The translations under genes were made by a program, and so were the position numbers. The notes under the pieces are model-generated. The model made no database searches. It was not told where the DNA came from and saw nothing but the letters and a program-made list of their open reading frames with translations. This document shows positions 1 through 64,000 of a stretch of DNA of 64,000 bases, piece after piece (the stretch's first letter is position 1; every line of letters begins with the position of its first letter). The stretch spans positions 1-64,000 of the forward strand of contig CANPYY010000001.1 of assembly GCA_947588675.1 (NCBI GenBank), in the 5' to 3' direction. Source of the DNA: an uncultured Lachnospiraceae bacterium (lineage in GTDB: Bacteria; Bacillota; Clostridia; Lachnospirales; Lachnospiraceae).

Positions 1-500
1 ACCGGGAATTGCCGGAAGCAGCCGGCCTCCTCCTGAGAGATAAAGCCGTGCATGATGCTGCGAAAGACCCTCTGCAGGTGCATCATATGTTCCGCGGTCA
101 AATGATAACCTGCCATTGCTGTCATGATGGGTTCCACGATGTCAAAGCCGGCACCGTGAATCGCGTCATTTTTCACCATAGGCAGAGACAGAATGACTTT
201 ATAGATTTCCGGACGCTCTTTTCCGAAGCGGTAATAAGCGTCGGCTAAAGCTTCAACTGCCTCCGACCGTTCCTTCTCGGCGATGGCACATAGCTGCACC
301 TTCTTCAATTCCGAAATAGCGTAATAGCCAATCTCGGTGTGGAGTTCGTCCGAACTGCTGATATGGTTATACAGTGACGCCGCCTTTATATGGAGCCTGC
401 TTGCCAGTTCCCGAAGTGAAAAGCTGTGCAGTCCCTCCGATTCAATCATCTCTATGGCGGCGTCAATAATGTCCGCGCGGGTTAAACCTTGTCGAGCCAT
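1..500 (-). CDS. TetR family transcriptional regulator, WHG-type (partial, C-terminus off the left edge)
   Basis: About 166 codons are visible and the frame stays open to base 1, so the C-terminus lies outside the window. The start ATG (498-500) follows a GGAGG Shine-Dalgarno site. Residues about 25-45 form a TetR helix-turn-helix (LRELASRLHIKAASLYNH), and GFDIVEPIM and MHGFISQEE further on resemble the WHG-type TetR C-terminal domain, which binds small ligands in other family members. Its promoter overlaps a strong double palindrome, so autorepression is likely. The gene looks clearly richer in GC than the AT-rich genes further in, which fits horizontal acquisition. The target gene, probably a transporter or enzyme, would lie to the left and cannot be seen. 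Confidence 0.88.
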   Translation of the reverse strand, partial: MARQGLTRADIIDAAIEMIESEGLHSFSLRELASRLHIKAASLYNHISSSDELHTEIGYYAISELKKVQLCAIAEKERSEAVEALADAYYRFGKERPEIYKVILSLPMVKNDAIHGAGFDIVEPIMTAMAGYHLTAEHMMHLQRVFRSIMHGFISQEEAGCFRQFP

Positions 501-513
501 AGTTACCTCCCCA

Positions 514-561
514 ACAAACTAACAGTGTTAGTATTATTGTATACTAACACTGTTAGTTTGT
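514..561. promoter_or_regulatory. Probable TetR operator: 21-bp perfect inverted repeat around the TetR promoter
   Basis: Arms 514-534 and 541-561 are perfect inverted repeats with a 6-bp centre. Each arm itself contains a 13-bp near-palindrome, CTAACAGTGTTAG (519-531) and CTAACACTGTTAG (544-556), 25 bp apart centre to centre. One half-site fills the promoter spacer and the other lies at the expected transcription start, the classic layout for self-repression by two TetR dimers. Binding by the adjacent TetR protein is inferred. Confidence 0.8.
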
Positions 562-564
562 CAA
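536..564 (-). promoter_or_regulatory. Sigma-A promoter of the TetR gene
   Basis: On the minus strand TTGACA (559-564) is followed by a 17-bp spacer and TACAAT (536-541), a near-consensus vegetative promoter reading into the TetR gene. It is embedded in the inverted-repeat operator. Confidence 0.8.
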
Positions 565-640
565 CCAAGAAACGATTTTATAAGTTTAAAAGTATATTCA
601 TTAACACATGAGGTATCGCGGATACTTGATGAGCTTAGGG

Positions 641-697
641 CAAAACAAAACCCTGAGAGTATTGATCTCTCAGGGCTTACATTATAAATATCCTCTA
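641..697. repeat. Hairpin/terminator copy 1, duplicate of the tRNA-Leu 3' flank
   Basis: CCCTGAGAG (651-659), a 7-nt loop and CTCTCAGGG (667-675) form a perfect 9-bp hairpin. On the minus strand it is followed by a T-rich tract, as in a rho-independent terminator. The hairpin and about 15 bp beyond it match the segment at 2391-2439 just downstream of tRNA-Leu. In this copy no complete gene lies immediately upstream on the minus strand, so it looks like a duplicated element end rather than the terminator of a present gene. Confidence 0.6.
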
Positions 698-888
698 GTT
701 TTTGTATGACATTTCTGTTATTATAATTGTGTTGTCGCTCCCAATCTGGCAACAGAAGGGGGTGTTCGGTATAACTGATTTGATTTTATCTTTTTTTGCC
801 TACACACAATATATCATATGCACTACATAAAATCAAGTATTTGTTTTAAAAAAAGAGCTGCGCACTAACTTCTAGTGTAACAGCCCTT
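698..888. other. Intergenic stretch with no recognisable gene
   Basis: AT-rich sequence between the first hairpin repeat and the partial tRNA-like repeat. A 63-codon frame at 561-752 runs through the hairpin and has no convincing ribosome-binding site, so it is not called. Nothing else was recognised. Confidence 0.5.
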
Positions 889-1240
889 TCAATGTGGAAA
901 ATGGGACTTGAATTTATTTCCTACCCTGGAAATATCTATAAATAGGAGGTTTGCAGTACCAACGCCCCAGGGTAAACCAAAAAGCATATCAACAGCATCG
1001 GTTTGTCCACCACCATAGCCCTTTAAGCGCTCATCGTCCATTGTAAAGCCTTTGATCATATATTCTTTCAGACGCAGTTGTTGCAAATTTTGCAACAACT
1101 GAATTTCTTTCTAATTCACCTTCATTAAATATATTTTTTATATGTCTTGATATTGTAGACTTATCTCTTTGAAACAGCGTGGACATCTGGTCAAGCGTCA
1201 GCCAGACATGTAGAGGTGAACCGCACGTTGTACTCTTCAT
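889..1240 (-). pseudogene. RhuM/virulence-protein-like gene remnant with internal deletion and frame change
   Basis: Two overlapping minus-strand frames together resemble a RhuM family protein. The first (from about 1240) encodes a winged-helix-like N-terminus with LFQRDKSTISRHIKNIFNEG followed by SVVAKFATTA. The second, in another frame, encodes LKEYMIKGFTMDDERLKG, which in intact relatives lies about 45 residues further on. The junction falls in a short GCAACAAC stretch where both frames are readable, so a small repeat-mediated deletion probably removed the middle of the gene. After GYGGGQ the second frame no longer looks like RhuM. RhuM proteins are common on mobile islands. Not expected to be functional. 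Confidence 0.6.
891..912. repeat. Partial tRNA-Leu 3'-end copy, candidate attachment-site remnant
   Basis: Bases 891-912 match the 3' end of tRNA-Leu (2441-2462) at 20 of 22 positions in the same orientation; similarity stops on both sides. Tyrosine-recombinase elements often integrate at tRNA 3' ends and leave such short direct repeats. No integrase is present between the copies, so this would be an old scar. Confidence 0.5.
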
Positions 1241-1274
1241 GTGTTCTTTGCTTTATCTTCAATCCGATACCAAT

Positions 1275-1715
1275 TCATGGAAAATGCAACGAATTAGTAT
1301 TATCCTCTATTACACTTACTGCCTGTTCCGGCATCCAGACCTGTATCTCTGATGCCTTATAATCTATAGGATTACGGGTAATAATACCATCTATCTCCTG
1401 TAGAAATGCCACAGAATACTGGACGGAATCTTCAAAATCATTCCAATCCAATTCCAATGCATTGAATATTTCCCGCCCCGTCACACCTGCAACTGACACA
1501 ATAGTCAGAAGATTTTTCAGCAAAGCTCTAACCTGCCCCTTATTTTTAAGCTGACGGCAGGCAATATAATAAATATCTGTTATTGCAGTTGCTGATATAA
1601 ATTCCTGCACATCATTCCTTTTAGCCAGATTGAGTACATTTATTGCTGCCTCACAGAACGGCTCCCTCTTTAAGAGAACATCCAAAACGACATTTGTATC
1701 AATCAATAGTTTCAT
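1275..1715 (-). CDS. PIN-domain protein, probable VapC-like toxin ribonuclease
   Basis: 146 residues. The N-terminus KLLIDTNVVLDVLLKREPF is typical of PIN domains, with the first metal-binding aspartate at residue 6. Further acidic positions occur in ATAITDIYY and near DGIITRNPIDY, consistent with a Mg2+-dependent RNase fold. Known VapC toxins cut tRNA or rRNA and are held inactive by a cognate antitoxin. The start ATG overlaps the 3' end of the upstream gene by 17 bp, so the two are translationally coupled. The whole cassette sits in the scarred region between the tRNA-Leu repeats. The RNA target cannot be predicted. Confidence 0.8.
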   Translation of the reverse strand: MKLLIDTNVVLDVLLKREPFCEAAINVLNLAKRNDVQEFISATAITDIYYIACRQLKNKGQVRALLKNLLTIVSVAGVTGREIFNALELDWNDFEDSVQYSVAFLQEIDGIITRNPIDYKASEIQVWMPEQAVSVIEDNTNSLHFP

Positions 1716-1947
1716 ATTTTCTCAGCCTCTCTTCCCTGAGTTCTGATAATGACAGTTCTGTATTCGGAACTACTCCAACTAATGACTGTATTGCCTCATC
1801 TATTTCAGAAACGCTTTTCGGCATTTTCCCAGCCTGTTCTTCCATTGGAAACACAATCACTTCCAGTCTGCGGTTTTTGAAATTTTCAGGTAAGGTCATT
1901 ACAGACATAAGGCTATTTGCATCAATATATTTACGTACGGCTTCCAT
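1699..1947 (-). CDS. Probable antitoxin partner of the PIN toxin
   Basis: 82 residues, located directly upstream of and overlapping the PIN gene, the usual antitoxin-first order. The N-terminal half (YIDANSLMSVMTLPENFKNR, then LEVIVFPME) resembles the short beta-strand/helix region of AbrB- or Phd-like small antitoxins, and the C-terminal half is acidic and helical, as expected for the toxin-neutralising tail. Start ATG at 1945-1947 follows GGAGG. A good promoter lies at 1983-2011. The exact antitoxin family is not certain; the role is inferred mainly from position. Confidence 0.7.
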   Translation of the reverse strand: MEAVRKYIDANSLMSVMTLPENFKNRRLEVIVFPMEEQAGKMPKSVSEIDEAIQSLVGVVPNTELSLSELREERLRKYETID

Positions 1948-1982
1948 ACTCTAACCTCCATTCCATCTTGATTCTTACGGTT

Positions 1983-2011
1983 ATTATATGTCATTTTCAG
2001 GCTCTTTACAA
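1983..2011 (-). promoter_or_regulatory. Promoter of the toxin-antitoxin operon
   Basis: Minus-strand TTGTAA (2006-2011), 17-bp spacer, TATAAT (1983-1988), reading into the antitoxin gene. Two 13-bp direct repeats lie just upstream (2024-2051). Confidence 0.65.
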
Positions 2012-2023
2012 GGTATTATCGAA

Positions 2024-2051
2024 TCTACTCAAATAGCCTCTACTCAAATAG
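2024..2051. repeat. Two 13-bp direct repeats upstream of the toxin-antitoxin promoter
   Basis: TCTACTCAAATAG occurs at 2024-2036 and again at 2039-2051, a 15-bp period just upstream of the -35 element. Could be a regulator-binding site or simple slippage. Confidence 0.6.
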
Positions 2052-2089
2052 AAATTCAACTATACTCCAATGATATTTAAAATTAGATA

Positions 2090-2118
2090 TTGATTCCATA
2101 ACCATATTGTAATACAAT
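2090..2118 (+). promoter_or_regulatory. Promoter of the frameshifted small gene at 2150
   Basis: TTGATT (2090-2095), 17-bp spacer, TACAAT (2113-2118), about 30 bp upstream of the ATG at 2150. Confidence 0.5.
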
Positions 2119-2149
2119 TTACATATAATATATGCAGAGGTGAAAACAT

Positions 2150-2402
2150 ATGTATACATTGAAGGAAACGATACGTCATCAGCAGATTACAGAACTGTTG
2201 GCAATCTTAATCAAATCTGAAGATGATGTTAAAAACAAACGTGTTGCTCCTATTAAAGATACTTTTGACGATTTACGTTCTATAATAAATAGTCCAAAAT
2301 TTTAATAATGATATAGTTCGTAAAAAATTGGATGATTTAGAAGATCTTTCTGTTTCCCACCAATGGGGTAAACCACTTACACAGACAAAACCAAAACCCT
2401 GA
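2150..2402 (+). pseudogene. Small gene of unknown function, broken by a frameshift
   Basis: An ATG at 2150 preceded by AGAGGTG opens a 51-codon frame ending at TAA 2303-2305. The protein is hydrophilic and probably helical (KETIRHQQITELLAILIKSE). Skipping one T in the TTTT run at 2300-2303 lets reading continue for about 32 codons (KKLDDLEDLSVSHQWGK) to a stop at 2400-2402, inside the hairpin repeat. That favours an originally longer protein of about 84 residues, either frameshifted or truncated by recombination. A promoter lies upstream. No family was recognised. Confidence 0.45.
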
Positions 2403-2439
2403 GAGTATTGATTTCTCAGGGCTTCTATTATAAAATATC
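2391..2439 (-). terminator. Terminator downstream of tRNA-Leu (hairpin repeat copy 2)
   Basis: CCCTGAGAG (2397-2405), 7-nt loop and TTCTCAGGG (2413-2421) form a stem with one G-U pair on the minus strand, followed by TTTTGGTTTTG. It lies about 20 bp past the tRNA 3' end. It duplicates the segment at 641-697. Confidence 0.7.
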
Positions 2440-2442
2440 CAA

Positions 2443-2527
2443 TGCGGAAGATGGGACTTGAACCCACACGAGCGCAATGCTCACAAGATCCTTAGTCTTG
2501 CTCGTCTGCCAGTTCCGACACTTCCGC
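2443..2527 (-). tRNA. tRNA-Leu, anticodon AAG
   Basis: 85 nt on the minus strand. The acceptor stem pairs GCGGAAG with CTTCCGC plus discriminator A; the long variable arm is typical of class II tRNA. The anticodon stem CAAGA/TCTTG encloses the loop CTAAGGA, giving anticodon AAG (read as inosine after deamination, decoding CUU and related codons). The TPsiC arm has GGTTCAAGTCC. CCA is not encoded. A consensus promoter sits upstream and a hairpin terminator downstream, so it is a single-gene unit. Confidence 0.93.
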
Positions 2528-2559
2528 AAACCACATCATCTTTTCTTGACGCAAGATTG

Positions 2560-2588
2560 ATTATAACAAAGCAAATTACACTTGTCAA
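2560..2588 (-). promoter_or_regulatory. Strong promoter of tRNA-Leu
   Basis: Minus-strand TTGACA (2583-2588), 17-bp spacer and TATAAT (2560-2565): perfect consensus at both hexamers, about 30 bp before the tRNA. Confidence 0.85.
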
Positions 2589-2629
2589 CACAATTCTTAA
2601 AAATATTCTCATGCGCCAAAACAAACCCT

Positions 2630-3418
2630 TTACAACGCAACATCCAAAATCATCATTACTAAAAACCCCACAATAAAACCGAGCGTACCTATAGTATCCT
2701 TTTCACTCATATGCGCCTGCGGTATAAGTTCTTCAACAACCACATATATCATAGTACCGGCTGCAAGCGCAAGAAGAAGCGGCAGTGCAGGCCGGATAAT
2801 ACCTGACACCATTGCGGCAATAACACCGAATATTGGTTCTACTATGGCAGACATACTCCCTATTAAAAACGCTTTCTTTTTACTCACTCCCTCACAGGCA
2901 AGCGGAAGCGCAACAGCCGTTCCTTCAGGATAATTCTGTATTCCTATTCCTACGGCGAGAGCAATAGCCCCTGACATAAGTCCTGTATTCATTCCACTCT
3001 GTACCGCAAGAGAAAAAGCCAGGCCTACCGCAATACCCTCAGGTATATTATGAATTGTTATTGCAAGAAGCATCATTATTGTGTTTTTAGTAAGCGGAAG
3101 CTTTTTATTATCTTTAAGCATCCTGTTATATTTTATTTTTATAAGTCTGTCTGCCGCAAGCAGAATAATTACCCCTATAATAAACCCGCCCGATACAACC
3201 AGCCAGCTTATTTGGTTATTTTCATTTGCCGCTTCTATTCCCGGAACCAGAAGCGACCATATTGAAGCCGCAATCATTACTCCGCCTGCAAAACCAAGAA
3301 ATACTTTCTGAATATCCCCACTTGATTTTTTTCTTACAAAAAATACATTAAGCGCGCCAAGCGTGGTTATCGAAAAAGTAAACAACGTACCTAATAATGT
3401 AAATATTATACTATCCAT
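2630..3418 (-). CDS. ZIP family divalent metal (zinc) transporter
   Basis: 262 residues and about eight predicted membrane segments. The two ZIP signature helices are clear: HNIPEGIAVG (about residues 122-131) and QNYPEGTAVALPL (about 161-173), whose His, Asn, Gln and Glu residues form the binuclear metal site in known ZIP proteins. A short hydrophilic loop between the third and fourth segments is lysine-rich rather than histidine-rich. It resembles bacterial ZupT/GufA-type importers of Zn2+ and related metals. The start follows AGGTG. It is a single gene between tRNA-Leu and the divergent L,D-transpeptidase gene; no metal-regulator site was identified. Confidence 0.9.
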   Translation of the reverse strand: MDSIIFTLLGTLFTFSITTLGALNVFFVRKKSSGDIQKVFLGFAGGVMIAASIWSLLVPGIEAANENNQISWLVVSGGFIIGVIILLAADRLIKIKYNRMLKDNKKLPLTKNTIMMLLAITIHNIPEGIAVGLAFSLAVQSGMNTGLMSGAIALAVGIGIQNYPEGTAVALPLACEGVSKKKAFLIGSMSAIVEPIFGVIAAMVSGIIRPALPLLLALAAGTMIYVVVEELIPQAHMSEKDTIGTLGFIVGFLVMMILDVAL

Positions 3419-3628
3419 CTAATCACCTATGGTTAATATATCCGTTTTCGACAAAAACGTGCCTTAATTTATCCGTATTTTTTTTACATGCGTTTAATAT
3501 AATGAATATGAAGTTACTATTCACAACCGTACAGGCGGCGAATATTGACAATATCAGACAAATTTCATTTGACTACACTTGATTTATATACTATTTTATT
3601 AATAGACAAGTGTACATAAGGAGTAACT

Positions 3629-5404
3629 ATGAAAAAATACGTATTAATAATAGCTATAACAATACTTACGGCAATTACATTTACCGCATGTTACAGTCAG
3701 GTTATGACGTCTGCTCCAGCTACCGATAAACCTGAATCAACTGACAATATAACAAATACTTCTTCTCCTTCACCAGAGAATACTTCCGTAGCCGAATGTG
3801 AAACTGCAAATAAAATTGAACAACCTGCTCAAAGTACTACGCCCGTTGCAGAAACACCGACAAAAAAGCCTGAACCTACAATGGACCCCGATACATGGGA
3901 TTATGTTATAGATAACGATTCAAATATGCACTACACGGAAAATATCAAAACGCCTAAAGTAATGCCATACGAAATTCATGTCAATAAACAGATGAACTGT
4001 ATTACTATATATAAGGCAAATAAAAAAGGTGAGTACACCAAACCTGTAAAAGCAATGGTATGTTCTGCAGGACGCAAAACCCCTCTCGGAACATTTACCA
4101 CAAGTTCCAAATATTATTGGAAAGCCATGATTCATGACGTATGGGCGCAATACGCCACACGTATTACAGGCGATATTCTTTTCCATTCAGTTCCTTATGA
4201 AAATCATGAAAAAAACACTCTGATAACCAGTTATTACAACCAGCTCGGAAGCATTGCTTCAGCCGGATGCGTCAGGCTGTGTGTTAAAGACGCCAAATGG
4301 CTTATTGAAAACTGCCCTTCCGGCACAAAGGTAGTTATTTATAACAGTTCTAATCCGGGACCTCTTGGCAAACCTTCGCCTATAAGAATACCTTCCCAGT
4401 GCAAATGGGACCCTACAGACCCCGATTCGCGCAACCCGCTGCGCAAAAAAAAGAGCACCATCACCGGTGTTAAAGACCGCAGAATTGAACGCTGCGCAAA
4501 CGTCAATTGTCTTGAAAACGTAACAGCTTTTGATATAAATACATATAACATGACTTCCACCGGAATAAAAGTAAGCACAAAGCTTAACTCAAAAAAAACC
4601 GGAACATATAAAGTTAAATATACCTTTAAAGACAGCAAGGGAAAAATCATTACAAAAAAAGCCGTATTTACCGTTTCCGACACCGAAGCTCCAGTAATAT
4701 CCGGAATACCTGAAAACTATTACGTTCATGATATTAAGAAAGTAAGCGCAAACAGTATATACAAGGCAATAACTCTTACTGATAACGGCTGTCCTCTTGA
4801 AAAAAAATCGCATCTTACAGTAGATTTTGCAAATAATAAAGCAACAATTACCGCAAATGACGATTATGGACATTCCAAAAAACTCATTGTAACCGTAATA
4901 GAAGATAATACGCCTCCTGTAATAAAGCTTGCGGAAAGTCAGAAAAAACCGCTTCCAATATCACAGGAAGTTACGGACAGTTTTGCCAGAAAAAGAATAA
5001 AATCAGTATCAGACGACATAGCAAAACTTAATGTAAATAGTCCGAAAATCACAATAAAACCAAACGGCTGGGGCGTTAAAATAATATATGAGGTATGGGA
5101 TAACGCCGGTAATAAAGCATCGGCAGAAGAAACGCTGGAATATGAAAAAGTTTCCGTCAAAACTACGGTTTCAGACATACCGGTCATAAGCAACATACAT
5201 AGTGATAAACAACTCAGAAAATTTATCTCCGTAACCTCTGAAAAAACCGGTAAACCTGTTAAATACAGCCTTAAAATCAAACGCACAAAAACCAGCTCAA
5301 ATAAATTATACAAAACGTATAAAGTAACATATAATGTGTCCTATAAATCAACTGCCGGAACTAAGAATGTTTCAAAGAACATTAAGGTACGAGAGAAAAA
5401 ATAG
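3629..5404 (+). CDS. L,D-transpeptidase (YkuD) lipoprotein with Ig-like repeats
   Basis: 591 residues. A lipoprotein signal (lipobox around TFTAC, Cys21) predicts attachment to the outer face of the membrane. A Ser/Thr/Pro-rich linker follows to about residue 90. The YkuD domain (about 110-235) carries the catalytic pattern with His186 in HSVPY and Cys214 in SAGCVRLC, so it should be active in forming 3-3 peptidoglycan cross-links or linking proteins to the wall. The C-terminal 300 residues contain repeated beta-sandwich modules (DTEAPVISGIP and DNTPPVIKLAE mark module starts), probably wall-binding or spacer domains. RBS AAGGAG. The gene stands alone and converges on an LRR gene, sharing a terminator. 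Confidence 0.88.
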   Translation: MKKYVLIIAITILTAITFTACYSQVMTSAPATDKPESTDNITNTSSPSPENTSVAECETANKIEQPAQSTTPVAETPTKKPEPTMDPDTWDYVIDNDSNMHYTENIKTPKVMPYEIHVNKQMNCITIYKANKKGEYTKPVKAMVCSAGRKTPLGTFTTSSKYYWKAMIHDVWAQYATRITGDILFHSVPYENHEKNTLITSYYNQLGSIASAGCVRLCVKDAKWLIENCPSGTKVVIYNSSNPGPLGKPSPIRIPSQCKWDPTDPDSRNPLRKKKSTITGVKDRRIERCANVNCLENVTAFDINTYNMTSTGIKVSTKLNSKKTGTYKVKYTFKDSKGKIITKKAVFTVSDTEAPVISGIPENYYVHDIKKVSANSIYKAITLTDNGCPLEKKSHLTVDFANNKATITANDDYGHSKKLIVTVIEDNTPPVIKLAESQKKPLPISQEVTDSFARKRIKSVSDDIAKLNVNSPKITIKPNGWGVKIIYEVWDNAGNKASAEETLEYEKVSVKTTVSDIPVISNIHSDKQLRKFISVTSEKTGKPVKYSLKIKRTKTSSNKLYKTYKVTYNVSYKSTAGTKNVSKNIKVREKK

Positions 5405-5451
5405 CAATATTCACAAATACGATTACAGAAACCCAGGAAGAAATGCCACTT

Positions 5452-5492
5452 AAAAAGCCCTTAGCTTTTCTCAGAATCTAAGGGCTTTTTAT
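5452..5492. terminator. Bidirectional rho-independent terminator
   Basis: AAAGCCCTTAG (5454-5464) pairs with CTAAGGGCTTT (5478-5488), with T-runs on both strands. It lies between the converging L,D-transpeptidase and LRR genes and serves both. Confidence 0.85.
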
Positions 5493-5512
5493 TCGTATGC
5501 GCACAGTAAATA

Positions 5513-6418
5513 TTATTTCTGTACTTTAACTATACATTTGTTTTTTCCGCAGCTTAGCTTTGTCTTTCCTGCTTTTAATGCGGTAATATTACCGTTACTG
5601 CCGATTTTTAAAATATTTTTCTTTGAAGATTTAAGTACTGCTTTCTTCCCTGTATTCTTCCAGCCTGCTTTCAGCTTGGCAGATACTCTTAAAACAACTT
5701 TAAGATTCTTATTATTGCAGAGCGTTAATTTCCTGAATGATTTTCCTGAGCAGTAAAGTATTCTGAGCTTTTTCAGCGCCGACACGTCAAGTTTTGATAT
5801 TTTTGTATCCGAAACATTCAGTTTTTCCAACTCAGGCATATTGTTTAAATCAATTTTTTTCAGCCCTGAATCTTCACATGAAATAGTTTTAAGCAAAGGT
5901 TTATTTCCAAACTCAATATTTTCTATTGTCTTACTGTTTGTTAAATTAAAGTACTGAAGCTTTTCATTTCCTGTAAGGTCAAGCGCTCCAAGTTCAAGTC
6001 CCGACGCATCAATCTTTTCAAGTTCGGCATTGCTTTTCAGATTAATATTATGCAGAGGCATATTATCCATTGAGATACTTTTTAGCTTTGTATTATGCGA
6101 CAAATCAAGATCTGTAATCTTATTAAAACTCAAGCTAAGGTTTTCAAGTGACGTAAGATATTCAATGCCTTTAAGTGAAGCAACCTCTTTCCATGCCCCA
6201 TTGTCTCCGCCGTCATAGTTTAAGCTTGTTATTGCACTGATTTCCTGCTCTGACAAACATCCATCTTTATCAGTATCATAACCCGACATATTGGCTCTGA
6301 AAGTATCATCAGAAAAATGCTCTGCATCAATTTTTACCGGTTCCGTCTGTGCAAATGATACGTTGTACCCTGCAAATGCAATAAATAATACTGCTAATGT
6401 AAATAATAGTTTTTTCAT
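5513..6418 (-). CDS. Secreted leucine-rich-repeat protein with one calcium-type loop and a BIG2-like tail
   Basis: 301 residues from the ATG at 6416-6418, chosen because a classic signal peptide (KKLLFTLAVLFIAFAG) starts there after GGGTGAG; an upstream GTG at 6472 with AAAGGAG is a possible alternative adding 18 residues. After the signal, YDTDKDGCLSEQEI is an EF-hand/dockerin-like Ca2+ loop, but only one copy exists, so it is not a true dockerin. About six leucine-rich repeats follow (residues 70-220). The end resembles a bacterial Ig-like BIG2 module (ITALKAGKTKLSC). Likely a surface or secreted binding protein; ligand unknown. Confidence 0.75.
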   Translation of the reverse strand: MKKLLFTLAVLFIAFAGYNVSFAQTEPVKIDAEHFSDDTFRANMSGYDTDKDGCLSEQEISAITSLNYDGGDNGAWKEVASLKGIEYLTSLENLSLSFNKITDLDLSHNTKLKSISMDNMPLHNINLKSNAELEKIDASGLELGALDLTGNEKLQYFNLTNSKTIENIEFGNKPLLKTISCEDSGLKKIDLNNMPELEKLNVSDTKISKLDVSALKKLRILYCSGKSFRKLTLCNNKNLKVVLRVSAKLKAGWKNTGKKAVLKSSKKNILKIGSNGNITALKAGKTKLSCGKNKCIVKVQK

Positions 6419-6472
6419 AACTCTCACCCTTTCATTTTTTAATAATTTAGATGTTCGATTAATTTTTGTCAC

Positions 6473-6748
6473 TAAATTTTCTCCTTTCTTTACTCCTGCT
6501 ATTTAAGTTATTTTCTTTATAACTACATATCAACATAAATACCTATATGATGTGTGTCATTATCTTATTATTAATATGTCAATATTATGACAATATTATT
6601 TAGAAAATGGTATAATTATTTTTAATCACCATAGGAAACACTCTTTAAAAATGTTTTATCAGCATCAATAGAGCCTCCATAGCTATTAGTTGTATTATTA
6701 TTACTTATATTTGTCAATAATATTTTAATTGTATCATTATCCTTCCAC
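6473..6748. other. Intergenic region upstream of the LRR gene, no gene seen
   Basis: About 275 bp of AT-rich sequence holding the leader and promoter of the LRR gene. A loose TTGTCA-17-TAATAA pair exists on the minus strand but is not convincing. No ORF with an RBS was found. Confidence 0.4.
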
Positions 6749-6792
6749 AAAAAAATAAAGCGTCTCACATAACCGTGACAACGCCTTATTTA
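6749..6792 (-). terminator. Terminator of the infC-rpmI-rplT operon
   Basis: On the minus strand AAATAAGGCGTTGTCAC pairs with GTGAGACGCTTTATTT (one bulge, two G-U pairs) followed by a run of Ts, about 30 bp past the rplT stop. Confidence 0.8.
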
Positions 6793-6822
6793 ATCATTAT
6801 TTTATTCATTTATTGTCTTATT

Positions 6823-7179
6823 TTACGCTATCTTTGACTTTGCAAGTTCTGCAAGCGCTGCAAATCCTTCCGGGTCGCTTATTGCCATCTCTGATAACAT
6901 CTTTCTGTTCACATCGGCCTCAGCAAGTTTAAGACCATACATAAATTTGCTGTAGGATATTCCATTCATCCTTGCCGCTGCATTAATACGCGCAATCCAT
7001 AATCTTCTGAACTGCCTCTTTCTCTGCTTTCTTCCTTCGTAAGCTGTATTTAATGCCCTCATAACGGACTGTTTTGCAACTCTGTACTGCTTTGAACGTG
7101 CTCCGCGGTAACCCTTAGCAAGCTTCAAAACTCTCTTATGCTTTTTCTTAGCGTTCATTCCGCCTTTAACTCTTGCCAT
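6823..7179 (-). CDS. rplT: 50S ribosomal protein L20
   Basis: 118 residues, the standard length. The N-terminus ([20 protein letters not shown]) is the very basic tail that threads into 23S rRNA early in 50S assembly; [20 protein letters not shown] is the conserved globular core. In Firmicutes, L20 also represses its own operon by binding a leader RNA that mimics its rRNA site, and such a leader is found upstream of infC. Last gene of infC-rpmI-rplT, 23 bp after rpmI, with a strong GGAGGG site. Confidence 0.97.
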
Positions 7180-7202
7180 TATTTAAACCCTCCTAAATCA
7201 TA

Positions 7203-7400
7203 TTACATGTAAGGCATACATCTTTTCATCTGCTTCAAATTTGAAGCGTCAATTTCTGTCTGCTTTCTGAGATTTCTTTTTCTTTTTCTTGATTTTTTGT
7301 TAAGAATGTGGCTTTTATTAGCTTTCATTCTCATAAGCTTTCCCGAACCGGTCTGCTTAAAACGCTTAGCTGCCGCACTTCTTGTTTTCATTTTAGGCAT
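7203..7400 (-). CDS. rpmI: 50S ribosomal protein L35
   Basis: 65 residues, the usual size. It opens with [20 protein letters not shown] and continues with [15 protein letters not shown], the conserved basic stretches of L35. It sits between infC (14 bp upstream) and rplT (23 bp downstream) in the canonical order, preceded by AAGGAGG. Confidence 0.97.
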
Positions 7401-7414
7401 AATTATATTCCTCC

Positions 7415-7921
7415 TTATTTCTTTTCGGTTAAAAATACTACCATACTTCTGCCTTCCAGCTTAGCTGGTTTATCTACAACAGCAATATCCTCAAGTTTCT
7501 CAAAGAAAGTATCAAGTATCTGTTTTCCAACATTAACATGTGACATCTCACGCCCTCTGAAACGCAGCGAAACTTTAACCTTATCTCCCTTTGAAAGAAA
7601 TTTCCTGGCATGATTTGCTTTTGTATTTAAATCATTATTATCAATATTTGGCGACAATCGTATTTCTTTTATTTCCGTCACCTTCTGCTTCTTTTTTGCT
7701 TCCTTGTCCCTGCGCATCTGCTCATATCGGAACTTTCCATAATCGATAATCTTACATACCGGCGGTTTTGCATTCGGGGCAACCTTAACCAAATCCAAGT
7801 CTGCCTCCCTTGCCATACGCATAGCTTCCTTAACAGGCATAATACCTAACTGTTCTCCGTTTTCGCCGATAAGACGTACTTCCTTATCTCTTATTTGTTC
7901 GTTAATAAAAAAATCGCTAAT
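7415..7921 (-). CDS. infC: Translation initiation factor IF-3, AUU start codon
   Basis: 168 residues starting at the ATT at 7919-7921. That codon is preceded by GGAGGTG at 7 bp, and from it the protein begins with the family-typical [18 protein letters not shown]; the longer open frame upstream has no homology. The N-domain, a lysine-rich linker ([12 protein letters not shown]) and the C-domain with [11 protein letters not shown] are complete. IF-3 binds the 30S subunit and rejects non-canonical initiation, including on its own AUU codon, so the unusual start gives autoregulation. An L20-type leader and promoter lie upstream. Confidence 0.96.
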
Positions 7922-8012
7922 GGTTGTGCACCTCCAAAATAAATTAAAATTAATATTAACAAAATACAGAAAAAAAGCAGACAAAGTATTCTCTGTCCAC
8001 CAAATAAAACCT

Positions 8013-8142
8013 GCATATAATAAATACCTAATAGTATTTACTTTTATGCAAAAATGTCTTATTATTAACCCAAGTCACACATATGTGCTAAGGTGAGAGT
8101 GGACACACTCCGCTTCATGTTATTGCTGCAATATCTGCAACA
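8013..8142 (-). ncRNA. L20-type ribosomal leader with an attenuator-like hairpin upstream of infC
   Basis: Transcribed from the promoter at 8149-8177. The minus-strand motifs GTCCACTCTCACCTTAGC and GACTTGGGTTAATAA match what I recall of the Firmicute L20 leader (Rfam L20_leader), which imitates the L20 site on 23S rRNA. Downstream, 8013-8049 can fold as GCATA...TAAATAC/GTATTTA...TATGC followed by TTTTATTT, a plausible premature terminator. L20 excess would lower infC-rpmI-rplT expression. Family assignment is from memory of the motif, not a covariance search. Confidence 0.65.
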
Positions 8143-8148
8143 CAGGTA

Positions 8149-8177
8149 ATGATAACACCTCTTTATACATATGTCAA
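8149..8177 (-). promoter_or_regulatory. Promoter of the infC operon
   Basis: Minus-strand TTGACA (8172-8177), 17-bp spacer, TATCAT (8149-8154). The leader from here to the infC start is about 220 nt. Confidence 0.75.
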
Positions 8178-8211
8178 CACTTTTTAATAATAATTTATAA
8201 GGAATGATACC

Positions 8212-8658
8212 ATGAAAGGATATAACGCCTATAACAAATCTGTTGATACATGTGCATATATATGCGGCATTATCTGTCTTCTTATATTTATAACTGCCAA
8301 TCAGTACATAATCCGCAGCGTACCTCCATGTATGTTTCACTTAATCACCGGTTACTACTGCCCCGGCTGTGGAGGAACAAGAGCGATAGAATATGTACTG
8401 AGCGGTCATTTTATCAAAAGTATTTATTACCATCCTCTGGTACTATACGTTGCCCTGCCGGGTTTATTATTCCTTTTTACACAGACAGCATACAGAATCA
8501 GGAGAAGATTTTTTAAATCATCCTCTCCTGACAATACTCCGTTTCCGGTTATAACAATCCGCCCGGGCTATATCTATATCGCATGTATAATCATAATACT
8601 GCAGTGGGCTATTAAAAATCTTTCATTACTGCTATTCCATTATGACTTGCTTGGATGA
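8212..8658 (+). CDS. DUF2752 membrane protein
   Basis: 148 residues with about three hydrophobic segments (residues 15-32, 75-95, 122-140). The hallmark is YYCPGCGGTRAI, the CPxCGxTR motif of DUF2752 proteins, small membrane proteins of unknown function common in Clostridia and Bacteroidetes. The cysteine pair could bind metal, but nothing shows this directly. RBS AAGGAATG. Divergent from infC and convergent with the DUF4190 gene. Confidence 0.82.
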   Translation: MKGYNAYNKSVDTCAYICGIICLLIFITANQYIIRSVPPCMFHLITGYYCPGCGGTRAIEYVLSGHFIKSIYYHPLVLYVALPGLLFLFTQTAYRIRRRFFKSSSPDNTPFPVITIRPGYIYIACIIIILQWAIKNLSLLLFHYDLLG

Positions 8659-8665
8659 CGGGATA

Positions 8666-9043
8666 TTAATACATGCCTCTGAACATATCATGATCCACAT
8701 CCATATCAATACCATACATGTTATATAACATGTTATATAAATCCTGCAGCATACCTGTCTGCGCCATATAAAAAATAGTAATGCAGATAGCTATCGATAA
8801 TATAACTCCCATTGCTCCAAGTACTATTCCTCCTATGGCAAAACCTTTTGTATCTTCCTTCTGTATAATCGATACAATTCCAAGGGCTATGGCTGCAATA
8901 CCAAGCACTATTGAAAAATACCAGCAGCAGAACGATACAACCGACAATATTCCAATAACAAGCGATGCTATTCCCATACTGTTCTTTTTCTTCTTAAACG
9001 GATCCGGCATACCATACTTTTCATAATCATTTTCGCTGTCCAT
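8666..9043 (-). CDS. DUF4190 domain membrane protein
   Basis: 125 residues: a short charged N-terminus, then a hydrophobic pair typical of DUF4190 (GIASLVIGILSVVSFCCWYF and ALGIVSIIQKEDTKGFAIGG), then a third hydrophobic helix and a Met/Asp-rich tail (MYGIDMDVDHDMF). DUF4190 proteins are small envelope proteins without known activity. GGAGGGG site. It lies 36 bp downstream of thrS on the same strand and could be co-transcribed. Confidence 0.8.
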   Translation of the reverse strand: MDSENDYEKYGMPDPFKKKKNSMGIASLVIGILSVVSFCCWYFSIVLGIAAIALGIVSIIQKEDTKGFAIGGIVLGAMGVILSIAICITIFYMAQTGMLQDLYNMLYNMYGIDMDVDHDMFRGMY

Positions 9044-9079
9044 CTTAACCCCTCCATTAAATTTATTTTAATTATACAA

Positions 9080-11035
9080 TCATTCAGATACCTGTATTTC
9101 ACGTATCTGTTTGGTTCTTATTTCCCTGCATATCTCAGAGATAAACTCATCAATACTTTTGCTTCCTTCATCTCCAAGATATCTGCTTCTTACCGATACC
9201 GTATTGTCATCTTCTTCCTTCTGTCCTACCACAAGCATATATGGTATCCTGTGAAGCCTTGCATCACGTATCTTATAACCTATCTTTTCACTTCTCTCGT
9301 CAACACTGCTTCTTATTCCGTTTGCTCTGAGCTCCTTATTGATTTTATTTGCATAATCATGGAATTTCTCAGATATAGGAAGCACCTTTACCTGTTCGGG
9401 ACAAAGCCATGTAGGAAACTTTCCTGCATACTTTTCAGTAAGCCATGCCAGCGTCCTCTCATAACATCCTATACTTGTTCTGTGAATTATATAAGGTCTT
9501 ATTTTATCACCATTCTGGTCAACATAATACATATCAAACTGCTCAGCAAGAAGCGCGTCCCACTGAATGGTAATCATTGTATCCTCTTTACCATATACAT
9601 TTTTAGCCTGTATATCAACCTTAGGTCCATAGAATGCCGCTTCACCTTCTGCTTCTTCATATACTATTCCCAGCTCGTCAAGCACATCTCTGATTCTCTG
9701 CTGTGTTTCTTCCCATACTTCTGCTCCGCCAATATATTTATCCGGATTTTTGGGGTCCCATTTCGACAGTCTGTAAGTTACATCTTCTCCAAGTCCCAGC
9801 GTTGTAAGACAATATTTTGCAAGCGCCAGACATCCTTTAAATTCTTCATCCATCTGATCAGGTCTTACAATAAGATGTCCTTCAGATATCGTAAACTGCC
9901 TTACCCTCGTAAGTCCATGCATCTCTCCCGACTCCTCATTACGGAAAAGAGTAGATGTTTCCCCGTATCTTAAAGGAAGATCCCTGTACGATTTCTGGCT
10001 GTTCTTATATACATAATACTGGAATGGGCATGTCATAGGTCTTAATGCAAAAACTTCCTTATCTTTTTCTTCATCTCCAAGAACAAACATACCTTCTTTA
10101 TAATGATCCCAGTGTCCCGATATTTTATAAAGGTCGCTCTTTGCCATAAGAGGCGTTTTGGTTCTTACATATCCCCACTCATTATCCTCCAAATCTTCTA
10201 TCCATCTCTGAAGTTCCTTTATTATAATAACTCCGTTAGGCATAATAAGCGGAAGTCCCTGACCTATTACATCCACTGTGGTAAACAGCTCCATCTCACG
10301 CCCAAGCCTGTTATGATCACGTTTTTTAATATCCTCAAGATGCTCAAGATATTCTTCAAGCTCCGATTTTTTATCAAACGCCGTTCCGTATACCCTGGTA
10401 AGCATCTTATTTTTTTCCGAACCTCTCCAGTATGCTCCCGATGAGGATATCAGCTTAAATGCTTTTATCGGTTTTGTACTCATAAGATGCGGTCCGGCGC
10501 AAAGGTCAGTAAATTCTCCCTGGCTGTAGAACGATATAGTTGCATCTTCAGGAAGGTCATTTATAAGTTCAACCTTATAAGGCTCATCCCTTTTCTGCAT
10601 ATATTCTATCGCTTCGTCCCTTGGAAGCGTAAAACACGTAAGTTCATTGCCCTCTTTAATAATTTTCTTCATTTCAGCCTCTATTTTATCGAGAGCTTCC
10701 CTGTCAAAAGGAGGGCAGTCAAAATCATAATAAAAACCTGTATCTATAGAAGGTCCGATTGCAAGCTTTGCTTCAGGATAAAGCCTTTTTACCGCCTCTG
10801 CAAGAACATGTGAAGCAGTATGCCTGTAAGCTGCCTTTCCTTCTTTGTCTTTAAATGTAAGAATACTCAGTTCACAGTCGTCTGAAACTACAGTACGCAA
10901 ATCAACAACCTCTCCATTAAGCATTCCCGCACATGCCGCCCTTGCAAGTCCTTCGCTTATATCCTTTGCGATATCATACACCGACATAGGGCTTTGATAT
11001 TCTTTAATCCCACCGTCTTTCAACTTAACTTTCAT
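9080..11035 (-). CDS. thrS: Threonine--tRNA ligase
   Basis: 651 residues from the ATG at 11033-11035 (AAAGGAAG upstream; the longer frame adds only six residues). Domains in order: TGS (1-60), editing/N2 domain with HTASHVLAEAV (about 76-86), class II catalytic core (about 240-540) with motif 2 in HGLTRVRQF and zinc ligands expected at MTCP, EMHG and YIIHRTS, and an anticodon-binding domain (540-640). The zinc-site motif reads RPMTCPFQYYVYK rather than the E. coli-type MNCPGHM. No T-box fits in the 50-bp gap from the upstream LRR gene, so regulation by tRNA-Thr is not evident here. Confidence 0.96.
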   Translation of the reverse strand: MKVKLKDGGIKEYQSPMSVYDIAKDISEGLARAACAGMLNGEVVDLRTVVSDDCELSILTFKDKEGKAAYRHTASHVLAEAVKRLYPEAKLAIGPSIDTGFYYDFDCPPFDREALDKIEAEMKKIIKEGNELTCFTLPRDEAIEYMQKRDEPYKVELINDLPEDATISFYSQGEFTDLCAGPHLMSTKPIKAFKLISSSGAYWRGSEKNKMLTRVYGTAFDKKSELEEYLEHLEDIKKRDHNRLGREMELFTTVDVIGQGLPLIMPNGVIIIKELQRWIEDLEDNEWGYVRTKTPLMAKSDLYKISGHWDHYKEGMFVLGDEEKDKEVFALRPMTCPFQYYVYKNSQKSYRDLPLRYGETSTLFRNEESGEMHGLTRVRQFTISEGHLIVRPDQMDEEFKGCLALAKYCLTTLGLGEDVTYRLSKWDPKNPDKYIGGAEVWEETQQRIRDVLDELGIVYEEAEGEAAFYGPKVDIQAKNVYGKEDTMITIQWDALLAEQFDMYYVDQNGDKIRPYIIHRTSIGCYERTLAWLTEKYAGKFPTWLCPEQVKVLPISEKFHDYANKINKELRANGIRSSVDERSEKIGYKIRDARLHRIPYMLVVGQKEEDDNTVSVRSRYLGDEGSKSIDEFISEICREIRTKQIREIQVSE

Positions 11036-11085
11036 CACAGTACTTCCTTTCACGATATAATATTTATTATTGCTTTTTTCTGTTT

Positions 11086-13041
11086 TTACAGCGAAATCAA
11101 TGTTGTACCTGTTTTATCTGCAATGCGCCTCATTATATAATTATCCGGTCCTACGACAACTGCCAGCCTGTCACATTCAGAAATGCAACTTGAAGAACCT
11201 CTTTTAAAATTCTTTGAATTAATTGCAACTGATTTCAAATTCTTTAAATAATATATTGAATGCCATTTCATTGAAGTAATATTTGGTCCAAATTCAATTT
11301 CTGTAAGTTTTGATACATGGTTAAACGCCTCTGACCTTACTACTTTCACACTGTCAGGCGCAGTAAATTTCTTATCCGATTTACATGGAGGATATTTAAT
11401 CAGTTCGGTTTTGCTTCCATTATATAAAACACCGTTATCTGTTCTGTAATAAGCGCTTCCGCCTTCAAAGGCAGCCAGCCTGCTGCATCCGTCAAACACT
11501 CCGGTTCCCATTTTTCTTAATCCCGACGGTATCCTGAATCTTGTAAAATCACATGATTCAAATGCGTGTGAGCCTATTTCCTGCACCGACCCCGGAATGG
11601 TAATATTTTTCAGACATTCACATTCCGCAAATGCACCTGAGCCTATTTTAACCGTACCCGAATTAATCACAACCGTTTCAAGTTTAGATGCACCGGAAAA
11701 TGCATCATTACTTATATACCTTGCAGAAATAACAACGCTCTTTAAATACGGATTTCCACTGAAAGAACCCTGCGGAACCGTCTGAAGCGAAGACGGCGTT
11801 CTAAAGGAACTGCTTGTTTTATTAAGCGGATACTGCAACAGCTTGGTTTTTCCCTTATCATATAAAACTCCATCCTGACTGCAATAATAGGCATTGCCCG
11901 CCGCCACATATATTGCCTTCAGACTTGTGCAGTTATTAAAAGCCCGCATATTAATTCCTTTTACGCTTGCAGGTATATATATTGTTTTCAGTTTCCTGCA
12001 GTCGGCAAATACAAACTTTCCAATATATGTTATTTTGGATTTCAGTTCAAGATTAGTTATCTTTGTTCCCTGAAACGCCCCATTTCCGATAAACTGCATG
12101 TCAGGACTTAAATCCAGCTTTGTAAGTCCACTGTAGGCAAACGTACTGTCGCCAATTGCATAAGTCTTCCTGCTCATCTTTACGCTCTTTAACTTCTTAC
12201 AGTTATAAAATGCTTTCTTTTTAAGTATTATTGCATTTTCAGGCAATTTAACCGAAGCAAGCGAAGTACAGTTATAAAACAGCCTTTCAGGAATATTATT
12301 AAGTTTTTTTGGAAGCGACACTTTTTTAAGAGAAGTACAGCCCGCAAATATTCCTGTTCCAAGTTTCGTCTTTTCATTCTCAAATACCGCCTGAGTCAAA
12401 TCTCCACATTTATAAAAAGCCTCGTTATTAACTTTAACTACGCTTTTTGGAATACGCACTGACTTTAACGCATAATTTTTAAAAAACGCCCTTTCTCCAA
12501 TTGTTTCCGTTTTATCGCCAAATTTTACAGTATTCAACTTATAACAGCGGTCAAACGTCCCAGTTTCAATTTTTTTAACTCCATCCGGAAGAATTACCTT
12601 TTTCAACGATATACATTCGGCAAAAGCCTTTTTCCCTATACTTTTAAGCTTTTCATTAAACCATACCTCTTTAAGCGACGAACAGCCTGCAAAAGCATAG
12701 TTTCCCATACCCGTCAGTTCCCGTGGCATTTTTACGGAAACAAGTTTTTCTGCATCTTCAAAAGCCGAATATCCGATATATTTTACCGTATCAGGTATTA
12801 CAACCGAAGTAATCGCAGTTTTCTCAAACGCTTCCTCGTCAATTTCCGTTACAGTAAATCCTCCTAAAGAGGCCGGAATCACAATATCGCCTTCTTTTAT
12901 CTCTGTTCCGGTTACAATAGCATCTTTTTCATCAACCCGATAAGTAAAACCATTTTCAGTATAATCTTTAGCCGATGCCGGTACTGAATATATAATACAT
13001 GCCATAAAAAATGTAAGTATCGTGATAATTACTTTTTTCAT
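11086..13041 (-). CDS. BspA-like leucine-rich-repeat surface protein
   Basis: 651 residues. A signal peptide (about 1-24, ending near ASA) is followed by about 20 repeats of the BspA/LRR_5 type, with the recurrent pattern AFxxCxxLKxVxLP (for example KAFAECISLKKVILP). Two inserted YYCSQDGVLYDKGKTKLL-type segments (a similar one reads YYRTDNGVLYNGSKTELI) separate repeat blocks. Such proteins are exported and in other bacteria bind host or neighbour-cell proteins. No wall-anchor motif or membrane tail is seen at the C-terminus, so it may be secreted or held by other means. Its own promoter lies at 13116-13143. Confidence 0.85.
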   Translation of the reverse strand: MKKVIITILTFFMACIIYSVPASAKDYTENGFTYRVDEKDAIVTGTEIKEGDIVIPASLGGFTVTEIDEEAFEKTAITSVVIPDTVKYIGYSAFEDAEKLVSVKMPRELTGMGNYAFAGCSSLKEVWFNEKLKSIGKKAFAECISLKKVILPDGVKKIETGTFDRCYKLNTVKFGDKTETIGERAFFKNYALKSVRIPKSVVKVNNEAFYKCGDLTQAVFENEKTKLGTGIFAGCTSLKKVSLPKKLNNIPERLFYNCTSLASVKLPENAIILKKKAFYNCKKLKSVKMSRKTYAIGDSTFAYSGLTKLDLSPDMQFIGNGAFQGTKITNLELKSKITYIGKFVFADCRKLKTIYIPASVKGINMRAFNNCTSLKAIYVAAGNAYYCSQDGVLYDKGKTKLLQYPLNKTSSSFRTPSSLQTVPQGSFSGNPYLKSVVISARYISNDAFSGASKLETVVINSGTVKIGSGAFAECECLKNITIPGSVQEIGSHAFESCDFTRFRIPSGLRKMGTGVFDGCSRLAAFEGGSAYYRTDNGVLYNGSKTELIKYPPCKSDKKFTAPDSVKVVRSEAFNHVSKLTEIEFGPNITSMKWHSIYYLKNLKSVAINSKNFKRGSSSCISECDRLAVVVGPDNYIMRRIADKTGTTLISL

Positions 13042-13115
13042 ATTAATTTTCCTCCCTGCTCATAAGCTTCATTACAACCCTTAACCTCTTACTGTTTCCT
13101 GTCCGATTATAATAT

Positions 13116-13143
13116 TCTATACCACAATATACATATTAGTCAA
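13116..13143 (-). promoter_or_regulatory. Promoter of the BspA-like gene
   Basis: Minus-strand TTGACT (13138-13143), 16-bp spacer, TATAGA (13116-13121); TAGAAT at an 18-bp spacer is an alternative -10. Confidence 0.5.
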
Positions 13144-13163
13144 CTTATTCATTATGCTTTTTC

Positions 13164-13192
13164 TTGATTTTTACCCCATATTGTAATATATT
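13164..13192 (+). promoter_or_regulatory. Promoter of thyX
   Basis: TTGATT (13164-13169), 17-bp spacer, TATATT (13187-13192), about 40 bp before the thyX start. Confidence 0.6.
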
Positions 13193-13232
13193 GTATATAC
13201 AATTATTGTTTTATACCTAAAGGAGTGAGATT

Positions 13233-13904
13233 ATGAATATAATTGAACCGTCAGTTGAGATAATCGACATGAAAGATTACAGCGACATTCTGAAAAAAAT
13301 TGAACGGGTGGGCAGAGTCTGCTACAAAAGCGAGCGCAGCATAACGGAAAACTCAGCGGAACAGTTTGTTAAAAACATAATATCCAATGGACATGAATCA
13401 GTTATCGAGCATGAACTCATTACCGTAAAAATTATCTGCGACAGAGGAGTAACCCACGAAATAGTAAGGCACAGAATTGCAAGCTACAGCCAGGAAAGCA
13501 CAAGATACTGCAACTATTCCAATGATAGCTTTAATAACCGCATTACAGTTATTAATATTGCTTCCGGCTTTAAGTATGACCTTAACAATGAAACAGATGC
13601 AAAAAAATATGAAATATGGAATCACGCAATGGAAAGCGCTGAAAAATATTATTTTGAACTTCTGAAACTTGGAGCCGCGCCTCAGGAAGCACGGTCGGTA
13701 CTTCCTAATTCGTTAAAGACCGAGATTATCGTAAGCATGAATATAAGAGAGTGGCGTCACTTCTTCACATTAAGGCTTGATACAAAAGCCCATCCGCAGA
13801 TGCGTCAGGTTGCGGGAATGCTTTATGAGGAATTTGTATCAAAACTTCCGGTATTTTTCAGCAAACTGGATGTAGATTACAGCATAGACGCCGAAGAACA
13901 ATAA
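13233..13904 (+). CDS. thyX: Flavin-dependent thymidylate synthase
   Basis: 223 residues. The ThyX motif is present as RHRIASYSQESTRY (about residues 77-90), the FAD- and dUMP-binding loop; HESVIEHELITV and SVLPNSLKTEIIVSMNIREW are other conserved blocks. ThyX makes dTMP from dUMP with methylenetetrahydrofolate, FAD and NADPH and replaces ThyA in many anaerobes. AAAGGAGTGAG precedes the ATG. The stop abuts that of the convergent membrane-protein gene, with no terminator between them. Confidence 0.96.
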   Translation: MNIIEPSVEIIDMKDYSDILKKIERVGRVCYKSERSITENSAEQFVKNIISNGHESVIEHELITVKIICDRGVTHEIVRHRIASYSQESTRYCNYSNDSFNNRITVINIASGFKYDLNNETDAKKYEIWNHAMESAEKYYFELLKLGAAPQEARSVLPNSLKTEIIVSMNIREWRHFFTLRLDTKAHPQMRQVAGMLYEEFVSKLPVFFSKLDVDYSIDAEEQ

Positions 13905-14444
13905 TCATATCGTCTGCATTATATATGATACCGCAGACACCAGAAAAACACACAGAGCAGTTAAAATAATCATAACAAAATTAACTATAAGGCCTCCGGC
14001 AATTCTCCTGCGGGGGCCTGCTCCGTATAACAGGCACATATCGCATATCCACATTGCTATAAATATAAGTATGATAAACAGAATCATATACATAAAACCT
14101 ATCGTTTCATACTTTGATATTACAAACATATACAGCAAAAATCCCACTGCATTAAAAAGCATAAAAGGAATATATGATATCTGTATCCTGTATATTGCCG
14201 AAAACATTGCATTAACCAGATTAAACATTCCAAATATCATAAGCGACGCTATAATTACGTCATGACTGTACGAATACCCTGAAACCATATATCCGATAAC
14301 CGCGCATATTATAACAACAAATCCCAGTATAATCTTGACCGGAGTTTTAAATATACCGTTAATCCTGTTATATTGTTTATATACCGCATTATTTTTTAAT
14401 GATTCAAATCCTTCTACAATCCTGTCAAGCAATTCATTAATCAT
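13905..14444 (-). CDS. Hypothetical five-segment membrane protein
   Basis: 179 residues from the ATG at 14442-14444, preceded by AGGACGG; the TTG 12 codons upstream would overlap radA. A basic amphipathic N-terminus (about 40 residues) is followed by five hydrophobic segments between residues 45 and 175, with GPRRR in a cytoplasmic-type loop. No family was recognised. It starts 20 bp after radA and is probably the last gene of that operon. Confidence 0.65.
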   Translation of the reverse strand: MINELLDRIVEGFESLKNNAVYKQYNRINGIFKTPVKIILGFVVIICAVIGYMVSGYSYSHDVIIASLMIFGMFNLVNAMFSAIYRIQISYIPFMLFNAVGFLLYMFVISKYETIGFMYMILFIILIFIAMWICDMCLLYGAGPRRRIAGGLIVNFVMIILTALCVFLVSAVSYIMQTI

Positions 14445-14463
14445 AATATATTTCCCGTCCTTC

Positions 14464-15831
14464 TTATATAAGTTCTGCAAGCTCCTTTATATTTTTTATA
14501 CCATAACATTTTATCGGCTTATCTTCAAGCATATCTTCATTTGCCTTAGGAACAATACATGAAGTATATCCCATCTTTGCCGCTTCATTAATTCTTCTCT
14601 GCGCCATTCCTACCGCGCGCACTTCGCCCACAAGCCCTACTTCTCCAAATATAAAAGTCTTATCGTCAAGCGCCCTTCCTCTGTAACTGGAAAGCACGGC
14701 GGCAATTATTGCAAGATCAAGCGCAGGTTCATTAACCTTCAATCCTCCTGCAATATTGACATAGGCATCATAATCAGCCATATGTATTCCCATACGTTTT
14801 TCTATAATCGCCATAAGAAGCGTAATCCTGTTAAAATCAATTCCTACCGCTGTACGTCTTGGGTAATTAAATCCCGTCTGGCATACTAATGCCTGAACTT
14901 CCAACATAATAGGTCTGGTTCCTTCGAGCGTGCACGCCACAACAGACCCCGCTTCATTTTCGGGTTTACCCTGCAGCATATATTCAGATGGATTCATCAC
15001 TTCTGCAAGACCTGTATTTTTCATTTCAAATACACCTATCTCATTAGTTGAGCCAAAACGGTTTTTAACCGCTCTTAGCATACGGTAAGCCGCGATATTG
15101 TCACCTTCAAAATAAAGCACCGTATCTACCATATGTTCAAGCACCCTGGGTCCTGCAACAACACCTTCCTTAGTCACATGTCCCACAATAAATACCGATA
15201 TTTCCATCTGCTTTGCCAGCCTGAGTATTGCAGATGTACACTCCCTTACCTGGCTTACGCTTCCGGGCGCGGCGTCGACATCTTCCTTATATACCGTCTG
15301 TATTGAGTCTATAACTACTACATTAAAACCTGACGCACCCTCCTCAGTAATAATTTCTTCTACAGAATCCAGACATGTTTCACTTAAAAGCGACAGCCTG
15401 TCATTGAAATCTCCTATTCTGTCCGCCCTCATCTTTATCTGTTTAAGAGATTCTTCACCGGATACATACAATATACTAAGTCCTTCCATGGACATGTTAC
15501 GGCACATCTGCAAAAGAAGCGTAGATTTACCTATTCCCGGGTCGCCTCCGACAAGCGTCAGCGAACCTTTAACCACGCCTCCTCCAAGCACCCTGTCAAG
15601 TTCTCCTATACCAGTATTATACCTGTCTTCTGTTTCTATTGACACTTCGGTAATTCTGGATGGTTTTTTCATCTCCAACACTCTTTGTGAATACCCTGAT
15701 TTTCCCTTCCCTTTTAATTTCGGGCTCTCAACCATGGTATTCCATGCCCGGCATCCCGGACACTGACCCATCCACTTTGCAGCCTCAAATCCGCACTCTT
15801 TACAAAAAAATACCTGCTTTTCTTTTGCCAT
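14464..15831 (-). CDS. radA: DNA repair protein RadA
   Basis: 455 residues from the ATG at 15829-15831 (AAAGGAG upstream). N-terminal C4 zinc finger (CKECGFEAAKWMGQCPGC), RecA-like ATPase with Walker A GGDPGIGKST (about 97-106), the RadA KNRFGST motif (about 250-256), and a Lon-like C-terminal domain. RadA is a branch-migration helicase in recombinational repair. In many Firmicutes radA follows clpC, as here with one small gene between. A hairpin at 15870-15897 separates it from the upstream gene. Confidence 0.96.
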   Translation of the reverse strand: MAKEKQVFFCKECGFEAAKWMGQCPGCRAWNTMVESPKLKGKGKSGYSQRVLEMKKPSRITEVSIETEDRYNTGIGELDRVLGGGVVKGSLTLVGGDPGIGKSTLLLQMCRNMSMEGLSILYVSGEESLKQIKMRADRIGDFNDRLSLLSETCLDSVEEIITEEGASGFNVVVIDSIQTVYKEDVDAAPGSVSQVRECTSAILRLAKQMEISVFIVGHVTKEGVVAGPRVLEHMVDTVLYFEGDNIAAYRMLRAVKNRFGSTNEIGVFEMKNTGLAEVMNPSEYMLQGKPENEAGSVVACTLEGTRPIMLEVQALVCQTGFNYPRRTAVGIDFNRITLLMAIIEKRMGIHMADYDAYVNIAGGLKVNEPALDLAIIAAVLSSYRGRALDDKTFIFGEVGLVGEVRAVGMAQRRINEAAKMGYTSCIVPKANEDMLEDKPIKCYGIKNIKELAELI

Positions 15832-15869
15832 AACCTCTCCTTTAATTAAAAACCGCATATATTTATAAA

Positions 15870-15897
15870 CGGGGCTGCCGTATGTTCGGCAACCCCG
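15870..15897 (-). terminator. GC-rich hairpin between the small protein gene and radA
   Basis: CGGGGCTGCCG/CGGCAACCCCG (plus-strand view), fully paired with one G-U on the minus strand, followed there by TTTATAAAT. Probably a partial terminator or processing site ahead of radA. Confidence 0.55.
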
Positions 15898-15924
15898 GCA
15901 TAATTATTTATAATGTGCTTTCAC

Positions 15925-16341
15925 TTATACTATCTTAACTGCTTCCACAGTCCTTACGCTTTCTTCATCAAGCTCTACGCTAAGTACAAGTTTTCCACTA
16001 AGGTTAGTTTTAATAACTCCTATTTCTTTTCCGTCAACAGTTACCCTGTACGAGCTTTCAGGTTCAACGCCAAGAGTTATCTGTGTATCAGAAGTACCGT
16101 AAACATTCATTTTTACAGAATCTTCCGTAGCTTTAAACCCGGTCACTGCCGTTCCTGCAACAGACTCATATAAAAACTGACCGTTTTTTTCAAGTTTGGT
16201 TATCTCCTTAAAAGTCTTAACTTTATATAAGTCCCCCTCATAAGCAAAATCTGAAAGTTTGGTTTTACTGTCTAACAGATAATTACCAAAACTTAATGTG
16301 TTATCTTCTTCTATACGAATCAATTCGTCCACAACAGCCAT
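15925..16341 (-). CDS. Conserved small protein of unknown function (often labelled 'endosialidase')
   Basis: 138 residues with no signal peptide. The N-terminal part (DELIRIEEDNTLSFGNY, then LYKVKTFKEITKLEKNG) and a beta-rich C-terminus match a compact protein I recall from many Lachnospiraceae genomes, where it is often labelled endosialidase. It is far too short for, and lacks the catalytic features of, a real endosialidase, so the label is unsafe. Preceded by AAGGAGG and 61 bp downstream of clpC in the same direction. Function unknown. Confidence 0.7.
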   Translation of the reverse strand: MAVVDELIRIEEDNTLSFGNYLLDSKTKLSDFAYEGDLYKVKTFKEITKLEKNGQFLYESVAGTAVTGFKATEDSVKMNVYGTSDTQITLGVEPESSYRVTVDGKEIGVIKTNLSGKLVLSVELDEESVRTVEAVKIV

Positions 16342-16402
16342 TACTACATCCTCCTTATAGTATATTAGGTAATTATATTATAATATATCACATTCAAAAT
16401 TG

Positions 16403-18853
16403 CTATAGTGAAAAAGCAATTTTATCATCTGTACATGTCACCTTTACATTAGAATCGCGATATATTTTTCCTGCAAGAAGTTCATCTGAAAGCACATCCT
16501 CAATCTCAGTCTGTATTGCCCTGCGTACAGGCCTTGCCCCATAATCTTTATCAAAACCGTTCGCCGCAATATGCTCATATACCGCATCATCAATACAAAG
16601 TTCAATCCCCAGTTGCTCTTTAATACGTTTGCAAAGTCCTGAAATAAGTATCTTTGCAATATCTTTTATATTTTCTTTGGTCAGCGAATGGAATACGAGT
16701 ATTTCATCTATACGGTTAATAAATTCCGGTTTAAATATCTTTTTAACTTCTTCCATTACACCGTTTTTCATTCTTTCATAATCTTCAGCCTCGTCCCTTT
16801 CTGATGAAAAGCCAAGAAGTTTAGGAGCGGCAATCCTTTGCGCGCCGGCATTTGATGTCATAATTATAATTGTATCTTTAAAACTTACATTCCGCCCCTG
16901 GGAATCCGTAACATGTCCATCCTCAAGAATCTGTAACAGTATATTAAATACATCGGGATGCGCCTTTTCTATCTCGTCAAAAAGAATTACAGAATAAGGT
17001 TTACGCCTTACTCTCTCGCTTAACTGTCCGCCTTCTTCATATCCCACATATCCCGGAGGAGAACCTATCATCTTTGATACGCTGTGTTTTTCCATATATT
17101 CAGACATGTCAACACGTATAATATCGTTCTCATCACCAAATACCGCTTCGGCAAGCGCCTTGGAAAGCTCTGTCTTTCCTACTCCTGTAGGTCCTAAAAA
17201 GAGAAACGAGCCAATCGGTCTGTTCGGATTTTTAAGTCCTACCCGGCCCCTTCTTACTGCTTTCGACACCGCATTTACCGCTTCATTTTGTCCCACAACC
17301 CTCTTATGGAGCGTTTCTTCAAGCTGTTTAAGTCTTTCGGTTTCAGCCTGCTTTAATCTCTTTACCGGTATTTTGGTCCATGCGGCAACTACATCTGCAA
17401 TTTCATCTTCAGTAACGTTCAAATCACCATTATCATCTGAGTTCTTAGCTCTTTCTTTTTTCAGTTTATCAAGCTTCTGCTGTATTTCACCCTGCTTTCT
17501 TTTTATTTCGGAAGCATACGTATAATCACCACGCGTAAGCGCAGCTTCTTTTTCTTTTTCAAGCTGACGGTTTTTAGTTTCATTTTCCTGTATTTCCGGA
17601 GACGCCGATACTATACCTATCCTTACCATTGACGCCGCCTCGTCCATTGCGTCTATCGCCTTGTCGGGAAGAAACCTGTCATTTACATATCTTGCAGTCA
17701 GCTTTACGGCAGCGTCTATAGCGCCGTCAGTTATAATTACATTATGATGTTCTTCATAACGCGGTCTGAGCCCCTTTAGTATTTTAATGCTTGAAAGTTC
17801 ATCCGGTTCTTCTATCATTACCGGCTGGAAACGTCTTTCAAGGGCGGCATCCTTTTCAATATTTTTGCGGTATTCATTTGTAGTAGTCGCACCTATTATC
17901 TGAATTTCTCCCCTAGCTAAAAACGGCTTAAATATATTTGAGGCATCTATTGCGCTTTCTGCTCCGCCCGCTCCAATGATGGTATGAATTTCATCTATGA
18001 ACAAAAGAATATTGTCATTACTCATTACCTCATTTAAAACCTTTTTCATTCTTTCCTCAAATTCACCACGGTACTTTGTACCTGCAACCATACCGGAAAG
18101 GTCAAGCGTAACAACTCTTTTTCCCATAAGCATAGGCGGTACATTTCCATTTACAATGTTTATCGCAAGTCCTTCCGCTATTGCCGTCTTACCTACGCCG
18201 GGTTCTCCAAGCAGACATGGATTATTTTTCATTCTCCTGCTAAGTATCTGTACAACGTTCTGTATTTCCTTTTCGCGTCCTATAACGGGGTCAAGCCTGC
18301 CTTCCTTCGCATATTCGGTAAGGTCCCTGCTGTATCTGTCAAGCGCAGGCGTAACAGATTTTCCTTTGGAACCTTTCTTGCTTTTCTCCGCAATATACTC
18401 GTTCCTTCCCATCGCGCTGTCATAGCCAAGCGCAACCATACAGTCCATATACATTCTGGATTTGTTCATATTCATTGCCTCAAGCAGCTTATAGGCGGTA
18501 GTATCGTCAGCCTTTATGACCGCAATCAGCATATGTTCTGTTCCGACAACTTTTGATTTAAGTCTTTTTGCTTCTTTCTGCGAAGCCTCAAGAAGTTTTG
18601 CCGCCCTTGGCGTATATTTTCCGTCATCCGGACTTTTGCCCTTTCTTCCCGAATCAATAATATTCGCGGCAGTTTCCATAATCTTTACTCTGTCAACGCC
18701 ATTGGCTGCAAGTATCTCCGCAGAAGTTCCCTGACATGCCATAAGTCCCATAAGTATATGCTCTGTGCCAATATTTCCTTCTGCAAATTTATATGCTATG
18801 TCCTCTGCTATTAAAAGTGCCTGTCTGGCACTGTCGGTATAATTCAGTCCCAT
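16403..18853 (-). CDS. clpC: ATP-dependent Clp protease ATPase subunit ClpC
   Basis: 816 residues. N-terminal Clp-N repeats (1-145), first AAA+ domain with GEPGVGKT (about 217-224), a UVR-like middle region (about 405-465, TRGDYTYASEIKRKQGEIQ) that in known ClpC binds MecA, second AAA+ domain with GPTGVGKT (about 545-552), and a D2-small domain. ClpC unfolds substrates for ClpP and depends on adaptors; a mecA gene lies 36 kb away in this window. The usual ctsR-mcsA-mcsB genes are absent upstream; instead a GntR-type regulator precedes it by 45 bp. AGAGGAA site. Confidence 0.95.
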   Translation of the reverse strand: MGLNYTDSARQALLIAEDIAYKFAEGNIGTEHILMGLMACQGTSAEILAANGVDRVKIMETAANIIDSGRKGKSPDDGKYTPRAAKLLEASQKEAKRLKSKVVGTEHMLIAVIKADDTTAYKLLEAMNMNKSRMYMDCMVALGYDSAMGRNEYIAEKSKKGSKGKSVTPALDRYSRDLTEYAKEGRLDPVIGREKEIQNVVQILSRRMKNNPCLLGEPGVGKTAIAEGLAINIVNGNVPPMLMGKRVVTLDLSGMVAGTKYRGEFEERMKKVLNEVMSNDNILLFIDEIHTIIGAGGAESAIDASNIFKPFLARGEIQIIGATTTNEYRKNIEKDAALERRFQPVMIEEPDELSSIKILKGLRPRYEEHHNVIITDGAIDAAVKLTARYVNDRFLPDKAIDAMDEAASMVRIGIVSASPEIQENETKNRQLEKEKEAALTRGDYTYASEIKRKQGEIQQKLDKLKKERAKNSDDNGDLNVTEDEIADVVAAWTKIPVKRLKQAETERLKQLEETLHKRVVGQNEAVNAVSKAVRRGRVGLKNPNRPIGSFLFLGPTGVGKTELSKALAEAVFGDENDIIRVDMSEYMEKHSVSKMIGSPPGYVGYEEGGQLSERVRRKPYSVILFDEIEKAHPDVFNILLQILEDGHVTDSQGRNVSFKDTIIIMTSNAGAQRIAAPKLLGFSSERDEAEDYERMKNGVMEEVKKIFKPEFINRIDEILVFHSLTKENIKDIAKILISGLCKRIKEQLGIELCIDDAVYEHIAANGFDKDYGARPVRRAIQTEIEDVLSDELLAGKIYRDSNVKVTCTDDKIAFSL

Positions 18854-18898
18854 TTTTTCCTCTTTTCCACGCCATATTTTCTGTCGTGCGTTTTATTA

Positions 18899-19270
18899 TT
18901 ATTTTCCCCATTCTTCAAATATTATATCAATAAGTTCATGTATTTCATCTCTTGATATATCTTTACATACAGCCTGCGCCATAAGTACCCTGAGCGTACG
19001 TTTAAGCTCGTTCATGGCATTAATCTTATCGGGGTTTAAAGATATTACCGCGCCTTTTCTCCTGTCCAGTGTAAGGTACCCCTCCTGCCTGAGTATTGAG
19101 TATGCTTTATTCACCGTATGCATATTAATACCTATTTTATCCGCAAGCTCCCTTACCGACGGAAGATTATCGCCTTCCTGTATCTCCCTTGCAGCTATCT
19201 GCATAATTATCTGATTGCAAAGCTGTACATATATGGCTTCCTCACTGTTAAAATCTATAGAAATGTACAT
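18899..19270 (-). CDS. GntR family regulator, YtrA-like
   Basis: 123 residues. Winged helix of the GntR family at residues 10-75 with LPSVRELADKIGINMHTVNKAYSILRQ-type recognition helices (LADKIGINMHTVNKAY) and RRKGAVIS in the wing. The C-terminal helical part is only about 45 residues, the short dimerisation tail of the YtrA subfamily. YtrA-type repressors often control envelope-stress ABC transporters, and none is adjacent. It sits between the membrane cohesin-like gene (12 bp) and clpC (45 bp), so it may regulate this operon. GGAGG site. Confidence 0.88.
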   Translation of the reverse strand: MYISIDFNSEEAIYVQLCNQIIMQIAAREIQEGDNLPSVRELADKIGINMHTVNKAYSILRQEGYLTLDRRKGAVISLNPDKINAMNELKRTLRVLMAQAVCKDISRDEIHELIDIIFEEWGK

Positions 19271-19282
19271 ACCCCGTACCTC

Positions 19283-20569
19283 CTAAAAATCAAGCTCATC
19301 TCTCGAACCTTTTACTTTCATCTTTGACTTTCTCATAATAATACTTATCATTCCCATAACGAGTATTACGCATAATGCTGAAATTATTGCTATAATAATC
19401 GCAAGCTGTCTTAAATTAGCCGCATACTTTGCGGCAGCCTGACTTTCTGCATCATTATTATTCAGAGCATCCGCATTTACTTTATCAATAAGATCTCCCG
19501 TATATCTCTGAAGGCTTTTATCCTGTCTGTCGAACTGATAAAACTCCTTATCACCGTTCTCATTCAGGCAATACATAAGCAGATACTCATTATCCAAATC
19601 GTTTTCCATCGTATATGCAGTCACATTTACTCCATATAAAAGCACGGAAGTTTTTTTGTAACCCGTAGGTATTTTTGTGCTTTCATCAACGTCAACTATC
19701 TGGAACTTATACTGATTCTGTATATATACGGCGCCATTTTCATTATATACGTCAAAATCTATTCCCGAACCATTTTTAATTCCTTCCGCAATTAACCTCT
19801 GGTTGGTTTCCTGCTCGGTTTCTTTCTTTACGTTAATATTATATTTTTTCTTATCTCCATTTGGAGCAGTTACAGTAACCTTAACTTTATTATCGCCCGT
19901 AAACAGACTATCATTTCCTGAAAATGCCACTGCTGCCATGGCATCAGACGTTGTATATGAAAAATACAGTTTTTCTGTTTCATAATCAACCGTAAGCGAA
20001 TATTTTGTAACGTCAGTATTAAACTCAGGCTCCAAAACACCTTCGCTTACTTCAAGGGACAACAGGTTATTATCACCGCTAAGCCCCGTAACGCCTCCCT
20101 GAGGCTGTGACACTCCCCCGGTTACATTTACGGATATACGATTACTCGTAGCATTTATATCTTCCCCGTTTACGCCTTTAACTACCGCCTCGTCGGATAT
20201 TCCTATCGAACCTGTTCCATTACCATACGCCTTGAATTTAAGGATATATTGTATACTGTTCTTACCCGCTGAAATATTCTGTTCGGATATATGAAGCAGC
20301 CCCGCGCTTCCACTTACGCTTCCTCCCCCGTCAACAAATGATATAACCGAGGAATCATATGAAACATACGCTTCTATTCCGGTAATATTTTCAGAGGCAT
20401 TTACAGTCATGGTAACGTTAAATTCCGTTCCTGCCGTAATATTCGTCTGTTCCACCCCAAACTGAATCATTGCATTTGCAGCAGATACATAAGTTGTACG
20501 TATTGTACATGCCAGTGTAACAATTAATGCAAATACTGCAGTTATCAGGCCTTTCCCCTTAAAATTCAT
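19283..20569 (-). CDS. Membrane-anchored cohesin-domain / cadherin-like beta-sandwich protein
   Basis: 428 residues from the second of two adjacent ATGs (20567-20569, AAGGG upstream). Signal peptide (1-30); a cohesin-like domain (about 33-150, with FNVTMTVNASENITGIEAYV and SIQYILKFKAYGNGTG); a cadherin-like beta-sandwich (PF12733-type, about 165-250, LLSLEVSEGVLEPEF and NGDKKKYNINVKK); a spacer; and a C-terminal membrane helix (about 392-414) with a basic cytoplasmic tail. Cohesins elsewhere bind dockerins, but no true dockerin is in the window. It follows a secreted glucosaminidase by 14 bp that carries a related C-terminal module, suggesting a joint surface role. Confidence 0.8.
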   Translation of the reverse strand: MNFKGKGLITAVFALIVTLACTIRTTYVSAANAMIQFGVEQTNITAGTEFNVTMTVNASENITGIEAYVSYDSSVISFVDGGGSVSGSAGLLHISEQNISAGKNSIQYILKFKAYGNGTGSIGISDEAVVKGVNGEDINATSNRISVNVTGGVSQPQGGVTGLSGDNNLLSLEVSEGVLEPEFNTDVTKYSLTVDYETEKLYFSYTTSDAMAAVAFSGNDSLFTGDNKVKVTVTAPNGDKKKYNINVKKETEQETNQRLIAEGIKNGSGIDFDVYNENGAVYIQNQYKFQIVDVDESTKIPTGYKKTSVLLYGVNVTAYTMENDLDNEYLLMYCLNENGDKEFYQFDRQDKSLQRYTGDLIDKVNADALNNNDAESQAAAKYAANLRQLAIIIAIISALCVILVMGMISIIMRKSKMKVKGSRDELDF

Positions 20570-20586
20570 CATATCCCTTCTTTCCG

Positions 20587-22731
20587 CTAATATCTGTTTA
20601 TGACAATATTATAAGTTCTCTTATCTCCATTCTGCGCCGTAACTGTTACTGCCCTGCCCGTTACAGCTTCAGTAAGGCTTACTGTTCCTGTTCCTTCCAC
20701 CACTGCCGCCGCATTTACAGGCTGCGCTTCTATTGTAACCGCGCCTTCTGAAGCAGGCACCGATACCGTGTATGTTCCGGTAACGGTATCTCCCGCCACA
20801 AACTGCGGACTTACCGCATACTCCGCAAGCGTTACATTACCCTTTATACTTAACAATTTAAGACAATTATTCGGATTAAGTCCTCCCTGCGGTTCACCGC
20901 ATACTTCCTCAGGCATACCGCTATATACCGGTATATAAAATACTATTGCCTGTGAAGCCATCCAGCTTTTATATGCTTCATATATTTTCAATGATTCTGA
21001 ATAAGCAGCTACAACGTTCGTCATATACTGGTGACTGTACGTACCTGACGGAGTAACGTTAAATCTTTCCAGATATAACGTATTCTGACCTCTTTTTATA
21101 TAGTTTCCGCTTATATACAGAGCCCCTCCGCAGATTGATTTATACTGGTTGTTCCACGGTCTCATATAAGTATCTCCAACGGATGCAAATTTAAGACCTT
21201 TTTCTACTGCTCCTCCGCCTGCGCTGTCTGAAGCGCCTATATTAAAGAAATTATATATTCCCTCATATCCGGGTACCGTACCCGTCACGGAATTGCTTAC
21301 CGAATCGGCTCCGGTAACAACCTCCTGCCTCATACGCGACGCAAGATGGAAAGGACTTGCTCCCGTAAGTGCCGCCGCTTCAACAAACGTATCCTGATAT
21401 GATTTGGTAACCTGTACACCCGTATCATCCGTATATGTATAAGACGCGCCTGCAAAAGGAGTTCCCGCCAGTATTGCCGCTACCCCCTCGCTGTTCTGAT
21501 AGTCCGGCTCATAAGATAATGATTCAAACATAAATATATTTTTCTCATTAAGGAAATTACGCGGGTCCATATAATATGAAACTGCTTCTTTAGAAGCCGC
21601 TACCCAGCTTATTCCGTCAAATATCTTATGCGCGTCCGTCGCCCAGTCATACGCTCCCTGTTCAAAAGACTTCCATGCAGGACTTTTGGAATTAGGTATA
21701 AGGCTTAATCCCGGTTTAGACTCATTTGCAACCGCCACGCTCCAGTCAATTCCCGTATTATAAACTTTAAACTGCCAGTATGGATATACGGAATGAAGTT
21801 TCCTAAGTTCCGGTTTATAACTTTCCGGGAACCCCTGTTCAGTCATATCGGCTTCAAATTCCGCATCCGATAAAATCACCGGTTTACGGGTATTTTGGGT
21901 ATCGTCATTTTTTGCAGACGTTTCCGTTCCTGATTTAAACATGACATACTCCTTTAAAACCCAGCCCTTTACATTTTTTTTCTTTACATTGAATTTGATT
22001 TTAAACCATTTTTTGCCCTTAACAGTCTTTTCTTTTAATATACTTACTGATTTTTTTGCTTTCAGCTTAACCGTCTTTTTTTTCACCTTTACATAAGATG
22101 CTTTAGCCGACGCCTTACTCCTTACGGCAGTCTTTTTTATAATGTATGCAGGTATGTTTTTCTTATTAATCTTAACTTTATCTGCATTTATATAACCGCT
22201 CAGCTCATTTTTCCCGCGCTTAAATTCGATTCCATACCAGAACGAACCCGCCACTTTTTTTACCGTAATTATCTTAACCTGCTTTTTAGCTTTAAGTTTA
22301 ACGACTTTATTATTGCTTTTAAGGTATGGCGATTTGGCCGCAGCTTTTGCATATATTTTCTGTTTTGATATCATGGACGCCTTAATGTCAAGATTATCGG
22401 CAAGCGCTCCTTTTTTGCTCTCAATTGTTATATACATTGACGCCGCATATCCCGAATATTCTTTGCCTGAATATTTAAAAGTAATATTATACCAGCCGCC
22501 TGCCTGTTCGGAATTAATATTCACCTTTGTTCCCTTGCTTAACTTAATTCCTGCTCCTTCATGCTGTACCGGTGTAAATCCGGTTCCCGCTCCGCTTCTT
22601 ACATTAAGCCCGTCCGTATTTACTATGCCGGTCTTTACTGCTGCATCTGCATCTTTTTTTATAAATCCTCCGATACACAGAGCAATTAAAAACACTGCCG
22701 CAGCCATGTATATTATACTTTTTCTATTCAT
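20587..22731 (-). CDS. Secreted endo-beta-N-acetylglucosaminidase with SH3-like repeats
   Basis: 714 residues. A signal anchor (1-30) is followed by three SH3b-type wall-binding repeats (about 33-105, 118-190, 195-268; the first has GLNVRSGAGTGF). The later two are extremely lysine-rich. The glucosaminidase domain (about 300-570) shows HLASRMRQEVV with the likely catalytic Glu, and GIYNFFNIGASDS, as in LytG-type enzymes that cut the glycan backbone of peptidoglycan. The C-terminus (about 625-714) is a cadherin-like beta-sandwich ending NGDKRTYNIVINRY. AGGAGG site. It overlaps hslO by 8 bp. Confidence 0.86.
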   Translation of the reverse strand: MNRKSIIYMAAAVFLIALCIGGFIKKDADAAVKTGIVNTDGLNVRSGAGTGFTPVQHEGAGIKLSKGTKVNINSEQAGGWYNITFKYSGKEYSGYAASMYITIESKKGALADNLDIKASMISKQKIYAKAAAKSPYLKSNNKVVKLKAKKQVKIITVKKVAGSFWYGIEFKRGKNELSGYINADKVKINKKNIPAYIIKKTAVRSKASAKASYVKVKKKTVKLKAKKSVSILKEKTVKGKKWFKIKFNVKKKNVKGWVLKEYVMFKSGTETSAKNDDTQNTRKPVILSDAEFEADMTEQGFPESYKPELRKLHSVYPYWQFKVYNTGIDWSVAVANESKPGLSLIPNSKSPAWKSFEQGAYDWATDAHKIFDGISWVAASKEAVSYYMDPRNFLNEKNIFMFESLSYEPDYQNSEGVAAILAGTPFAGASYTYTDDTGVQVTKSYQDTFVEAAALTGASPFHLASRMRQEVVTGADSVSNSVTGTVPGYEGIYNFFNIGASDSAGGGAVEKGLKFASVGDTYMRPWNNQYKSICGGALYISGNYIKRGQNTLYLERFNVTPSGTYSHQYMTNVVAAYSESLKIYEAYKSWMASQAIVFYIPVYSGMPEEVCGEPQGGLNPNNCLKLLSIKGNVTLAEYAVSPQFVAGDTVTGTYTVSVPASEGAVTIEAQPVNAAAVVEGTGTVSLTEAVTGRAVTVTAQNGDKRTYNIVINRY

Positions 22732-23653
22732 ACCTTTTATCCTCCTGACTGTTCTTTATACATATAAGATCATCCACATCAAATATATATTTCTTACCGC
22801 AAAACTGACAGTTCATTTCCACAGGTTTCTTTTCGCTTATAAGAGAATCAATCTCTTTTCTTCCTATGCTTATAAGCGCTTTTTCCACTCTCGTCCGCGA
22901 ACAGTTGCATCTGTAACCGCATTCCGTCTGTTCATTAATGCGAAGACCCATATCCCCCAAAATCTCTGACAGGATATCGTGGGGCGTCATTCCTTCCGAA
23001 AGCATTGTTGTAACAGGTTTTATATTTCCAAGCCTCGTTTCCAGACTTGTTATAACATCTTCCGAAACTTCCGGCATAAGCTGTATTATAAATCCCCCTG
23101 CGCATTTTACCGTATTGCTTTTATCCTCACCCGCGTCATTTCCATTCATAAGAACCCCCAGGGCTACAGAAGATGGTATCTGTTCAGATACCGCATAATA
23201 ATAAGTCAAATCCTCTGCTATTTCACCTGAAACAAGGTCAATCTGTCCGGTATATGGTTCTTTAAGGCCTATATCCTTAATAACGCTAAGCGTTCCGGGG
23301 CCTATGGCTCCACTCACGTCAAGTTTTCCCTTATCATTTGCCGGAAGTATTACACAGGGTTCATTAACATATCCTTTTACATAGCCCTGACTGTCTGCAG
23401 TGACCGTAATGCCTCCTATCGGGCCCGTACCCCTTATGCTTAGGGTAAGAATATCCTTATCGCCTTTCATCGTTACGCCCATCATGCTTCCCGCAGTAAG
23501 AAGCCTTCCAAGCGCTGCCGTCGCAACCGGGCTCGTATTATGATATCTTCTTGCCTGCTCAACAAGGTTTCCCGTAGTTGCCGCAAATGCCCGGATACTG
23601 TTATCACATGCCGTCGCTCTTATTATATAGTCATTGTACATAATATTTTCCAT
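22724..23653 (-). CDS. hslO: Redox-regulated chaperone Hsp33
   Basis: 309 residues (ATG at 23651-23653; a second ATG four codons on is also possible). The N-terminal substrate-binding domain has the typical NDYIIRATACDNSIRAFA start. The C-terminal redox switch is intact: RCNCSR and NCQFCGK supply the four zinc-binding cysteines which, when oxidised, unfold and activate the holdase. It overlaps the methyltransferase gene by 23 bp and the glucosaminidase gene by 8 bp, so all three are probably one transcript. Confidence 0.95.
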   Translation of the reverse strand: MENIMYNDYIIRATACDNSIRAFAATTGNLVEQARRYHNTSPVATAALGRLLTAGSMMGVTMKGDKDILTLSIRGTGPIGGITVTADSQGYVKGYVNEPCVILPANDKGKLDVSGAIGPGTLSVIKDIGLKEPYTGQIDLVSGEIAEDLTYYYAVSEQIPSSVALGVLMNGNDAGEDKSNTVKCAGGFIIQLMPEVSEDVITSLETRLGNIKPVTTMLSEGMTPHDILSEILGDMGLRINEQTECGYRCNCSRTRVEKALISIGRKEIDSLISEKKPVEMNCQFCGKKYIFDVDDLICIKNSQEDKRYE

Positions 23654-24413
23654 CCTGGTATCCTTCCCTTACAACAAAATATACTCTTTCGTCTTCATCT
23701 TTCGGAGCCTCATATGTCGTTGCGCCATATACATTAACAAGCTCCATTCCCGAAGCGTCTATCGCCTTTTTTATTTCTTCAATCGAATATGCTCTTTGAA
23801 GATGCCTTTCAGTATATCTTTCAAACAGCTTTTTATTTCCCCGGGCATCTTCAGACGCCATAAACATTGTCAGGTCATATGTATGTATACATGATTCATT
23901 ATCAAAACAGTTCTCCCATATAAGGCAGGCGTCTTTCCTGTTATCCACCTGAACAGTATCTTTAAGAATATTACTATAGAAATGTAACGTTTTTATGTCA
24001 AATATAAATAACCCGTCTTTCTCAAGATAATTATTGACCTTTTTAAACACATTACATAATTCATCCTCAGATAAAATATAATTAATGCTGTCGCATATGC
24101 TTATTACGGCATTTACCGTACCAAACAGTTCAAGTTCCCTCATATCCTGATTAAGATATAAAATATTGCCGTCATCTTCATATTCACGGGCAACCGACAG
24201 CATCTCTCCTGATATATCAATACCTATCATATCGTAACCGCGCTTCGCAAGCCTTCTTGTCATTATACCGGTACCGCAGCCAAGCTCTGCAACAATGCCT
24301 GAATCTATTCCATGTTTCTTCAATATACATATTATATATTCTTCCCACTTTTCATAGGGAATATTATCCATAAATTCATCATATATCCCTGCAAATGCCG
24401 AATAAGCTTCCAT
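23631..24413 (-). CDS. Class I SAM-dependent methyltransferase
   Basis: 260 residues from the ATG at 24411-24413, preceded by AGAGGGG; one codon earlier is also an ATG. The SAM-binding motif I VAELGCGTGIMTRRLAKRG (about 41-59) and motif II YDMIGIDISGEML are clear, with MRELELFGTVNAVISICDSI as motif IV. The substrate is not predictable: the family includes small-molecule and tRNA methyltransferases. First gene of the hslO-to-clpC block. Confidence 0.85.
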   Translation of the reverse strand: MEAYSAFAGIYDEFMDNIPYEKWEEYIICILKKHGIDSGIVAELGCGTGIMTRRLAKRGYDMIGIDISGEMLSVAREYEDDGNILYLNQDMRELELFGTVNAVISICDSINYILSEDELCNVFKKVNNYLEKDGLFIFDIKTLHFYSNILKDTVQVDNRKDACLIWENCFDNESCIHTYDLTMFMASEDARGNKKLFERYTERHLQRAYSIEEIKKAIDASGMELVNVYGATTYEAPKDEDERVYFVVREGYQDGKYYVQ

Positions 24414-24668
24414 CATATTCCCCTCTTTAGACTTTTTTCCGCACATAACTGCAGAAAGCTATGACATACATGTGCTATACTGACTATAACACAATCCGGT
24501 ATAAAACTCAATGTTAAGTTTTCTCCATGTATTACGGCAAGCAATCACAGCAGTTATAATTAACAGTATATTACACACAATAATTGGCAATAATATTATC
24601 AGCCAATTGCAAAACAGCATTAACTTTGCAATTACATGAAAAACAACTATCCTGCAAGGAGATAATTT

Positions 24669-24884
24669 ATGGGTAAATCAATAAAAAAAGAAATGATGAG
24701 AAACAATCCTGCCTGCGCCAGCACTCCGGAAGAAATAATGAAGTGGGAAATAGCAAAAGAACTTGGCGTATATGACAAAGTGCTCACCGGCGGCTGGAAA
24801 TCGCTTTCCGCAAAAGAAAGCGGACGTATAGGCGGCATCCTTTCAAGCCGCAGAAAACATGTTACGCGCGCCTCTGACCAATAA
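24669..24884 (+). CDS. Minor alpha/beta-type small acid-soluble spore protein
   Basis: 71 residues. MKWEIAKELGVYDKV and LSAKESGRIGGILSS match the two conserved blocks of alpha/beta SASPs, including the Glu-Ile-Ala-x-Glu-Leu-Gly core and the Ser-Gly-x-x-Gly-Gly motif; the GGWKSL insert is typical of the SspF-like minor type. These proteins coat spore DNA and protect it. AAGGAGAT precedes the ATG. It shows that the organism is, or descends from, a spore former. Its last 23 bases overlap the end of znuB on the other strand. No clear sigma-G promoter was identified. Confidence 0.88.
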   Translation: MGKSIKKEMMRNNPACASTPEEIMKWEIAKELGVYDKVLTGGWKSLSAKESGRIGGILSSRRKHVTRASDQ

Positions 24885-25701
24885 ATTTCCTTATTGCATC
24901 AGCAAACGATGCAATAATAAATACCGCAAGATTGACAATAACTATGCTTGCGCCTACAGGGGCTTCCGCATTAAATGATATAAACATCCCGGCAACAAAG
25001 CATATGATTGATACCAATGCAGAAATAACAATAACTTTTTTATATGTTTTTCTGATTCTTATCGCAGTAAGCGCAGGGAAGATGATAAGACTGGATATGA
25101 GAAGCGCTCCCATCATCCGCATACCGATTACTATTGTAACGGCAGTAAGCACGGCAAGCACAATGCTGTATACGCCGGTATTGGTTCCCGTCGCCCTTGC
25201 AAATACTTCATCAAATGTAAAGGAAAATATCCTGTTATAAAACAGAATATATACCGCTATTATAATTATCGAAACCGCTATACAGATTACCGTATCTGCG
25301 CTGTTCAGCGCCAGAATACTTCCAAACATATAATTATATACATCCGTATTCATACCGGATGACATAGAAATAATCATAATACCTAAAGCAAGTGAACTGT
25401 TTGATACTATGGCAATCGCCGCATCTCCCGCAACAATGCTTCCGTCCTTTAACCTTAACAGAAATACTGCGCATACAATGCACACAGGCACTGCGACGGA
25501 AAGCGGCGCCGCATTAAGGGCCGCCGCCACTGCAAGAGCTCCGAAACCCACATGCGACAGTCCGTCGCCTATCATGGAATATCGTTTCATTACAAGGCTT
25601 ACTCCCAAAAGGGATGAACAAAGCGATACAAGTATTCCGACTATGAATGCCCTTATAAGAAACGGATATGAAAATATTGCATTAACCGTATCAATAATCA
25701 T
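24862..25701 (-). CDS. znuB: Zinc/manganese-type ABC transporter permease
   Basis: 279 residues from the ATG at 25699-25701 (AAGGTGG upstream). About eight membrane helices of the ABC-3 family; GDGLSHVGFGALAVAAAL is the conserved cytoplasmic loop contacting the ATPase, and GMRMMGALLISSLIIFPALT is another family block. It completes znuA-znuC-znuB and overlaps znuC by 11 bp. Metal choice between Zn2+ and Mn2+ cannot be settled from the permease. Confidence 0.9.
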   Translation of the reverse strand: MIIDTVNAIFSYPFLIRAFIVGILVSLCSSLLGVSLVMKRYSMIGDGLSHVGFGALAVAAALNAAPLSVAVPVCIVCAVFLLRLKDGSIVAGDAAIAIVSNSSLALGIMIISMSSGMNTDVYNYMFGSILALNSADTVICIAVSIIIIAVYILFYNRIFSFTFDEVFARATGTNTGVYSIVLAVLTAVTIVIGMRMMGALLISSLIIFPALTAIRIRKTYKKVIVISALVSIICFVAGMFISFNAEAPVGASIVIVNLAVFIIASFADAIRKFIGQRRA

Positions 25702-26407
25702 AACCTGTACCACCTTCCATAAATTCCTTTCCAATCCCGCTTTTTATATAATCTTCTGCCGTACCGAAAAAAAGCTGTCTGTGCGACAAATGAAGTATAT
25801 GGCTTGCATATTTTAACGCCGCATGAACGTCATGCGATACCATAATTACTGTCATATTCATATTGCTGTTGATATTTTTTATAAGCTCATAAAGATCTCC
25901 TGTCGCTACCGGATCAAGACCTGCGGTAGGTTCGTCGAGAAGCATAAGTTTTCCCGCCGCGCAAAGCGCTCTTGCCAGAAGCACCCTCTGCTTCTGTCCG
26001 CCTGACAGCTCCTGATAACTTTTCTTCTCATATTCCTTCATTCCCATAAGTTTAATTTTTTCATGAGCTTCATCCTTATCCTTCTGCGAGTAAAACGGAC
26101 GCAGTCCCATACTGTTTATTCTCCCCGACAATACTACCTCAAACACACTTGCCGGAAAATTTTTCTGTATGGCGGTCTGCTGCGGCATATATCCCATTTC
26201 ATGCGCCTTTAATCCCTCGCCGATATTTACTGTACCGGATATTGGATTTATAAGTTTTAAAAGCCCTTTTACAAGAGTGCTTTTCCCTGCGCCGTTTTCA
26301 CCGAGGATACACATATATTCCCCGCCGTACAGAGAAAAATCAATATCTGAAAGTACTATTTCACCATCATATCCAAATGTAGCCTTCTCACACGAAATAA
26401 GCGCCAT
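25691..26407 (-). CDS. znuC: Zinc/manganese-type ABC transporter ATP-binding protein
   Basis: 238 residues. Walker A GENGAGKST (about 36-44), Q-loop YMPQQTA, signature LSGGQKQRVLLARAL (about 134-148), Walker B LMLLDEPTAGLD (about 153-164) and the H-loop VSHD are all intact. Its ATG overlaps the stop of znuA by one base (TGATG), so translation is coupled. Confidence 0.94.
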   Translation of the reverse strand: MALISCEKATFGYDGEIVLSDIDFSLYGGEYMCILGENGAGKSTLVKGLLKLINPISGTVNIGEGLKAHEMGYMPQQTAIQKNFPASVFEVVLSGRINSMGLRPFYSQKDKDEAHEKIKLMGMKEYEKKSYQELSGGQKQRVLLARALCAAGKLMLLDEPTAGLDPVATGDLYELIKNINSNMNMTVIMVSHDVHAALKYASHILHLSHRQLFFGTAEDYIKSGIGKEFMEGGTGYDY

Positions 26408-27324
26408 CAGTTAAGTGCCTCCTTTAAAAGTTCTGCGTTACTCTCCATCATATCAATATATCCGATACCGTTTTTGAAATCCTCTCCCGAAATATTGTGG
26501 CATGAATAAAATGTACGTACCTCCGCCCCTGAAGCCTGCGCTATCGTATCCGCAATCTTACCGTTTCCAAGCTCCGCCTGAAATACTACCGGTATCTTTT
26601 CCTGCTTTACAATATCGGCAATTTCTGCAATTTTTGCCGGATTTATATCCGTATCCTGCGCGCATCCGGGGAATGCGGCGCAATAGTCAATTTCAAATTC
26701 TTCGGTAAAATACCTCAACGCAAATCTGTCGCCAAATACAATTTTATTACGTTTCGCCCCTTTTACAATCTCATTTATACCGTCGTCAATCCGCATAAGT
26801 TTTTCTGTATATTTTCTGCAGTTACTATCATAGAGAGGCTTATTGCCGCTGTCAAGTTTGTCAAGCCTGTCCGTTATATTCTCAACTATTTTTATTGCAT
26901 TTAACGGCGACGTCCAGACATGTTCATCATATTCCTCACTGTGACCGGTATTTTCCTTTTCGTCATCCTCTTTATAAAGCGTACTTACACAATCCATCAT
27001 CCTGAGCGTACTTATATCCTTATCAAGACCTGCAAGCACATTATCTACCCATTTATCATTTTCCCCGCCGTTATATATAAAAAGGTCGCATTCCGATATA
27101 TCTATAATATCCTGTGGCGAAGGGTCGAAAGAATGGCTTTCTTCTCCCGGTTTAAGAAGCATTTTCAGGTCTACATTATTTCCCGCTATTTCCCTTACAA
27201 AATCATAAGGGGCAAATATAGTAGTAACTACCCTAAGCCCTTCCGTATCATCCTTCTTTACCGAACAGGAACACAATATAAATATAATACATACTGAAAT
27301 AAATAAAAGAAGCTTTCTTTTCAT
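26407..27324 (-). CDS. znuA: Metal-binding lipoprotein of the zinc-type ABC transporter, variant ligand set
   Basis: 305 residues. Lipoprotein signal with lipobox LCSC (Cys about 18-20). The cluster A-I fold shows two expected metal-ligand regions, EESHSFDPSPQD (His about 64) and DEHVWTSP (His about 136). The third position, normally a His in an HDAF-type motif, reads FGDRFALRYF, and a late YSCHNISGEDF may supply another ligand. The histidine-rich loop typical of zinc-specific members is short and acidic (EKENTGHSEEYDEH). So Zn2+ is likely but Mn2+ is not excluded. First gene of znuACB with a promoter at 27366-27394. Confidence 0.85.
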   Translation of the reverse strand: MKRKLLLFISVCIIFILCSCSVKKDDTEGLRVVTTIFAPYDFVREIAGNNVDLKMLLKPGEESHSFDPSPQDIIDISECDLFIYNGGENDKWVDNVLAGLDKDISTLRMMDCVSTLYKEDDEKENTGHSEEYDEHVWTSPLNAIKIVENITDRLDKLDSGNKPLYDSNCRKYTEKLMRIDDGINEIVKGAKRNKIVFGDRFALRYFTEEFEIDYCAAFPGCAQDTDINPAKIAEIADIVKQEKIPVVFQAELGNGKIADTIAQASGAEVRTFYSCHNISGEDFKNGIGYIDMMESNAELLKEALN

Positions 27325-27365
27325 ATTTTTATAGCAGCCTCCGGCATGTCTTTCATTTTTATTAA

Positions 27366-27394
27366 AGGGTATCTTTTATATTTTAAAATGTCAA
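27366..27394 (-). promoter_or_regulatory. Candidate promoter of znuACB
   Basis: Minus-strand TTGACA (27389-27394), 17-bp spacer and a weak TACCCT (27366-27371). A poor -10 is common in regulated promoters; no Zur box was identified with confidence. Confidence 0.5.
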
Positions 27395-27406
27395 TATATT
27401 TTTTTC

Positions 27407-27435
27407 TTTACACTTTGCCAACTTAATGCTATATT
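27407..27435 (+). promoter_or_regulatory. Promoter of the pantothenate operon
   Basis: TTTACA (27407-27412), 17-bp spacer, TATATT (27430-27435), about 80 bp upstream of the first gene. Its -35 lies only 12 bp from the divergent znu -35. Confidence 0.65.
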
Positions 27436-27515
27436 AGTCGTGGATGGTATTCGAAAGAAGCTGTACCCTGTTTTTATTTATATTTTGCCTTCCGTTTAAG
27501 AAGGAAGGTGGTTGC

Positions 27516-28433
27516 ATGAATAATAAGAATAATAACCGTCTGATACGGATTGGATTTATCGGAGCCGGACGGGTCGGATGCTCGCTTGGAAAATATTTTT
27601 CCCAAAAAGGACTTTGCGTGGCCGGATATTACAGCCGGACCGGGGCGTCCGCCAAAGAAGCCGCTCTGTTTACCGATACCCTTCAATATGACGATATCAA
27701 AAGTCTTATAGAGGATTGCAATGTTATTTTTATAACAGTTCCGGATAAAGCCATAAAAGAAGTCTGGGACATTATTTCAGTTTATAATATTACAGGCAAA
27801 ATAATATGTCATTGCAGTGGTGCAATGTCTTCCGACGTTTTTTCAGGCATAACCTTATGCGGCGCATATGGTTATTCAGTCCATCCGCTATGTGCAGTAA
27901 ATTCCAGAACGGAAAGCTTTAAAACTCTTGAAAGCACATATTTCACAATTGAAGGAAATAAAGAAAAGATTTTATTTATAAAAGAACTTATTTCGGGTCT
28001 TGGAAATAAAGTATCGGTAATAGACGCGGCAGATAAAGTACGTTACCATGCTGCCGCCGTACTTGCAAGCAATCTCTGTATAAGCCTATACAGCGCTGCG
28101 TGTACGCTTCTTACCGAATGCGGATTTTCGCCCGAAGAAGCTCATACTGCACTGTCGCCCCTCTTTACAGGCAATTGTCTTAACATTGCCGGGCGCGGTC
28201 CCGCAGACGCTCTTACGGGTCCTATCGACAGGAATGATACTGTAACCGTGATAAAACATTTAAATAACCTTGACGGAAATATAAGACAGATATACAGATA
28301 CCTGTCGCTTGAACTTATTAAAACAGCAAAAATTAAAAACCCTGATACAGATTATACTTATATGACAGATATACTTAGTGGAAATATTGATTTGGAGGAA
28401 AACGCTTATGAAAAATTCCGTACTGACTTTTAA
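27516..28433 (+). CDS. Rossmann/DUF2520 oxidoreductase, candidate PanG-type ketopantoate reductase
   Basis: 305 residues from the ATG at 27516 (GGAAGGTGG upstream). N-terminal Rossmann fold with [17 protein letters not shown] (about 12-28) and [16 protein letters not shown]-terminal all-helical DUF2520 domain with [19 protein letters not shown] and [12 protein letters not shown](P)-binding is clear. It leads the operon panB-panC-panD-coaBC and overlaps panB by 26 bp. No PanE-type ketopantoate reductase is present here, and PanG proteins of Francisella, Enterococcus and Clostridioides supply that step, so PanG function is the best guess. ProC-like roles are less likely given the context. Confidence 0.72.
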
Positions 28434-29235
28434 AGAAGCAAAACAAACAGGCAAAAAGCTTACAATGCTTACCGCCTACGATTATTCAACGGCAAAGCTC
28501 ATTGACGAAGCGGGAGTAAACAGTATACTTGTAGGAGATTCACTTGGTAATGTAATGCTCGGCTATGAAGATACGCTGTCGGTTACGATGGAAGATATGA
28601 TTCATCATGGCGCGGCGGTTTCCCGCGCCGCTAAAAACGCGCTCGTAGTTATCGATATGCCCTTTATGTCCTATCAGACGTCAACATATGATGCCGTCGT
28701 GAATGCAGGCCGTCTTATGAAAGAAGGAAGGGCAGGAGCAGTAAAGCTTGAAGGCGGACGCGAAGTTTGCGAACAGATAAAAGCAATTACAGACTGTGGT
28801 ATTCCCGTTGTAGCGCACCTTGGTCTTACTCCTCAGTCGGTAAACGCTTTCGGAGGTTTTAAAATTCAGGGTAAGAGTGAAGAAGCGGCAAAAAGACTTA
28901 TAGATGACGCCCTTTATGTGGAAGAAGCAGGCGCATTTTCAGTAGTGCTCGAATGCGTTCCGGCAAAACTTGCAGAACTCATAACAGGAAAACTTTCCAT
29001 ACCTACTATCGGAATAGGCGCCGGAAACGCCTGCGACGGCCAGGTTCTTGTATATCAGGACATGCTTGGAATGTTTTCCGATTACGTACCGAAATTTGTA
29101 AAACAGTTTGCAGACGTAGGAAGTATTATGAAACAGGCATTCCGTGATTATATAAACGCCGTATCGGACATGTCGTTTCCGGCAAAAGAACATTCTTATA
29201 CCATAGATGATGAAGTAATTAAAAAGCTGTATTAA
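28408..29235 (+). CDS. panB: 3-methyl-2-oxobutanoate hydroxymethyltransferase
   Basis: 275 residues from the ATG at 28408 (GGAGG upstream). Conserved blocks: [31 protein letters not shown] (Mg2+-binding Asp), [17 protein letters not shown] and IPTIGIGAG. It transfers a hydroxymethyl group from methylenetetrahydrofolate to ketoisovalerate, giving ketopantoate, the first committed pantothenate step. It is followed by panC after 15 bp. Confidence 0.97.
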
Positions 29236-29250
29236 TTGGAGGATATTAAA

Positions 29251-30099
29251 ATGGAAATCGTATCTACTGTATCAGATGCACGTAAAATTATAAAAGAATG
29301 GAAAAAGAAAGGACTGAAAACAGGTCTTGTGCCTACAATGGGATATCTGCATGAGGGACACCTCAGTCTGATTAAAAAGGCTGTTTCAGAAAATGACAGG
29401 GTTGTGGTAAGTATATTTGTAAATCCTACACAGTTTGGACCCGGTGAAGATTATGAAACTTATCCACGCGATATAAACAAGGACTCGGCGCTGTGCGAGT
29501 CTGCCGGAGCCGACCTTATATTTCATCCTGAAGCTTCCGAAATGTATCCCGACGGGTCGTGCACTTACGTCAATATGACGGGACTTACAGACGCGCTGTG
29601 CGGCAGGAGCAGACCTACACATTTTCAGGGAGTATGTACGGTAGTAAGCAAACTCTTTAATATAATAACGCCTGACAACGCCTATTTCGGTATGAAAGAC
29701 GCACAACAACTGGCAGTAATAAAACGCATGGTTTCTGACCTTAACTTTGACATTAATATAGTAGGATGCCCCATAATAAGGGAAAGCGACGGTCTTGCAA
29801 AAAGCTCCAGGAACACCTATCTTAATGCGGAGGAACGAAAAGCTGCCCTTATACTTCAGAAATCAATATTTTTCGGAGAGTCACTTGTAAAAAAAGGCGA
29901 AAGGGACGCCGCTTTTGTTATAAACAGTATGAAAGAAATTATAGAAAGCGAACCTCTCGCAAAAATAGATTACGTTGAAATCGTAGATATGAATACAATG
30001 AAAAACGTATCCGTTATACAGGGTGAAATACTGTGCGCAATTGCAGTGTATATCGGTAAAACCCGCTTAATAGATAACTTTATATTAAATATCTGCTAA
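29251..30099 (+). CDS. panC: Pantothenate synthetase
   Basis: 282 residues from the ATG at 29251 (GGAGG at 10 bp). Motifs: LVPTMGYLHEGHLSLIKKA (ATP-binding HxGH), FVNPTQFGPGEDYETYPRD, YFGMKDAQQLAVIKRM and RESDGLAKSSRN (KMSKS-like). It ligates pantoate and beta-alanine using ATP. Its product feeds coaA-type kinases and the coaBC encoded downstream. Confidence 0.97.
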   Translation: MEIVSTVSDARKIIKEWKKKGLKTGLVPTMGYLHEGHLSLIKKAVSENDRVVVSIFVNPTQFGPGEDYETYPRDINKDSALCESAGADLIFHPEASEMYPDGSCTYVNMTGLTDALCGRSRPTHFQGVCTVVSKLFNIITPDNAYFGMKDAQQLAVIKRMVSDLNFDINIVGCPIIRESDGLAKSSRNTYLNAEERKAALILQKSIFFGESLVKKGERDAAFVINSMKEIIESEPLAKIDYVEIVDMNTMKNVSVIQGEILCAIAVYIGKTRLIDNFILNIC

Positions 30100-30113
30100 G
30101 GAGGTAATATATT

Positions 30114-30497
30114 ATGACCATCACTATGTTAAAAGGAAAAATCCACCGCGCAGTCGTAAAACAGGCTGAACTGAATTATGTGGGAAGCATAACGATAGAC
30201 CCGCTGCTTATGGAGGCAGCCGGCATATACGAATATGAAATGGTACAGATAGTCGATATCGAAAACGGCAACCGGTTTGAAACCTATACAATTGAGGGCA
30301 AAAAAGGCTCAGGCATGATATGCTTAAACGGCGCCGCCGCAAGGCAGGTGCAGGTAGGCGACCATATTATTATTATGAGTTATTGCCAGTTAAGTAAAGA
30401 AGAAGCAGAAACACACAAGCCACAGGTTGTATTCGTAGATGAACACAACCATATAATAAGACAGGCAAATTATGAAAAACACGGCGAGCTCTCATAG
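30114..30497 (+). CDS. panD: Aspartate 1-decarboxylase (pyruvoyl-dependent)
   Basis: 127 residues. The self-cleavage site is in [10 protein letters not shown]: cleavage between Gly24 and Ser25 creates the pyruvoyl group. [13 protein letters not shown] is the second conserved block. It makes beta-alanine for PanC. AAGGAGG site; 14 bp after panC. Confidence 0.96.
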
Positions 30498-30559
30498 TTC
30501 AGGTCCTGGACCCGTTCGCAGATTCCTGCGCCGTATCGTATTTATTATGGAGGTAAATT

Positions 30560-31768
30560 ATGCTGACCGGTAAAACTGTTGTAATTGGAGTAACTGGAAG
30601 TATTGCCGCATATAAAATGGCAAATGTGGCAAGTATGCTCGTAAAAATGAATGCCGACGTACACGTCATCATGACAAAGAATGCGGTAAACTTTATTAAT
30701 CCCATTACATTTGAAACCCTTACAAAAAACAAGTGCATTACGGATACGTTCGACCGCAATTTTGAATTTCATGTAGGGCATGTTTCCCTTGCCAAAAAAG
30801 CGGACGTATTTTTAGTTGCGCCTGCATCTGCAAATATAATTGGAAAAATGGCTAACGGAATTGCAGACGATATGCTTTCAACAACAGTCCTTGCCGCAAA
30901 ATGCCCTGTTATAGTATCTCCCGCAATGAATACCGCCATGTTTACTAATCCCATAGTAACAGATAATATAAATAAACTTGAAAAATACGGATTTACCATT
31001 GTTTCGCCTGCTACCGGATATCTTGCCTGCGGTACCGAGGGTATCGGCAAACTTCCTGACGAAAGCATACTTGTAGAATACATATTAAAGAGCGCGGCAA
31101 TGAAAAAAGACCTTGCCGGCAAAAAAATACTCGTTACGGCGGGTCCTACAAGAGAGCCAATCGACCCGGTAAGATATATTACTAATCATTCCACCGGTAA
31201 AATGGGTTACAGTATTGCACGCATGGCAATGCTGCGCGGCGCAGACGTAACATTAGTTACCGGACCGGTTTCAATAAAACCGCCCATGTTCTGCAACATA
31301 GTAAATGTAAATACTGCGGAAGAAATGTATAAAGCCGTTACCGACATATCTGACAGTTACGATATTATAATTAAATCTGCCGCCGTTGCCGACTACAGGC
31401 CATCTTATATTGCTGATGAAAAAATCAAAAAATCTGATAATGATAACGAAAACTGCATATATCTTAAACGTACTAAAGATATTTTATCAGAACTCGGGAA
31501 ACGAAAAAAAGACGGTCAGCTTATATGCGGTTTTTCAATGGAAACGGAAAATGTCCTTAAAAACTCCAGAGAAAAGCTTATTAAAAAGAATGCGGACATA
31601 ATAGCTGCTAACAGCCTTCGTGAAGCCGGTTCCGGATTTGGCACCGACACAAACAAACTAACCCTTATTACAAAAGATTTTGAAAAGACGCTTGAACTCA
31701 TGTCAAAAGACGACGCAGCAATGGCGCTTCTTGACTGCATACTCTACATAAGCCGCCAGCCTGAGTGA
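30560..31768 (+). CDS. coaBC: Bifunctional phosphopantothenoylcysteine decarboxylase / phosphopantothenate-cysteine ligase
   Basis: 402 residues. The N-terminal FMN decarboxylase (CoaC, 1-180) starts with VVIGVTGSIAAYKMAN and has VAPASANIIGKMANGIADD and PAMNTAMF, with the essential Cys expected in GYLACGTEG. The C-terminal ligase (CoaB, 190-400) has TAGPTREPIDPVRYITNHST and SAAVADYRP. The two reactions turn phosphopantothenate into phosphopantetheine. GGAGG site. The 3' end overlaps the convergent rRNA methyltransferase gene by 25 bp. Confidence 0.96.
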   Translation: MLTGKTVVIGVTGSIAAYKMANVASMLVKMNADVHVIMTKNAVNFINPITFETLTKNKCITDTFDRNFEFHVGHVSLAKKADVFLVAPASANIIGKMANGIADDMLSTTVLAAKCPVIVSPAMNTAMFTNPIVTDNINKLEKYGFTIVSPATGYLACGTEGIGKLPDESILVEYILKSAAMKKDLAGKKILVTAGPTREPIDPVRYITNHSTGKMGYSIARMAMLRGADVTLVTGPVSIKPPMFCNIVNVNTAEEMYKAVTDISDSYDIIIKSAAVADYRPSYIADEKIKKSDNDNENCIYLKRTKDILSELGKRKKDGQLICGFSMETENVLKNSREKLIKKNADIIAANSLREAGSGFGTDTNKLTLITKDFEKTLELMSKDDAAMALLDCILYISRQPE

Positions 31769-33126
31769 TACTTGTTTTTTAATATGCCGTTGTTTAATTT
31801 GCCCCATCCCAGAGGGTATCCGTCTACACAAAAAAGCCTTATTCCTGTTCCGGTACTCTCATTATCATCAATCTGTATAGTTTCTCCTTTAAGATATCTG
31901 ATAACTCTTATATCATCACTTTTCAGTGATATTACATTTTTGTATTCACCCGGTTTTATTGCCATCGCAAGAGCCTGGCTGGGTTCAAACCTCTTTTTCA
32001 GCAAATCTCCCATATACAGGCCGTTCCTTAAAAATCTCATCCCGGTAAGTTTTCCAAGGCGTTCGGGCATATAAAACACCCTTTCGCCCTTTACTTCAAG
32101 CCGCATTTTATCTATATCCCAGTTAAGTTCATTAATAAATTCATAAAAGTATTCAAGCTGTCTGTTATCCGGTTTACCATAATAAACATTTGAAGAAAAA
32201 GACTCCTTAGCGCCGCCATCCTCCCGTTTTTTTAAAAGAGCCATAAAGTGTCCTTCTCCCTGCATCTTATGAGGCCATATCCTTACACACTTCTTTAGTC
32301 CGGGATTTTTCGACGCCCATTCGGGATGGCCACAGTCAAATCCTTCATACCCTTCTATGTCCATAAGTTCCATTTCAGGGAACTTTTCCAATAAATAATC
32401 TATCTGACATTCATTCTCACCGGGTGAAAACGTGCATGTAGAATACAACAGCATACCTCCCGGTTTAAGCATATTTACAGCGGGAGTTATTATTTCCCGC
32501 TGGAGTTTTTCATAATATGATGTATCTTCCTTATCATAATTTTTAATTACCGACGGGTCTTTCCTGAACATTCCCTCTCCCGAACACGGTGCGTCGAGAA
32601 GTATTTTATCAAAAAATCCTGCAAAATATGCGGCAAGCTTTGCCGGGCTTTCACTTACAACAAAGGGATTTCTTATTCCAAAAAGTTCTATGTTTTTAAG
32701 TAACGCTTTTGCCCTTGAACTGCTTACATCGTTTGCAACCAGCACTCCGGTTCCGCATAGTTTTGCACCAAGTTCAGTAGCCTTCCCACCGGGCGCTGCG
32801 CACAAATCCAGCACGGCATCGCCTTCATTTATTACAAGTCTTGACGCAGGCGTCATCGCACTGGGCTCCTGAAGATAATACAGTCCTGCATGATAATAAG
32901 GATGTTTTGCCGGCTTAACATCCTCATTATAATAATATCCGTTTGGTATCCATGGTATCTTTTTTATCTCAAACGGAACAATTTTTTCAAATTCCTCACA
33001 CGATATTTTAAGGGTATTAACCCTCAGCCCATATAATCTCTGCTCATCATAGCTTCTTATAAAATCTTCGTATTCATCTAAAAGAAGCTCTTTCATCTTT
33101 TTAACAAATTTATCAGGAAGCTGCAT
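31744..33126 (-). CDS. RsmF/RsmB-like rRNA cytosine-C5 methyltransferase
   Basis: 460 residues. NOL1/NOP2/Sun fold: SAM-binding LDLCAAPGGKATEL (about 106-119), the two catalytic cysteine motifs LLDAPCSGEGMFRKD and LYSTCTFSPGENE, then a C-terminal RsmF-type extension (about 300-460) that contributes to RNA binding. Intact cysteines suggest an active enzyme making m5C in 16S rRNA, but the exact base cannot be told. It starts 11 bp after the aminopeptidase gene. Confidence 0.92.
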   Translation of the reverse strand: MQLPDKFVKKMKELLLDEYEDFIRSYDEQRLYGLRVNTLKISCEEFEKIVPFEIKKIPWIPNGYYYNEDVKPAKHPYYHAGLYYLQEPSAMTPASRLVINEGDAVLDLCAAPGGKATELGAKLCGTGVLVANDVSSSRAKALLKNIELFGIRNPFVVSESPAKLAAYFAGFFDKILLDAPCSGEGMFRKDPSVIKNYDKEDTSYYEKLQREIITPAVNMLKPGGMLLYSTCTFSPGENECQIDYLLEKFPEMELMDIEGYEGFDCGHPEWASKNPGLKKCVRIWPHKMQGEGHFMALLKKREDGGAKESFSSNVYYGKPDNRQLEYFYEFINELNWDIDKMRLEVKGERVFYMPERLGKLTGMRFLRNGLYMGDLLKKRFEPSQALAMAIKPGEYKNVISLKSDDIRVIRYLKGETIQIDDNESTGTGIRLFCVDGYPLGWGKLNNGILKNKYHSGWRLM

Positions 33127-33137
33127 AATATCTCCTC

Positions 33138-34256
33138 TTATTTAAGGTTCTCAGGATTCAGGCACATCAGTTCTTCAATAACAAACCTTCCGTCTTTCCT
33201 TATAAGAACATCGTCGAAATATATCTCTCCGCCGCCATATTCCGGAGTCATGATAAGTACAAGGTCCCAGTGTATTGAAGATTTATTGCCATTATAAGCC
33301 TCGTCATAACAGCTTCCCGGAGTAAAATGAATGGAACCCCTGATTTTTTCATCAAATAATATATCTTTCATTGGTTCTGTTACATATGGATTGACTCCTA
33401 TAGCAAACTCTCCCACATATCTTGAACCATCGTCAGTATCAAATATTTCATTTATTTTTTCAGTGTAGTTTGCAGTTGCATTTACTATACGTCCATCTTT
33501 AAATTCCAATACCACATTTTCAAATGTCGTTCCCTGATAAAGCGACGGCGTATTATAACATATCTTTCCATTCACTGAATTTTTAACAGGAGCAGTATAA
33601 ACCTCGCCATCAGGTATATTCATATGTCCCGCGCACGGAATGACAGGAATATCTTTTATTGAAAACGTAATATCCGTACCGTTATCACATCTAAGCCTTA
33701 CTTTATCGGTTCTTTCCATAAGGCTGACAAGAGGCTTCATCGCTTCTTCCATCTTAGAATAATCAAGATTGCACACTTCAAAATAAAAATCCTCAAATGC
33801 CTCCCTGCTTGTATTTGCAAGCTGCGCCATCGAATCATTAGGATATCTCAAAACGACCCATCTGGTTTTCGGAACGCGTATATCCGTATGTACAGGTTTT
33901 CTGTAATATAATTCGTATAATCTCATTTTATCAGCCGGAATATCAGAAAATTCAGCTGCATTTTCCGAGCCCCTGACCGCAACATAACAGTCCATTTCTT
34001 CCATTTCTGCGCAATCCCGTCTTGCCATAAATTCCATCTGCTCTTTCGTGCAATTCATTATTACTTCCCTTAAAACCCTTTGATTTGTATAATGTGTAAA
34101 CGGAATACCACCCGCCTCATATACAGCTTTTACAAGCTGCATAGCAAGAGGCTCGGTATCCTCCCCTATGTAATCAATATACACCTTGTCACCGTCTGAC
34201 ACCCTCATTGAATAATTTACAAGATTATGCGCAAGTTTTACTATTCTGCTATCCAT
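33138..34256 (-). CDS. M29 family aminopeptidase (AmpS-like)
   Basis: 372 residues. M29 signature elements are in order: GHMNIPDGEVYTAP (Glu ligand, about 220-233), VGEFAIGVNP (about 288-297), and IHFTPGSCYDEAYNGNKSSI followed by HWDLVL carrying later ligands (His, His, Asp). These cytosolic metallo-aminopeptidases remove N-terminal residues and work with Co2+, Zn2+ or Mn2+. Its ATG overlaps the stop of the upstream gene by one base (TAATG), so the two are translationally coupled. Confidence 0.93.
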   Translation of the reverse strand: MDSRIVKLAHNLVNYSMRVSDGDKVYIDYIGEDTEPLAMQLVKAVYEAGGIPFTHYTNQRVLREVIMNCTKEQMEFMARRDCAEMEEMDCYVAVRGSENAAEFSDIPADKMRLYELYYRKPVHTDIRVPKTRWVVLRYPNDSMAQLANTSREAFEDFYFEVCNLDYSKMEEAMKPLVSLMERTDKVRLRCDNGTDITFSIKDIPVIPCAGHMNIPDGEVYTAPVKNSVNGKICYNTPSLYQGTTFENVVLEFKDGRIVNATANYTEKINEIFDTDDGSRYVGEFAIGVNPYVTEPMKDILFDEKIRGSIHFTPGSCYDEAYNGNKSSIHWDLVLIMTPEYGGGEIYFDDVLIRKDGRFVIEELMCLNPENLK

Positions 34257-36775
34257 TACTTATCTTCTCCTTTCATACAGCTTATAAATACATTACCCGC
34301 CGCAGCAAACATATCGTTTGCAATATTATGATACATTGTCTGCGACTGTCCGTTATCCGGGTCATATATCGTAACGGTATTCTGGTCATATGCTGTTATC
34401 AATACCGCATGGCTGCTATCTTTCATGGCAATCACCGGGCTTCCCATACTTATAAAGTACAGAATTTCATCCAATGTACAACCTTTAAGATTCACAGGCT
34501 CTTTCACATATTCTGCAAGAATATCATATATTGAAGCATCTTTTTTCGCAATATCCGAAAGTTCCGCATTTATATAAAACGACCTGAGCATCATATATAT
34601 GCAGGCATCTATGCTGTTTACTTTCCCCGAACTCTTTACATTGTCAATTCCCGAAGCCTGCGCGCTGTTAAATCTTCCTCCCCGCTCCCAGACAGTCCTG
34701 TTTCTGCTGTTCACGACTACACCCTGTTGTTCGTCCGCATATATAACCGCCTGTGCGGGTGAAAGATACGAAGCCTTTATTTCACCTTTAGCATATACGT
34801 AATATTTCAGTTTTTCATTATTTTCTTCAAGGTAAAGGGTATTTTCTTTCGTAATTATATATTTATTGATTATATTTTCCTCAGGTACCTCCGTCATTTC
34901 AAAGCCTGACGGGAAAGACATATACCATTCCGTCATTGTACGCTGTGTAACACGCGGAACAAGCACAACAGAGGCTTTAACCGTACTAAGCCTGTTTATT
35001 ATATTGTCGTTTCCTACAGGGACAAACCTGCCGTTTTGTTTTTTTACTCTGTCCATATATATCACATTATCCCTGACATAAGCGCCTGATATATATATTT
35101 TCTTCTTACTGTAAGTCTTTATAATATTTCCGCTCTGGTCTGCAATATCCAGCCTGTACATATTACAGGTTTTTGTTCCATCGGCCGCAATCCGTATATC
35201 TTTATTTTTCCCTGTCCCATATACTATATGTTCGCCTATTACGCCGATGAGATTGACATATTCACCCTCTCCGGCATCTACGACAGCCTTATTTTCCGTT
35301 TCCAGATTGAGAATATTAAGTACAGAATTTTCCTTCCATATAAACATATTGGTTTCAGGAACAATAGTAAAATTACCGTCCTCTATACTCTCCGCAATAC
35401 ATGTAAGTTTCTCCGCCACTATATCATATGAATATATTTTATCGTCTACCACAAAATAAAATACATCTTTTCCATTAACATAACAATATTCTTCAAAATC
35501 TTCTTTTAATACCTGATAGGAATTTTCAAACGGTATATACAAAAGCTCCTCTATTTCACTGTCAGACACACGGTAACGGTACAAAATTATTGCTACTTTA
35601 CCTTCGTAGGCGCCATGGCTTACATATCCGTATACGGCAAAAGTCATATTGCCTTCCTCATCCATGGAAATAATACGCGCATTATGCTGTCCGTAAAGCC
35701 TGTATTCATATTCTTCGTCATTGATATAACCGGAATATGCCTTGTTTAACACATTATCAGTCAAATCATACAGATACACATCGCCATTTTTTACAAAAGC
35801 AACTCTTGAAACCGCGTCGTTTGAAATTATCTGCATATCAGTATCGGCGGTAATACCCATATTTAACTGGCTTTTATTAAGGCTTGCATTATTTATGTCC
35901 AGGTCCGTTTCCACAGTCCTTTCAAACCACAAAAGATAAATTCTCTCGCCTGAATAACGGATTCTGTAGTATTCTTTCACATAATAACTGCACTGTCCCG
36001 AATCCGTATCAGCCATTGCATAATATACAAGCTGTATGGCGGCAGTTTCTATGTTTATTTCTTTTACTGTGGGAATAATATCCGTAATTTCGGAAGGTCT
36101 CAGCTCTCCCCACACAATGTTTGCAAATGACGAATTAATATCCACATATGCAAGCGTAGAATTATCCGCTGAGGAATCAGGCTCTATATACGCGGCAATG
36201 CTTTCATCCTTATTCATGGTTTTATTATGAAAATCCATTACAAAATCCAGTTTTTCTTTCAGATAACAGGTTTCGGGATAATATTTAAGCCTTGTATAAT
36301 AATTAATTTTTTTACTTACATCTGTAATAAGTATTATTTTAAGCGAATATTCGGTACTGGTTTCAAACGTATAATCCGGTTTAATGACGCACTGCAGCCC
36401 TTCTTCTGTCTTATCAAAAGCGCTTACCTCTCCTGAATCCAGAAGCTCATTGCTTACAACCGAACGCAGTTCATATGAAAGCTTATTAATATCAGTATTA
36501 TGTTTATTGATATTTACGCCTATCCGTCCGGTATCATTTATTACAGTGACAGATTCCCTTATGGCGTTGGCTGCAATATTACTGCTGTAACCGTACAGCC
36601 GGTTCATAACCATTTCCTGTGAAGTAAGGCTTATAACCGGGAACGTTTCTCCCGTAATTTCCACTGTTTCTTCATAAATATGGCTGTTAATTACATCCAT
36701 GTTTCTTCCGAAGAACCACAGCGACAATATAAATATTATAATAAGCCCCATGATTTTATATAAATGCTTTAACAT
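34256..36775 (-). CDS. Large membrane-anchored protein with a C-terminal C39-like peptidase domain
   Basis: 839 residues from the ATG at 36773-36775 (GGGAGAT upstream). One N-terminal membrane helix (residues about 8-25), then about 650 residues of extracytoplasmic, beta-rich sequence that may include a propeller (DVYLYDLTDNVLNKAYSG; KIYSYDIVAEKLTCIAE). The last 120 residues resemble peptidase C39-like domains: Cys in SIDACIYMMLRSF, His in SSHAVLITAY and Asp in IYDPDNG. The Gln that normally stabilises the oxyanion a few residues before Cys is not evident. So it may be a degenerate or divergent cysteine peptidase. Coupled to the M29 gene by a one-base overlap. Confidence 0.65.
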   Translation of the reverse strand: MLKHLYKIMGLIIIFILSLWFFGRNMDVINSHIYEETVEITGETFPVISLTSQEMVMNRLYGYSSNIAANAIRESVTVINDTGRIGVNINKHNTDINKLSYELRSVVSNELLDSGEVSAFDKTEEGLQCVIKPDYTFETSTEYSLKIILITDVSKKINYYTRLKYYPETCYLKEKLDFVMDFHNKTMNKDESIAAYIEPDSSADNSTLAYVDINSSFANIVWGELRPSEITDIIPTVKEINIETAAIQLVYYAMADTDSGQCSYYVKEYYRIRYSGERIYLLWFERTVETDLDINNASLNKSQLNMGITADTDMQIISNDAVSRVAFVKNGDVYLYDLTDNVLNKAYSGYINDEEYEYRLYGQHNARIISMDEEGNMTFAVYGYVSHGAYEGKVAIILYRYRVSDSEIEELLYIPFENSYQVLKEDFEEYCYVNGKDVFYFVVDDKIYSYDIVAEKLTCIAESIEDGNFTIVPETNMFIWKENSVLNILNLETENKAVVDAGEGEYVNLIGVIGEHIVYGTGKNKDIRIAADGTKTCNMYRLDIADQSGNIIKTYSKKKIYISGAYVRDNVIYMDRVKKQNGRFVPVGNDNIINRLSTVKASVVLVPRVTQRTMTEWYMSFPSGFEMTEVPEENIINKYIITKENTLYLEENNEKLKYYVYAKGEIKASYLSPAQAVIYADEQQGVVVNSRNRTVWERGGRFNSAQASGIDNVKSSGKVNSIDACIYMMLRSFYINAELSDIAKKDASIYDILAEYVKEPVNLKGCTLDEILYFISMGSPVIAMKDSSHAVLITAYDQNTVTIYDPDNGQSQTMYHNIANDMFAAAGNVFISCMKGEDK

Positions 36776-36852
36776 AATATCTCCCAACAATAATTATTCG
36801 TGTATATTTTACAAATTTTTTGGCAAAATTACAATAGCTGCTTACTCACAAT

Positions 36853-36881
36853 TTGACATAATACGCATAGAATATTATAAA
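36853..36881 (+). promoter_or_regulatory. Promoter of the small hypothetical gene at 36911
   Basis: TTGACA (36853-36858), 17-bp spacer, TATAAA (36876-36881), placing transcription start about 23 bp before the TTG start codon. Confidence 0.7.
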
Positions 36882-36910
36882 AATCTGTTTCAAAACCGAG
36901 GTCGATTATT

Positions 36911-37267
36911 TTGGTATATAATGACGGTCTTAATAAAATGCCCTTTTCTCCTTTTTATAACTATGACAGCAGCGATTCCATAGATGATGATTATTTTTAT
37001 ATGCAGAGCATCATCCCCGAATCAGTTTCGTGCATAGAAAATGCTGTTATTAACGAGTGTGATAAGCTGGAATATGAAGGAAGTTACATGTTTGACGAAT
37101 ATCCCGACAAGTTAAGAATGTCTGAAACAGCACGCCATATCGCAGGCAGACCCGAATGCTGCAATATTGATGAAGGAATCATTCTCGCGCTTCTTGCAAA
37201 TGAAATGCTGCACCGCAGAAGACGTCACAGATGCAGACGGAACTGGGACAAAAAATGCTATTATTAA
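36911..37267 (+). CDS. Hypothetical protein with basic Cys-containing tail, TTG start
   Basis: 118 residues. The TTG at 36911-36913 has GAGGT at 9 bp and a strong promoter just upstream; the first internal ATG (36938) lacks an RBS. The N-terminal half is acidic and aromatic (YDSSDSIDDDYFYM), the middle has a Cys pair region (ESVSCIENAVINECDKLEYE), and the end is strongly basic (HRRRRHRCRRNWDKKCYY). Such Tyr/Cys/Arg-rich small proteins are sometimes spore-coat components, but no family was recognised. Confidence 0.62.
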   Translation: MVYNDGLNKMPFSPFYNYDSSDSIDDDYFYMQSIIPESVSCIENAVINECDKLEYEGSYMFDEYPDKLRMSETARHIAGRPECCNIDEGIILALLANEMLHRRRRHRCRRNWDKKCYY

Positions 37268-38019
37268 TACGACGTATTAATTATCGGATATCCCAGAGAA
37301 ATTTCCATTATATCCTTTTCTTCATTATAGGAAAGACTCACCTGTACATTTACAGGCTTATCACCGGCTGTTATTGTATCGGTGAGTTTTTTTGAATATC
37401 CGTATGCCGCATAAAAACCTTCGCTGCCCTTACATACTTCTTCTGCGCCCAGTCTTTTAAAAACTTTTTTTACATAATCCCTGCACTCTTTCTCATCCAT
37501 AGCGCCTTCTTTTTCGGCGTTTATACGGACATATGAAACATATTCGGCATCCTTTTTATTAAGAACGCCTTCTATCATTTCTTTTACGTATAAAACATCT
37601 GTATCATCATTTATATCAACAACACATTTAAAATATGTATTCTGCAGTTCTTCCGACCACGTAATAAGCTGGCTTATACTATATCTTTCTGTTTCAGCAT
37701 AAGATTTAATACAGATTTTTTCACCGTCTTTTTCATAGGATGCCTTATCCTCTCCCAGTATAGCGTATATGTCCTTTAAAATTTTTTCTGCATCTGAATA
37801 AAAATCATTTTTCCCATATGGCAGTCTTGCAGTAGCGACTACCTCTTTTTCAGTTATGACAATACCATCAGATGTAGCGAAGGCTTCCGTAATTTCAGCA
37901 TTTTCCGAAACAGACAAAGAAAAAACCGCCTGTACGGATACAACGGCACTAAGCGCCATACATACTGCGAATACCAGCCGTATTTTCATACTCCTGAATA
38001 CAGATTTTATTATTTCCAT
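37264..38019 (-). CDS. YwmB-like secreted protein (DUF1779)
   Basis: 251 residues. A signal anchor (about 12-32) is followed by an extracytoplasmic alpha/beta domain with KCVVDINDDTDVLYV and GYSKKLTDTITAGDKPVNVQ. It resembles YwmB-type (DUF1779, 'TATA-box binding fold') proteins, which lie next to murAA-spoIID and the atp operon in Bacillus. It lies about 4 kb beyond the end of the atp operon here, consistent with that synteny. Function unknown. GGAGG site. Confidence 0.6.
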   Translation of the reverse strand: MEIIKSVFRSMKIRLVFAVCMALSAVVSVQAVFSLSVSENAEITEAFATSDGIVITEKEVVATARLPYGKNDFYSDAEKILKDIYAILGEDKASYEKDGEKICIKSYAETERYSISQLITWSEELQNTYFKCVVDINDDTDVLYVKEMIEGVLNKKDAEYVSYVRINAEKEGAMDEKECRDYVKKVFKRLGAEEVCKGSEGFYAAYGYSKKLTDTITAGDKPVNVQVSLSYNEEKDIMEISLGYPIINTSY

Positions 38020-38111
38020 AACAAACCTCCATTTTTCAATCCGACAAACTCTTTTGTATTCATATTTTTGCCTGAATAGTTATTTTTTATACCGTAATTT
38101 ATAAATATTAA

Positions 38112-38160
38112 GCAAGTATTAAAATAATAACTTGCAAATATACTTCTAAAATGATAAACT
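38112..38160 (+). promoter_or_regulatory. Promoter and possible operator of the lipoprotein gene at 38196
   Basis: TTGCAA (38132-38137), 17-bp spacer, TAAACT (38155-38160). An imperfect palindrome with GCAAGT/ACTTGC ends (38112-38135) overlaps the -35 element and could be a regulator site. Confidence 0.4.
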
Positions 38161-38195
38161 AAATTTTATAATATATATTTTTTAGGAGGATTAAC

Positions 38196-39104
38196 ATGAA
38201 AAAGAAATTATTAAGTATACTCTTGGTACTGGTAATGATTTTTTCGGTAAGCGGATGTGAGAAAAAAGAATTATCAGCATCAGATTTACTTGAGAAAGCG
38301 TATGAAAACTGCGAATCTGTTAAAAACATTACGGCAAAACAGACCATGCAGCTTTCCGCATCTGCAGCAGGCGAATCTATAAATCTTAATATAGATTCGG
38401 ATATCGTAGCGTTTTCAGACCCATACAAGGTTAAAATGGAAGCAAATATGGATATGGGAGAACTTGGAAGCCAGGCCATTACAATGTACATGGCAGAAGA
38501 AGACGGCAAATATTATACATATACCGGAGCATCCGGAATGTGGATGAAACAAAGCATGGATAAGGCTGCTTTTGACGAAGCCATGAACAGCTATGACAGT
38601 AAAGCTTATCTTGAACAGCTCGTTGATAATACAAGTACATTTACTTTCAATGAAACGACTGAAGATGATAAAGAGGTATATAAACTTGACGGCAATATTA
38701 CGGGTGAATCTTTGAAGAATATGCTGAAAACAGCTAACAGCATGAGCCAGTTAGATTCTCTTGGAATTGATTATACACAAGCTTTTGACAGTATCAGCGA
38801 TTTGCCTGTTACTATATATATAGAAAAAGAATCAGGTAATCTCTATAAAATGTCAATGGATATGTCAGATTTTATGAAACAGGTAATGTCATCAATGTCA
38901 GACGCTGCAGGCACCGACGAGTCCTTAAATACTGACGTTGCTATAGACAAATGCGATATGGCTATCACATATACCGGATACGATAACGCAGAGAATTTCG
39001 ATATTCCTGAAGAAGCTTTAAATGCAGAAGAAATTGATTTGAATGCTTTAAGCGGTCTTGATATGGATGACGAAACATCTGATGAAACCGATACTCAGGA
39101 GTAA
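38196..39104 (+). CDS. DUF6612/LolA-like lipoprotein
   Basis: 302 residues. Lipoprotein signal with lipobox SVSGC (Cys about 21). The mature protein is a beta-rich LppX/LolA-like fold with an N-terminal helix (ASDLLEKAYENCESVKNIT), a YYTYTGASGMWMKQ strand pair and an acidic tail (DMDDETSDETDTQE). Proteins of this kind are abundant in Clostridia and are thought to carry lipids or bind surface ligands, though no activity is shown. AGGAGG site. Single-gene unit with a very strong terminator after it. Confidence 0.78.
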   Translation: MKKKLLSILLVLVMIFSVSGCEKKELSASDLLEKAYENCESVKNITAKQTMQLSASAAGESINLNIDSDIVAFSDPYKVKMEANMDMGELGSQAITMYMAEEDGKYYTYTGASGMWMKQSMDKAAFDEAMNSYDSKAYLEQLVDNTSTFTFNETTEDDKEVYKLDGNITGESLKNMLKTANSMSQLDSLGIDYTQAFDSISDLPVTIYIEKESGNLYKMSMDMSDFMKQVMSSMSDAAGTDESLNTDVAIDKCDMAITYTGYDNAENFDIPEEALNAEEIDLNALSGLDMDDETSDETDTQE

Positions 39105-39138
39105 ATACTCTTTATTCTACCAATATGTTTTTTACACC

Positions 39139-39185
39139 AAAACGGGGTGTTGCAAAGTCAAATTTGCAACACCCCGTTTTTATCT
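39139..39185. terminator. Strong bidirectional terminator
   Basis: AAAACGGGGTGTTGCAAA (39139-39156) and its exact complement TTTGCAACACCCCGTTTT (39163-39180), 18-bp stem with T-runs on both sides. It stops both the lipoprotein transcript and the atp/histidine-kinase transcript. Confidence 0.92.
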
Positions 39186-39202
39186 TAATAAAATTAATTT
39201 CA

Positions 39203-41731
39203 TCAGTTTCCAAGTATTTCCCTTAATGTGTCAAACAGCTTATCAAGTTCAAGAGGCTTGGCAATATGCGCATTCATACCTGCTTTAATTGCCTCTTTCT
39301 TATCTTCCTCAAAGGCATTCGCCGTCATTGCAACAATAGGTATATTGGCAAGTTCCGGATTTTCAAGGCTTCTGATTTTCCTTGTAGCCTCATATCCATC
39401 CATTACAGGCATTTGAACATCCATAAGTATTAAATCATAATATCCTGGTTCAGATTCTTTTACCATCTCAACCGCTACCGTTCCGTCATTTGCCGTTTTT
39501 ACTTCTATGCCGCTTTCCATAAGAATCTCTGTGGCAATTTCACGGTTTAATTCATTGTCTTCAACAACAAGTATCCTTTTGCCTTTCATTTCTTCTAAAA
39601 CCGGCTGTTCTTTAATCTCATGTTCTTTTTCGTTTTTACCGATTGCGGTAAGAAGCGTATCGCGAAGTTCAGATATAAAAATCGGTTTTGCGCAAAACAG
39701 CTTCACGCCCGCTGCTTTTGCTTCTTCCTCTATTATACTCCAATCATAAGCAGTCAGTATAATAATAGGTACATTATCGCCTACAGCCTTCCTTATCTGC
39801 CTTGCTGTTTCTATACCGTTCAAATCGGCAAGCTGCCAGTCAATTATATAAGTGTAAAATTCATTCCCTATTTCTTTAGCATGTTTTGCCCTGAGTACCG
39901 CTTCCTTTCCCGACATAGTCCATTCAGCGTTAAGTCCAAGCCGTACAAGCATTTTAGTAACACTGTCACATGTATTAAAGTCATCGTCTACAACAAGGGC
40001 ATGTACTCCCTGAAGTTCTTTAATAGTTTCTATTTTATTACCTTCAGACTGAAGCCTGAATTTAAGATTGATAATATATTCGGTTCCTTTGTCTATTTCA
40101 CTATGTACTTCAATAGTTCCACCCATTATATCTATAATACTTTTGGTTATAGCCATGCCAAGGCCTGTTCCCTGAATACCGCTTACCGTCGAATTATGTT
40201 CCCTTTCAAACGGTTCAAATACATGCTCTATAAATTGAGGGCTCATTCCTATTCCGGTATCCTTAACCCTTATTTCATATGCTCCATATCCTGTGGGAGC
40301 CTCACTTTTCTGTCTGACTGTAAGCGCAACCGAGCCGCCTGCAGGAGTAAATTTCATTGCATTGCTGAGAAGATTCAACAGTACCTGATTAAGGTGGAGC
40401 CTGTCACAATATATATCTTCGTCAATAACATCTATCGTATCCATAAAAAAGTCAAGCTGCTTATTCTGCATCTGTCCGAGAAGTACAGTTCTCATATCCC
40501 TGAACACATCCGCAAGATTGCACGCAACTTCTTCAATATGTAACTTGCCGCTTTCTATACGGCTCATGTCAAGAACATCATTAATAAGGCTCAGTAAATG
40601 ATTACTTGACGTAAGAATTTTTGAATGGCAGTCCTTTACCTTTTCCTTATCGTCAATATTCGCTATAGCAAGAGTAGTAAATCCTATTATAGCATTCATC
40701 GGCGTACGTATATCATGCGACATGTTGGAAAGAAACATCGACTTGGCGCGTTCAGCCGCCTCCGCCTTTTTAAGTTTTTCCTCCAATACAGCCTTCTCAA
40801 GAGTTTCCTTTGTATTTTTAAGCACCCAGATATAATATATAATCATCGCAAGCAGTTCAACTATTACGGATATTATAAGGACATTACGAATACGGAACAG
40901 GTTTGTAAAGGCATTTTTTTCCGCAACCTGTACGCCTATGCTCCAGGAGTTTATCCCTGCCGGCGCATAATAAAGATACTGCCACTCCCCGTCCTCAGAC
41001 TTATAAGTAACATATCCCTTATTTCCATTCATAAGTTCCTTTATCTTATCGGACCAGTTTGCGCCGTCTTTGGTTTTCATTCCTTCAAATTCACTGATAT
41101 TTCCGAGTACCTTATGATATGTATCCATAATAAAATCACCGTTATCCATATCAATTATGAATACATCTGCATCTGCATTATATATATTATCTATATTTAT
41201 TGATTCCGGCAGCCTTGCCAGGTTAGTTACACTATAAAGAAGGGCAACAGTCTGCCCTTCTTTTATTATAGGAACAAATTGCCTGATAACCATAAGATTA
41301 TCGTCTACCACGCTTATCATACGGTTAGATACATGTTCGCCAAGCTTTGCCTCATCTTCAAATGATATGCCCCCGTTTCCGTCCATAATTGTACCGTCAG
41401 GGTTTATAATTTTGTTATCCGGCATAAGAATACGGATTGATTGTGTTTCCATAAGCGGCGAAAAAATATTCATAGCCATAAGAAAACTTTCAGTATCAAA
41501 GTTATCGCCTGCTGAAATAATATCGGCTATGGCATTCAATATCCTGCTGTCCCTTGTCAGTTTTGCGCTGACTTCAGAAACTACGGTATTCACTCCTTCT
41601 TCCATACGTTTCAGGCTTCTTTCCTGAGTATAATTATATATTCTGCCATAGGAAAAAACCATAAGTACTATACTGAAAAGAATAAGTATCAATATCGCCG
41701 TAATATTTTTATGCTTCATTCTTTTTTTCAT
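39203..41731 (-). CDS. Hybrid sensor histidine kinase with two receiver domains
   Basis: 842 residues from the ATG at 41729-41731. Two membrane helices (about 13-32 and 283-303) flank an extracellular double-Cache-like sensor. Then HisKA with the phosphorylatable His in MSHDIRTPMNAI (about 343), an HATPase domain with N- and G-boxes (NLLSNAMKFTP; VKDTGIGMS; GTGLGMAI), and two receiver domains (about 570-690 with YIIDWQLADLNG; 715-835 with LILMDVQMPVMDGYEATRK), both keeping the phospho-accepting Asp. No output domain follows, so a phosphotransfer partner elsewhere is expected. It starts 49 bp after atpC with no terminator between. Confidence 0.92.
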   Translation of the reverse strand: MKKRMKHKNITAILILILFSIVLMVFSYGRIYNYTQERSLKRMEEGVNTVVSEVSAKLTRDSRILNAIADIISAGDNFDTESFLMAMNIFSPLMETQSIRILMPDNKIINPDGTIMDGNGGISFEDEAKLGEHVSNRMISVVDDNLMVIRQFVPIIKEGQTVALLYSVTNLARLPESINIDNIYNADADVFIIDMDNGDFIMDTYHKVLGNISEFEGMKTKDGANWSDKIKELMNGNKGYVTYKSEDGEWQYLYYAPAGINSWSIGVQVAEKNAFTNLFRIRNVLIISVIVELLAMIIYYIWVLKNTKETLEKAVLEEKLKKAEAAERAKSMFLSNMSHDIRTPMNAIIGFTTLAIANIDDKEKVKDCHSKILTSSNHLLSLINDVLDMSRIESGKLHIEEVACNLADVFRDMRTVLLGQMQNKQLDFFMDTIDVIDEDIYCDRLHLNQVLLNLLSNAMKFTPAGGSVALTVRQKSEAPTGYGAYEIRVKDTGIGMSPQFIEHVFEPFEREHNSTVSGIQGTGLGMAITKSIIDIMGGTIEVHSEIDKGTEYIINLKFRLQSEGNKIETIKELQGVHALVVDDDFNTCDSVTKMLVRLGLNAEWTMSGKEAVLRAKHAKEIGNEFYTYIIDWQLADLNGIETARQIRKAVGDNVPIIILTAYDWSIIEEEAKAAGVKLFCAKPIFISELRDTLLTAIGKNEKEHEIKEQPVLEEMKGKRILVVEDNELNREIATEILMESGIEVKTANDGTVAVEMVKESEPGYYDLILMDVQMPVMDGYEATRKIRSLENPELANIPIVAMTANAFEEDKKEAIKAGMNAHIAKPLELDKLFDTLREILGN

Positions 41732-41780
41732 AATCGCCACCACTTCCACATGCCTTCCATATATCCGTACAAAGCTTCAG

Positions 41781-42194
41781 CTACCTGTACTTCTGCGCAA
41801 GGTTTATTCTTGTCAGCGAACGCTTGAGCGCAGCCTCCGCCCGTGTCATATTAATTTCAGCATCTCCGCTCTTTATACGCCTTTCAGCGCGGACTTTAGC
41901 CTCATTAGCACGTTTAACATCAATTTCCTCCGGCCATTCACATGATTCCGCAAGAATAGTAACCGACGTTTTCTGCACCTCCATAAATCCCTCATGAAGC
42001 GCAGCTTCCTTTATTTCTTCGCCTTTAGTTATTTTCAATACGCCCGGAGCAATAATTGTCGTAAGGGGAATATGTTCCGGCAAAATCCCTATTTCGCCTT
42101 CAGTAGTATTAAGCTCTACCATATCAACATCATCTTCATAAAACACCCTTTCCGGCGCAATAACCTGAAGTCTGAATGTTTTATTATCCGCCAT
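41781..42194 (-). CDS. atpC: ATP synthase F1 epsilon subunit
   Basis: 137 residues from the ATG at 42192-42194 (GGAGGG at 6 bp). N-terminal beta-sandwich (FRLQVIAPERVFYEDDVDMV, GILPEHIPL) and C-terminal helical hairpin with RAEAALKRSLTRINLAQ. The subunit couples the rotor to the catalytic head and can inhibit hydrolysis. Last ATPase gene of the operon; a histidine-kinase gene follows. Confidence 0.95.
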   Translation of the reverse strand: MADNKTFRLQVIAPERVFYEDDVDMVELNTTEGEIGILPEHIPLTTIIAPGVLKITKGEEIKEAALHEGFMEVQKTSVTILAESCEWPEEIDVKRANEAKVRAERRIKSGDAEINMTRAEAALKRSLTRINLAQKYR

Positions 42195-42211
42195 TTGCAT
42201 ACCCTCCCGTG

Positions 42212-43627
<1,416 letters not shown>

Positions 43628-43644
43628 CTATGTGGCTTATTCCA

Positions 43645-44523
43645 TTATTCAACCGCTGCAGAACCTGCAATTATCTCGGTAAGTTCCTGGGTAATTGCGC
43701 TTTGTCTTGCCCGGTTATATTTAAGTGTAAGATCTGCTATCATATCATCCGCATTGTTGGTAGCAGAATCCATCGCCTGCATCCTTGCTCCGTTTTCACT
43801 GGCAACCGACTCGACCAGAGCGCCAAATATAAGACTGTTAATATATTTTGGCACTATCATGGCAAGTGTTTCTTCCGCTTCCGGTTCATAATTCATAAGA
43901 GTAAGCCTGTCAGCATCAGATTCCTCCGAATCTTCAGTCTGCTCATCTTCTCCCTTAACCATCGGAAGCAGCCTAAGCATTGTCGGAATATGCGTAACCG
44001 TGTTTTTAAATATGGTATATGCAAGATATATTTCACCAAATTCGCCATTCTCATATCCTGCAAGTACATCTCTGCCAATATAAGCCGCATCGGCAAACAA
44101 AGGTGAATTAATTGCTTCCGAATAATCCTTCTTTATTTCATATCCAAGCCTGCCAAACATTGCGGCGCCTTTTTTACCTACGGCATATATTACCGTATTA
44201 TCTGCCCCAAATCTCTCATCCTTCGTCAAAAGTTTAATTACATTGGAATTATATCCGCCGGCAAGTCCTCTGTTGGAAGTAAGCACTATGACCGCTTTCT
44301 TACCGGAATCATTGCCCTGCATATACGGATGGCATATCTCTCCTGACTTTGAAAGAATTGAACTGACGGTTTTATACATCTGATTAAAATATGGCTTGGA
44401 GCTTTCAGCACGGTTTTTTGCCTTCTGCAGCTTAACAGTGGCAACGAGTTTCATTGCCCTTGTAATCTGCCCGGTGCTTGATACGCTTTCCTTACGTCTT
44501 TTGATATCTCTCATCGTAGCCAT
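43645..44523 (-). CDS. atpG: ATP synthase F1 gamma subunit
   Basis: 292 residues from the ATG at 44521-44523. Terminal coiled coils form the rotating shaft: N-terminal MRDIKRRKESVSSTGQITRA and C-terminal RMQAMDSATNNADDMIADL (conserved AM..A..NA block). The central Rossmann-like part has SNRGLAGGYNSNV. An acidic insert (DEQTEDSEESDADR) near residue 205 is longer than in many relatives. Confidence 0.96.
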   Translation of the reverse strand: MATMRDIKRRKESVSSTGQITRAMKLVATVKLQKAKNRAESSKPYFNQMYKTVSSILSKSGEICHPYMQGNDSGKKAVIVLTSNRGLAGGYNSNVIKLLTKDERFGADNTVIYAVGKKGAAMFGRLGYEIKKDYSEAINSPLFADAAYIGRDVLAGYENGEFGEIYLAYTIFKNTVTHIPTMLRLLPMVKGEDEQTEDSEESDADRLTLMNYEPEAEETLAMIVPKYINSLIFGALVESVASENGARMQAMDSATNNADDMIADLTLKYNRARQSAITQELTEIIAGSAAVE

Positions 44524-44555
44524 AATCAATAATCCTCCAATCTGATTACCCCGGT

Positions 44556-46067
44556 TTAATTTCCTTTAAATTCACTCACATATTCCGGTATTGCCTTATC
44601 TAAAAGCGCCGCCGTTTCATCGGAAATAACCTTATCATCACGAATACTTGCAGATATTTCAGGATATTTCAAATCAAGATATTCAAACAGCCCCTTTTCA
44701 AAATCAAGAATTTTATCAACTTCAATATCAAGGAGATATCTGTTTACGGCTGCATAAATAATTATTACCTGATACTGTACCGGCATCGGATTATACTGAT
44801 CCTGTTTAAGTATCTCACGTATTCTTTCACCCTGCGCCAGTTTCATCCTTGTATCTTCATCAAGGTCTGAACCAAACTGCGAAAATGCAGCAAGTTCCCT
44901 GAACTGGGCAAGCTCGATACGTATAGGTCCGGCAATCTTTTTCATAGCCTTTATCTGCGCTGAACCTCCTACACGAGATACCGAAAGTCCGGGATTTACG
45001 GCAGGACGGAAGCCTGAATTAAACATTTCCGTTTCAAGATATATCTGTCCGTCTGTAATGGATATAACATTAGTCGGAATGTATGCCGACACATCTCCGG
45101 CCTGCGTTTCAATAATAGGAAGCGCGGTAAGCGAACCTCCTCCAAGCTTGTCGCTAAGCTTTGCCGCCCTCTCAAGAAGTCTTGAGTGAAGATAGAATAC
45201 ATCACCGGGATATGCCTCACGTCCCGGCGGACGCCTGAGAAGAAGTGCAAGTGTACGGTAAGCAACCGCATGTTTACTCAAATCATCATACACTACCAGA
45301 ACATCTTTCCCGTTCTCCATCCATTCCTCACCTATAGTACATCCTGAGTAAGGAGCTATATACTGCAAAGGCGCAAGCTCGCTTGCAGTGGACACAACAA
45401 CTGTTGTATAATCCATTGCTCCATATTCTTCCAGGGTCTTAACTATGGTTGCAACTGTGGATGCTTTCTGTCCTATAGCAACATATATACAGTTTACACC
45501 CTGTCCCTTCTGATTAATTATCGTATCAATGGCTATAGCCGTCTTTCCTGTCTGACGGTCTCCTATAATAAGCTCACGCTGTCCGCGTCCAATCGGAACC
45601 ATTGCATCAATGGCCTTTATACCTGTCTGAAGCGGCGTATCTACAGACTTTCTCGAAATAACGCCTGATGCAACCCTTTCAATCTGTCTGTATTTATCCG
45701 TTTCAATAGGGCCTTTACCGTCGATTGGCTGTCCCAAAGCATTTACAACACGGCCAAGCATTGCATCTCCGACCGGAACTTCAACAACCCTTCCGGTAGT
45801 TTTTACAATATCGCCTTCATTAATATTTTTAGAATCGCCAAGAAGCACGGCGCCTACGTTATCTTCTTCCAGGTTAAGCACCATTCCATATATCTCGTTC
45901 GGAAATTCCAGCAATTCTCCCTGCATTGCCTTTTCCAGTCCATGTATCCTGGCAATACCATCAGCAACCTGAATTACCGTACCTACATCAGACACTTCAA
46001 ATCCGGTGCTGTATTTCTGAATCTGTTCCTTTATTACGGAACTGATTTCTTCCGGTTTCAATTTCAT
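44556..46067 (-). CDS. atpA: ATP synthase F1 alpha subunit
   Basis: 503 residues. P-loop [15 protein letters not shown] (about 169-183), [33 protein letters not shown] block (here [18 protein letters not shown]) and the arginine finger region [15 protein letters not shown] (about 346-360). Non-catalytic nucleotide-binding subunit of the hexamer. Complete and of standard length. Confidence 0.98.
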
Positions 46068-46106
46068 TTTCTGTGAATACCCTCCTTATTAATTATTTCT
46101 GATACA

Positions 46107-46655
46107 CTAGTTTAACTGGATACCCGATAAAGACCTTGACATTGCATTAAGTTTCTGCTTTATGCTGCTGTCAAGCACACGGTCTCCTATACGGATAACC
46201 ATTCCGCCTATCAGTTCCGGGTCAACACTGTAATTCATTTCAAATTTTTCATATTCCGTAACATCGGTAAGTCTTTTTTCAATCTGTTCCTTCTGCCTGC
46301 TGTTAAGCTCTATTGCAGAAGTAACATATGCCACACAGGTATTGTTATATTCCCTTACCCTGCCGGTAAAATATTCAATTATACTAATAAGCTCTGAAAT
46401 ACGGCCTTTTTCCAGTACCGTAACCAGAAAACCGGTAACAATATCCGAAGCCCTTCCGTCAAAAATATTACGCATAATCTGTACTTTTTCCGCAACGGCA
46501 ATATGCGGATGCATCATAACAGATACAAGCTCCCTGTTATCTGTCCAAATATCTTTTATCTCCGCAATTTCATCACACACTTCATTAAGCATGTTTTTCT
46601 CCAGCGCAAGTTCAAACAAAGCATCGCCATATGTTTTCGATACTAATTTTGCCAT
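46107..46655 (-). CDS. atpH: ATP synthase F1 delta subunit
   Basis: 182 residues. The N-terminal helical domain begins KTYGDALFELALEKN; the C-terminal domain has PELIGGMVIRIGDRVLDSSI, the most conserved delta motif. It connects the alpha crown to the b-subunit stalk. It overlaps atpF by 13 bp. Confidence 0.95.
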   Translation of the reverse strand: MAKLVSKTYGDALFELALEKNMLNEVCDEIAEIKDIWTDNRELVSVMMHPHIAVAEKVQIMRNIFDGRASDIVTGFLVTVLEKGRISELISIIEYFTGRVREYNNTCVAYVTSAIELNSRQKEQIEKRLTDVTEYEKFEMNYSVDPELIGGMVIRIGDRVLDSSIKQKLNAMSRSLSGIQLN

Positions 46656-47218
46656 GTCTTATCACCCATTTCTTTAAGTGTAGTATCGATAAGCTCATTC
46701 TGAGTGGCTTCATCTATTGAAACACTTACCATTTTCCCTGCCATAAGGGTTGCCACCGATATTATTTCCTGCTTAATCTCATCTCTTGCCTTGTTTTTCT
46801 CCAGCTCTGCTTCCTTTTCAGCTCTTTTAATAATCCTTCCGGCTTCTTCCTTTGCCTCATTTACTATTTCCGTTTCCTGCTTCTGAGCTTTCTTTCTTGT
46901 CGAACTCATTATTTCGTCAGCTTCACTTTGAATCTCCCTGAGCCTGGAATCATACTCCTCTTTATATATGGCAGCCTGCTCCTTATCCTTTCTGGCTTCT
47001 TCCATATCGTTTTCAATAAGCTCCTTACGCTTATTTATAAGTTCTCTCGCAGGATTGAAAAGCAAATATGACAGCAGCATAAAAAGTACAAGCATTGCAA
47101 TAAGTGTTACTGACGTATCAAAAAGAGTCTGCGCATCAAGTCCGAATATTCTTTTCCAGACGTTTCCTCCCTCTGATAACATGACAAGTATGTTTCCGTT
47201 TGCCAAACTGCTACTCAA
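46643..47218 (-). CDS. atpF: ATP synthase Fo b subunit, TTG start
   Basis: 191 residues starting at a TTG with GGAGG at 9 bp; an internal ATG at residue 13 lacks an RBS. One membrane helix (about 32-52, TLIAMLVLFMLLSYLLFNPA) and then a long charged coiled coil (55-165) forming the peripheral stalk dimer. The N-terminal extension before the helix is longer than in E. coli. Confidence 0.93.
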   Translation of the reverse strand: MSSSLANGNILVMLSEGGNVWKRIFGLDAQTLFDTSVTLIAMLVLFMLLSYLLFNPARELINKRKELIENDMEEARKDKEQAAIYKEEYDSRLREIQSEADEIMSSTRKKAQKQETEIVNEAKEEAGRIIKRAEKEAELEKNKARDEIKQEIISVATLMAGKMVSVSIDEATQNELIDTTLKEMGDKTWQN

Positions 47219-47261
47219 AACTATAAGCCTCCTCTCTCATATATATGGTTATACAGGCTTA

Positions 47262-48336
<1,075 letters not shown>

Positions 48337-48337
<1 letters not shown>

Positions 48338-48744
48338 CACTTATCCTTTATCCTCCTTTTCATTATTTTTTCAAAACACTTATGTGTAAACGGTTGAAGG
48401 TACGCCGAAAATTTTAAAGTAAAAATTCCCAGACACACTCCCCACGGTTCTACATACTCTTTAAAATAAAACGCAACACAGAGTATAAGACCCATAAGCG
48501 TAATTCTTACTATAGCCTGTCTTCTGCCATATTTTCTGGCAGTTTCAGAATCAAGGTCCAGCGCAATATCAATACTTTTCATCATATTGCGAAGTATGCC
48601 CATGGCTACTGCCCCGCCTGCTATTACACTGACGGGAAACATAACATATTCCCCGCTTATTAACGCGCAGACTATTGCAATTACAATTAGCTGGAATATT
48701 ATTGCGGCAAGCATTTCATAATATGTTCTCTTTCCCTGTTCCAT
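48337..48744 (-). CDS. atpI: ATP synthase subunit I (AtpI-like)
   Basis: 135 residues from the ATG at 48742-48744 (GGAGG upstream). About four hydrophobic segments and a charged loop (DLDSETARKYGRRQAIVR) as in ATP_synt_I proteins. In other bacteria AtpI helps assemble the c ring or handles divalent cations. It sits at the expected place between atpZ and atpB. Confidence 0.82.
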
Positions 48745-48761
48745 AACTTCCTCCAATATTA

Positions 48762-49094
48762 TCAATGCTTATCTTTATTACCGGCAGACATATTTTTATC
48801 GCGTTCCGCATATAACTCATCAAAATACTTCTGATTCTCTTTTTCTTTTTCAAGGTCTTTTGCATAAAAACTTTTCGTTATCGTATATACACTTTTTATG
48901 CCCGCAGCAAAACCCAAAAACAGAAATATAATCATAAGGTAATTTGTATCCAGCCATTTATCAAGTTTATACCCTATAAACAGGCATAACGCAACAGGCA
49001 CTATCATATTGATTCCTATCTGAAGAATCATTGACAGACCTTTTGCTATTTCGTTTACATCGGATGAGTTTTTTTTATTTTTACCGTTACTCAT
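48762..49094 (-). CDS. atpZ: AtpZ/AtpI family Fo-associated protein
   Basis: 110 residues. Two membrane helices (about 27-46 and 52-72) linked by YKLDKWLDTNYLM, the core of the AtpZ (PF09527) family, then a lysine/glutamate-rich tail. AtpZ with AtpI may import Mg2+ for the ATPase or assist assembly. First gene of the atp operon, 28 bp after the promoter. Confidence 0.85.
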   Translation of the reverse strand: MSNGKNKKNSSDVNEIAKGLSMILQIGINMIVPVALCLFIGYKLDKWLDTNYLMIIFLFLGFAAGIKSVYTITKSFYAKDLEKEKENQKYFDELYAERDKNMSAGNKDKH

Positions 49095-49121
49095 TAAAAG
49101 TATCTCCAGCCAATCTGAATC

Positions 49122-49150
49122 ATTATAGCATTATTCACATACAAAGTCTA
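49122..49150 (-). promoter_or_regulatory. Promoter of the atp operon
   Basis: Minus-strand TAGACT (49145-49150), 17-bp spacer, TATAAT (49122-49127), with transcription start about 20 bp before atpZ. Confidence 0.7.
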
Positions 49151-49156
49151 TAAAAT

Positions 49157-49198
49157 AAATCATAGTTTTCTCGAAACAAATCATAGCCTTCTTGAAAT
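49157..49198. repeat. 21-bp tandem duplication covering the end of proC
   Basis: Copies 49157-49177 and 49178-49198 match at 17 of 21 positions. The second contains the last codons and stop of proC; the first, just beyond the stop, would encode nearly the same ending in frame (VSRKL then stop). The repeat lies directly upstream of the atp promoter. Confidence 0.65.
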
Positions 49199-49975
49199 AT
49201 CTGCACATTCACGCATGGCAGAAATCACGGCGCTCCTGAAGCCTTTATCTTCCAGCGCTTTAACCGCCCCTATTGTCGTTCCGGCCGGGGAGCATACCAT
49301 ATCTTTAAGTTCAGCAGGATGCAGCCCTTTTTCCATAAGAAGTTTAGCGGTTCCATATACTGTCTGTTCCGCAAACATATATGCCTGTTTCCTAGGCATC
49401 CCTTCCATCACTGCCGCATCTGCCATCGCTTCTATAAATATAGCTACGTATGCCGGTCCGCTTCCCGAAACTGCCACAACGGCATCCATAAGCTTCTCCG
49501 GTATCACTTCCGCTTTACCGAAACTTGCAAGTATTTTAAGCGCATACTCCAGTTCCAGGTCGGTAACATTTTCATTTCTGCATACAGCCGTCATTCCCGC
49601 TCCTGCAAGCGCAGGCGTATTTGGCATTGTCCTGATAAGTTTAATACTCCTGCCGAACATATCCTCTATTTTTTCAATGCTCTGTCCTGCCACAATAGAT
49701 ATTACAAGTTTATTTTCACTTACCGTATCGCATATTTCATTTATAACTTCAGAAATAATCTGCGGCTTGACCGCAAGGACTATCATTTCAGATTTAAGCA
49801 CAAGCTCACTGTTATTTAATGTCGTCGCTATTCCATACCTGTTTTCCGCTTCTGCAAGCTGAGCTTTATCATGGTCCGACGCTATTACCTCTCCCGCCTC
49901 AAAAGTCCCGCTGTCTATAAGTCCTGCAATTATGGTCTTTGCCATATTTCCACAACCGATAAATCCTATTTTCAT
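49181..49975 (-). CDS. proC: Pyrroline-5-carboxylate reductase
   Basis: 264 residues from the ATG at 49973-49975. Rossmann motif IGFIGCGNMAKTIIAGL (about 3-19), VLAVKPQIISEV, RTMPNTPALAGAGMTAV and VAVSGSGPAYVAIFIEAMAD are all ProC hallmarks. It makes proline from pyrroline-5-carboxylate with NAD(P)H. Last gene of tsaC-ywlE-rpiB-proC, 14 bp after rpiB. Confidence 0.95.
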   Translation of the reverse strand: MKIGFIGCGNMAKTIIAGLIDSGTFEAGEVIASDHDKAQLAEAENRYGIATTLNNSELVLKSEMIVLAVKPQIISEVINEICDTVSENKLVISIVAGQSIEKIEDMFGRSIKLIRTMPNTPALAGAGMTAVCRNENVTDLELEYALKILASFGKAEVIPEKLMDAVVAVSGSGPAYVAIFIEAMADAAVMEGMPRKQAYMFAEQTVYGTAKLLMEKGLHPAELKDMVCSPAGTTIGAVKALEDKGFRSAVISAMRECADISRRL

Positions 49976-49989
49976 ACCATTCACCAACT

Positions 49990-50418
49990 TTATCCTTCTA
50001 TTTGTCTTATCCGGTTAATATGTCTTTCATCGTTTGAAAATTCCGTATTAAGGAACGTATCCGTAATTTTTACTGCAAGTCCCGGGCCAACAACCCTTGC
50101 TCCCATTGCCAGTATATTGGCGTCATTATGCTCCCTTGTCGCCTGTGCGCTGAAACAGTCATGACATACTGCCGCGCGTATTCCTTTAAATTTATTTGCC
50201 GCAATGGAAATACCTATTCCCGTACCGCATATAAGTATTCCCCTGTCACACTCTCCCGAAAGTATCGCCCGCGCAACTTTTCCGGCGTATACCGGATAAT
50301 CGCATGACTCCTCGGTATAAGTACCGTAATCTTTGTATTCCAGTCCCTTATCTTTAAGATAAGCTATAATTTCCTGCTTTAACCCGAATCCTCCGTGGTC
50401 ACTTCCTATTGCTATCAT
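49990..50418 (-). CDS. rpiB: Ribose-5-phosphate isomerase B
   Basis: 142 residues. IAIGSDHGGFGLKQEI at the N-terminus, GILICGTGIGISIAANKF with the catalytic Cys (about 66), and AVCHDCFSAQATREHNDANI define RpiB. It interconverts ribose 5-phosphate and ribulose 5-phosphate, and some members act on allose or galactose phosphates. It overlaps the YwlE-like gene by 4 bp, as in Bacillus ywlE-ywlF. Confidence 0.95.
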   Translation of the reverse strand: MIAIGSDHGGFGLKQEIIAYLKDKGLEYKDYGTYTEESCDYPVYAGKVARAILSGECDRGILICGTGIGISIAANKFKGIRAAVCHDCFSAQATREHNDANILAMGARVVGPGLAVKITDTFLNTEFSNDERHINRIRQIEG

Positions 50419-50903
50419 TTATTACCGCCTCCATTTGTATTATTTTCATTTATTTCATTTTTAAATTTGGTAACGACCTCCTGCATCACCTCATACATAT
50501 CCTCATAACACGCCTCATATATATCCATTTCCTCACCATACGGGTCCAGAAGTTCATCATCATTTCCTACATACTCTTTTAACGTATATACCGGCCCTTC
50601 AAATCCATAGTCTTCAATAATCTTTAATTTATCCGTGAATCCCATTGTAAGTACAAGTACGTTTCCTATAAGGTCCTCTTTCGTAAGCTGGACTGCCCGT
50701 TTAGAAGCGAGTTTTATTCCATGTACTCCCAACACTGTTTCTATTTTGGGATTGTATGGTTCTTCAAATAACACAACCAGTCCTCTGGATACAACTAAAA
50801 CCTCTTTATCTGCGTCTGAATACAGGTGCAGAAATATTGCTTCTGCCATAGGACTTCTGCTGGTATTGCCGTTTCCGACAAAAACCACCTTGTCATATTT
50901 CAT
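50415..50903 (-). CDS. YwlE-like low-molecular-weight phosphatase homolog lacking the catalytic cysteine
   Basis: 162 residues from the ATG at 50901-50903 (GAAGGG upstream). The fold and position between tsaC and rpiB match YwlE, the protein-arginine phosphatase of Bacillus. But the P-loop reads VFVGNGNTSRSPMAEA where the family has VCTGNTCRSPMAEA: Gly10 replaces the nucleophilic Cys and Ser15 the second Cys, while Arg16 and the distal Asp in LLDPYGEE remain. Phosphatase activity by the known mechanism should therefore be lost, although substrate-phosphate binding may survive. Coding sequence is otherwise intact, so it is not an obvious pseudogene. A regulatory or binding role is possible. 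Confidence 0.85.
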   Translation of the reverse strand: MKYDKVVFVGNGNTSRSPMAEAIFLHLYSDADKEVLVVSRGLVVLFEEPYNPKIETVLGVHGIKLASKRAVQLTKEDLIGNVLVLTMGFTDKLKIIEDYGFEGPVYTLKEYVGNDDELLDPYGEEMDIYEACYEDMYEVMQEVVTKFKNEINENNTNGGGNK

Positions 50904-50917
50904 AAATAACCCTTCTT

Positions 50918-51970
50918 TCAAACCTTTAGAATCCTGTGTCCTGCCGCCTTTATGATTCTGTTCATAATGGCATCTCCCAGCCCCTCATTTGAAAAACCCT
51001 CTATGAATATATGCTTTATTTTACATTCGTCCATCTTTCTAAGCACGGCATATAAATTATGCGCTATAGTAATCTCATCTTTTCGTGAACCGATATACAT
51101 GACGGTTCCGTAATTATATCTCCCCCTGTTTTCAATTGTAGTAATAACGCCTACCGTATCTTCATCATACGTCCTTACGAGTTCATTAATTTTATCAGTA
51201 ACATCTGACATATTTCCTTCAATTACAGTAAGTTCACCCTCAGGCGCATAATGCCTGTACATCATTCCCGGCGCTTTTGGCCTTATATCATCTCCCGCCT
51301 TATTATCTATTGCGGGGTCCCTTAACACATCTCCCAGAATATCATCAAGCATTTTCTGATTCACATATCCCGGTCTTAGTATAACCGGCGCCCCGTCCGT
51401 CAAATCCACAATTGTAGACTCAATACCGATATCCACTTTTCCGCCGTCAAGTATAATATCTATCTTCCCCGCCAAATCTTTAGCGACATGCTCTGCAGAC
51501 GTAGGGCTTGGTTTTCCCGATTTATTAGCGCTTGGCGCCGCTATGGGAACCTTTGATTCCCTTATAAGTGAAATTGCTATAGGATTGTCAGGAAGCCTTA
51601 TTGCTACAGTATCCAGACCTCCTGTAGTTTCGTACGGAACAACGCTTTTCTTTTTTAATATCATAGTAAGCGGCCCCGGCCAGAACCTGTCTGCCAGTAT
51701 GCGCGCAGTTTCCGGCACTTCGCGCGCCAGCATATATATTTCATTAAATTCCGATATATGGACAATAAGAGGATTATCCGACGGTCTTCCCTTTGCTCCG
51801 TATATTTTCTTTGATGATTCGGGATTAAGCGCATTCCCGCCAAGACCATATACCGTTTCAGTCGGAAAAGCAACAAGACCGCCTTTTTTTATAACCTCCG
51901 CCGCCTCTTTTATATAATCATATTCACTTTCCGACACTTCTTCACTGATTTTATAAATACGAGTTTTCAT
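50918..51970 (-). CDS. tsaC: Threonylcarbamoyl-AMP synthase, Sua5 type
   Basis: 350 residues. YrdC domain (1-210) with GGLVAFPTETVYGLGGNAL, KGRPSDNPLIVHIS and PIAAPSANKSGKPSPT; C-terminal Sua5 domain (220-350) reached by a linker with KAPGMMYRHYAPE. It makes threonylcarbamoyl-AMP for t6A37 in ANN-decoding tRNAs and is normally essential. First gene of the tsaC-ywlE-rpiB-proC operon and divergent from the amidase gene. Confidence 0.95.
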   Translation of the reverse strand: MKTRIYKISEEVSESEYDYIKEAAEVIKKGGLVAFPTETVYGLGGNALNPESSKKIYGAKGRPSDNPLIVHISEFNEIYMLAREVPETARILADRFWPGPLTMILKKKSVVPYETTGGLDTVAIRLPDNPIAISLIRESKVPIAAPSANKSGKPSPTSAEHVAKDLAGKIDIILDGGKVDIGIESTIVDLTDGAPVILRPGYVNQKMLDDILGDVLRDPAIDNKAGDDIRPKAPGMMYRHYAPEGELTVIEGNMSDVTDKINELVRTYDEDTVGVITTIENRGRYNYGTVMYIGSRKDEITIAHNLYAVLRKMDECKIKHIFIEGFSNEGLGDAIMNRIIKAAGHRILKV

Positions 51971-52116
51971 CATTGCTCCGCTTCATTATTCTACATACTT
52001 ATACAAATATATATAATACACCAAATATCACCTTTAGTCCAGTAAATATATGTCATATATATTTTAAGATTCTAATAATCTATATTAAATAATAATAATA
52101 ATAAAGGTTAAAAACT

Positions 52117-52803
52117 ATGAAGAACGAGGGGCTCAAACTCAGTTTAATCATTGCTGCTCTTGTTGTTATATCAGGAGTTGTATCAATATGCAAACATGCA
52201 GGAATATTATATGTCAATAATGATATTTCCAAAAACGCCCATACAATTGTAATAGATCCCGGACACGGCGGTTACGACCCCGGAAAAGTCGGCGTAAACA
52301 ATACGCTTGAAAAAGATATAAATATGGCTATCGCACTTATATTGAGAGATATTCTCCAGGAAAACAACTATGATGTCGTTATGACCAGAAGCGACGATAC
52401 CGATTTATCTACCCCCGGCTGCGCAAACAAAAAAACTGACGACCTCAACAACCGTATCAAAATTATAAATGAATCAGACCCCTCTCTTGTTGTCAGCATA
52501 CATCAGAACAGCTTTCAGGACCCGAACGTATCGGGAGCGCAGGTTTTTTATTACGGTGAAAATACAAAAGAAGCCGCTGAAACTTTGCAAAAAGAATTAA
52601 TAGCCGGTCTTGATACCAATAATCACAGAATGGCTAAAACCAATACCAGCTATTACCTTCTGAAGAACACTCCGTTTCCTGTCGTCATAGTAGAATGTGG
52701 ATTTTTAAGCAATCCCTCCGAGGAAGAATTGCTTAACAGCGCCACATATCAACAGAAAACTGCTGAAGCTATATATAAGGGTATTGACGAATATCTTAAT
52801 TAG
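52117..52803 (+). CDS. N-acetylmuramoyl-L-alanine amidase, CwlD-like
   Basis: 228 residues. An N-terminal membrane anchor (about 8-28) is followed by an Amidase_3 domain: zinc ligands in IDPGHGGYDPG (His), NTLEKDIN (Glu) and VSIHQNSF (His), and the catalytic Glu in VIVECGFLSNPSE. Size and anchoring resemble CwlD, which with PdaA makes the muramic-lactam of spore cortex. A vegetative wall role cannot be excluded. The last 8 bp overlap the convergent glycosidase gene. Confidence 0.85.
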   Translation: MKNEGLKLSLIIAALVVISGVVSICKHAGILYVNNDISKNAHTIVIDPGHGGYDPGKVGVNNTLEKDINMAIALILRDILQENNYDVVMTRSDDTDLSTPGCANKKTDDLNNRIKIINESDPSLVVSIHQNSFQDPNVSGAQVFYYGENTKEAAETLQKELIAGLDTNNHRMAKTNTSYYLLKNTPFPVVIVECGFLSNPSEEELLNSATYQQKTAEAIYKGIDEYLN

Positions 52804-54502
52804 AATTGATATATTTTGCAACAACATTCCATATTTCCGTTTTTTCAAGTCCAAGCTTCCAGAAACTTACATTATGTATGTTTCCTTCTATGACTGCCTT
52901 GAGTTTTTCTTCAATTGAGTTTTCTTCCTCAAGCCATATTTTATATATGGCGTTATTTTCATTGTACTCAGCATAATACTGTCCGCTTTCCGCATCCCAG
53001 GAAGGTTTCACCTGCCTGTCGGAAAGGACCGATTCCGCTGCTTTCATACCGTATGCGGATGAATCCGTTTTCTCCGTGCCGTCCTTGCCCGTAGTAATTT
53101 TCCATAATCTTGTATAAAACGGAAGCGCCATTATTACCTGAGTTGGATTTACTTTATCAGTAATATTTTTAACCGCCTCGTTTATAAAGCCAATCGAGGA
53201 CACCGAACCTGATTCGCTTCCGCTGTAATGCTCATCATATCCCATGATAACCACATAATCCGCTACAGCGCCCTGCTCCTCATAATCATAATATTTTCTG
53301 TAATCCACGGGAACATAATTATCTATTGAAAGCACAATACCGTTACTTCTGCATTTAACTGACATTTCCCTTATAAACTGTACAAAATCTTCCCCATAAT
53401 CAGAAGTCACATTTTCAAAATCTATATTAAGTCCATCCAGATTATATTCTATCGCAAGGCTTAAAAGTTTGTTCTCCAGTTTTTCCCTTACGGACGTGTG
53501 CGACAATACCTGCCCCACGTCGACTAATTTATTAAAATCATTACAAAGTCCCCAGACTTCCACTCCTGCATTATGCGCTCTCTGCACATACGTTTCATCG
53601 GCAAGCGAACTTACGCCGCCGTTATTATCCTTTATTGCGAACCAGGTGGGCGATATCGTATTAACGCCTTTCGTACTGTTAAGAAGATTGAGAAGCCCCG
53701 CATTTGCCGCAGCATTGGTAGTCTGATGCCATACCATACATATATCATGCTCTTTACTTATATGAGTATATTCCGGCGGAGTATATGCAGTGTCCACTGT
53801 CCTGTATGAACTTTCATGAAGTTTTCTTGTTTTTACATATCCGATTATTCCATCCTCGGTAATTACTTTTGCAAAACCTCCCTTGATTTCTTCATCAGTA
53901 TCCACATATATCACTTCGTCATCAGGTGATAAATCGGCAAGAATCGGACTTTTAATACTTGCTTCATATCTTAGTTTAGTTGATTTTTTTACTGTGGAAA
54001 CAAGCTCATTTTCTCCCCATTTGTATCTTATGACAATTCTGTCCGGAAGCTCATAAGTATTATAGTCAACCGCGGAATACTCTTTAACAAACGGCATGGC
54101 TATATACGGTGAATTTCCAATAATCCTGACTATAACATAATCAGTCTGTGCCGAACCTTTATTAACCGTATATCCTTTAGCGTCAGGCTGTATTTTAATC
54201 TGACTGTCCGGCGTTGTATATATCATAATCTGTTCATTTGCATCCCAGTAAAATCTCTTATTGAACAATTCTTTGACAAGCGAATATCCCACATACGGCA
54301 CACCGTCTGTATAATATCCTTTTTCATCTGATATCTCATTCTGAAGTACAATAGCCATTTCGCCATCATCAACAGTAAAATATTCATTAAGGTCCATTAT
54401 TTCCTTTGAAGGAGAATATTTATATACCAAAAACGCCGTCATAAGCGCAATGACGATAACTACTACCGCTGCCGAAATAAGTTTTATCTGTTTAACCTTC
54501 AT
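52796..54502 (-). CDS. Membrane-anchored GH18 glycosidase, SleL/YaaH-like
   Basis: 568 residues from the ATG at 54500-54502 (AAGGAGG upstream). Membrane anchor (about 9-28), a copper-amine-oxidase-like N-terminal region (35-165), an SH3-like stretch (about 175-235), then a GH18 domain (about 250-560) with the catalytic motif LDGLNIDFENV (Glu as acid/base) and WGLCNDF, YVVIMGYDEHY, MALPFYTRLW. Enzymes of this type cut muramic-lactam-containing cortex or other N-acetylglucosamine polymers. Own promoter at 54555-54583. Confidence 0.85.
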   Translation of the reverse strand: MKVKQIKLISAAVVVIVIALMTAFLVYKYSPSKEIMDLNEYFTVDDGEMAIVLQNEISDEKGYYTDGVPYVGYSLVKELFNKRFYWDANEQIMIYTTPDSQIKIQPDAKGYTVNKGSAQTDYVIVRIIGNSPYIAMPFVKEYSAVDYNTYELPDRIVIRYKWGENELVSTVKKSTKLRYEASIKSPILADLSPDDEVIYVDTDEEIKGGFAKVITEDGIIGYVKTRKLHESSYRTVDTAYTPPEYTHISKEHDICMVWHQTTNAAANAGLLNLLNSTKGVNTISPTWFAIKDNNGGVSSLADETYVQRAHNAGVEVWGLCNDFNKLVDVGQVLSHTSVREKLENKLLSLAIEYNLDGLNIDFENVTSDYGEDFVQFIREMSVKCRSNGIVLSIDNYVPVDYRKYYDYEEQGAVADYVVIMGYDEHYSGSESGSVSSIGFINEAVKNITDKVNPTQVIMALPFYTRLWKITTGKDGTEKTDSSAYGMKAAESVLSDRQVKPSWDAESGQYYAEYNENNAIYKIWLEEENSIEEKLKAVIEGNIHNVSFWKLGLEKTEIWNVVAKYINSN

Positions 54503-54554
54503 ACCGTCCTCCTTATATACCAATGACTTTATACGCAAAGCCCCTGTAAGTCGA

Positions 54555-54583
54555 ATTATATCACATATTGGTATAATTGTACA
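54555..54583 (-). promoter_or_regulatory. Promoter of the GH18 gene
   Basis: Minus-strand TGTACA (54578-54583), 17-bp spacer, TATAAT (54555-54560). Confidence 0.6.
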
Positions 54584-54599
54584 TATCAGTATCACGGTA

Positions 54600-54631
54600 A
54601 AACACACATCCGAATATACGAATGTGTGTTT
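54600..54631 (-). terminator. Terminator of the small gene at 54713
   Basis: AAACACACATCCG (54600-54612) pairs with CGAATGTGTGTTT (54619-54631); on the minus strand the stem is complete with one G-U pair and is followed by TTTTA. Confidence 0.65.
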
Positions 54632-54712
54632 CACAAACCGCAAGAACCACAATAGTATCCTGTATTCTGTCCGGTTTTGCTATTCTGTTATTTCTAAATA
54701 ATACTACCTGAA

Positions 54713-54964
54713 TTAAACTCCGGTAATTTTATCAAAGTTGATTTGTATTATTCTTCCCTCGGAATCACCAAGATATTCTTTCATATAAACGGCATCTTCA
54801 AGTACGTGAAATAACTCAACCGTTTCATCAGAAGAATAACTTACTCCTTCAACATTGACTAAAATACCGTATTTTTCGGCTTCCCTTATTTCCCCCATTA
54901 TCCACTCGTATATCGCTCTTTTCTTTTTTGGGTTACCTTTGTTTTTTGCATTTTCTTTTTTCAT
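54713..54964 (-). CDS. Small hypothetical protein
   Basis: 83 residues. A very lysine-rich start (KKENAKNKGNPKKKRAIYEW) is followed by a compact alpha/beta sequence (GILVNVEGVSYSSDETVEL; SEGRIIQINFDKITGV). No signal or membrane segment. RBS is a weak GTGGTG. A hairpin-forming leader lies directly upstream (54971-55029) and a terminator downstream, so it is probably a single-gene unit. No family recognised. Confidence 0.6.
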   Translation of the reverse strand: MKKENAKNKGNPKKKRAIYEWIMGEIREAEKYGILVNVEGVSYSSDETVELFHVLEDAVYMKEYLGDSEGRIIQINFDKITGV

Positions 54965-54970
54965 GTCACC

Positions 54971-55029
54971 ACAAGTTGCCTATGGCGAGGTACAGTTATG
55001 TGATGTATAAGACCACCACAGGCAATTGT
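54971..55029 (-). promoter_or_regulatory. Stem-forming leader just upstream of the small gene at 54713
   Basis: ACAAGTTGCCTATGG (54971-54985) and CCACAGGCAATTGT (55016-55029) can pair over 14 bp on the minus strand, with one bulge and one G-U, around a 30-nt loop. The stem ends at the ribosome-binding site, so it could affect translation. TTGACA at 55045-55050 has a TACAAT only 14 bp away, too close for a normal promoter. Confidence 0.35.
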
Positions 55030-55097
55030 ACCAACTCCTTTCAATGTCAATAGCCTGAGAGGTTTGCGAACTCTTTATTTTTTTCAAATAAACTATT

Positions 55098-55217
55098 TTA
55101 CATACAAAACTTCAAAACCAAATAACCCGGAATCATAAACTGCAGATCTTTTTCAGATAAATAACTCAATATAGAATCAAAAAGAATAAAAGACCTTAAG
55201 AATATTAATAAATACAT
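55098..55217 (-). CDS. Possible 39-residue hydrophobic peptide
   Basis: An ATG at 55215-55217 with GAAAGGGGGG just upstream opens a 39-codon frame (YLLIFLRSFILFDSILSYL, then KDLQFMIPGYLVLKF). It follows a near-consensus promoter at 55261-55289, leaving a leader of about 37 nt. A longer frame to 55289 exists but would begin inside the promoter. Size and hydrophobicity suit a small membrane peptide; no homolog is known to me. Confidence 0.4.
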   Translation of the reverse strand: MYLLIFLRSFILFDSILSYLSEKDLQFMIPGYLVLKFCM

Positions 55218-55260
55218 GTCCCCCCTTTCATAGGGTTCCATCACCATCCCAGTACACATA

Positions 55261-55289
55261 ATTATAATTAATATACCATAAAATAACAA
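55261..55289 (-). promoter_or_regulatory. Promoter reading toward the 39-residue peptide
   Basis: Minus-strand TTGTTA (55284-55289), 17-bp spacer, TATAAT (55261-55266). Confidence 0.6.
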
Positions 55290-55384
55290 TTGTATTTTTT
55301 CACAATTATTTGTATAATTTTTTGTGCAAATATATGATTATGCACTTACTTTCTTACAAGTCTTATATTGGAATAACAATCCTA

Positions 55385-55413
55385 TTGACTTTATGAATAT
55401 AATAAATTATACT
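55385..55413 (+). promoter_or_regulatory. Promoter of mecA
   Basis: TTGACT (55385-55390), 17-bp spacer, TATACT (55408-55413), about 50 bp before the mecA start. Confidence 0.75.
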
Positions 55414-55464
55414 TTTTTTTACTAAGAGAAGTTGTGTAATCCGCCGTTGAGAGGAGGAACCTGT

Positions 55465-56259
55465 ATGAAAATCGAAAAAATAAGCGACAACCAGATAAGG
55501 TGTACTTTAAGCCATCAGGATTTAGTTGAACGTGAAATTAAAATCAGTGAACTTACTTATAGTTCGGAAAAAACCAGGACTCTGTTCAAAGATATGATGC
55601 AGCAGGCTTCCTATGAGTTTGGTTTTGAAGCCGACAACATACCTCTTATGATTGAAGCAATTCCTGTTTCAATGGAAACGCTGATTTTAGTCATAACAAA
55701 AGTTGAAGATCCCGATACACTTGATAATACATTATCAAAATTCTCACTTAATTCGGACGATAATAATGACGGAACTTATTACGATGAAGATGAAGAAGAA
55801 CGCATTAACGCTAAGATGTTTAGCAAATTCAGCCATATTGCAAACATACTGGACATGGATTCAGAAGATGACGAATACGCTGAACCGGAAGATACCAAAG
55901 AAACTCTCGTATTAAACAGTGACAGAAAGACTATGTCTACAATACCCGCATCTTCCGTTGAAAATTCCTTTACCCGGATTTTCTCTTTCACCAGTCTTGA
56001 TAATGCCACACAGTTTGCAACGTATACAAGGGGCATGTTTACCGGTTCTAACCAACTGTATAAAAACAGTACGGCGCAAACTTATCTCCTTGTTTTAAGA
56101 AATGACGGAGAAGATACAGATGATTTAGTCAAAGTATGCAATGCCGCATCGGAATTTGGCTCAATAGAAAATGTATCCTATGTTTCCGCATCACATATTG
56201 AAGAACACTGCGACCTGATAATTGGCGAGAATGCTTTACAGGTACTTGCAGCATTATAG
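55465..56259 (+). CDS. mecA: Adaptor protein MecA family
   Basis: 264 residues from the ATG at 55465 (GGAGG at 7 bp). The N-terminal substrate-binding domain begins KIEKISDNQIRCTLSHQDLVE and includes MMQQASYEFGFEADNIPLM; an acidic linker (about 100-145) leads to a C-terminal domain (about 165-264) that in MecA binds the ClpC middle region. MecA recruits substrates and triggers ClpC assembly. clpC is in the same window. Monocistronic, with its own promoter and terminator. Confidence 0.92.
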   Translation: MKIEKISDNQIRCTLSHQDLVEREIKISELTYSSEKTRTLFKDMMQQASYEFGFEADNIPLMIEAIPVSMETLILVITKVEDPDTLDNTLSKFSLNSDDNNDGTYYDEDEEERINAKMFSKFSHIANILDMDSEDDEYAEPEDTKETLVLNSDRKTMSTIPASSVENSFTRIFSFTSLDNATQFATYTRGMFTGSNQLYKNSTAQTYLLVLRNDGEDTDDLVKVCNAASEFGSIENVSYVSASHIEEHCDLIIGENALQVLAAL

Positions 56260-56283
56260 ACAACTTAGTATTAAATGAAAATA

Positions 56284-56325
56284 AGAAGCCCGGTTTAAGT
56301 TTAATAACTTTATCCGGGTTTCTTT
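56284..56325. terminator. Terminator of mecA
   Basis: AGAAGCCCGG (56284-56293) pairs with CCGGGTTTCTTT across a 20-nt interior that can itself form AAGTT/AACTT. T-run on the plus strand. Confidence 0.75.
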
Positions 56326-56369
56326 AATTTCTTATATCTTCAGCCCTTACTCATACCGCATATCTTACA

Positions 56370-56588
56370 TCAACTGGTTTTTTCCGCCTTTTTTTCCAGA
56401 TAGTCATTAATCCTTCCAACAAGCATATCCGCATCCAGTCCATGAACCATAGCGGCTTCCTCAAGAGTTTCACCCTGCGCCGACGGGCATCCTATGCAGT
56501 GCATTCCAGCCGCCATAAGTATTGGCGCTATAGTTGCATCAACATTTAAAATCTCAGCTATTTTCATATCTTTATTAATACCGGCCAT
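56370..56588 (-). CDS. DUF1858 domain protein
   Basis: 72 residues from the ATG at 56586-56588 (AAGGAGG at 9 bp). [21 protein letters not shown] and [21 protein letters not shown] match DUF1858, a ScdA-N-like domain with a Cys-x-x-Cys pair. Such proteins often go with hybrid-cluster or iron-sulfur proteins in anaerobes and may handle disulfides or metals. It is divergent from a ferredoxin gene with back-to-back promoters. Confidence 0.85.
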
Positions 56589-56624
56589 TTGTAAAAACCT
56601 CCTTAGATATAATTTACGAATTAA

Positions 56625-56653
56625 AGTATAAATCAACATATACTTAACGTCAA
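56625..56653 (-). promoter_or_regulatory. Promoter of the DUF1858 gene
   Basis: Minus-strand TTGACG (56648-56653), 17-bp spacer, TATACT (56625-56630). Confidence 0.75.
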
Positions 56654-56676
56654 GCCGGAAAATTTATATAAAGTGC

Positions 56677-56705
56677 TTGTTTTTTATCCTGTCATGTATT
56701 AAAAT
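56677..56705 (+). promoter_or_regulatory. Promoter of the ferredoxin gene
   Basis: TTGTTT (56677-56682), 17-bp spacer, TAAAAT (56700-56705), 32 bp before the ATG. Confidence 0.65.
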
Positions 56706-56736
56706 TAGTTTATTATATATAAGGAGGTTAAGTATT

Positions 56737-56904
56737 ATGGCTTATAAGATTTCGGATGATTGCATAAGTTGCGGAACATGCGCAGGCGAATGCCCTGTTG
56801 GTGCAATCTCAGAGGGTGATGCTCATTTTGAAATTGACGAGTCCGCTTGTGTTGAATGCGGAACATGTGCAGGCGTATGTCCTGTTGGTGCAATTTCTAA
56901 CTAA
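56737..56904 (+). CDS. 2[4Fe-4S] ferredoxin
   Basis: 55 residues from the ATG at 56737 (AAGGAGG upstream). Two C-x2-C-x2-C-x3-C-P clusters, CISCGTCAGECPVGAI and CVECGTCAGVCPVGAI, each bind one cubane, as in clostridial ferredoxins. It carries electrons at low potential for fermentation enzymes. It is a single-gene unit with its own promoter and terminator, as expected for a very highly expressed gene. Confidence 0.96.
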   Translation: MAYKISDDCISCGTCAGECPVGAISEGDAHFEIDESACVECGTCAGVCPVGAISN

Positions 56905-56944
56905 TTATCATTATCATAATGTTTAAAATGTAATGTTCAAAAAT

Positions 56945-56981
56945 AAAAGTACAGCTATCTTAAAGACGGCTGTACTTTTTT
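56945..56981. terminator. Terminator between ferredoxin and pgi
   Basis: AAAAGTACAGC (56945-56955) pairs with GCTGTACTTTT (56969-56979), T-runs on both strands; it serves the convergent ferredoxin and pgi genes. Confidence 0.85.
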
Positions 56982-57000
56982 ATATTAATATATATCGTTA

Positions 57001-58353
57001 TTATTTTATTCTTGCCAGAAGGGCCTCCCTCTCATTCTCATAGCCCGGCTTTCCAAGCAGCGCAAACATATTTTTCTTATAGCTCTCAACACCCGGCTGA
57101 TTAAACGGATTTACACCGAGCATATAGCCGCTTACTCCGCATGCAAATTCAAAGAAATAAAAAAGTTCGCCAAGAGAATGTTCTGACTTATCAGGGACAC
57201 ATACTGCAATATTAGGAACTCCTCCGTCAATATGCGCAAGCCTTGTTCCCTTCATTGCATTATTGTTAATTTCTTCAACACTCATACCCGCCAGATAATT
57301 AAGCCCGTCAAGGTTATTTTCTGCCTCAGTCATAATAATCTCCGAACTGTCTGAACTAATTTCAACAACAGTCTCAAACATTATACGCGAGCCATCCTGT
57401 ATAAACTGACCCATGGAATGCAAATCAGTAGTCAAATCTACAGACGCAGGAAACAGTCCTTTGTGTTCCTTTCCTTCACTCTCTCCGTATAACTGTTTCC
57501 ACCATTCGCTTATATAATGAACCGACGGGTCATAATTGGCAATTATTTCAACTGATTTACCATTATTATATAAAATATTTCTTATTACCGCATACATCAT
57601 CGCAGGATTATCATAATACTCATCATTCATGCAGCGTTCCCTCATATCCGCAGCGCCAACCATAAGTTCATTAATATCTGCGCCGCTTACGGCTATAGGA
57701 AGAAGTCCAACTGCGGTCAAAACCGAAAACCTTCCGCCTATATCATCAGGTACTACAAACTGCTCATATCCTTCATCGTCAGCAAGCTGTTTAAGCGCGC
57801 CTCTCGCCTTATCTGTTGTAGCATATATACGTTTTGCCGCGCCCTCACGTCCGTATTTAGATATAAGCATATCTTTAAATATACGGAATGCAATAGCAGG
57901 CTCTGTGGTTGTTCCGGATTTACTTATAACATTTACCGAAAAATCCCTGTCGCCTATAACCTTTATAAGGTCTGCAATATATGAAGAACTGATATTATTG
58001 CCGACATAATAAATCTCCGGCGTTTTTCTTTCTCCCGAAGGAATATTATTATAAAAATTATATCTCAAAAATTCTATAGCCGCTCTGGCTCCAAGATAGG
58101 AACCCCCTATACCTATAACAACAAAGACTTCGGAATCACTCTTAATTTTCTCCGCCGCACTTATAATTCTTGCAAATTCCTCTCTGTCATAGTTCACAGG
58201 AAGGTCAATCCAGCCAAGGAAATCATTTCCCGCCCCGCTTTTACTTACAAGAACCTCTTTTGCTTTAAGCGCGGACTCTTTAATTGATTCTACTGCACCT
58301 TCAGGAATAAAACTTTCTGCATCCGCATACTTAAACATCAATTTTTCTGCCAT
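57001..58353 (-). CDS. pgi: Glucose-6-phosphate isomerase
   Basis: 450 residues from the ATG at 58351-58353 (AAGG upstream). [20 protein letters not shown] (about 77-96), [17 protein letters not shown] (sugar-phosphate site), [16 protein letters not shown] and the late [20 protein letters not shown] and [10 protein letters not shown] blocks match the short Firmicute Pgi. It links glucose 6-phosphate and fructose 6-phosphate. Single gene. Confidence 0.97.
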
Positions 58354-58410
58354 ACACAAACCTTCTTCCGTTTATTAATAATTTTTTTTAATTTTATCAA
58401 AACTTGCACA

Positions 58411-59151
58411 TCAGGTCAAATATTCATTAATAATTTCTTCAAATATTCTTTGTTCGTTATCAGGCAAATCAATACCCTTACTATCCTCGTCAGAAGCCCT
58501 GTCCGCTTTAGTTTCAATTTCACCCAAAAGCTCGTCATATCCGGTATTATCCATATTTTTAATAAGCTCCAGCATTCCTTCATCTATTTCGTCTGATAGC
58601 TTATCAAGTTTCTGTCTTTCGTAATCGTAAGTTCCCTTTTCCAATGCAGGGAAAACATAATTTTCAAAATGGTTGCATATATTCATATATATACATTTTT
58701 TCTTATAACCCGTATTAAACAAAAGGCGTACAACTATAATAATACCTGTGGACGCAGCCGCCAAAAACATATAATAAAACAATACGTCTTTTGATTTTCC
58801 TTCCATATATGCCATATACATTCCCATTACCCCTATAAAAGGACATAAAAAAATTGATAATTTTTCAGCAAGCTCCCAAAAGGCTATCCTAAATCCAAGG
58901 AAACGCACATTATTCATATACACATTAACAAGTACGCCTACATTTTTTATTCCGTCCGACCTTTCGTATTCTCCAACAAAATATTCACGTAACCTGCCTG
59001 CAAATTTTCCACGGGAATTATCAATATCTTTAGACTGCTTTGAAATACGTATATAACACAATGACGTTATTATTTTTATTACAACAATAAAAACACATAT
59101 CGATGCTAAAATATAATCTATAACCCTGTTATCAATAATTTGTCCAACCAT
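58411..59151 (-). CDS. Hypothetical membrane protein
   Basis: 246 residues. Hydrophobic segments at about 10-32, 88-118 (paired) and 125-142, then a long charged helical tail (about 150-246, QKLDKLSDEIDEGMLELIKN) probably cytoplasmic. AGGAGGG precedes the ATG and a TTGGAA-18-TATACT promoter (59178-59207) lies upstream. No family recognised. Confidence 0.7.
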   Translation of the reverse strand: MVGQIIDNRVIDYILASICVFIVVIKIITSLCYIRISKQSKDIDNSRGKFAGRLREYFVGEYERSDGIKNVGVLVNVYMNNVRFLGFRIAFWELAEKLSIFLCPFIGVMGMYMAYMEGKSKDVLFYYMFLAAASTGIIIVVRLLFNTGYKKKCIYMNICNHFENYVFPALEKGTYDYERQKLDKLSDEIDEGMLELIKNMDNTGYDELLGEIETKADRASDEDSKGIDLPDNEQRIFEEIINEYLT

Positions 59152-59177
59152 ATGCTTTCCCTCCTGAGTTTTACATT

Positions 59178-59207
59178 AGTATACTCCAAAAGCATATGGT
59201 TTTCCAA
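59178..59207 (-). promoter_or_regulatory. Promoter of the hypothetical membrane protein gene
   Basis: Minus-strand TTGGAA (59202-59207), 18-bp spacer, TATACT (59178-59183). Confidence 0.55.
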
Positions 59208-59250
59208 TATTTTCCATTTACATGTTATAACAAACTTCATCCGTATTCCG

Positions 59251-60318
59251 CTATTTTTTACAGTATTCATCAATCAAATCTGCAATAATCTGTATTGAAT
59301 CTTTCGTACTGTTTATTCTCATTGAATATATATACTTCTCTCTTTCCCTATATACCCTGTTAGCTTCAAATACAAGTTTTTCAGGCGTAATGGTTTCTTC
59401 ATAAAGAACCGAACTGTAACCCTGTTTCTTAAACGACTGCGCATTAAGCACCTGGTCGCCGCGGCTTGATGCCTGCGGAAGCGGAATAAGTATATTAGGT
59501 TTTTTAAGCGCCAGAAGCTCGCATATGGCGTTGGCTCCCGCTCTTGATATTACTATATCAGCGGCCGCCATTAAATCACTTAATTCCTTTTTTATATATT
59601 CAAACTGCACATATCCCGGAAAACCGTTTAAGGATTCATCAAGTTTTCCTTCGCCGCACAGGTGTATAACCTGGAAATTCTTTACAAGGTCTTTAAGCGC
59701 AGCCCTTACCACATCATTAACTGCAGCAGAGCCAAGACTTCCTCCCACCACAAGTATGACAGGCTTATTCGCAGTAAAACCGCAGAAATCAAGCCCTGCA
59801 ATTTTATTTCCCAAAAACAGTTCTTTCCTTATGGGAGTACCTGTTACAACAGCTTTATCATCAGGAATATTTTCTGCCGCCTCAGGAAAGTTAGTACATA
59901 TTTTCACTGCATGAGGAATACATATCCTGTTTGCAAGCCCCGGAGACATATCCGATTCATGTATAATACACGGAACCTTTCTTTTATCAGCAGCCAGAAC
60001 TACAGGCACTGTAACAAAACCTCCCTTGGAAAATACAATATCAGGTTCTATCTGTTTGATAAGTTTCGACGCTTCCCTTATACCCTTTATTACTTTAAAA
60101 GGATCAGAAAAGTTCTTTATATCAAAATATCTTCTCAGTTTACCGGATGATATACCATAATACGGTATCCCATATTCGCTTATAAGCCTTTTTTCTATAC
60201 CGTCATGAGAACCGATATAATGAACCTCGTATCCGCGTTTTGCTAATTCAGGCAACAATGCAATATTTGGCGTTACATGACCCGCGGTACCTCCGCCTGT
60301 TAAAACTATTTTTTTCAT
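59251..60318 (-). CDS. murG: UDP-N-acetylglucosamine--MurNAc-pentapeptide transferase
   Basis: 355 residues. GT-B fold with the N-terminal GGGTAGHVTPNIALLPEL (lipid-linked acceptor loop), VFSKGGFVTVPVVLAA, and in the C-domain LVVGGSLGSAAVND, SRAGANAICELLAL and IPLPQASSRGDQVLNA for UDP-GlcNAc binding. It converts lipid I to lipid II at the membrane face. It lies outside the usual division-and-wall cluster, after a HIT gene that it overlaps by 4 bp. Confidence 0.95.
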   Translation of the reverse strand: MKKIVLTGGGTAGHVTPNIALLPELAKRGYEVHYIGSHDGIEKRLISEYGIPYYGISSGKLRRYFDIKNFSDPFKVIKGIREASKLIKQIEPDIVFSKGGFVTVPVVLAADKRKVPCIIHESDMSPGLANRICIPHAVKICTNFPEAAENIPDDKAVVTGTPIRKELFLGNKIAGLDFCGFTANKPVILVVGGSLGSAAVNDVVRAALKDLVKNFQVIHLCGEGKLDESLNGFPGYVQFEYIKKELSDLMAAADIVISRAGANAICELLALKKPNILIPLPQASSRGDQVLNAQSFKKQGYSSVLYEETITPEKLVFEANRVYREREKYIYSMRINSTKDSIQIIADLIDEYCKK

Positions 60319-60752
60319 ATTTCACTACCGTCCTGTAATTGATTTTTAAGTTTATCATATATACTGTCAAGTTCCATATCAGGATTCTGTTTCCACTTAA
60401 TATCTACCGTATCTCCCTTATATCTCGGAATAACATGTACATGAAGATGAAATACCGTCTGTCCTGCCGCCTCGCCATTATTCTGTAAAACATTAACTCC
60501 GTCGCATCCGAATACTTTCATCTGCGCAGCCGCAATTTTTTTAGCTACAAGCATTATGCCACGGGCATCTTCATCAGAAAGTTCAAAAATATTGGCGGCA
60601 TGGTTCTTTGGCAAAATAATTACATGGCCCTGTGAGGCAGGAGATACGTCAAGAATTGCCTTATAATCCTCATCCTCATAAACCGTCTTCGATGGAATGG
60701 CTCCTGCTATTATCTTACAAAAAATACAATCATTATCAACATTTTTACTCAT
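60315..60752 (-). CDS. HIT family nucleotide-binding protein
   Basis: 145 residues. CIFCKIIAGAIPSKTVYEDE at the N-terminus and the histidine triad HLHVHVIPRY (about 102-111). Members (Hit/HinT group) hydrolyse nucleotide phosphoramidates or related compounds. AGGAGG site. Between the rhomboid and murG genes on the same strand; probable operon rhomboid-HIT-murG. Confidence 0.94.
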   Translation of the reverse strand: MSKNVDNDCIFCKIIAGAIPSKTVYEDEDYKAILDVSPASQGHVIILPKNHAANIFELSDEDARGIMLVAKKIAAAQMKVFGCDGVNVLQNNGEAAGQTVFHLHVHVIPRYKGDTVDIKWKQNPDMELDSIYDKLKNQLQDGSEI

Positions 60753-60786
60753 ATAAAAACAACCTCCTGATTTTATTATATTTATT

Positions 60787-61410
60787 TTACTTAAATGTAA
60801 CCCTTAATTTTTTTAATAAATGAACCGCATATATAAAAACTGCGCCAAATACAAATCCTGCAATATGCGCCGCATTATCTATCTGCTCATTGCCCTGATT
60901 ACCAAAAAGCGTAAGCACAATAAATATCGCCACCTGAAGAAAACCTACCCCATGTATTTTGCCTTTATTAATTACAATAAGCATAAACAGCGTGCCTATT
61001 ATCCCATAGACAGCTCCGCTTGCTCCTGCCGAAACCACGCTTCCTTCCGTATAATAATTCCATACTACCGATACAATTCCGGCAAAAATCCCTGACAGGA
61101 AATAGTCTGCAAAAAACACCGCGCTGTGTATTGCATTTTCAATATAGTACCCAAGCGCTGCCAGCACAAACATATTAAATATAATATGTTCATAGCCGAA
61201 ATGTAAAAAGAAATGCGTCACAAGCCTGTAATACTCTTTTCCATACACAACGTTTACGTAGCTTAACGCTCCGTGGCCAAGCATAAAATCCACGTCCTCC
61301 GTAGAGCCCTTAAATTCAAGAATAATAAAAACTATTACATTAATTGCGACAATAATAGCCGTAACCAATGGAAAATTCTTATTTTTTATCGCATTCCTGA
61401 TACTATCCAC
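60787..61410 (-). CDS. Rhomboid family intramembrane serine protease
   Basis: 207 residues from a GTG at 61408-61410 with AAAGGAT at 8 bp. The upstream ATG (61437) would be essentially leaderless given the promoter at 61446-61474, so the GTG is preferred. Six membrane helices. Catalytic dyad: Ser in SAGASGAVYGIIG and His in NAAHIAGFVFG; HFFLHFGYEHIIFNM carries the conserved H/N of TM2. It cleaves membrane substrates; target unknown. Confidence 0.9.
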   Translation of the reverse strand: MDSIRNAIKNKNFPLVTAIIVAINVIVFIILEFKGSTEDVDFMLGHGALSYVNVVYGKEYYRLVTHFFLHFGYEHIIFNMFVLAALGYYIENAIHSAVFFADYFLSGIFAGIVSVVWNYYTEGSVVSAGASGAVYGIIGTLFMLIVINKGKIHGVGFLQVAIFIVLTLFGNQGNEQIDNAAHIAGFVFGAVFIYAVHLLKKLRVTFK

Positions 61411-61445
61411 AGCAGCATATCCTTTCTTATGCCTCATTTTATCTT

Positions 61446-61474
61446 ATTATAACAATATTTATCTTTCAATGCAA
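61446..61474 (-). promoter_or_regulatory. Promoter of the rhomboid-HIT-murG operon
   Basis: Minus-strand TTGCAT (61469-61474), 17-bp spacer, TATAAT (61446-61451). Its -35 overlaps the start of the divergent promoter at 61476. Confidence 0.75.
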
Positions 61475-61475
61475 C

Positions 61476-61505
61476 TTGACACATTACGCAGACACTATTT
61501 ATACT
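61476..61505 (+). promoter_or_regulatory. Promoter of the ferredoxin-ASKHA gene
   Basis: TTGACA (61476-61481), 18-bp spacer, TATACT (61500-61505), about 50 bp before the ATG at 61554. Confidence 0.75.
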
Positions 61506-61553
61506 TGGAGCATAAGCACATAAATATGTATGTATGCAGCAGAAAGGAACAGT

Positions 61554-63101
61554 ATGTATACAATAAATGTAAATTATAATAAAACCCAAACAGATATAAG
61601 ATATGAACCAAAGGAAAATAAAACTCTTGCCTCCATACTTATAAAGCATAACATTCCACTTAACACACCCTGCGGCGGTAACGGCACCTGCGGCAAATGT
61701 ATTGTAGAAGTATGTGACGGCAATAATACATTTAATACGCCTGCATGTAAATATTACCCTTCCGGGAATATCCGTGTAAACATCCCGGAATCATCATATA
61801 CCCAAAGTCCGGATTTATATAATGAAATTCAAACAAATAAAAAATCCTTAACACAGGGCGACGCAACCGTATCAGCCGATATCGGTTCTACTTCCATATC
61901 AATATGCCTCAGCATCAATAATGCTCCGGCAGATATATATACATTTCCTAATCCTACAATACCCTATGGCGCAGACATTATATCCCGCATACAATCATGT
62001 ATTTCAGGAAACACAAAAACATTAAGCCTGCTTTTACGCTCAGGAATAAATAACGCTATTGCGCTTCTGCTAAGGCGCAATAAAGTAAATCCCACACTTC
62101 TGAAACAGGTTATTATTTCATGCAACAATACAATGCAGCATATACTTTTCGGTCTTGACTGCACTCCGCTTTCAGCATATCCTTTTAAATCGCAGAACAC
62201 GGTATTTAAAACACGGCAATATAACAGTTTTTTCAATACAGATACTGCGCACGAATCTTTTATGGATAATTGTACGGCGACCATACATACAATAAGCTCT
62301 TTTGCCTCATTTATAGGCGGCGACATAGTATCAGGGCTATACAGTCTCGAACCGTTTGAGCCGCAAAAAACTTTTCTGTTTCTGGACTTAGGCACAAATG
62401 CGGAAATGGTTTTAGGAACCGGCGCACACATGATATGTACCTCTGCCGCCGCAGGCCCTGCATTTGAAGCAGCAAGCCTTTCCTGCGGATGCGCATATTC
62501 TCCCGGAGCAATATACGATATTACCATAAACGCCGCCAAATCCGGAAATTACAATATAAAATACAAAACCATACAAAACAAAATCCCAACCGGAATATGC
62601 GGAAGCGGTATATTAAAACTCATCTCACAGATGTTAAATACAGGTATCATTGATTCTTACGGTACCCTTTTGGAAGAATATTCACAGGATGGCTTTTTAG
62701 TTGCAAAATCCTCCGGACATAATATCCGTATAACCCAGAAAGATATACGTGAAATCCAGCTTGCTATTTCGGCAATACGTACCGGAATTGACATATTGCT
62801 GCAAAAAACAAGTCTTTCTGCCTCTGACATAGATACCGTATATATTTCCGGAAGCTTTGGCTCTGCTCTTAATTTCTATGACATACAAAACTTAAATATT
62901 CTGAAACCGGAATGGCTAAACAATCCTGAAACAATAAAAATCTCCGGAAACACGTCTTTAAACGGCGCAATAAAATATTCATACGACAAATTTGCTGATT
63001 TTAAAATAAATAATCTTATATCACGGCTTGAAGAAATTATACTCGCAGGAGATGATTCCTTTAACAGTTTATTTATGGATAATATTAACTTTTCTATTTA
63101 A
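61554..63101 (+). CDS. Ferredoxin-ASKHA protein (DUF4445; corrinoid-activation-like)
   Basis: 515 residues from the ATG at 61554 (AAAGGAAC upstream). N-terminal 2Fe-2S domain (1-80) with PCGGNGTCGKCIVEV and the fourth Cys in TPACKYY. Then an ASKHA ATPase core (about 105-480) with VSADIGSTSISICL, FLFLDLGTNAEMVLG and GICGSGILKL, matching the DUF4445/RACE family that reduces Co(II) corrinoid proteins at ATP cost. No methyltransferase or corrinoid protein gene is adjacent, so partner and substrate are unknown. AT-rich with AC-rich codon use compared with neighbours. Ends overlapping the convergent gene by 8 bp. Confidence 0.88.
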   Translation: MYTINVNYNKTQTDIRYEPKENKTLASILIKHNIPLNTPCGGNGTCGKCIVEVCDGNNTFNTPACKYYPSGNIRVNIPESSYTQSPDLYNEIQTNKKSLTQGDATVSADIGSTSISICLSINNAPADIYTFPNPTIPYGADIISRIQSCISGNTKTLSLLLRSGINNAIALLLRRNKVNPTLLKQVIISCNNTMQHILFGLDCTPLSAYPFKSQNTVFKTRQYNSFFNTDTAHESFMDNCTATIHTISSFASFIGGDIVSGLYSLEPFEPQKTFLFLDLGTNAEMVLGTGAHMICTSAAAGPAFEAASLSCGCAYSPGAIYDITINAAKSGNYNIKYKTIQNKIPTGICGSGILKLISQMLNTGIIDSYGTLLEEYSQDGFLVAKSSGHNIRITQKDIREIQLAISAIRTGIDILLQKTSLSASDIDTVYISGSFGSALNFYDIQNLNILKPEWLNNPETIKISGNTSLNGAIKYSYDKFADFKINNLISRLEEIILAGDDSFNSLFMDNINFSI

Positions 63102-63555
63102 AAAAAGTTATTCCAGTCATTTTGTAATACAATACATTTGCAATTATTACACCTAAAACAAAAATCAAATCAGCCGCAAAAAAAGCTTTTTTATTATTCA
63201 TATTCTCCCCATATGACGTAATAATATTGTATATTCCATCTATTCCTTCATTATAAAAGGCGTCTTTTATATCTTTAACAAAATCATATACTTCCTTTTT
63301 TGCATATTTAAGCCTCGACGACAAAAAAATTATAAGCTCATAAATCTCCCTGTCGATATCCTTTTTGCATACGCCGTTTTTATTTTTTATAAAACGTATC
63401 TTTCTCCTGTCCGCATCATACTCAATATTTTCTATATTTACGGAAACTTCATTATTAGCATATCTGACGGCGCAGACAGCCTTAAATAATATGTATATAT
63501 CTTTTTCATCAGGCATATTCTGCATGATGAAATCACTAAAACACAGATAACTCAT
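63094..63555 (-). CDS. Hypothetical protein with C-terminal membrane helix
   Basis: 153 residues. A soluble alpha/beta N-terminal part (residues 15-115, with RRKIRFIKNKNGVCKKDIDR) and one hydrophobic helix near the end (AADLIFVLGVIIANVLYY). It follows the TadE-like gene with a 4-bp overlap, so it is probably part of a pilus or secretion locus continuing to the right. No family recognised. Confidence 0.65.
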   Translation of the reverse strand: MSYLCFSDFIMQNMPDEKDIYILFKAVCAVRYANNEVSVNIENIEYDADRRKIRFIKNKNGVCKKDIDREIYELIIFLSSRLKYAKKEVYDFVKDIKDAFYNEGIDGIYNIITSYGENMNNKKAFFAADLIFVLGVIIANVLYYKMTGITFFK

Positions 63556-63956
63556 TTTTCTGCTATTTTAATCCCCCTTATTATATTGCTGTAATCAGCA
63601 ATATAATATCTGCTTTCAATATTAAAGTCATCAAACATCTTTATACTGCATTTAAGCTTCGCATTGACAGTAATATTCATACTTCCGTACTTTACACGAA
63701 TACCTTCCATATTGCATACAAACAAATGATTTAAACACCTTTTTTCCAAAGCCGCTTCTGCTTTCTCCTCATATTCCTGCGCATTACATTTTACAGTATT
63801 ACCGCATTTTCTGCTTTCTTCTGCAATTTTACCTATCTCCATATACACATATGCCCTGTCATGCATGACAAACACCGTATATATAAGCACAATTATTATC
63901 ATTACACACATAGGAATAATCAATGCCGCCTCTACGGTAAGCGATGCCCTTTTCAT
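63552..63956 (-). CDS. TadE/TadG-like pseudopilin
   Basis: 134 residues. A short basic leader followed by SLTVEAALIIPMCVMIIIVL, the characteristic TadE-like N-terminal segment in which the Glu near the start of the hydrophobic helix is conserved. The rest is a small extracellular domain with cysteines. TadE proteins are minor pilins of the Tad tight-adherence system. AGGAGG site. Other tad genes, if present, lie beyond the right edge. Confidence 0.8.
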   Translation of the reverse strand: MKRASLTVEAALIIPMCVMIIIVLIYTVFVMHDRAYVYMEIGKIAEESRKCGNTVKCNAQEYEEKAEAALEKRCLNHLFVCNMEGIRVKYGSMNITVNAKLKCSIKMFDDFNIESRYYIADYSNIIRGIKIAEK

Positions 63957-64000
63957 AAAAACCTCCTAACCACACTTACTGCATACTCTCCTGTCATATA

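Follow-up and report, generated by a model that had tools for sequence, protein, structure and literature searches.

A predicted YwlE-type pseudophosphatase encoded beside tsaC in an uncultured Lachnospiraceae bacterium, and the recurrent loss of the phosphatase site across its family

The low-molecular-weight (LMW) protein-tyrosine phosphatases (Wzb, YfkJ, human ACP1) have an intact catalytic cysteine, and their superfamily fold (PF01451) is common to the protein described here. Pseudophosphatases, the catalytically dead relatives of phosphatases, are known mostly from eukaryotes; as in these, the nucleophile of our protein is lost while the fold is conserved and selection acts upon it, but unlike in the known cases the loss was repeated many times inside one bacterial family and is tied to tsaC. 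Within the open-licence PMC papers covered (judged from their titles, the openings of their abstracts and counts of terms) we met no bacterial LMW-PTP pseudophosphatase, and neither a Cys-less YwlE in Lachnospiraceae nor a fusion of Sua5 to an LMW phosphatase (LMWP) domain was described there. The closest characterized relative is the arginine phosphatase YwlE (B. subtilis, PDB 1zgg/4kk3/4etn; G. stearothermophilus, 4pic; S. aureus PtpB), in which, according to passages of PMC8001253, a Thr at loop position PX5 selects phospho-Arg (S. aureus PtpA has Ile where YwlE has Thr) and an Asp serves as general acid. Furthermore, passages of PMC7546277 report that the B. subtilis McsB/YwlE pair sets the stability and level of TsaD (the enzyme that follows TsaC in t6A formation) via phospho-Arg282 and ClpCP, by which YwlE is functionally tied to t6A. 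TsaC/Sua5 itself is encoded directly beside the gene studied here, and relatives of that gene carry Sua5 and LMWP in one chain; the family passages of PMC10321239 and PMC9654439 name Sua5 fusions with Kae1-like domains, and an LMWP domain was not met in them.

The gene lies in a window of 64,000 nucleotides (the whole stretch of DNA that was analysed) at the start of contig CANPYY010000001.1, in which the following features bear on its reading:

16403..18853, minus strand: clpC, with neighbouring ORFs that include no mcsA or mcsB
49990..50418, minus strand: rpiB (PF02502), whose ATG overlaps the ywlE stop codon; a neighbour to which no share in the function is ascribed
50415..50903, minus strand: predicted ywlE-type pseudophosphatase gene, 162 aa from the ATG (ORF and translation, Pfam, fold)
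50535..50546, minus strand: DPYG with the general-acid Asp120 (codons read)
50745..50789, minus strand: conserved motif S39-K53, SRGLVVLFEEPYNPK (family consensus SRGLVVLFPEPxNxK, core FxEPxNxK)
50850..50879, minus strand: P-loop VGNGNTSRSP, residues V9-P18 (codons read, relatives compared)
50918..51973, minus strand: tsaC/sua5, threonylcarbamoyl-AMP synthase (YrdC PF01300 and Sua5_C PF03481), directly upstream; the proposed partner

The ywlE-type frame opens with an ATG at 50903, codes to 50418 and stops at 50415-50417 (minus strand; an alternative in-frame TTG at 50921 would add 6 aa), and its product begins MKYDKVVFVGNGNTSRSPMAEAIF. Residues 8-17 read FVGNGNTSRS, with Gly10 (GGA, 50874-50876, minus strand) in place of the nucleophilic Cys and Ser15 (AGC, 50859-50861, minus strand) in place of the second loop Cys, while the loop Arg16 (AGA, 50856-50858, minus strand) and the general-acid Asp120 (GAC) are retained. 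These codons bear out the original prediction, which had called both cysteine replacements and the survival of the phosphate-binding Arg and the Asp. The C-X5-R loop is thus left with Gly where its nucleophile should be; Thr14 occupies the phospho-Arg selectivity position PX5, and the loop contains no acidic residue. By its Pfam match (LMWPc, PF01451, 70.1 bits against a cut-off of 23.2) the protein is an LMW phosphatase homologue, and its AlphaFold2 model (pLDDT 91.5, pTM 0.87) found YwlE structures as the four best Foldseek matches in the PDB (TM-score by query 0.81-0.82). A PDB ranking with a profile built from 69 relatives placed 4egs (an LMW phosphatase from T. tengcongensis whose deposited name is RpiB) first and six YwlE entries at ranks 2-7, and NCBIfam yielded just two tyrosine-phosphatase models (Wzb and PRK11391), both far under cut-off. 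By fold and gene place, the protein belongs to the YwlE branch of the LMW-PTP fold: it has in common with YwlE the fold, the loop Thr, the Arg, the Asp and the position beside tsaC and rpiB, and it differs from YwlE in lacking the nucleophilic and the second loop Cys, in coming from a genome in which McsB was not found, and in carrying a family-specific FxEPxNxK segment. Judged from its sequence, it is predicted to have, in all likelihood, no phosphatase activity. It displays both traits of a pseudophosphatase, namely the loss of a catalytic residue within a conserved fold and retention across species by selection.

Within the genus, the orthologue was present in all ten genomes searched (the assembly of strain V9D3004 among them), with Gly at the nucleophile position, Arg and Asp in 10/10 and Thr at the selectivity position in 8/10; an identical Gly in ten genomes rules out a sequencing or assembly error at the window codons, which we discount as good as entirely. 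Rescue by an unmodified YwlE paralogue was likewise rejected, as the other LMW phosphatase of the same genome (contig C7, 9399-9833, also met as locus L042 4400-4834, plus strand) has an intact loop of the Ile-bearing tyrosine type (CYGNICRS). Nei-Gojobori dN/dS amounted to 0.10-0.13 among the three closest members of the genus and to 0.07-0.24 among six others for the pairs with estimable dS (9/10 genomes, G002 left out, in two comparison groups; values for 14 of the 18 pairs, with most dS > 1 and the other 4 saturated). Values near 0.1 demonstrate purifying selection on the ywlE-type frame, in agreement with the earlier claim of an open and selected gene, and seven congener pairs elsewhere (one of them intact and McsB-positive) gave 0.007-0.13. 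Taken together with the survey that follows, the genomic observations that were to have overturned the prediction (a sequencing error, an unmodified paralogue, a change limited to one strain) did not occur, and the clade-wide loss that it had asked to be checked holds for the genus and well beyond it.

We surveyed 396 Lachnospiraceae genomes (at least 80% completeness, evenly drawn from a larger group) with a profile of 30 orthologues, and obtained orthologue-grade matches (E 3.2e-28 or better) in 188, of which 187 had a readable loop (G238 was left out); the weaker matches (E 7.6e-18 and worse) were taken, unread, as tyrosine-type paralogues, and all 15 tyrosine-type paralogues that were read from Lachnospiraceae genomes carry CxGNICRS. 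The orthologues were read at 150 places in 149 genomes and in 39 further genomes, and the P-loops were compared over 161 rows (160 genomes) plus 39 more genomes. The nucleophilic Cys is retained in 68, the Arg in 146 and the Asp in 94 of the 187; all three occur together in 33 (in none of the 39 lower-scoring added genomes), and 154 lack at least one, by which a loss confined to the strain or the genus gives way to a rule across the family. The nucleophile was replaced by Ser (59), Asp (30), Gly (12), Ala (12), Thr (3), Val (2) or Glu (1). On a quick, simple-model tree of 207 rows (loop and DPYG columns excluded), there are at least 17 changes between intact and non-intact states and at least 47 of the nucleophile letter, counts that carry no direction by themselves; since the GNT-type relatives in other families of the order are intact in 14/14, the direction is most simply one of loss. 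We conclude that catalytic-site loss among Lachnospiraceae YwlE orthologues is clade-wide, recurrent and selected. One genome (G067) holds two closely similar Cys-less copies (L176 and L191) on two contigs, representing either a duplication or mixed strains.

The original prediction had paired the dead phosphatase with an absence of mcsAB beside clpC, reasoning that without an arginine kinase the phosphatase is not needed. Beside clpC, no mcsA- or mcsB-like gene was indeed recognized among ORFs of at least 60 aa (judged by eye from the letters), and the next frame upstream (18899-19270, minus strand) looks, again by eye, GntR-type, not CtsR. The genome-wide check that it proposed turned out as expected: McsB (PF00217) was not found in the organism's own assembly (95% complete), and all ten genus genomes were negative (0/10), in a search that matched 95 of the 396 Lachnospiraceae as positive control and never matched the 14 built-in control genomes. 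ClpC retains both GTEH motifs of its N-domain, which we take to hold the phospho-Arg-binding Glu residues; such motifs are probably too widely kept to be decisive. Near the tsaC operon the window also encodes a MecA-type ClpC adaptor (55465-56259, plus strand; PF05389, 207 bits), and adaptors of this type may be the main feed into ClpC in a McsB-less genome.

Across the family, an intact triad was found in 19/39 McsB-positive as opposed to 14/148 McsB-negative genomes (Fisher 2e-7), an association that a phylogenetic regression still recovers with the tree allowed for (p 0.0077); for the strict pattern (CxGNTxR plus Asp) the figures are 18/39 and 2/148, and one of these two McsB-negative genomes (G430) is 86% complete in about 620 contigs, with a congener (G159) that has McsB. 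The Cys by itself showed no association with McsB once the tree was allowed for (p 0.55), and an independent-pairs test of McsB against YwlE state on the starred branches comprised just 5 pairs and had no power. As 20/39 McsB-positive genomes are non-intact too, and in view of the result for the Cys, we rejected the simple rule by which absence of McsB would equal a dead YwlE. The McsB-negative Lachnospiraceae retain the gene in 149/301 genomes, with a non-intact product in 134 of the 148 readable ones; the reasoning of the original prediction therefore accounts for the lost catalysis (as seen in the triad association), but not for the retention of the protein. In a further 56/95 McsB-positive genomes a YwlE orthologue of this type is missing, meaning that YwlE is not always needed alongside McsB and that the arginine kinase commonly occurs without the phosphatase known to act against it.

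In the McsB-positive genomes the kinase itself differed between the two YwlE states. Among the 30 of 39 orthologue-bearing genomes in which McsB was read (two of the 19 intact ones, G033 and G193, and seven later-added ones were left out), the first Glu of NEEDH is lost in 9/13 with non-intact YwlE as compared to 0/17 with intact YwlE, and the Cys of the SCP motif is kept in 1/13 and 15/17, respectively. At these 13 loci (L240-L252) the NEEDH and SCP losses suggest weakened or changed arginine kinases, where for NEEDH we presume an arginine-kinase residue numbering; the active-site passages of PMC8370763 do not give the numbers of the catalytic Glu residues of McsB. At the level of sequence, dead YwlE together with altered McsB reads as a probable joint decay of the arginine-phosphorylation system. 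Outside the family we sampled one genome from each of 24 other families of the order, finding McsB in 18 and a GNT-type YwlE in 14, all 14 with intact Cys, Arg and Asp and all 14 with McsB; of the remaining four McsB-positive genomes, one has a GNICRS-type protein and three have nothing, and the six McsB-less ones gave no GNT-type match (three tyrosine-type, three nothing). In these 24 genomes outside Lachnospiraceae, the phosphatase is thus found only alongside the kinase.

If the active site decays, the remainder of the protein does not. Around the consensus SRGLVVLFPEPxNxK, single residues are almost fixed among the 187 orthologues (Gly 185, Phe 186, Glu 180, Pro 187, Asn 175, Lys 176), and the same holds for a Gly (186) and a Tyr (183) further along; the Pro following the Phe is less constant (144), and the window protein has Glu there. 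The complete FxEPxNxK occurs in 161/187 orthologues, 31 of the 33 intact proteins among them, and for 92 Cys-less proteins of the first set of genomes the most conserved columns were those of the FxEPxNxK region and a few core residues, not those of the loop. The 14 other-family relatives are devoid of the motif, their segment reading LSVLYPQGANEK, IFVSYSSGANEK and similar. Being common to intact and dead members, FxEPxNxK most simply arose before the losses, and its distribution shows that the segment is separable from catalysis.

The genomic setting is similarly stable. As the original prediction had it, the gene keeps its place between tsaC and rpiB: tsaC lies directly upstream in 192/199 Lachnospiraceae rows (of the other seven, three are within 1.4 kb of a sequence end), and rpiB follows within 700 bases downstream of the domain in 116/199. 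TsaC is upstream in 6/8 other-family relatives as well, where the order tsaC-ywlE-rpiB is likewise seen; the linkage is therefore ancient, and adjacency by itself is weak evidence. Beyond adjacency, 24/199 rows encode TsaC and LMWP in one frame (YrdC, Sua5_C and LMWP; 503-562 residues), requiring at least 11 changes on the tree and exceeding the two fusions to RpiB (p 0.0005). With the LMWP part of one fusion as query, 639 proteins were matched, and the best 120 of them (a listing that leans towards relatives of the query) comprised 115 with Sua5, Sua5_C and LMWPc and 4 more with Sua5_C and LMWPc, all 120 bearing Ser at the nucleophile; source names of fusions among the matches listed include Mediterraneibacter, Muricomes and Clostridium sp. 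C105KSO13. One match (P0184) joins the LMWP domain not to Sua5 but to PF18152 and PF00793, and is possibly a chimeric gene model; we take these two to be DAHP-synthase-type domains. Non-intact proteins showed no excess of fusions over intact ones (p 0.57 for the first 149 genomes; 21/165 and 3/33 overall), none was found in the window's own genus, and an AlphaFold2 model of a Sua5-LMWP fusion reached a pTM of 0.67.

Putting these lines together, we tentatively read the window gene as encoding a pseudophosphatase that may well be a non-catalytic partner of the TsaC/Sua5 encoded directly upstream, a reading to which we give somewhat less than even weight and whose partner step is the conjectural one. 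It is favoured because the nucleophile is lost while selection is kept, FxEPxNxK is near-fixed, and tsaC is both constant as a neighbour and recurrent as a fusion. According to this scenario, loss or weakening of McsB arginine phosphorylation would have made Cys, Arg and Asp superfluous, while a binding role would have preserved the rest of the protein; the FxEPxNxK segment could be the binding surface, arisen while the enzyme was still active, with Sua5 or the t6A machinery as its presumable counterpart. A broader version, possible yet on balance improbable, is that the YwlE lineage repeatedly became a non-catalytic subunit or third domain of Sua5, such that the link between YwlE and t6A known from B. 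subtilis, once enzymatic through TsaD, would persist physically after arginine phosphorylation decayed. Two further observations count against a partnership with Sua5. Sua5_C is present in 380/396 genomes and the orthologue in 188/396, which means that Sua5 is not dependent on it (of the 208 orthologue-less genomes 20 were inspected, and none of the 20 had an LMWP domain beside tsaC, the best chance match having E 0.5); in roughly half of the family Sua5 does without the protein. Moreover, a fusion may reflect mere neighbourhood, given the existence of others in the same region: YwlE domains with altered loops are fused in frame to RpiB at L216 (G267) and L222 (G236), and at L293 (G090) TsaC/Sua5 is fused in frame to a protein that by its letters is Upp-like (uracil phosphoribosyltransferase); in relatives, L294 and L309 for example, the upp-like gene comes next.

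The original prediction had proposed instead a non-catalytic role such as the binding of phosphorylated proteins. In a reader of this sort, for phospho-Arg, phospho-Tyr or other phosphorylated proteins, Gly10 would open the pocket and Arg16 still hold the phosphate. In favour of such a reader, Arg has survived more often than either of the other catalytic residues (111/130 of the Cys-less proteins retain it), the window's own loop is free of acidic residues, and a YwlE C7S crystal with a phosphorylated active-site serine (4kk4, by its title) suggests that the Ser forms could hold phosphate. Against it stand the failure to find an arginine kinase in the genus, the loss of Arg in 41/187 orthologues, and an Asp or Glu inside the loop in 120/165 non-intact proteins (including 8/10 of the genus) as opposed to 4/33 intact ones; the strongest constraint falls on FxEPxNxK, not on the loop, and the strongest gene linkage is to tsaC. 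This proposal is consequently weakened, and we regard it as doubtful, not as the favoured role. Equally doubtful is a general chaperone-type or regulatory scaffold with some other fixed partner (ClpC or its adaptors, the ribosome, a metabolic enzyme), for which the tsaC linkage would be mere inherited gene order. The shared order in other families, the lack of the orthologue in roughly half of the genomes surveyed (almost all of these with Sua5) and the presence of ClpC and a MecA-type adaptor in the same window would suit such a scaffold, but linkage to tsaC outlasts that to rpiB, and the 24 one-chain fusions are with TsaC.

We hold it to be quite unlikely that the gene is a decaying relic, retained for now since its frame couples the translation of tsaC and rpiB. 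The start/stop overlap with rpiB, the deletion of the gene in other genomes and the loss of catalytic residues in many lineages are compatible with decay; the low dN/dS within and outside the genus and the motif retained across 187 genomes are not, the gene is kept in 83/199 rows in which the 700 bases downstream yielded no rpiB, and the deletions elsewhere imply that its loss is harmless to the operon. Activity through an alternative nucleophile is very improbable. The fold, Arg16 and Asp120 are retained and the second loop Cys persists in 6/9 other species of the genus, but the window protein lacks both loop cysteines, Gly10 offers no side chain that could serve as one, and the family has lost the Asp in 93/187.

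For the family as a whole, roughly four in five orthologues lack part of the triad, and a YwlE-type gene in Lachnospiraceae can therefore not be assumed to encode a working arginine phosphatase. Database names conceal this loss: the single Cys-less member whose name could be read is labelled 'hypothetical protein', and those fusions among the matches listed that bear a name are called just threonylcarbamoyl-AMP (or threonylcarbamoyladenylate) synthase. We consider that the orthologue set constitutes a natural experiment on how a phosphatase decays after the loss of its kinase and on what of it stays useful, and that it suggests a connection of arginine phosphorylation with the t6A modification of tRNA, and predicts a new domain of Sua5.
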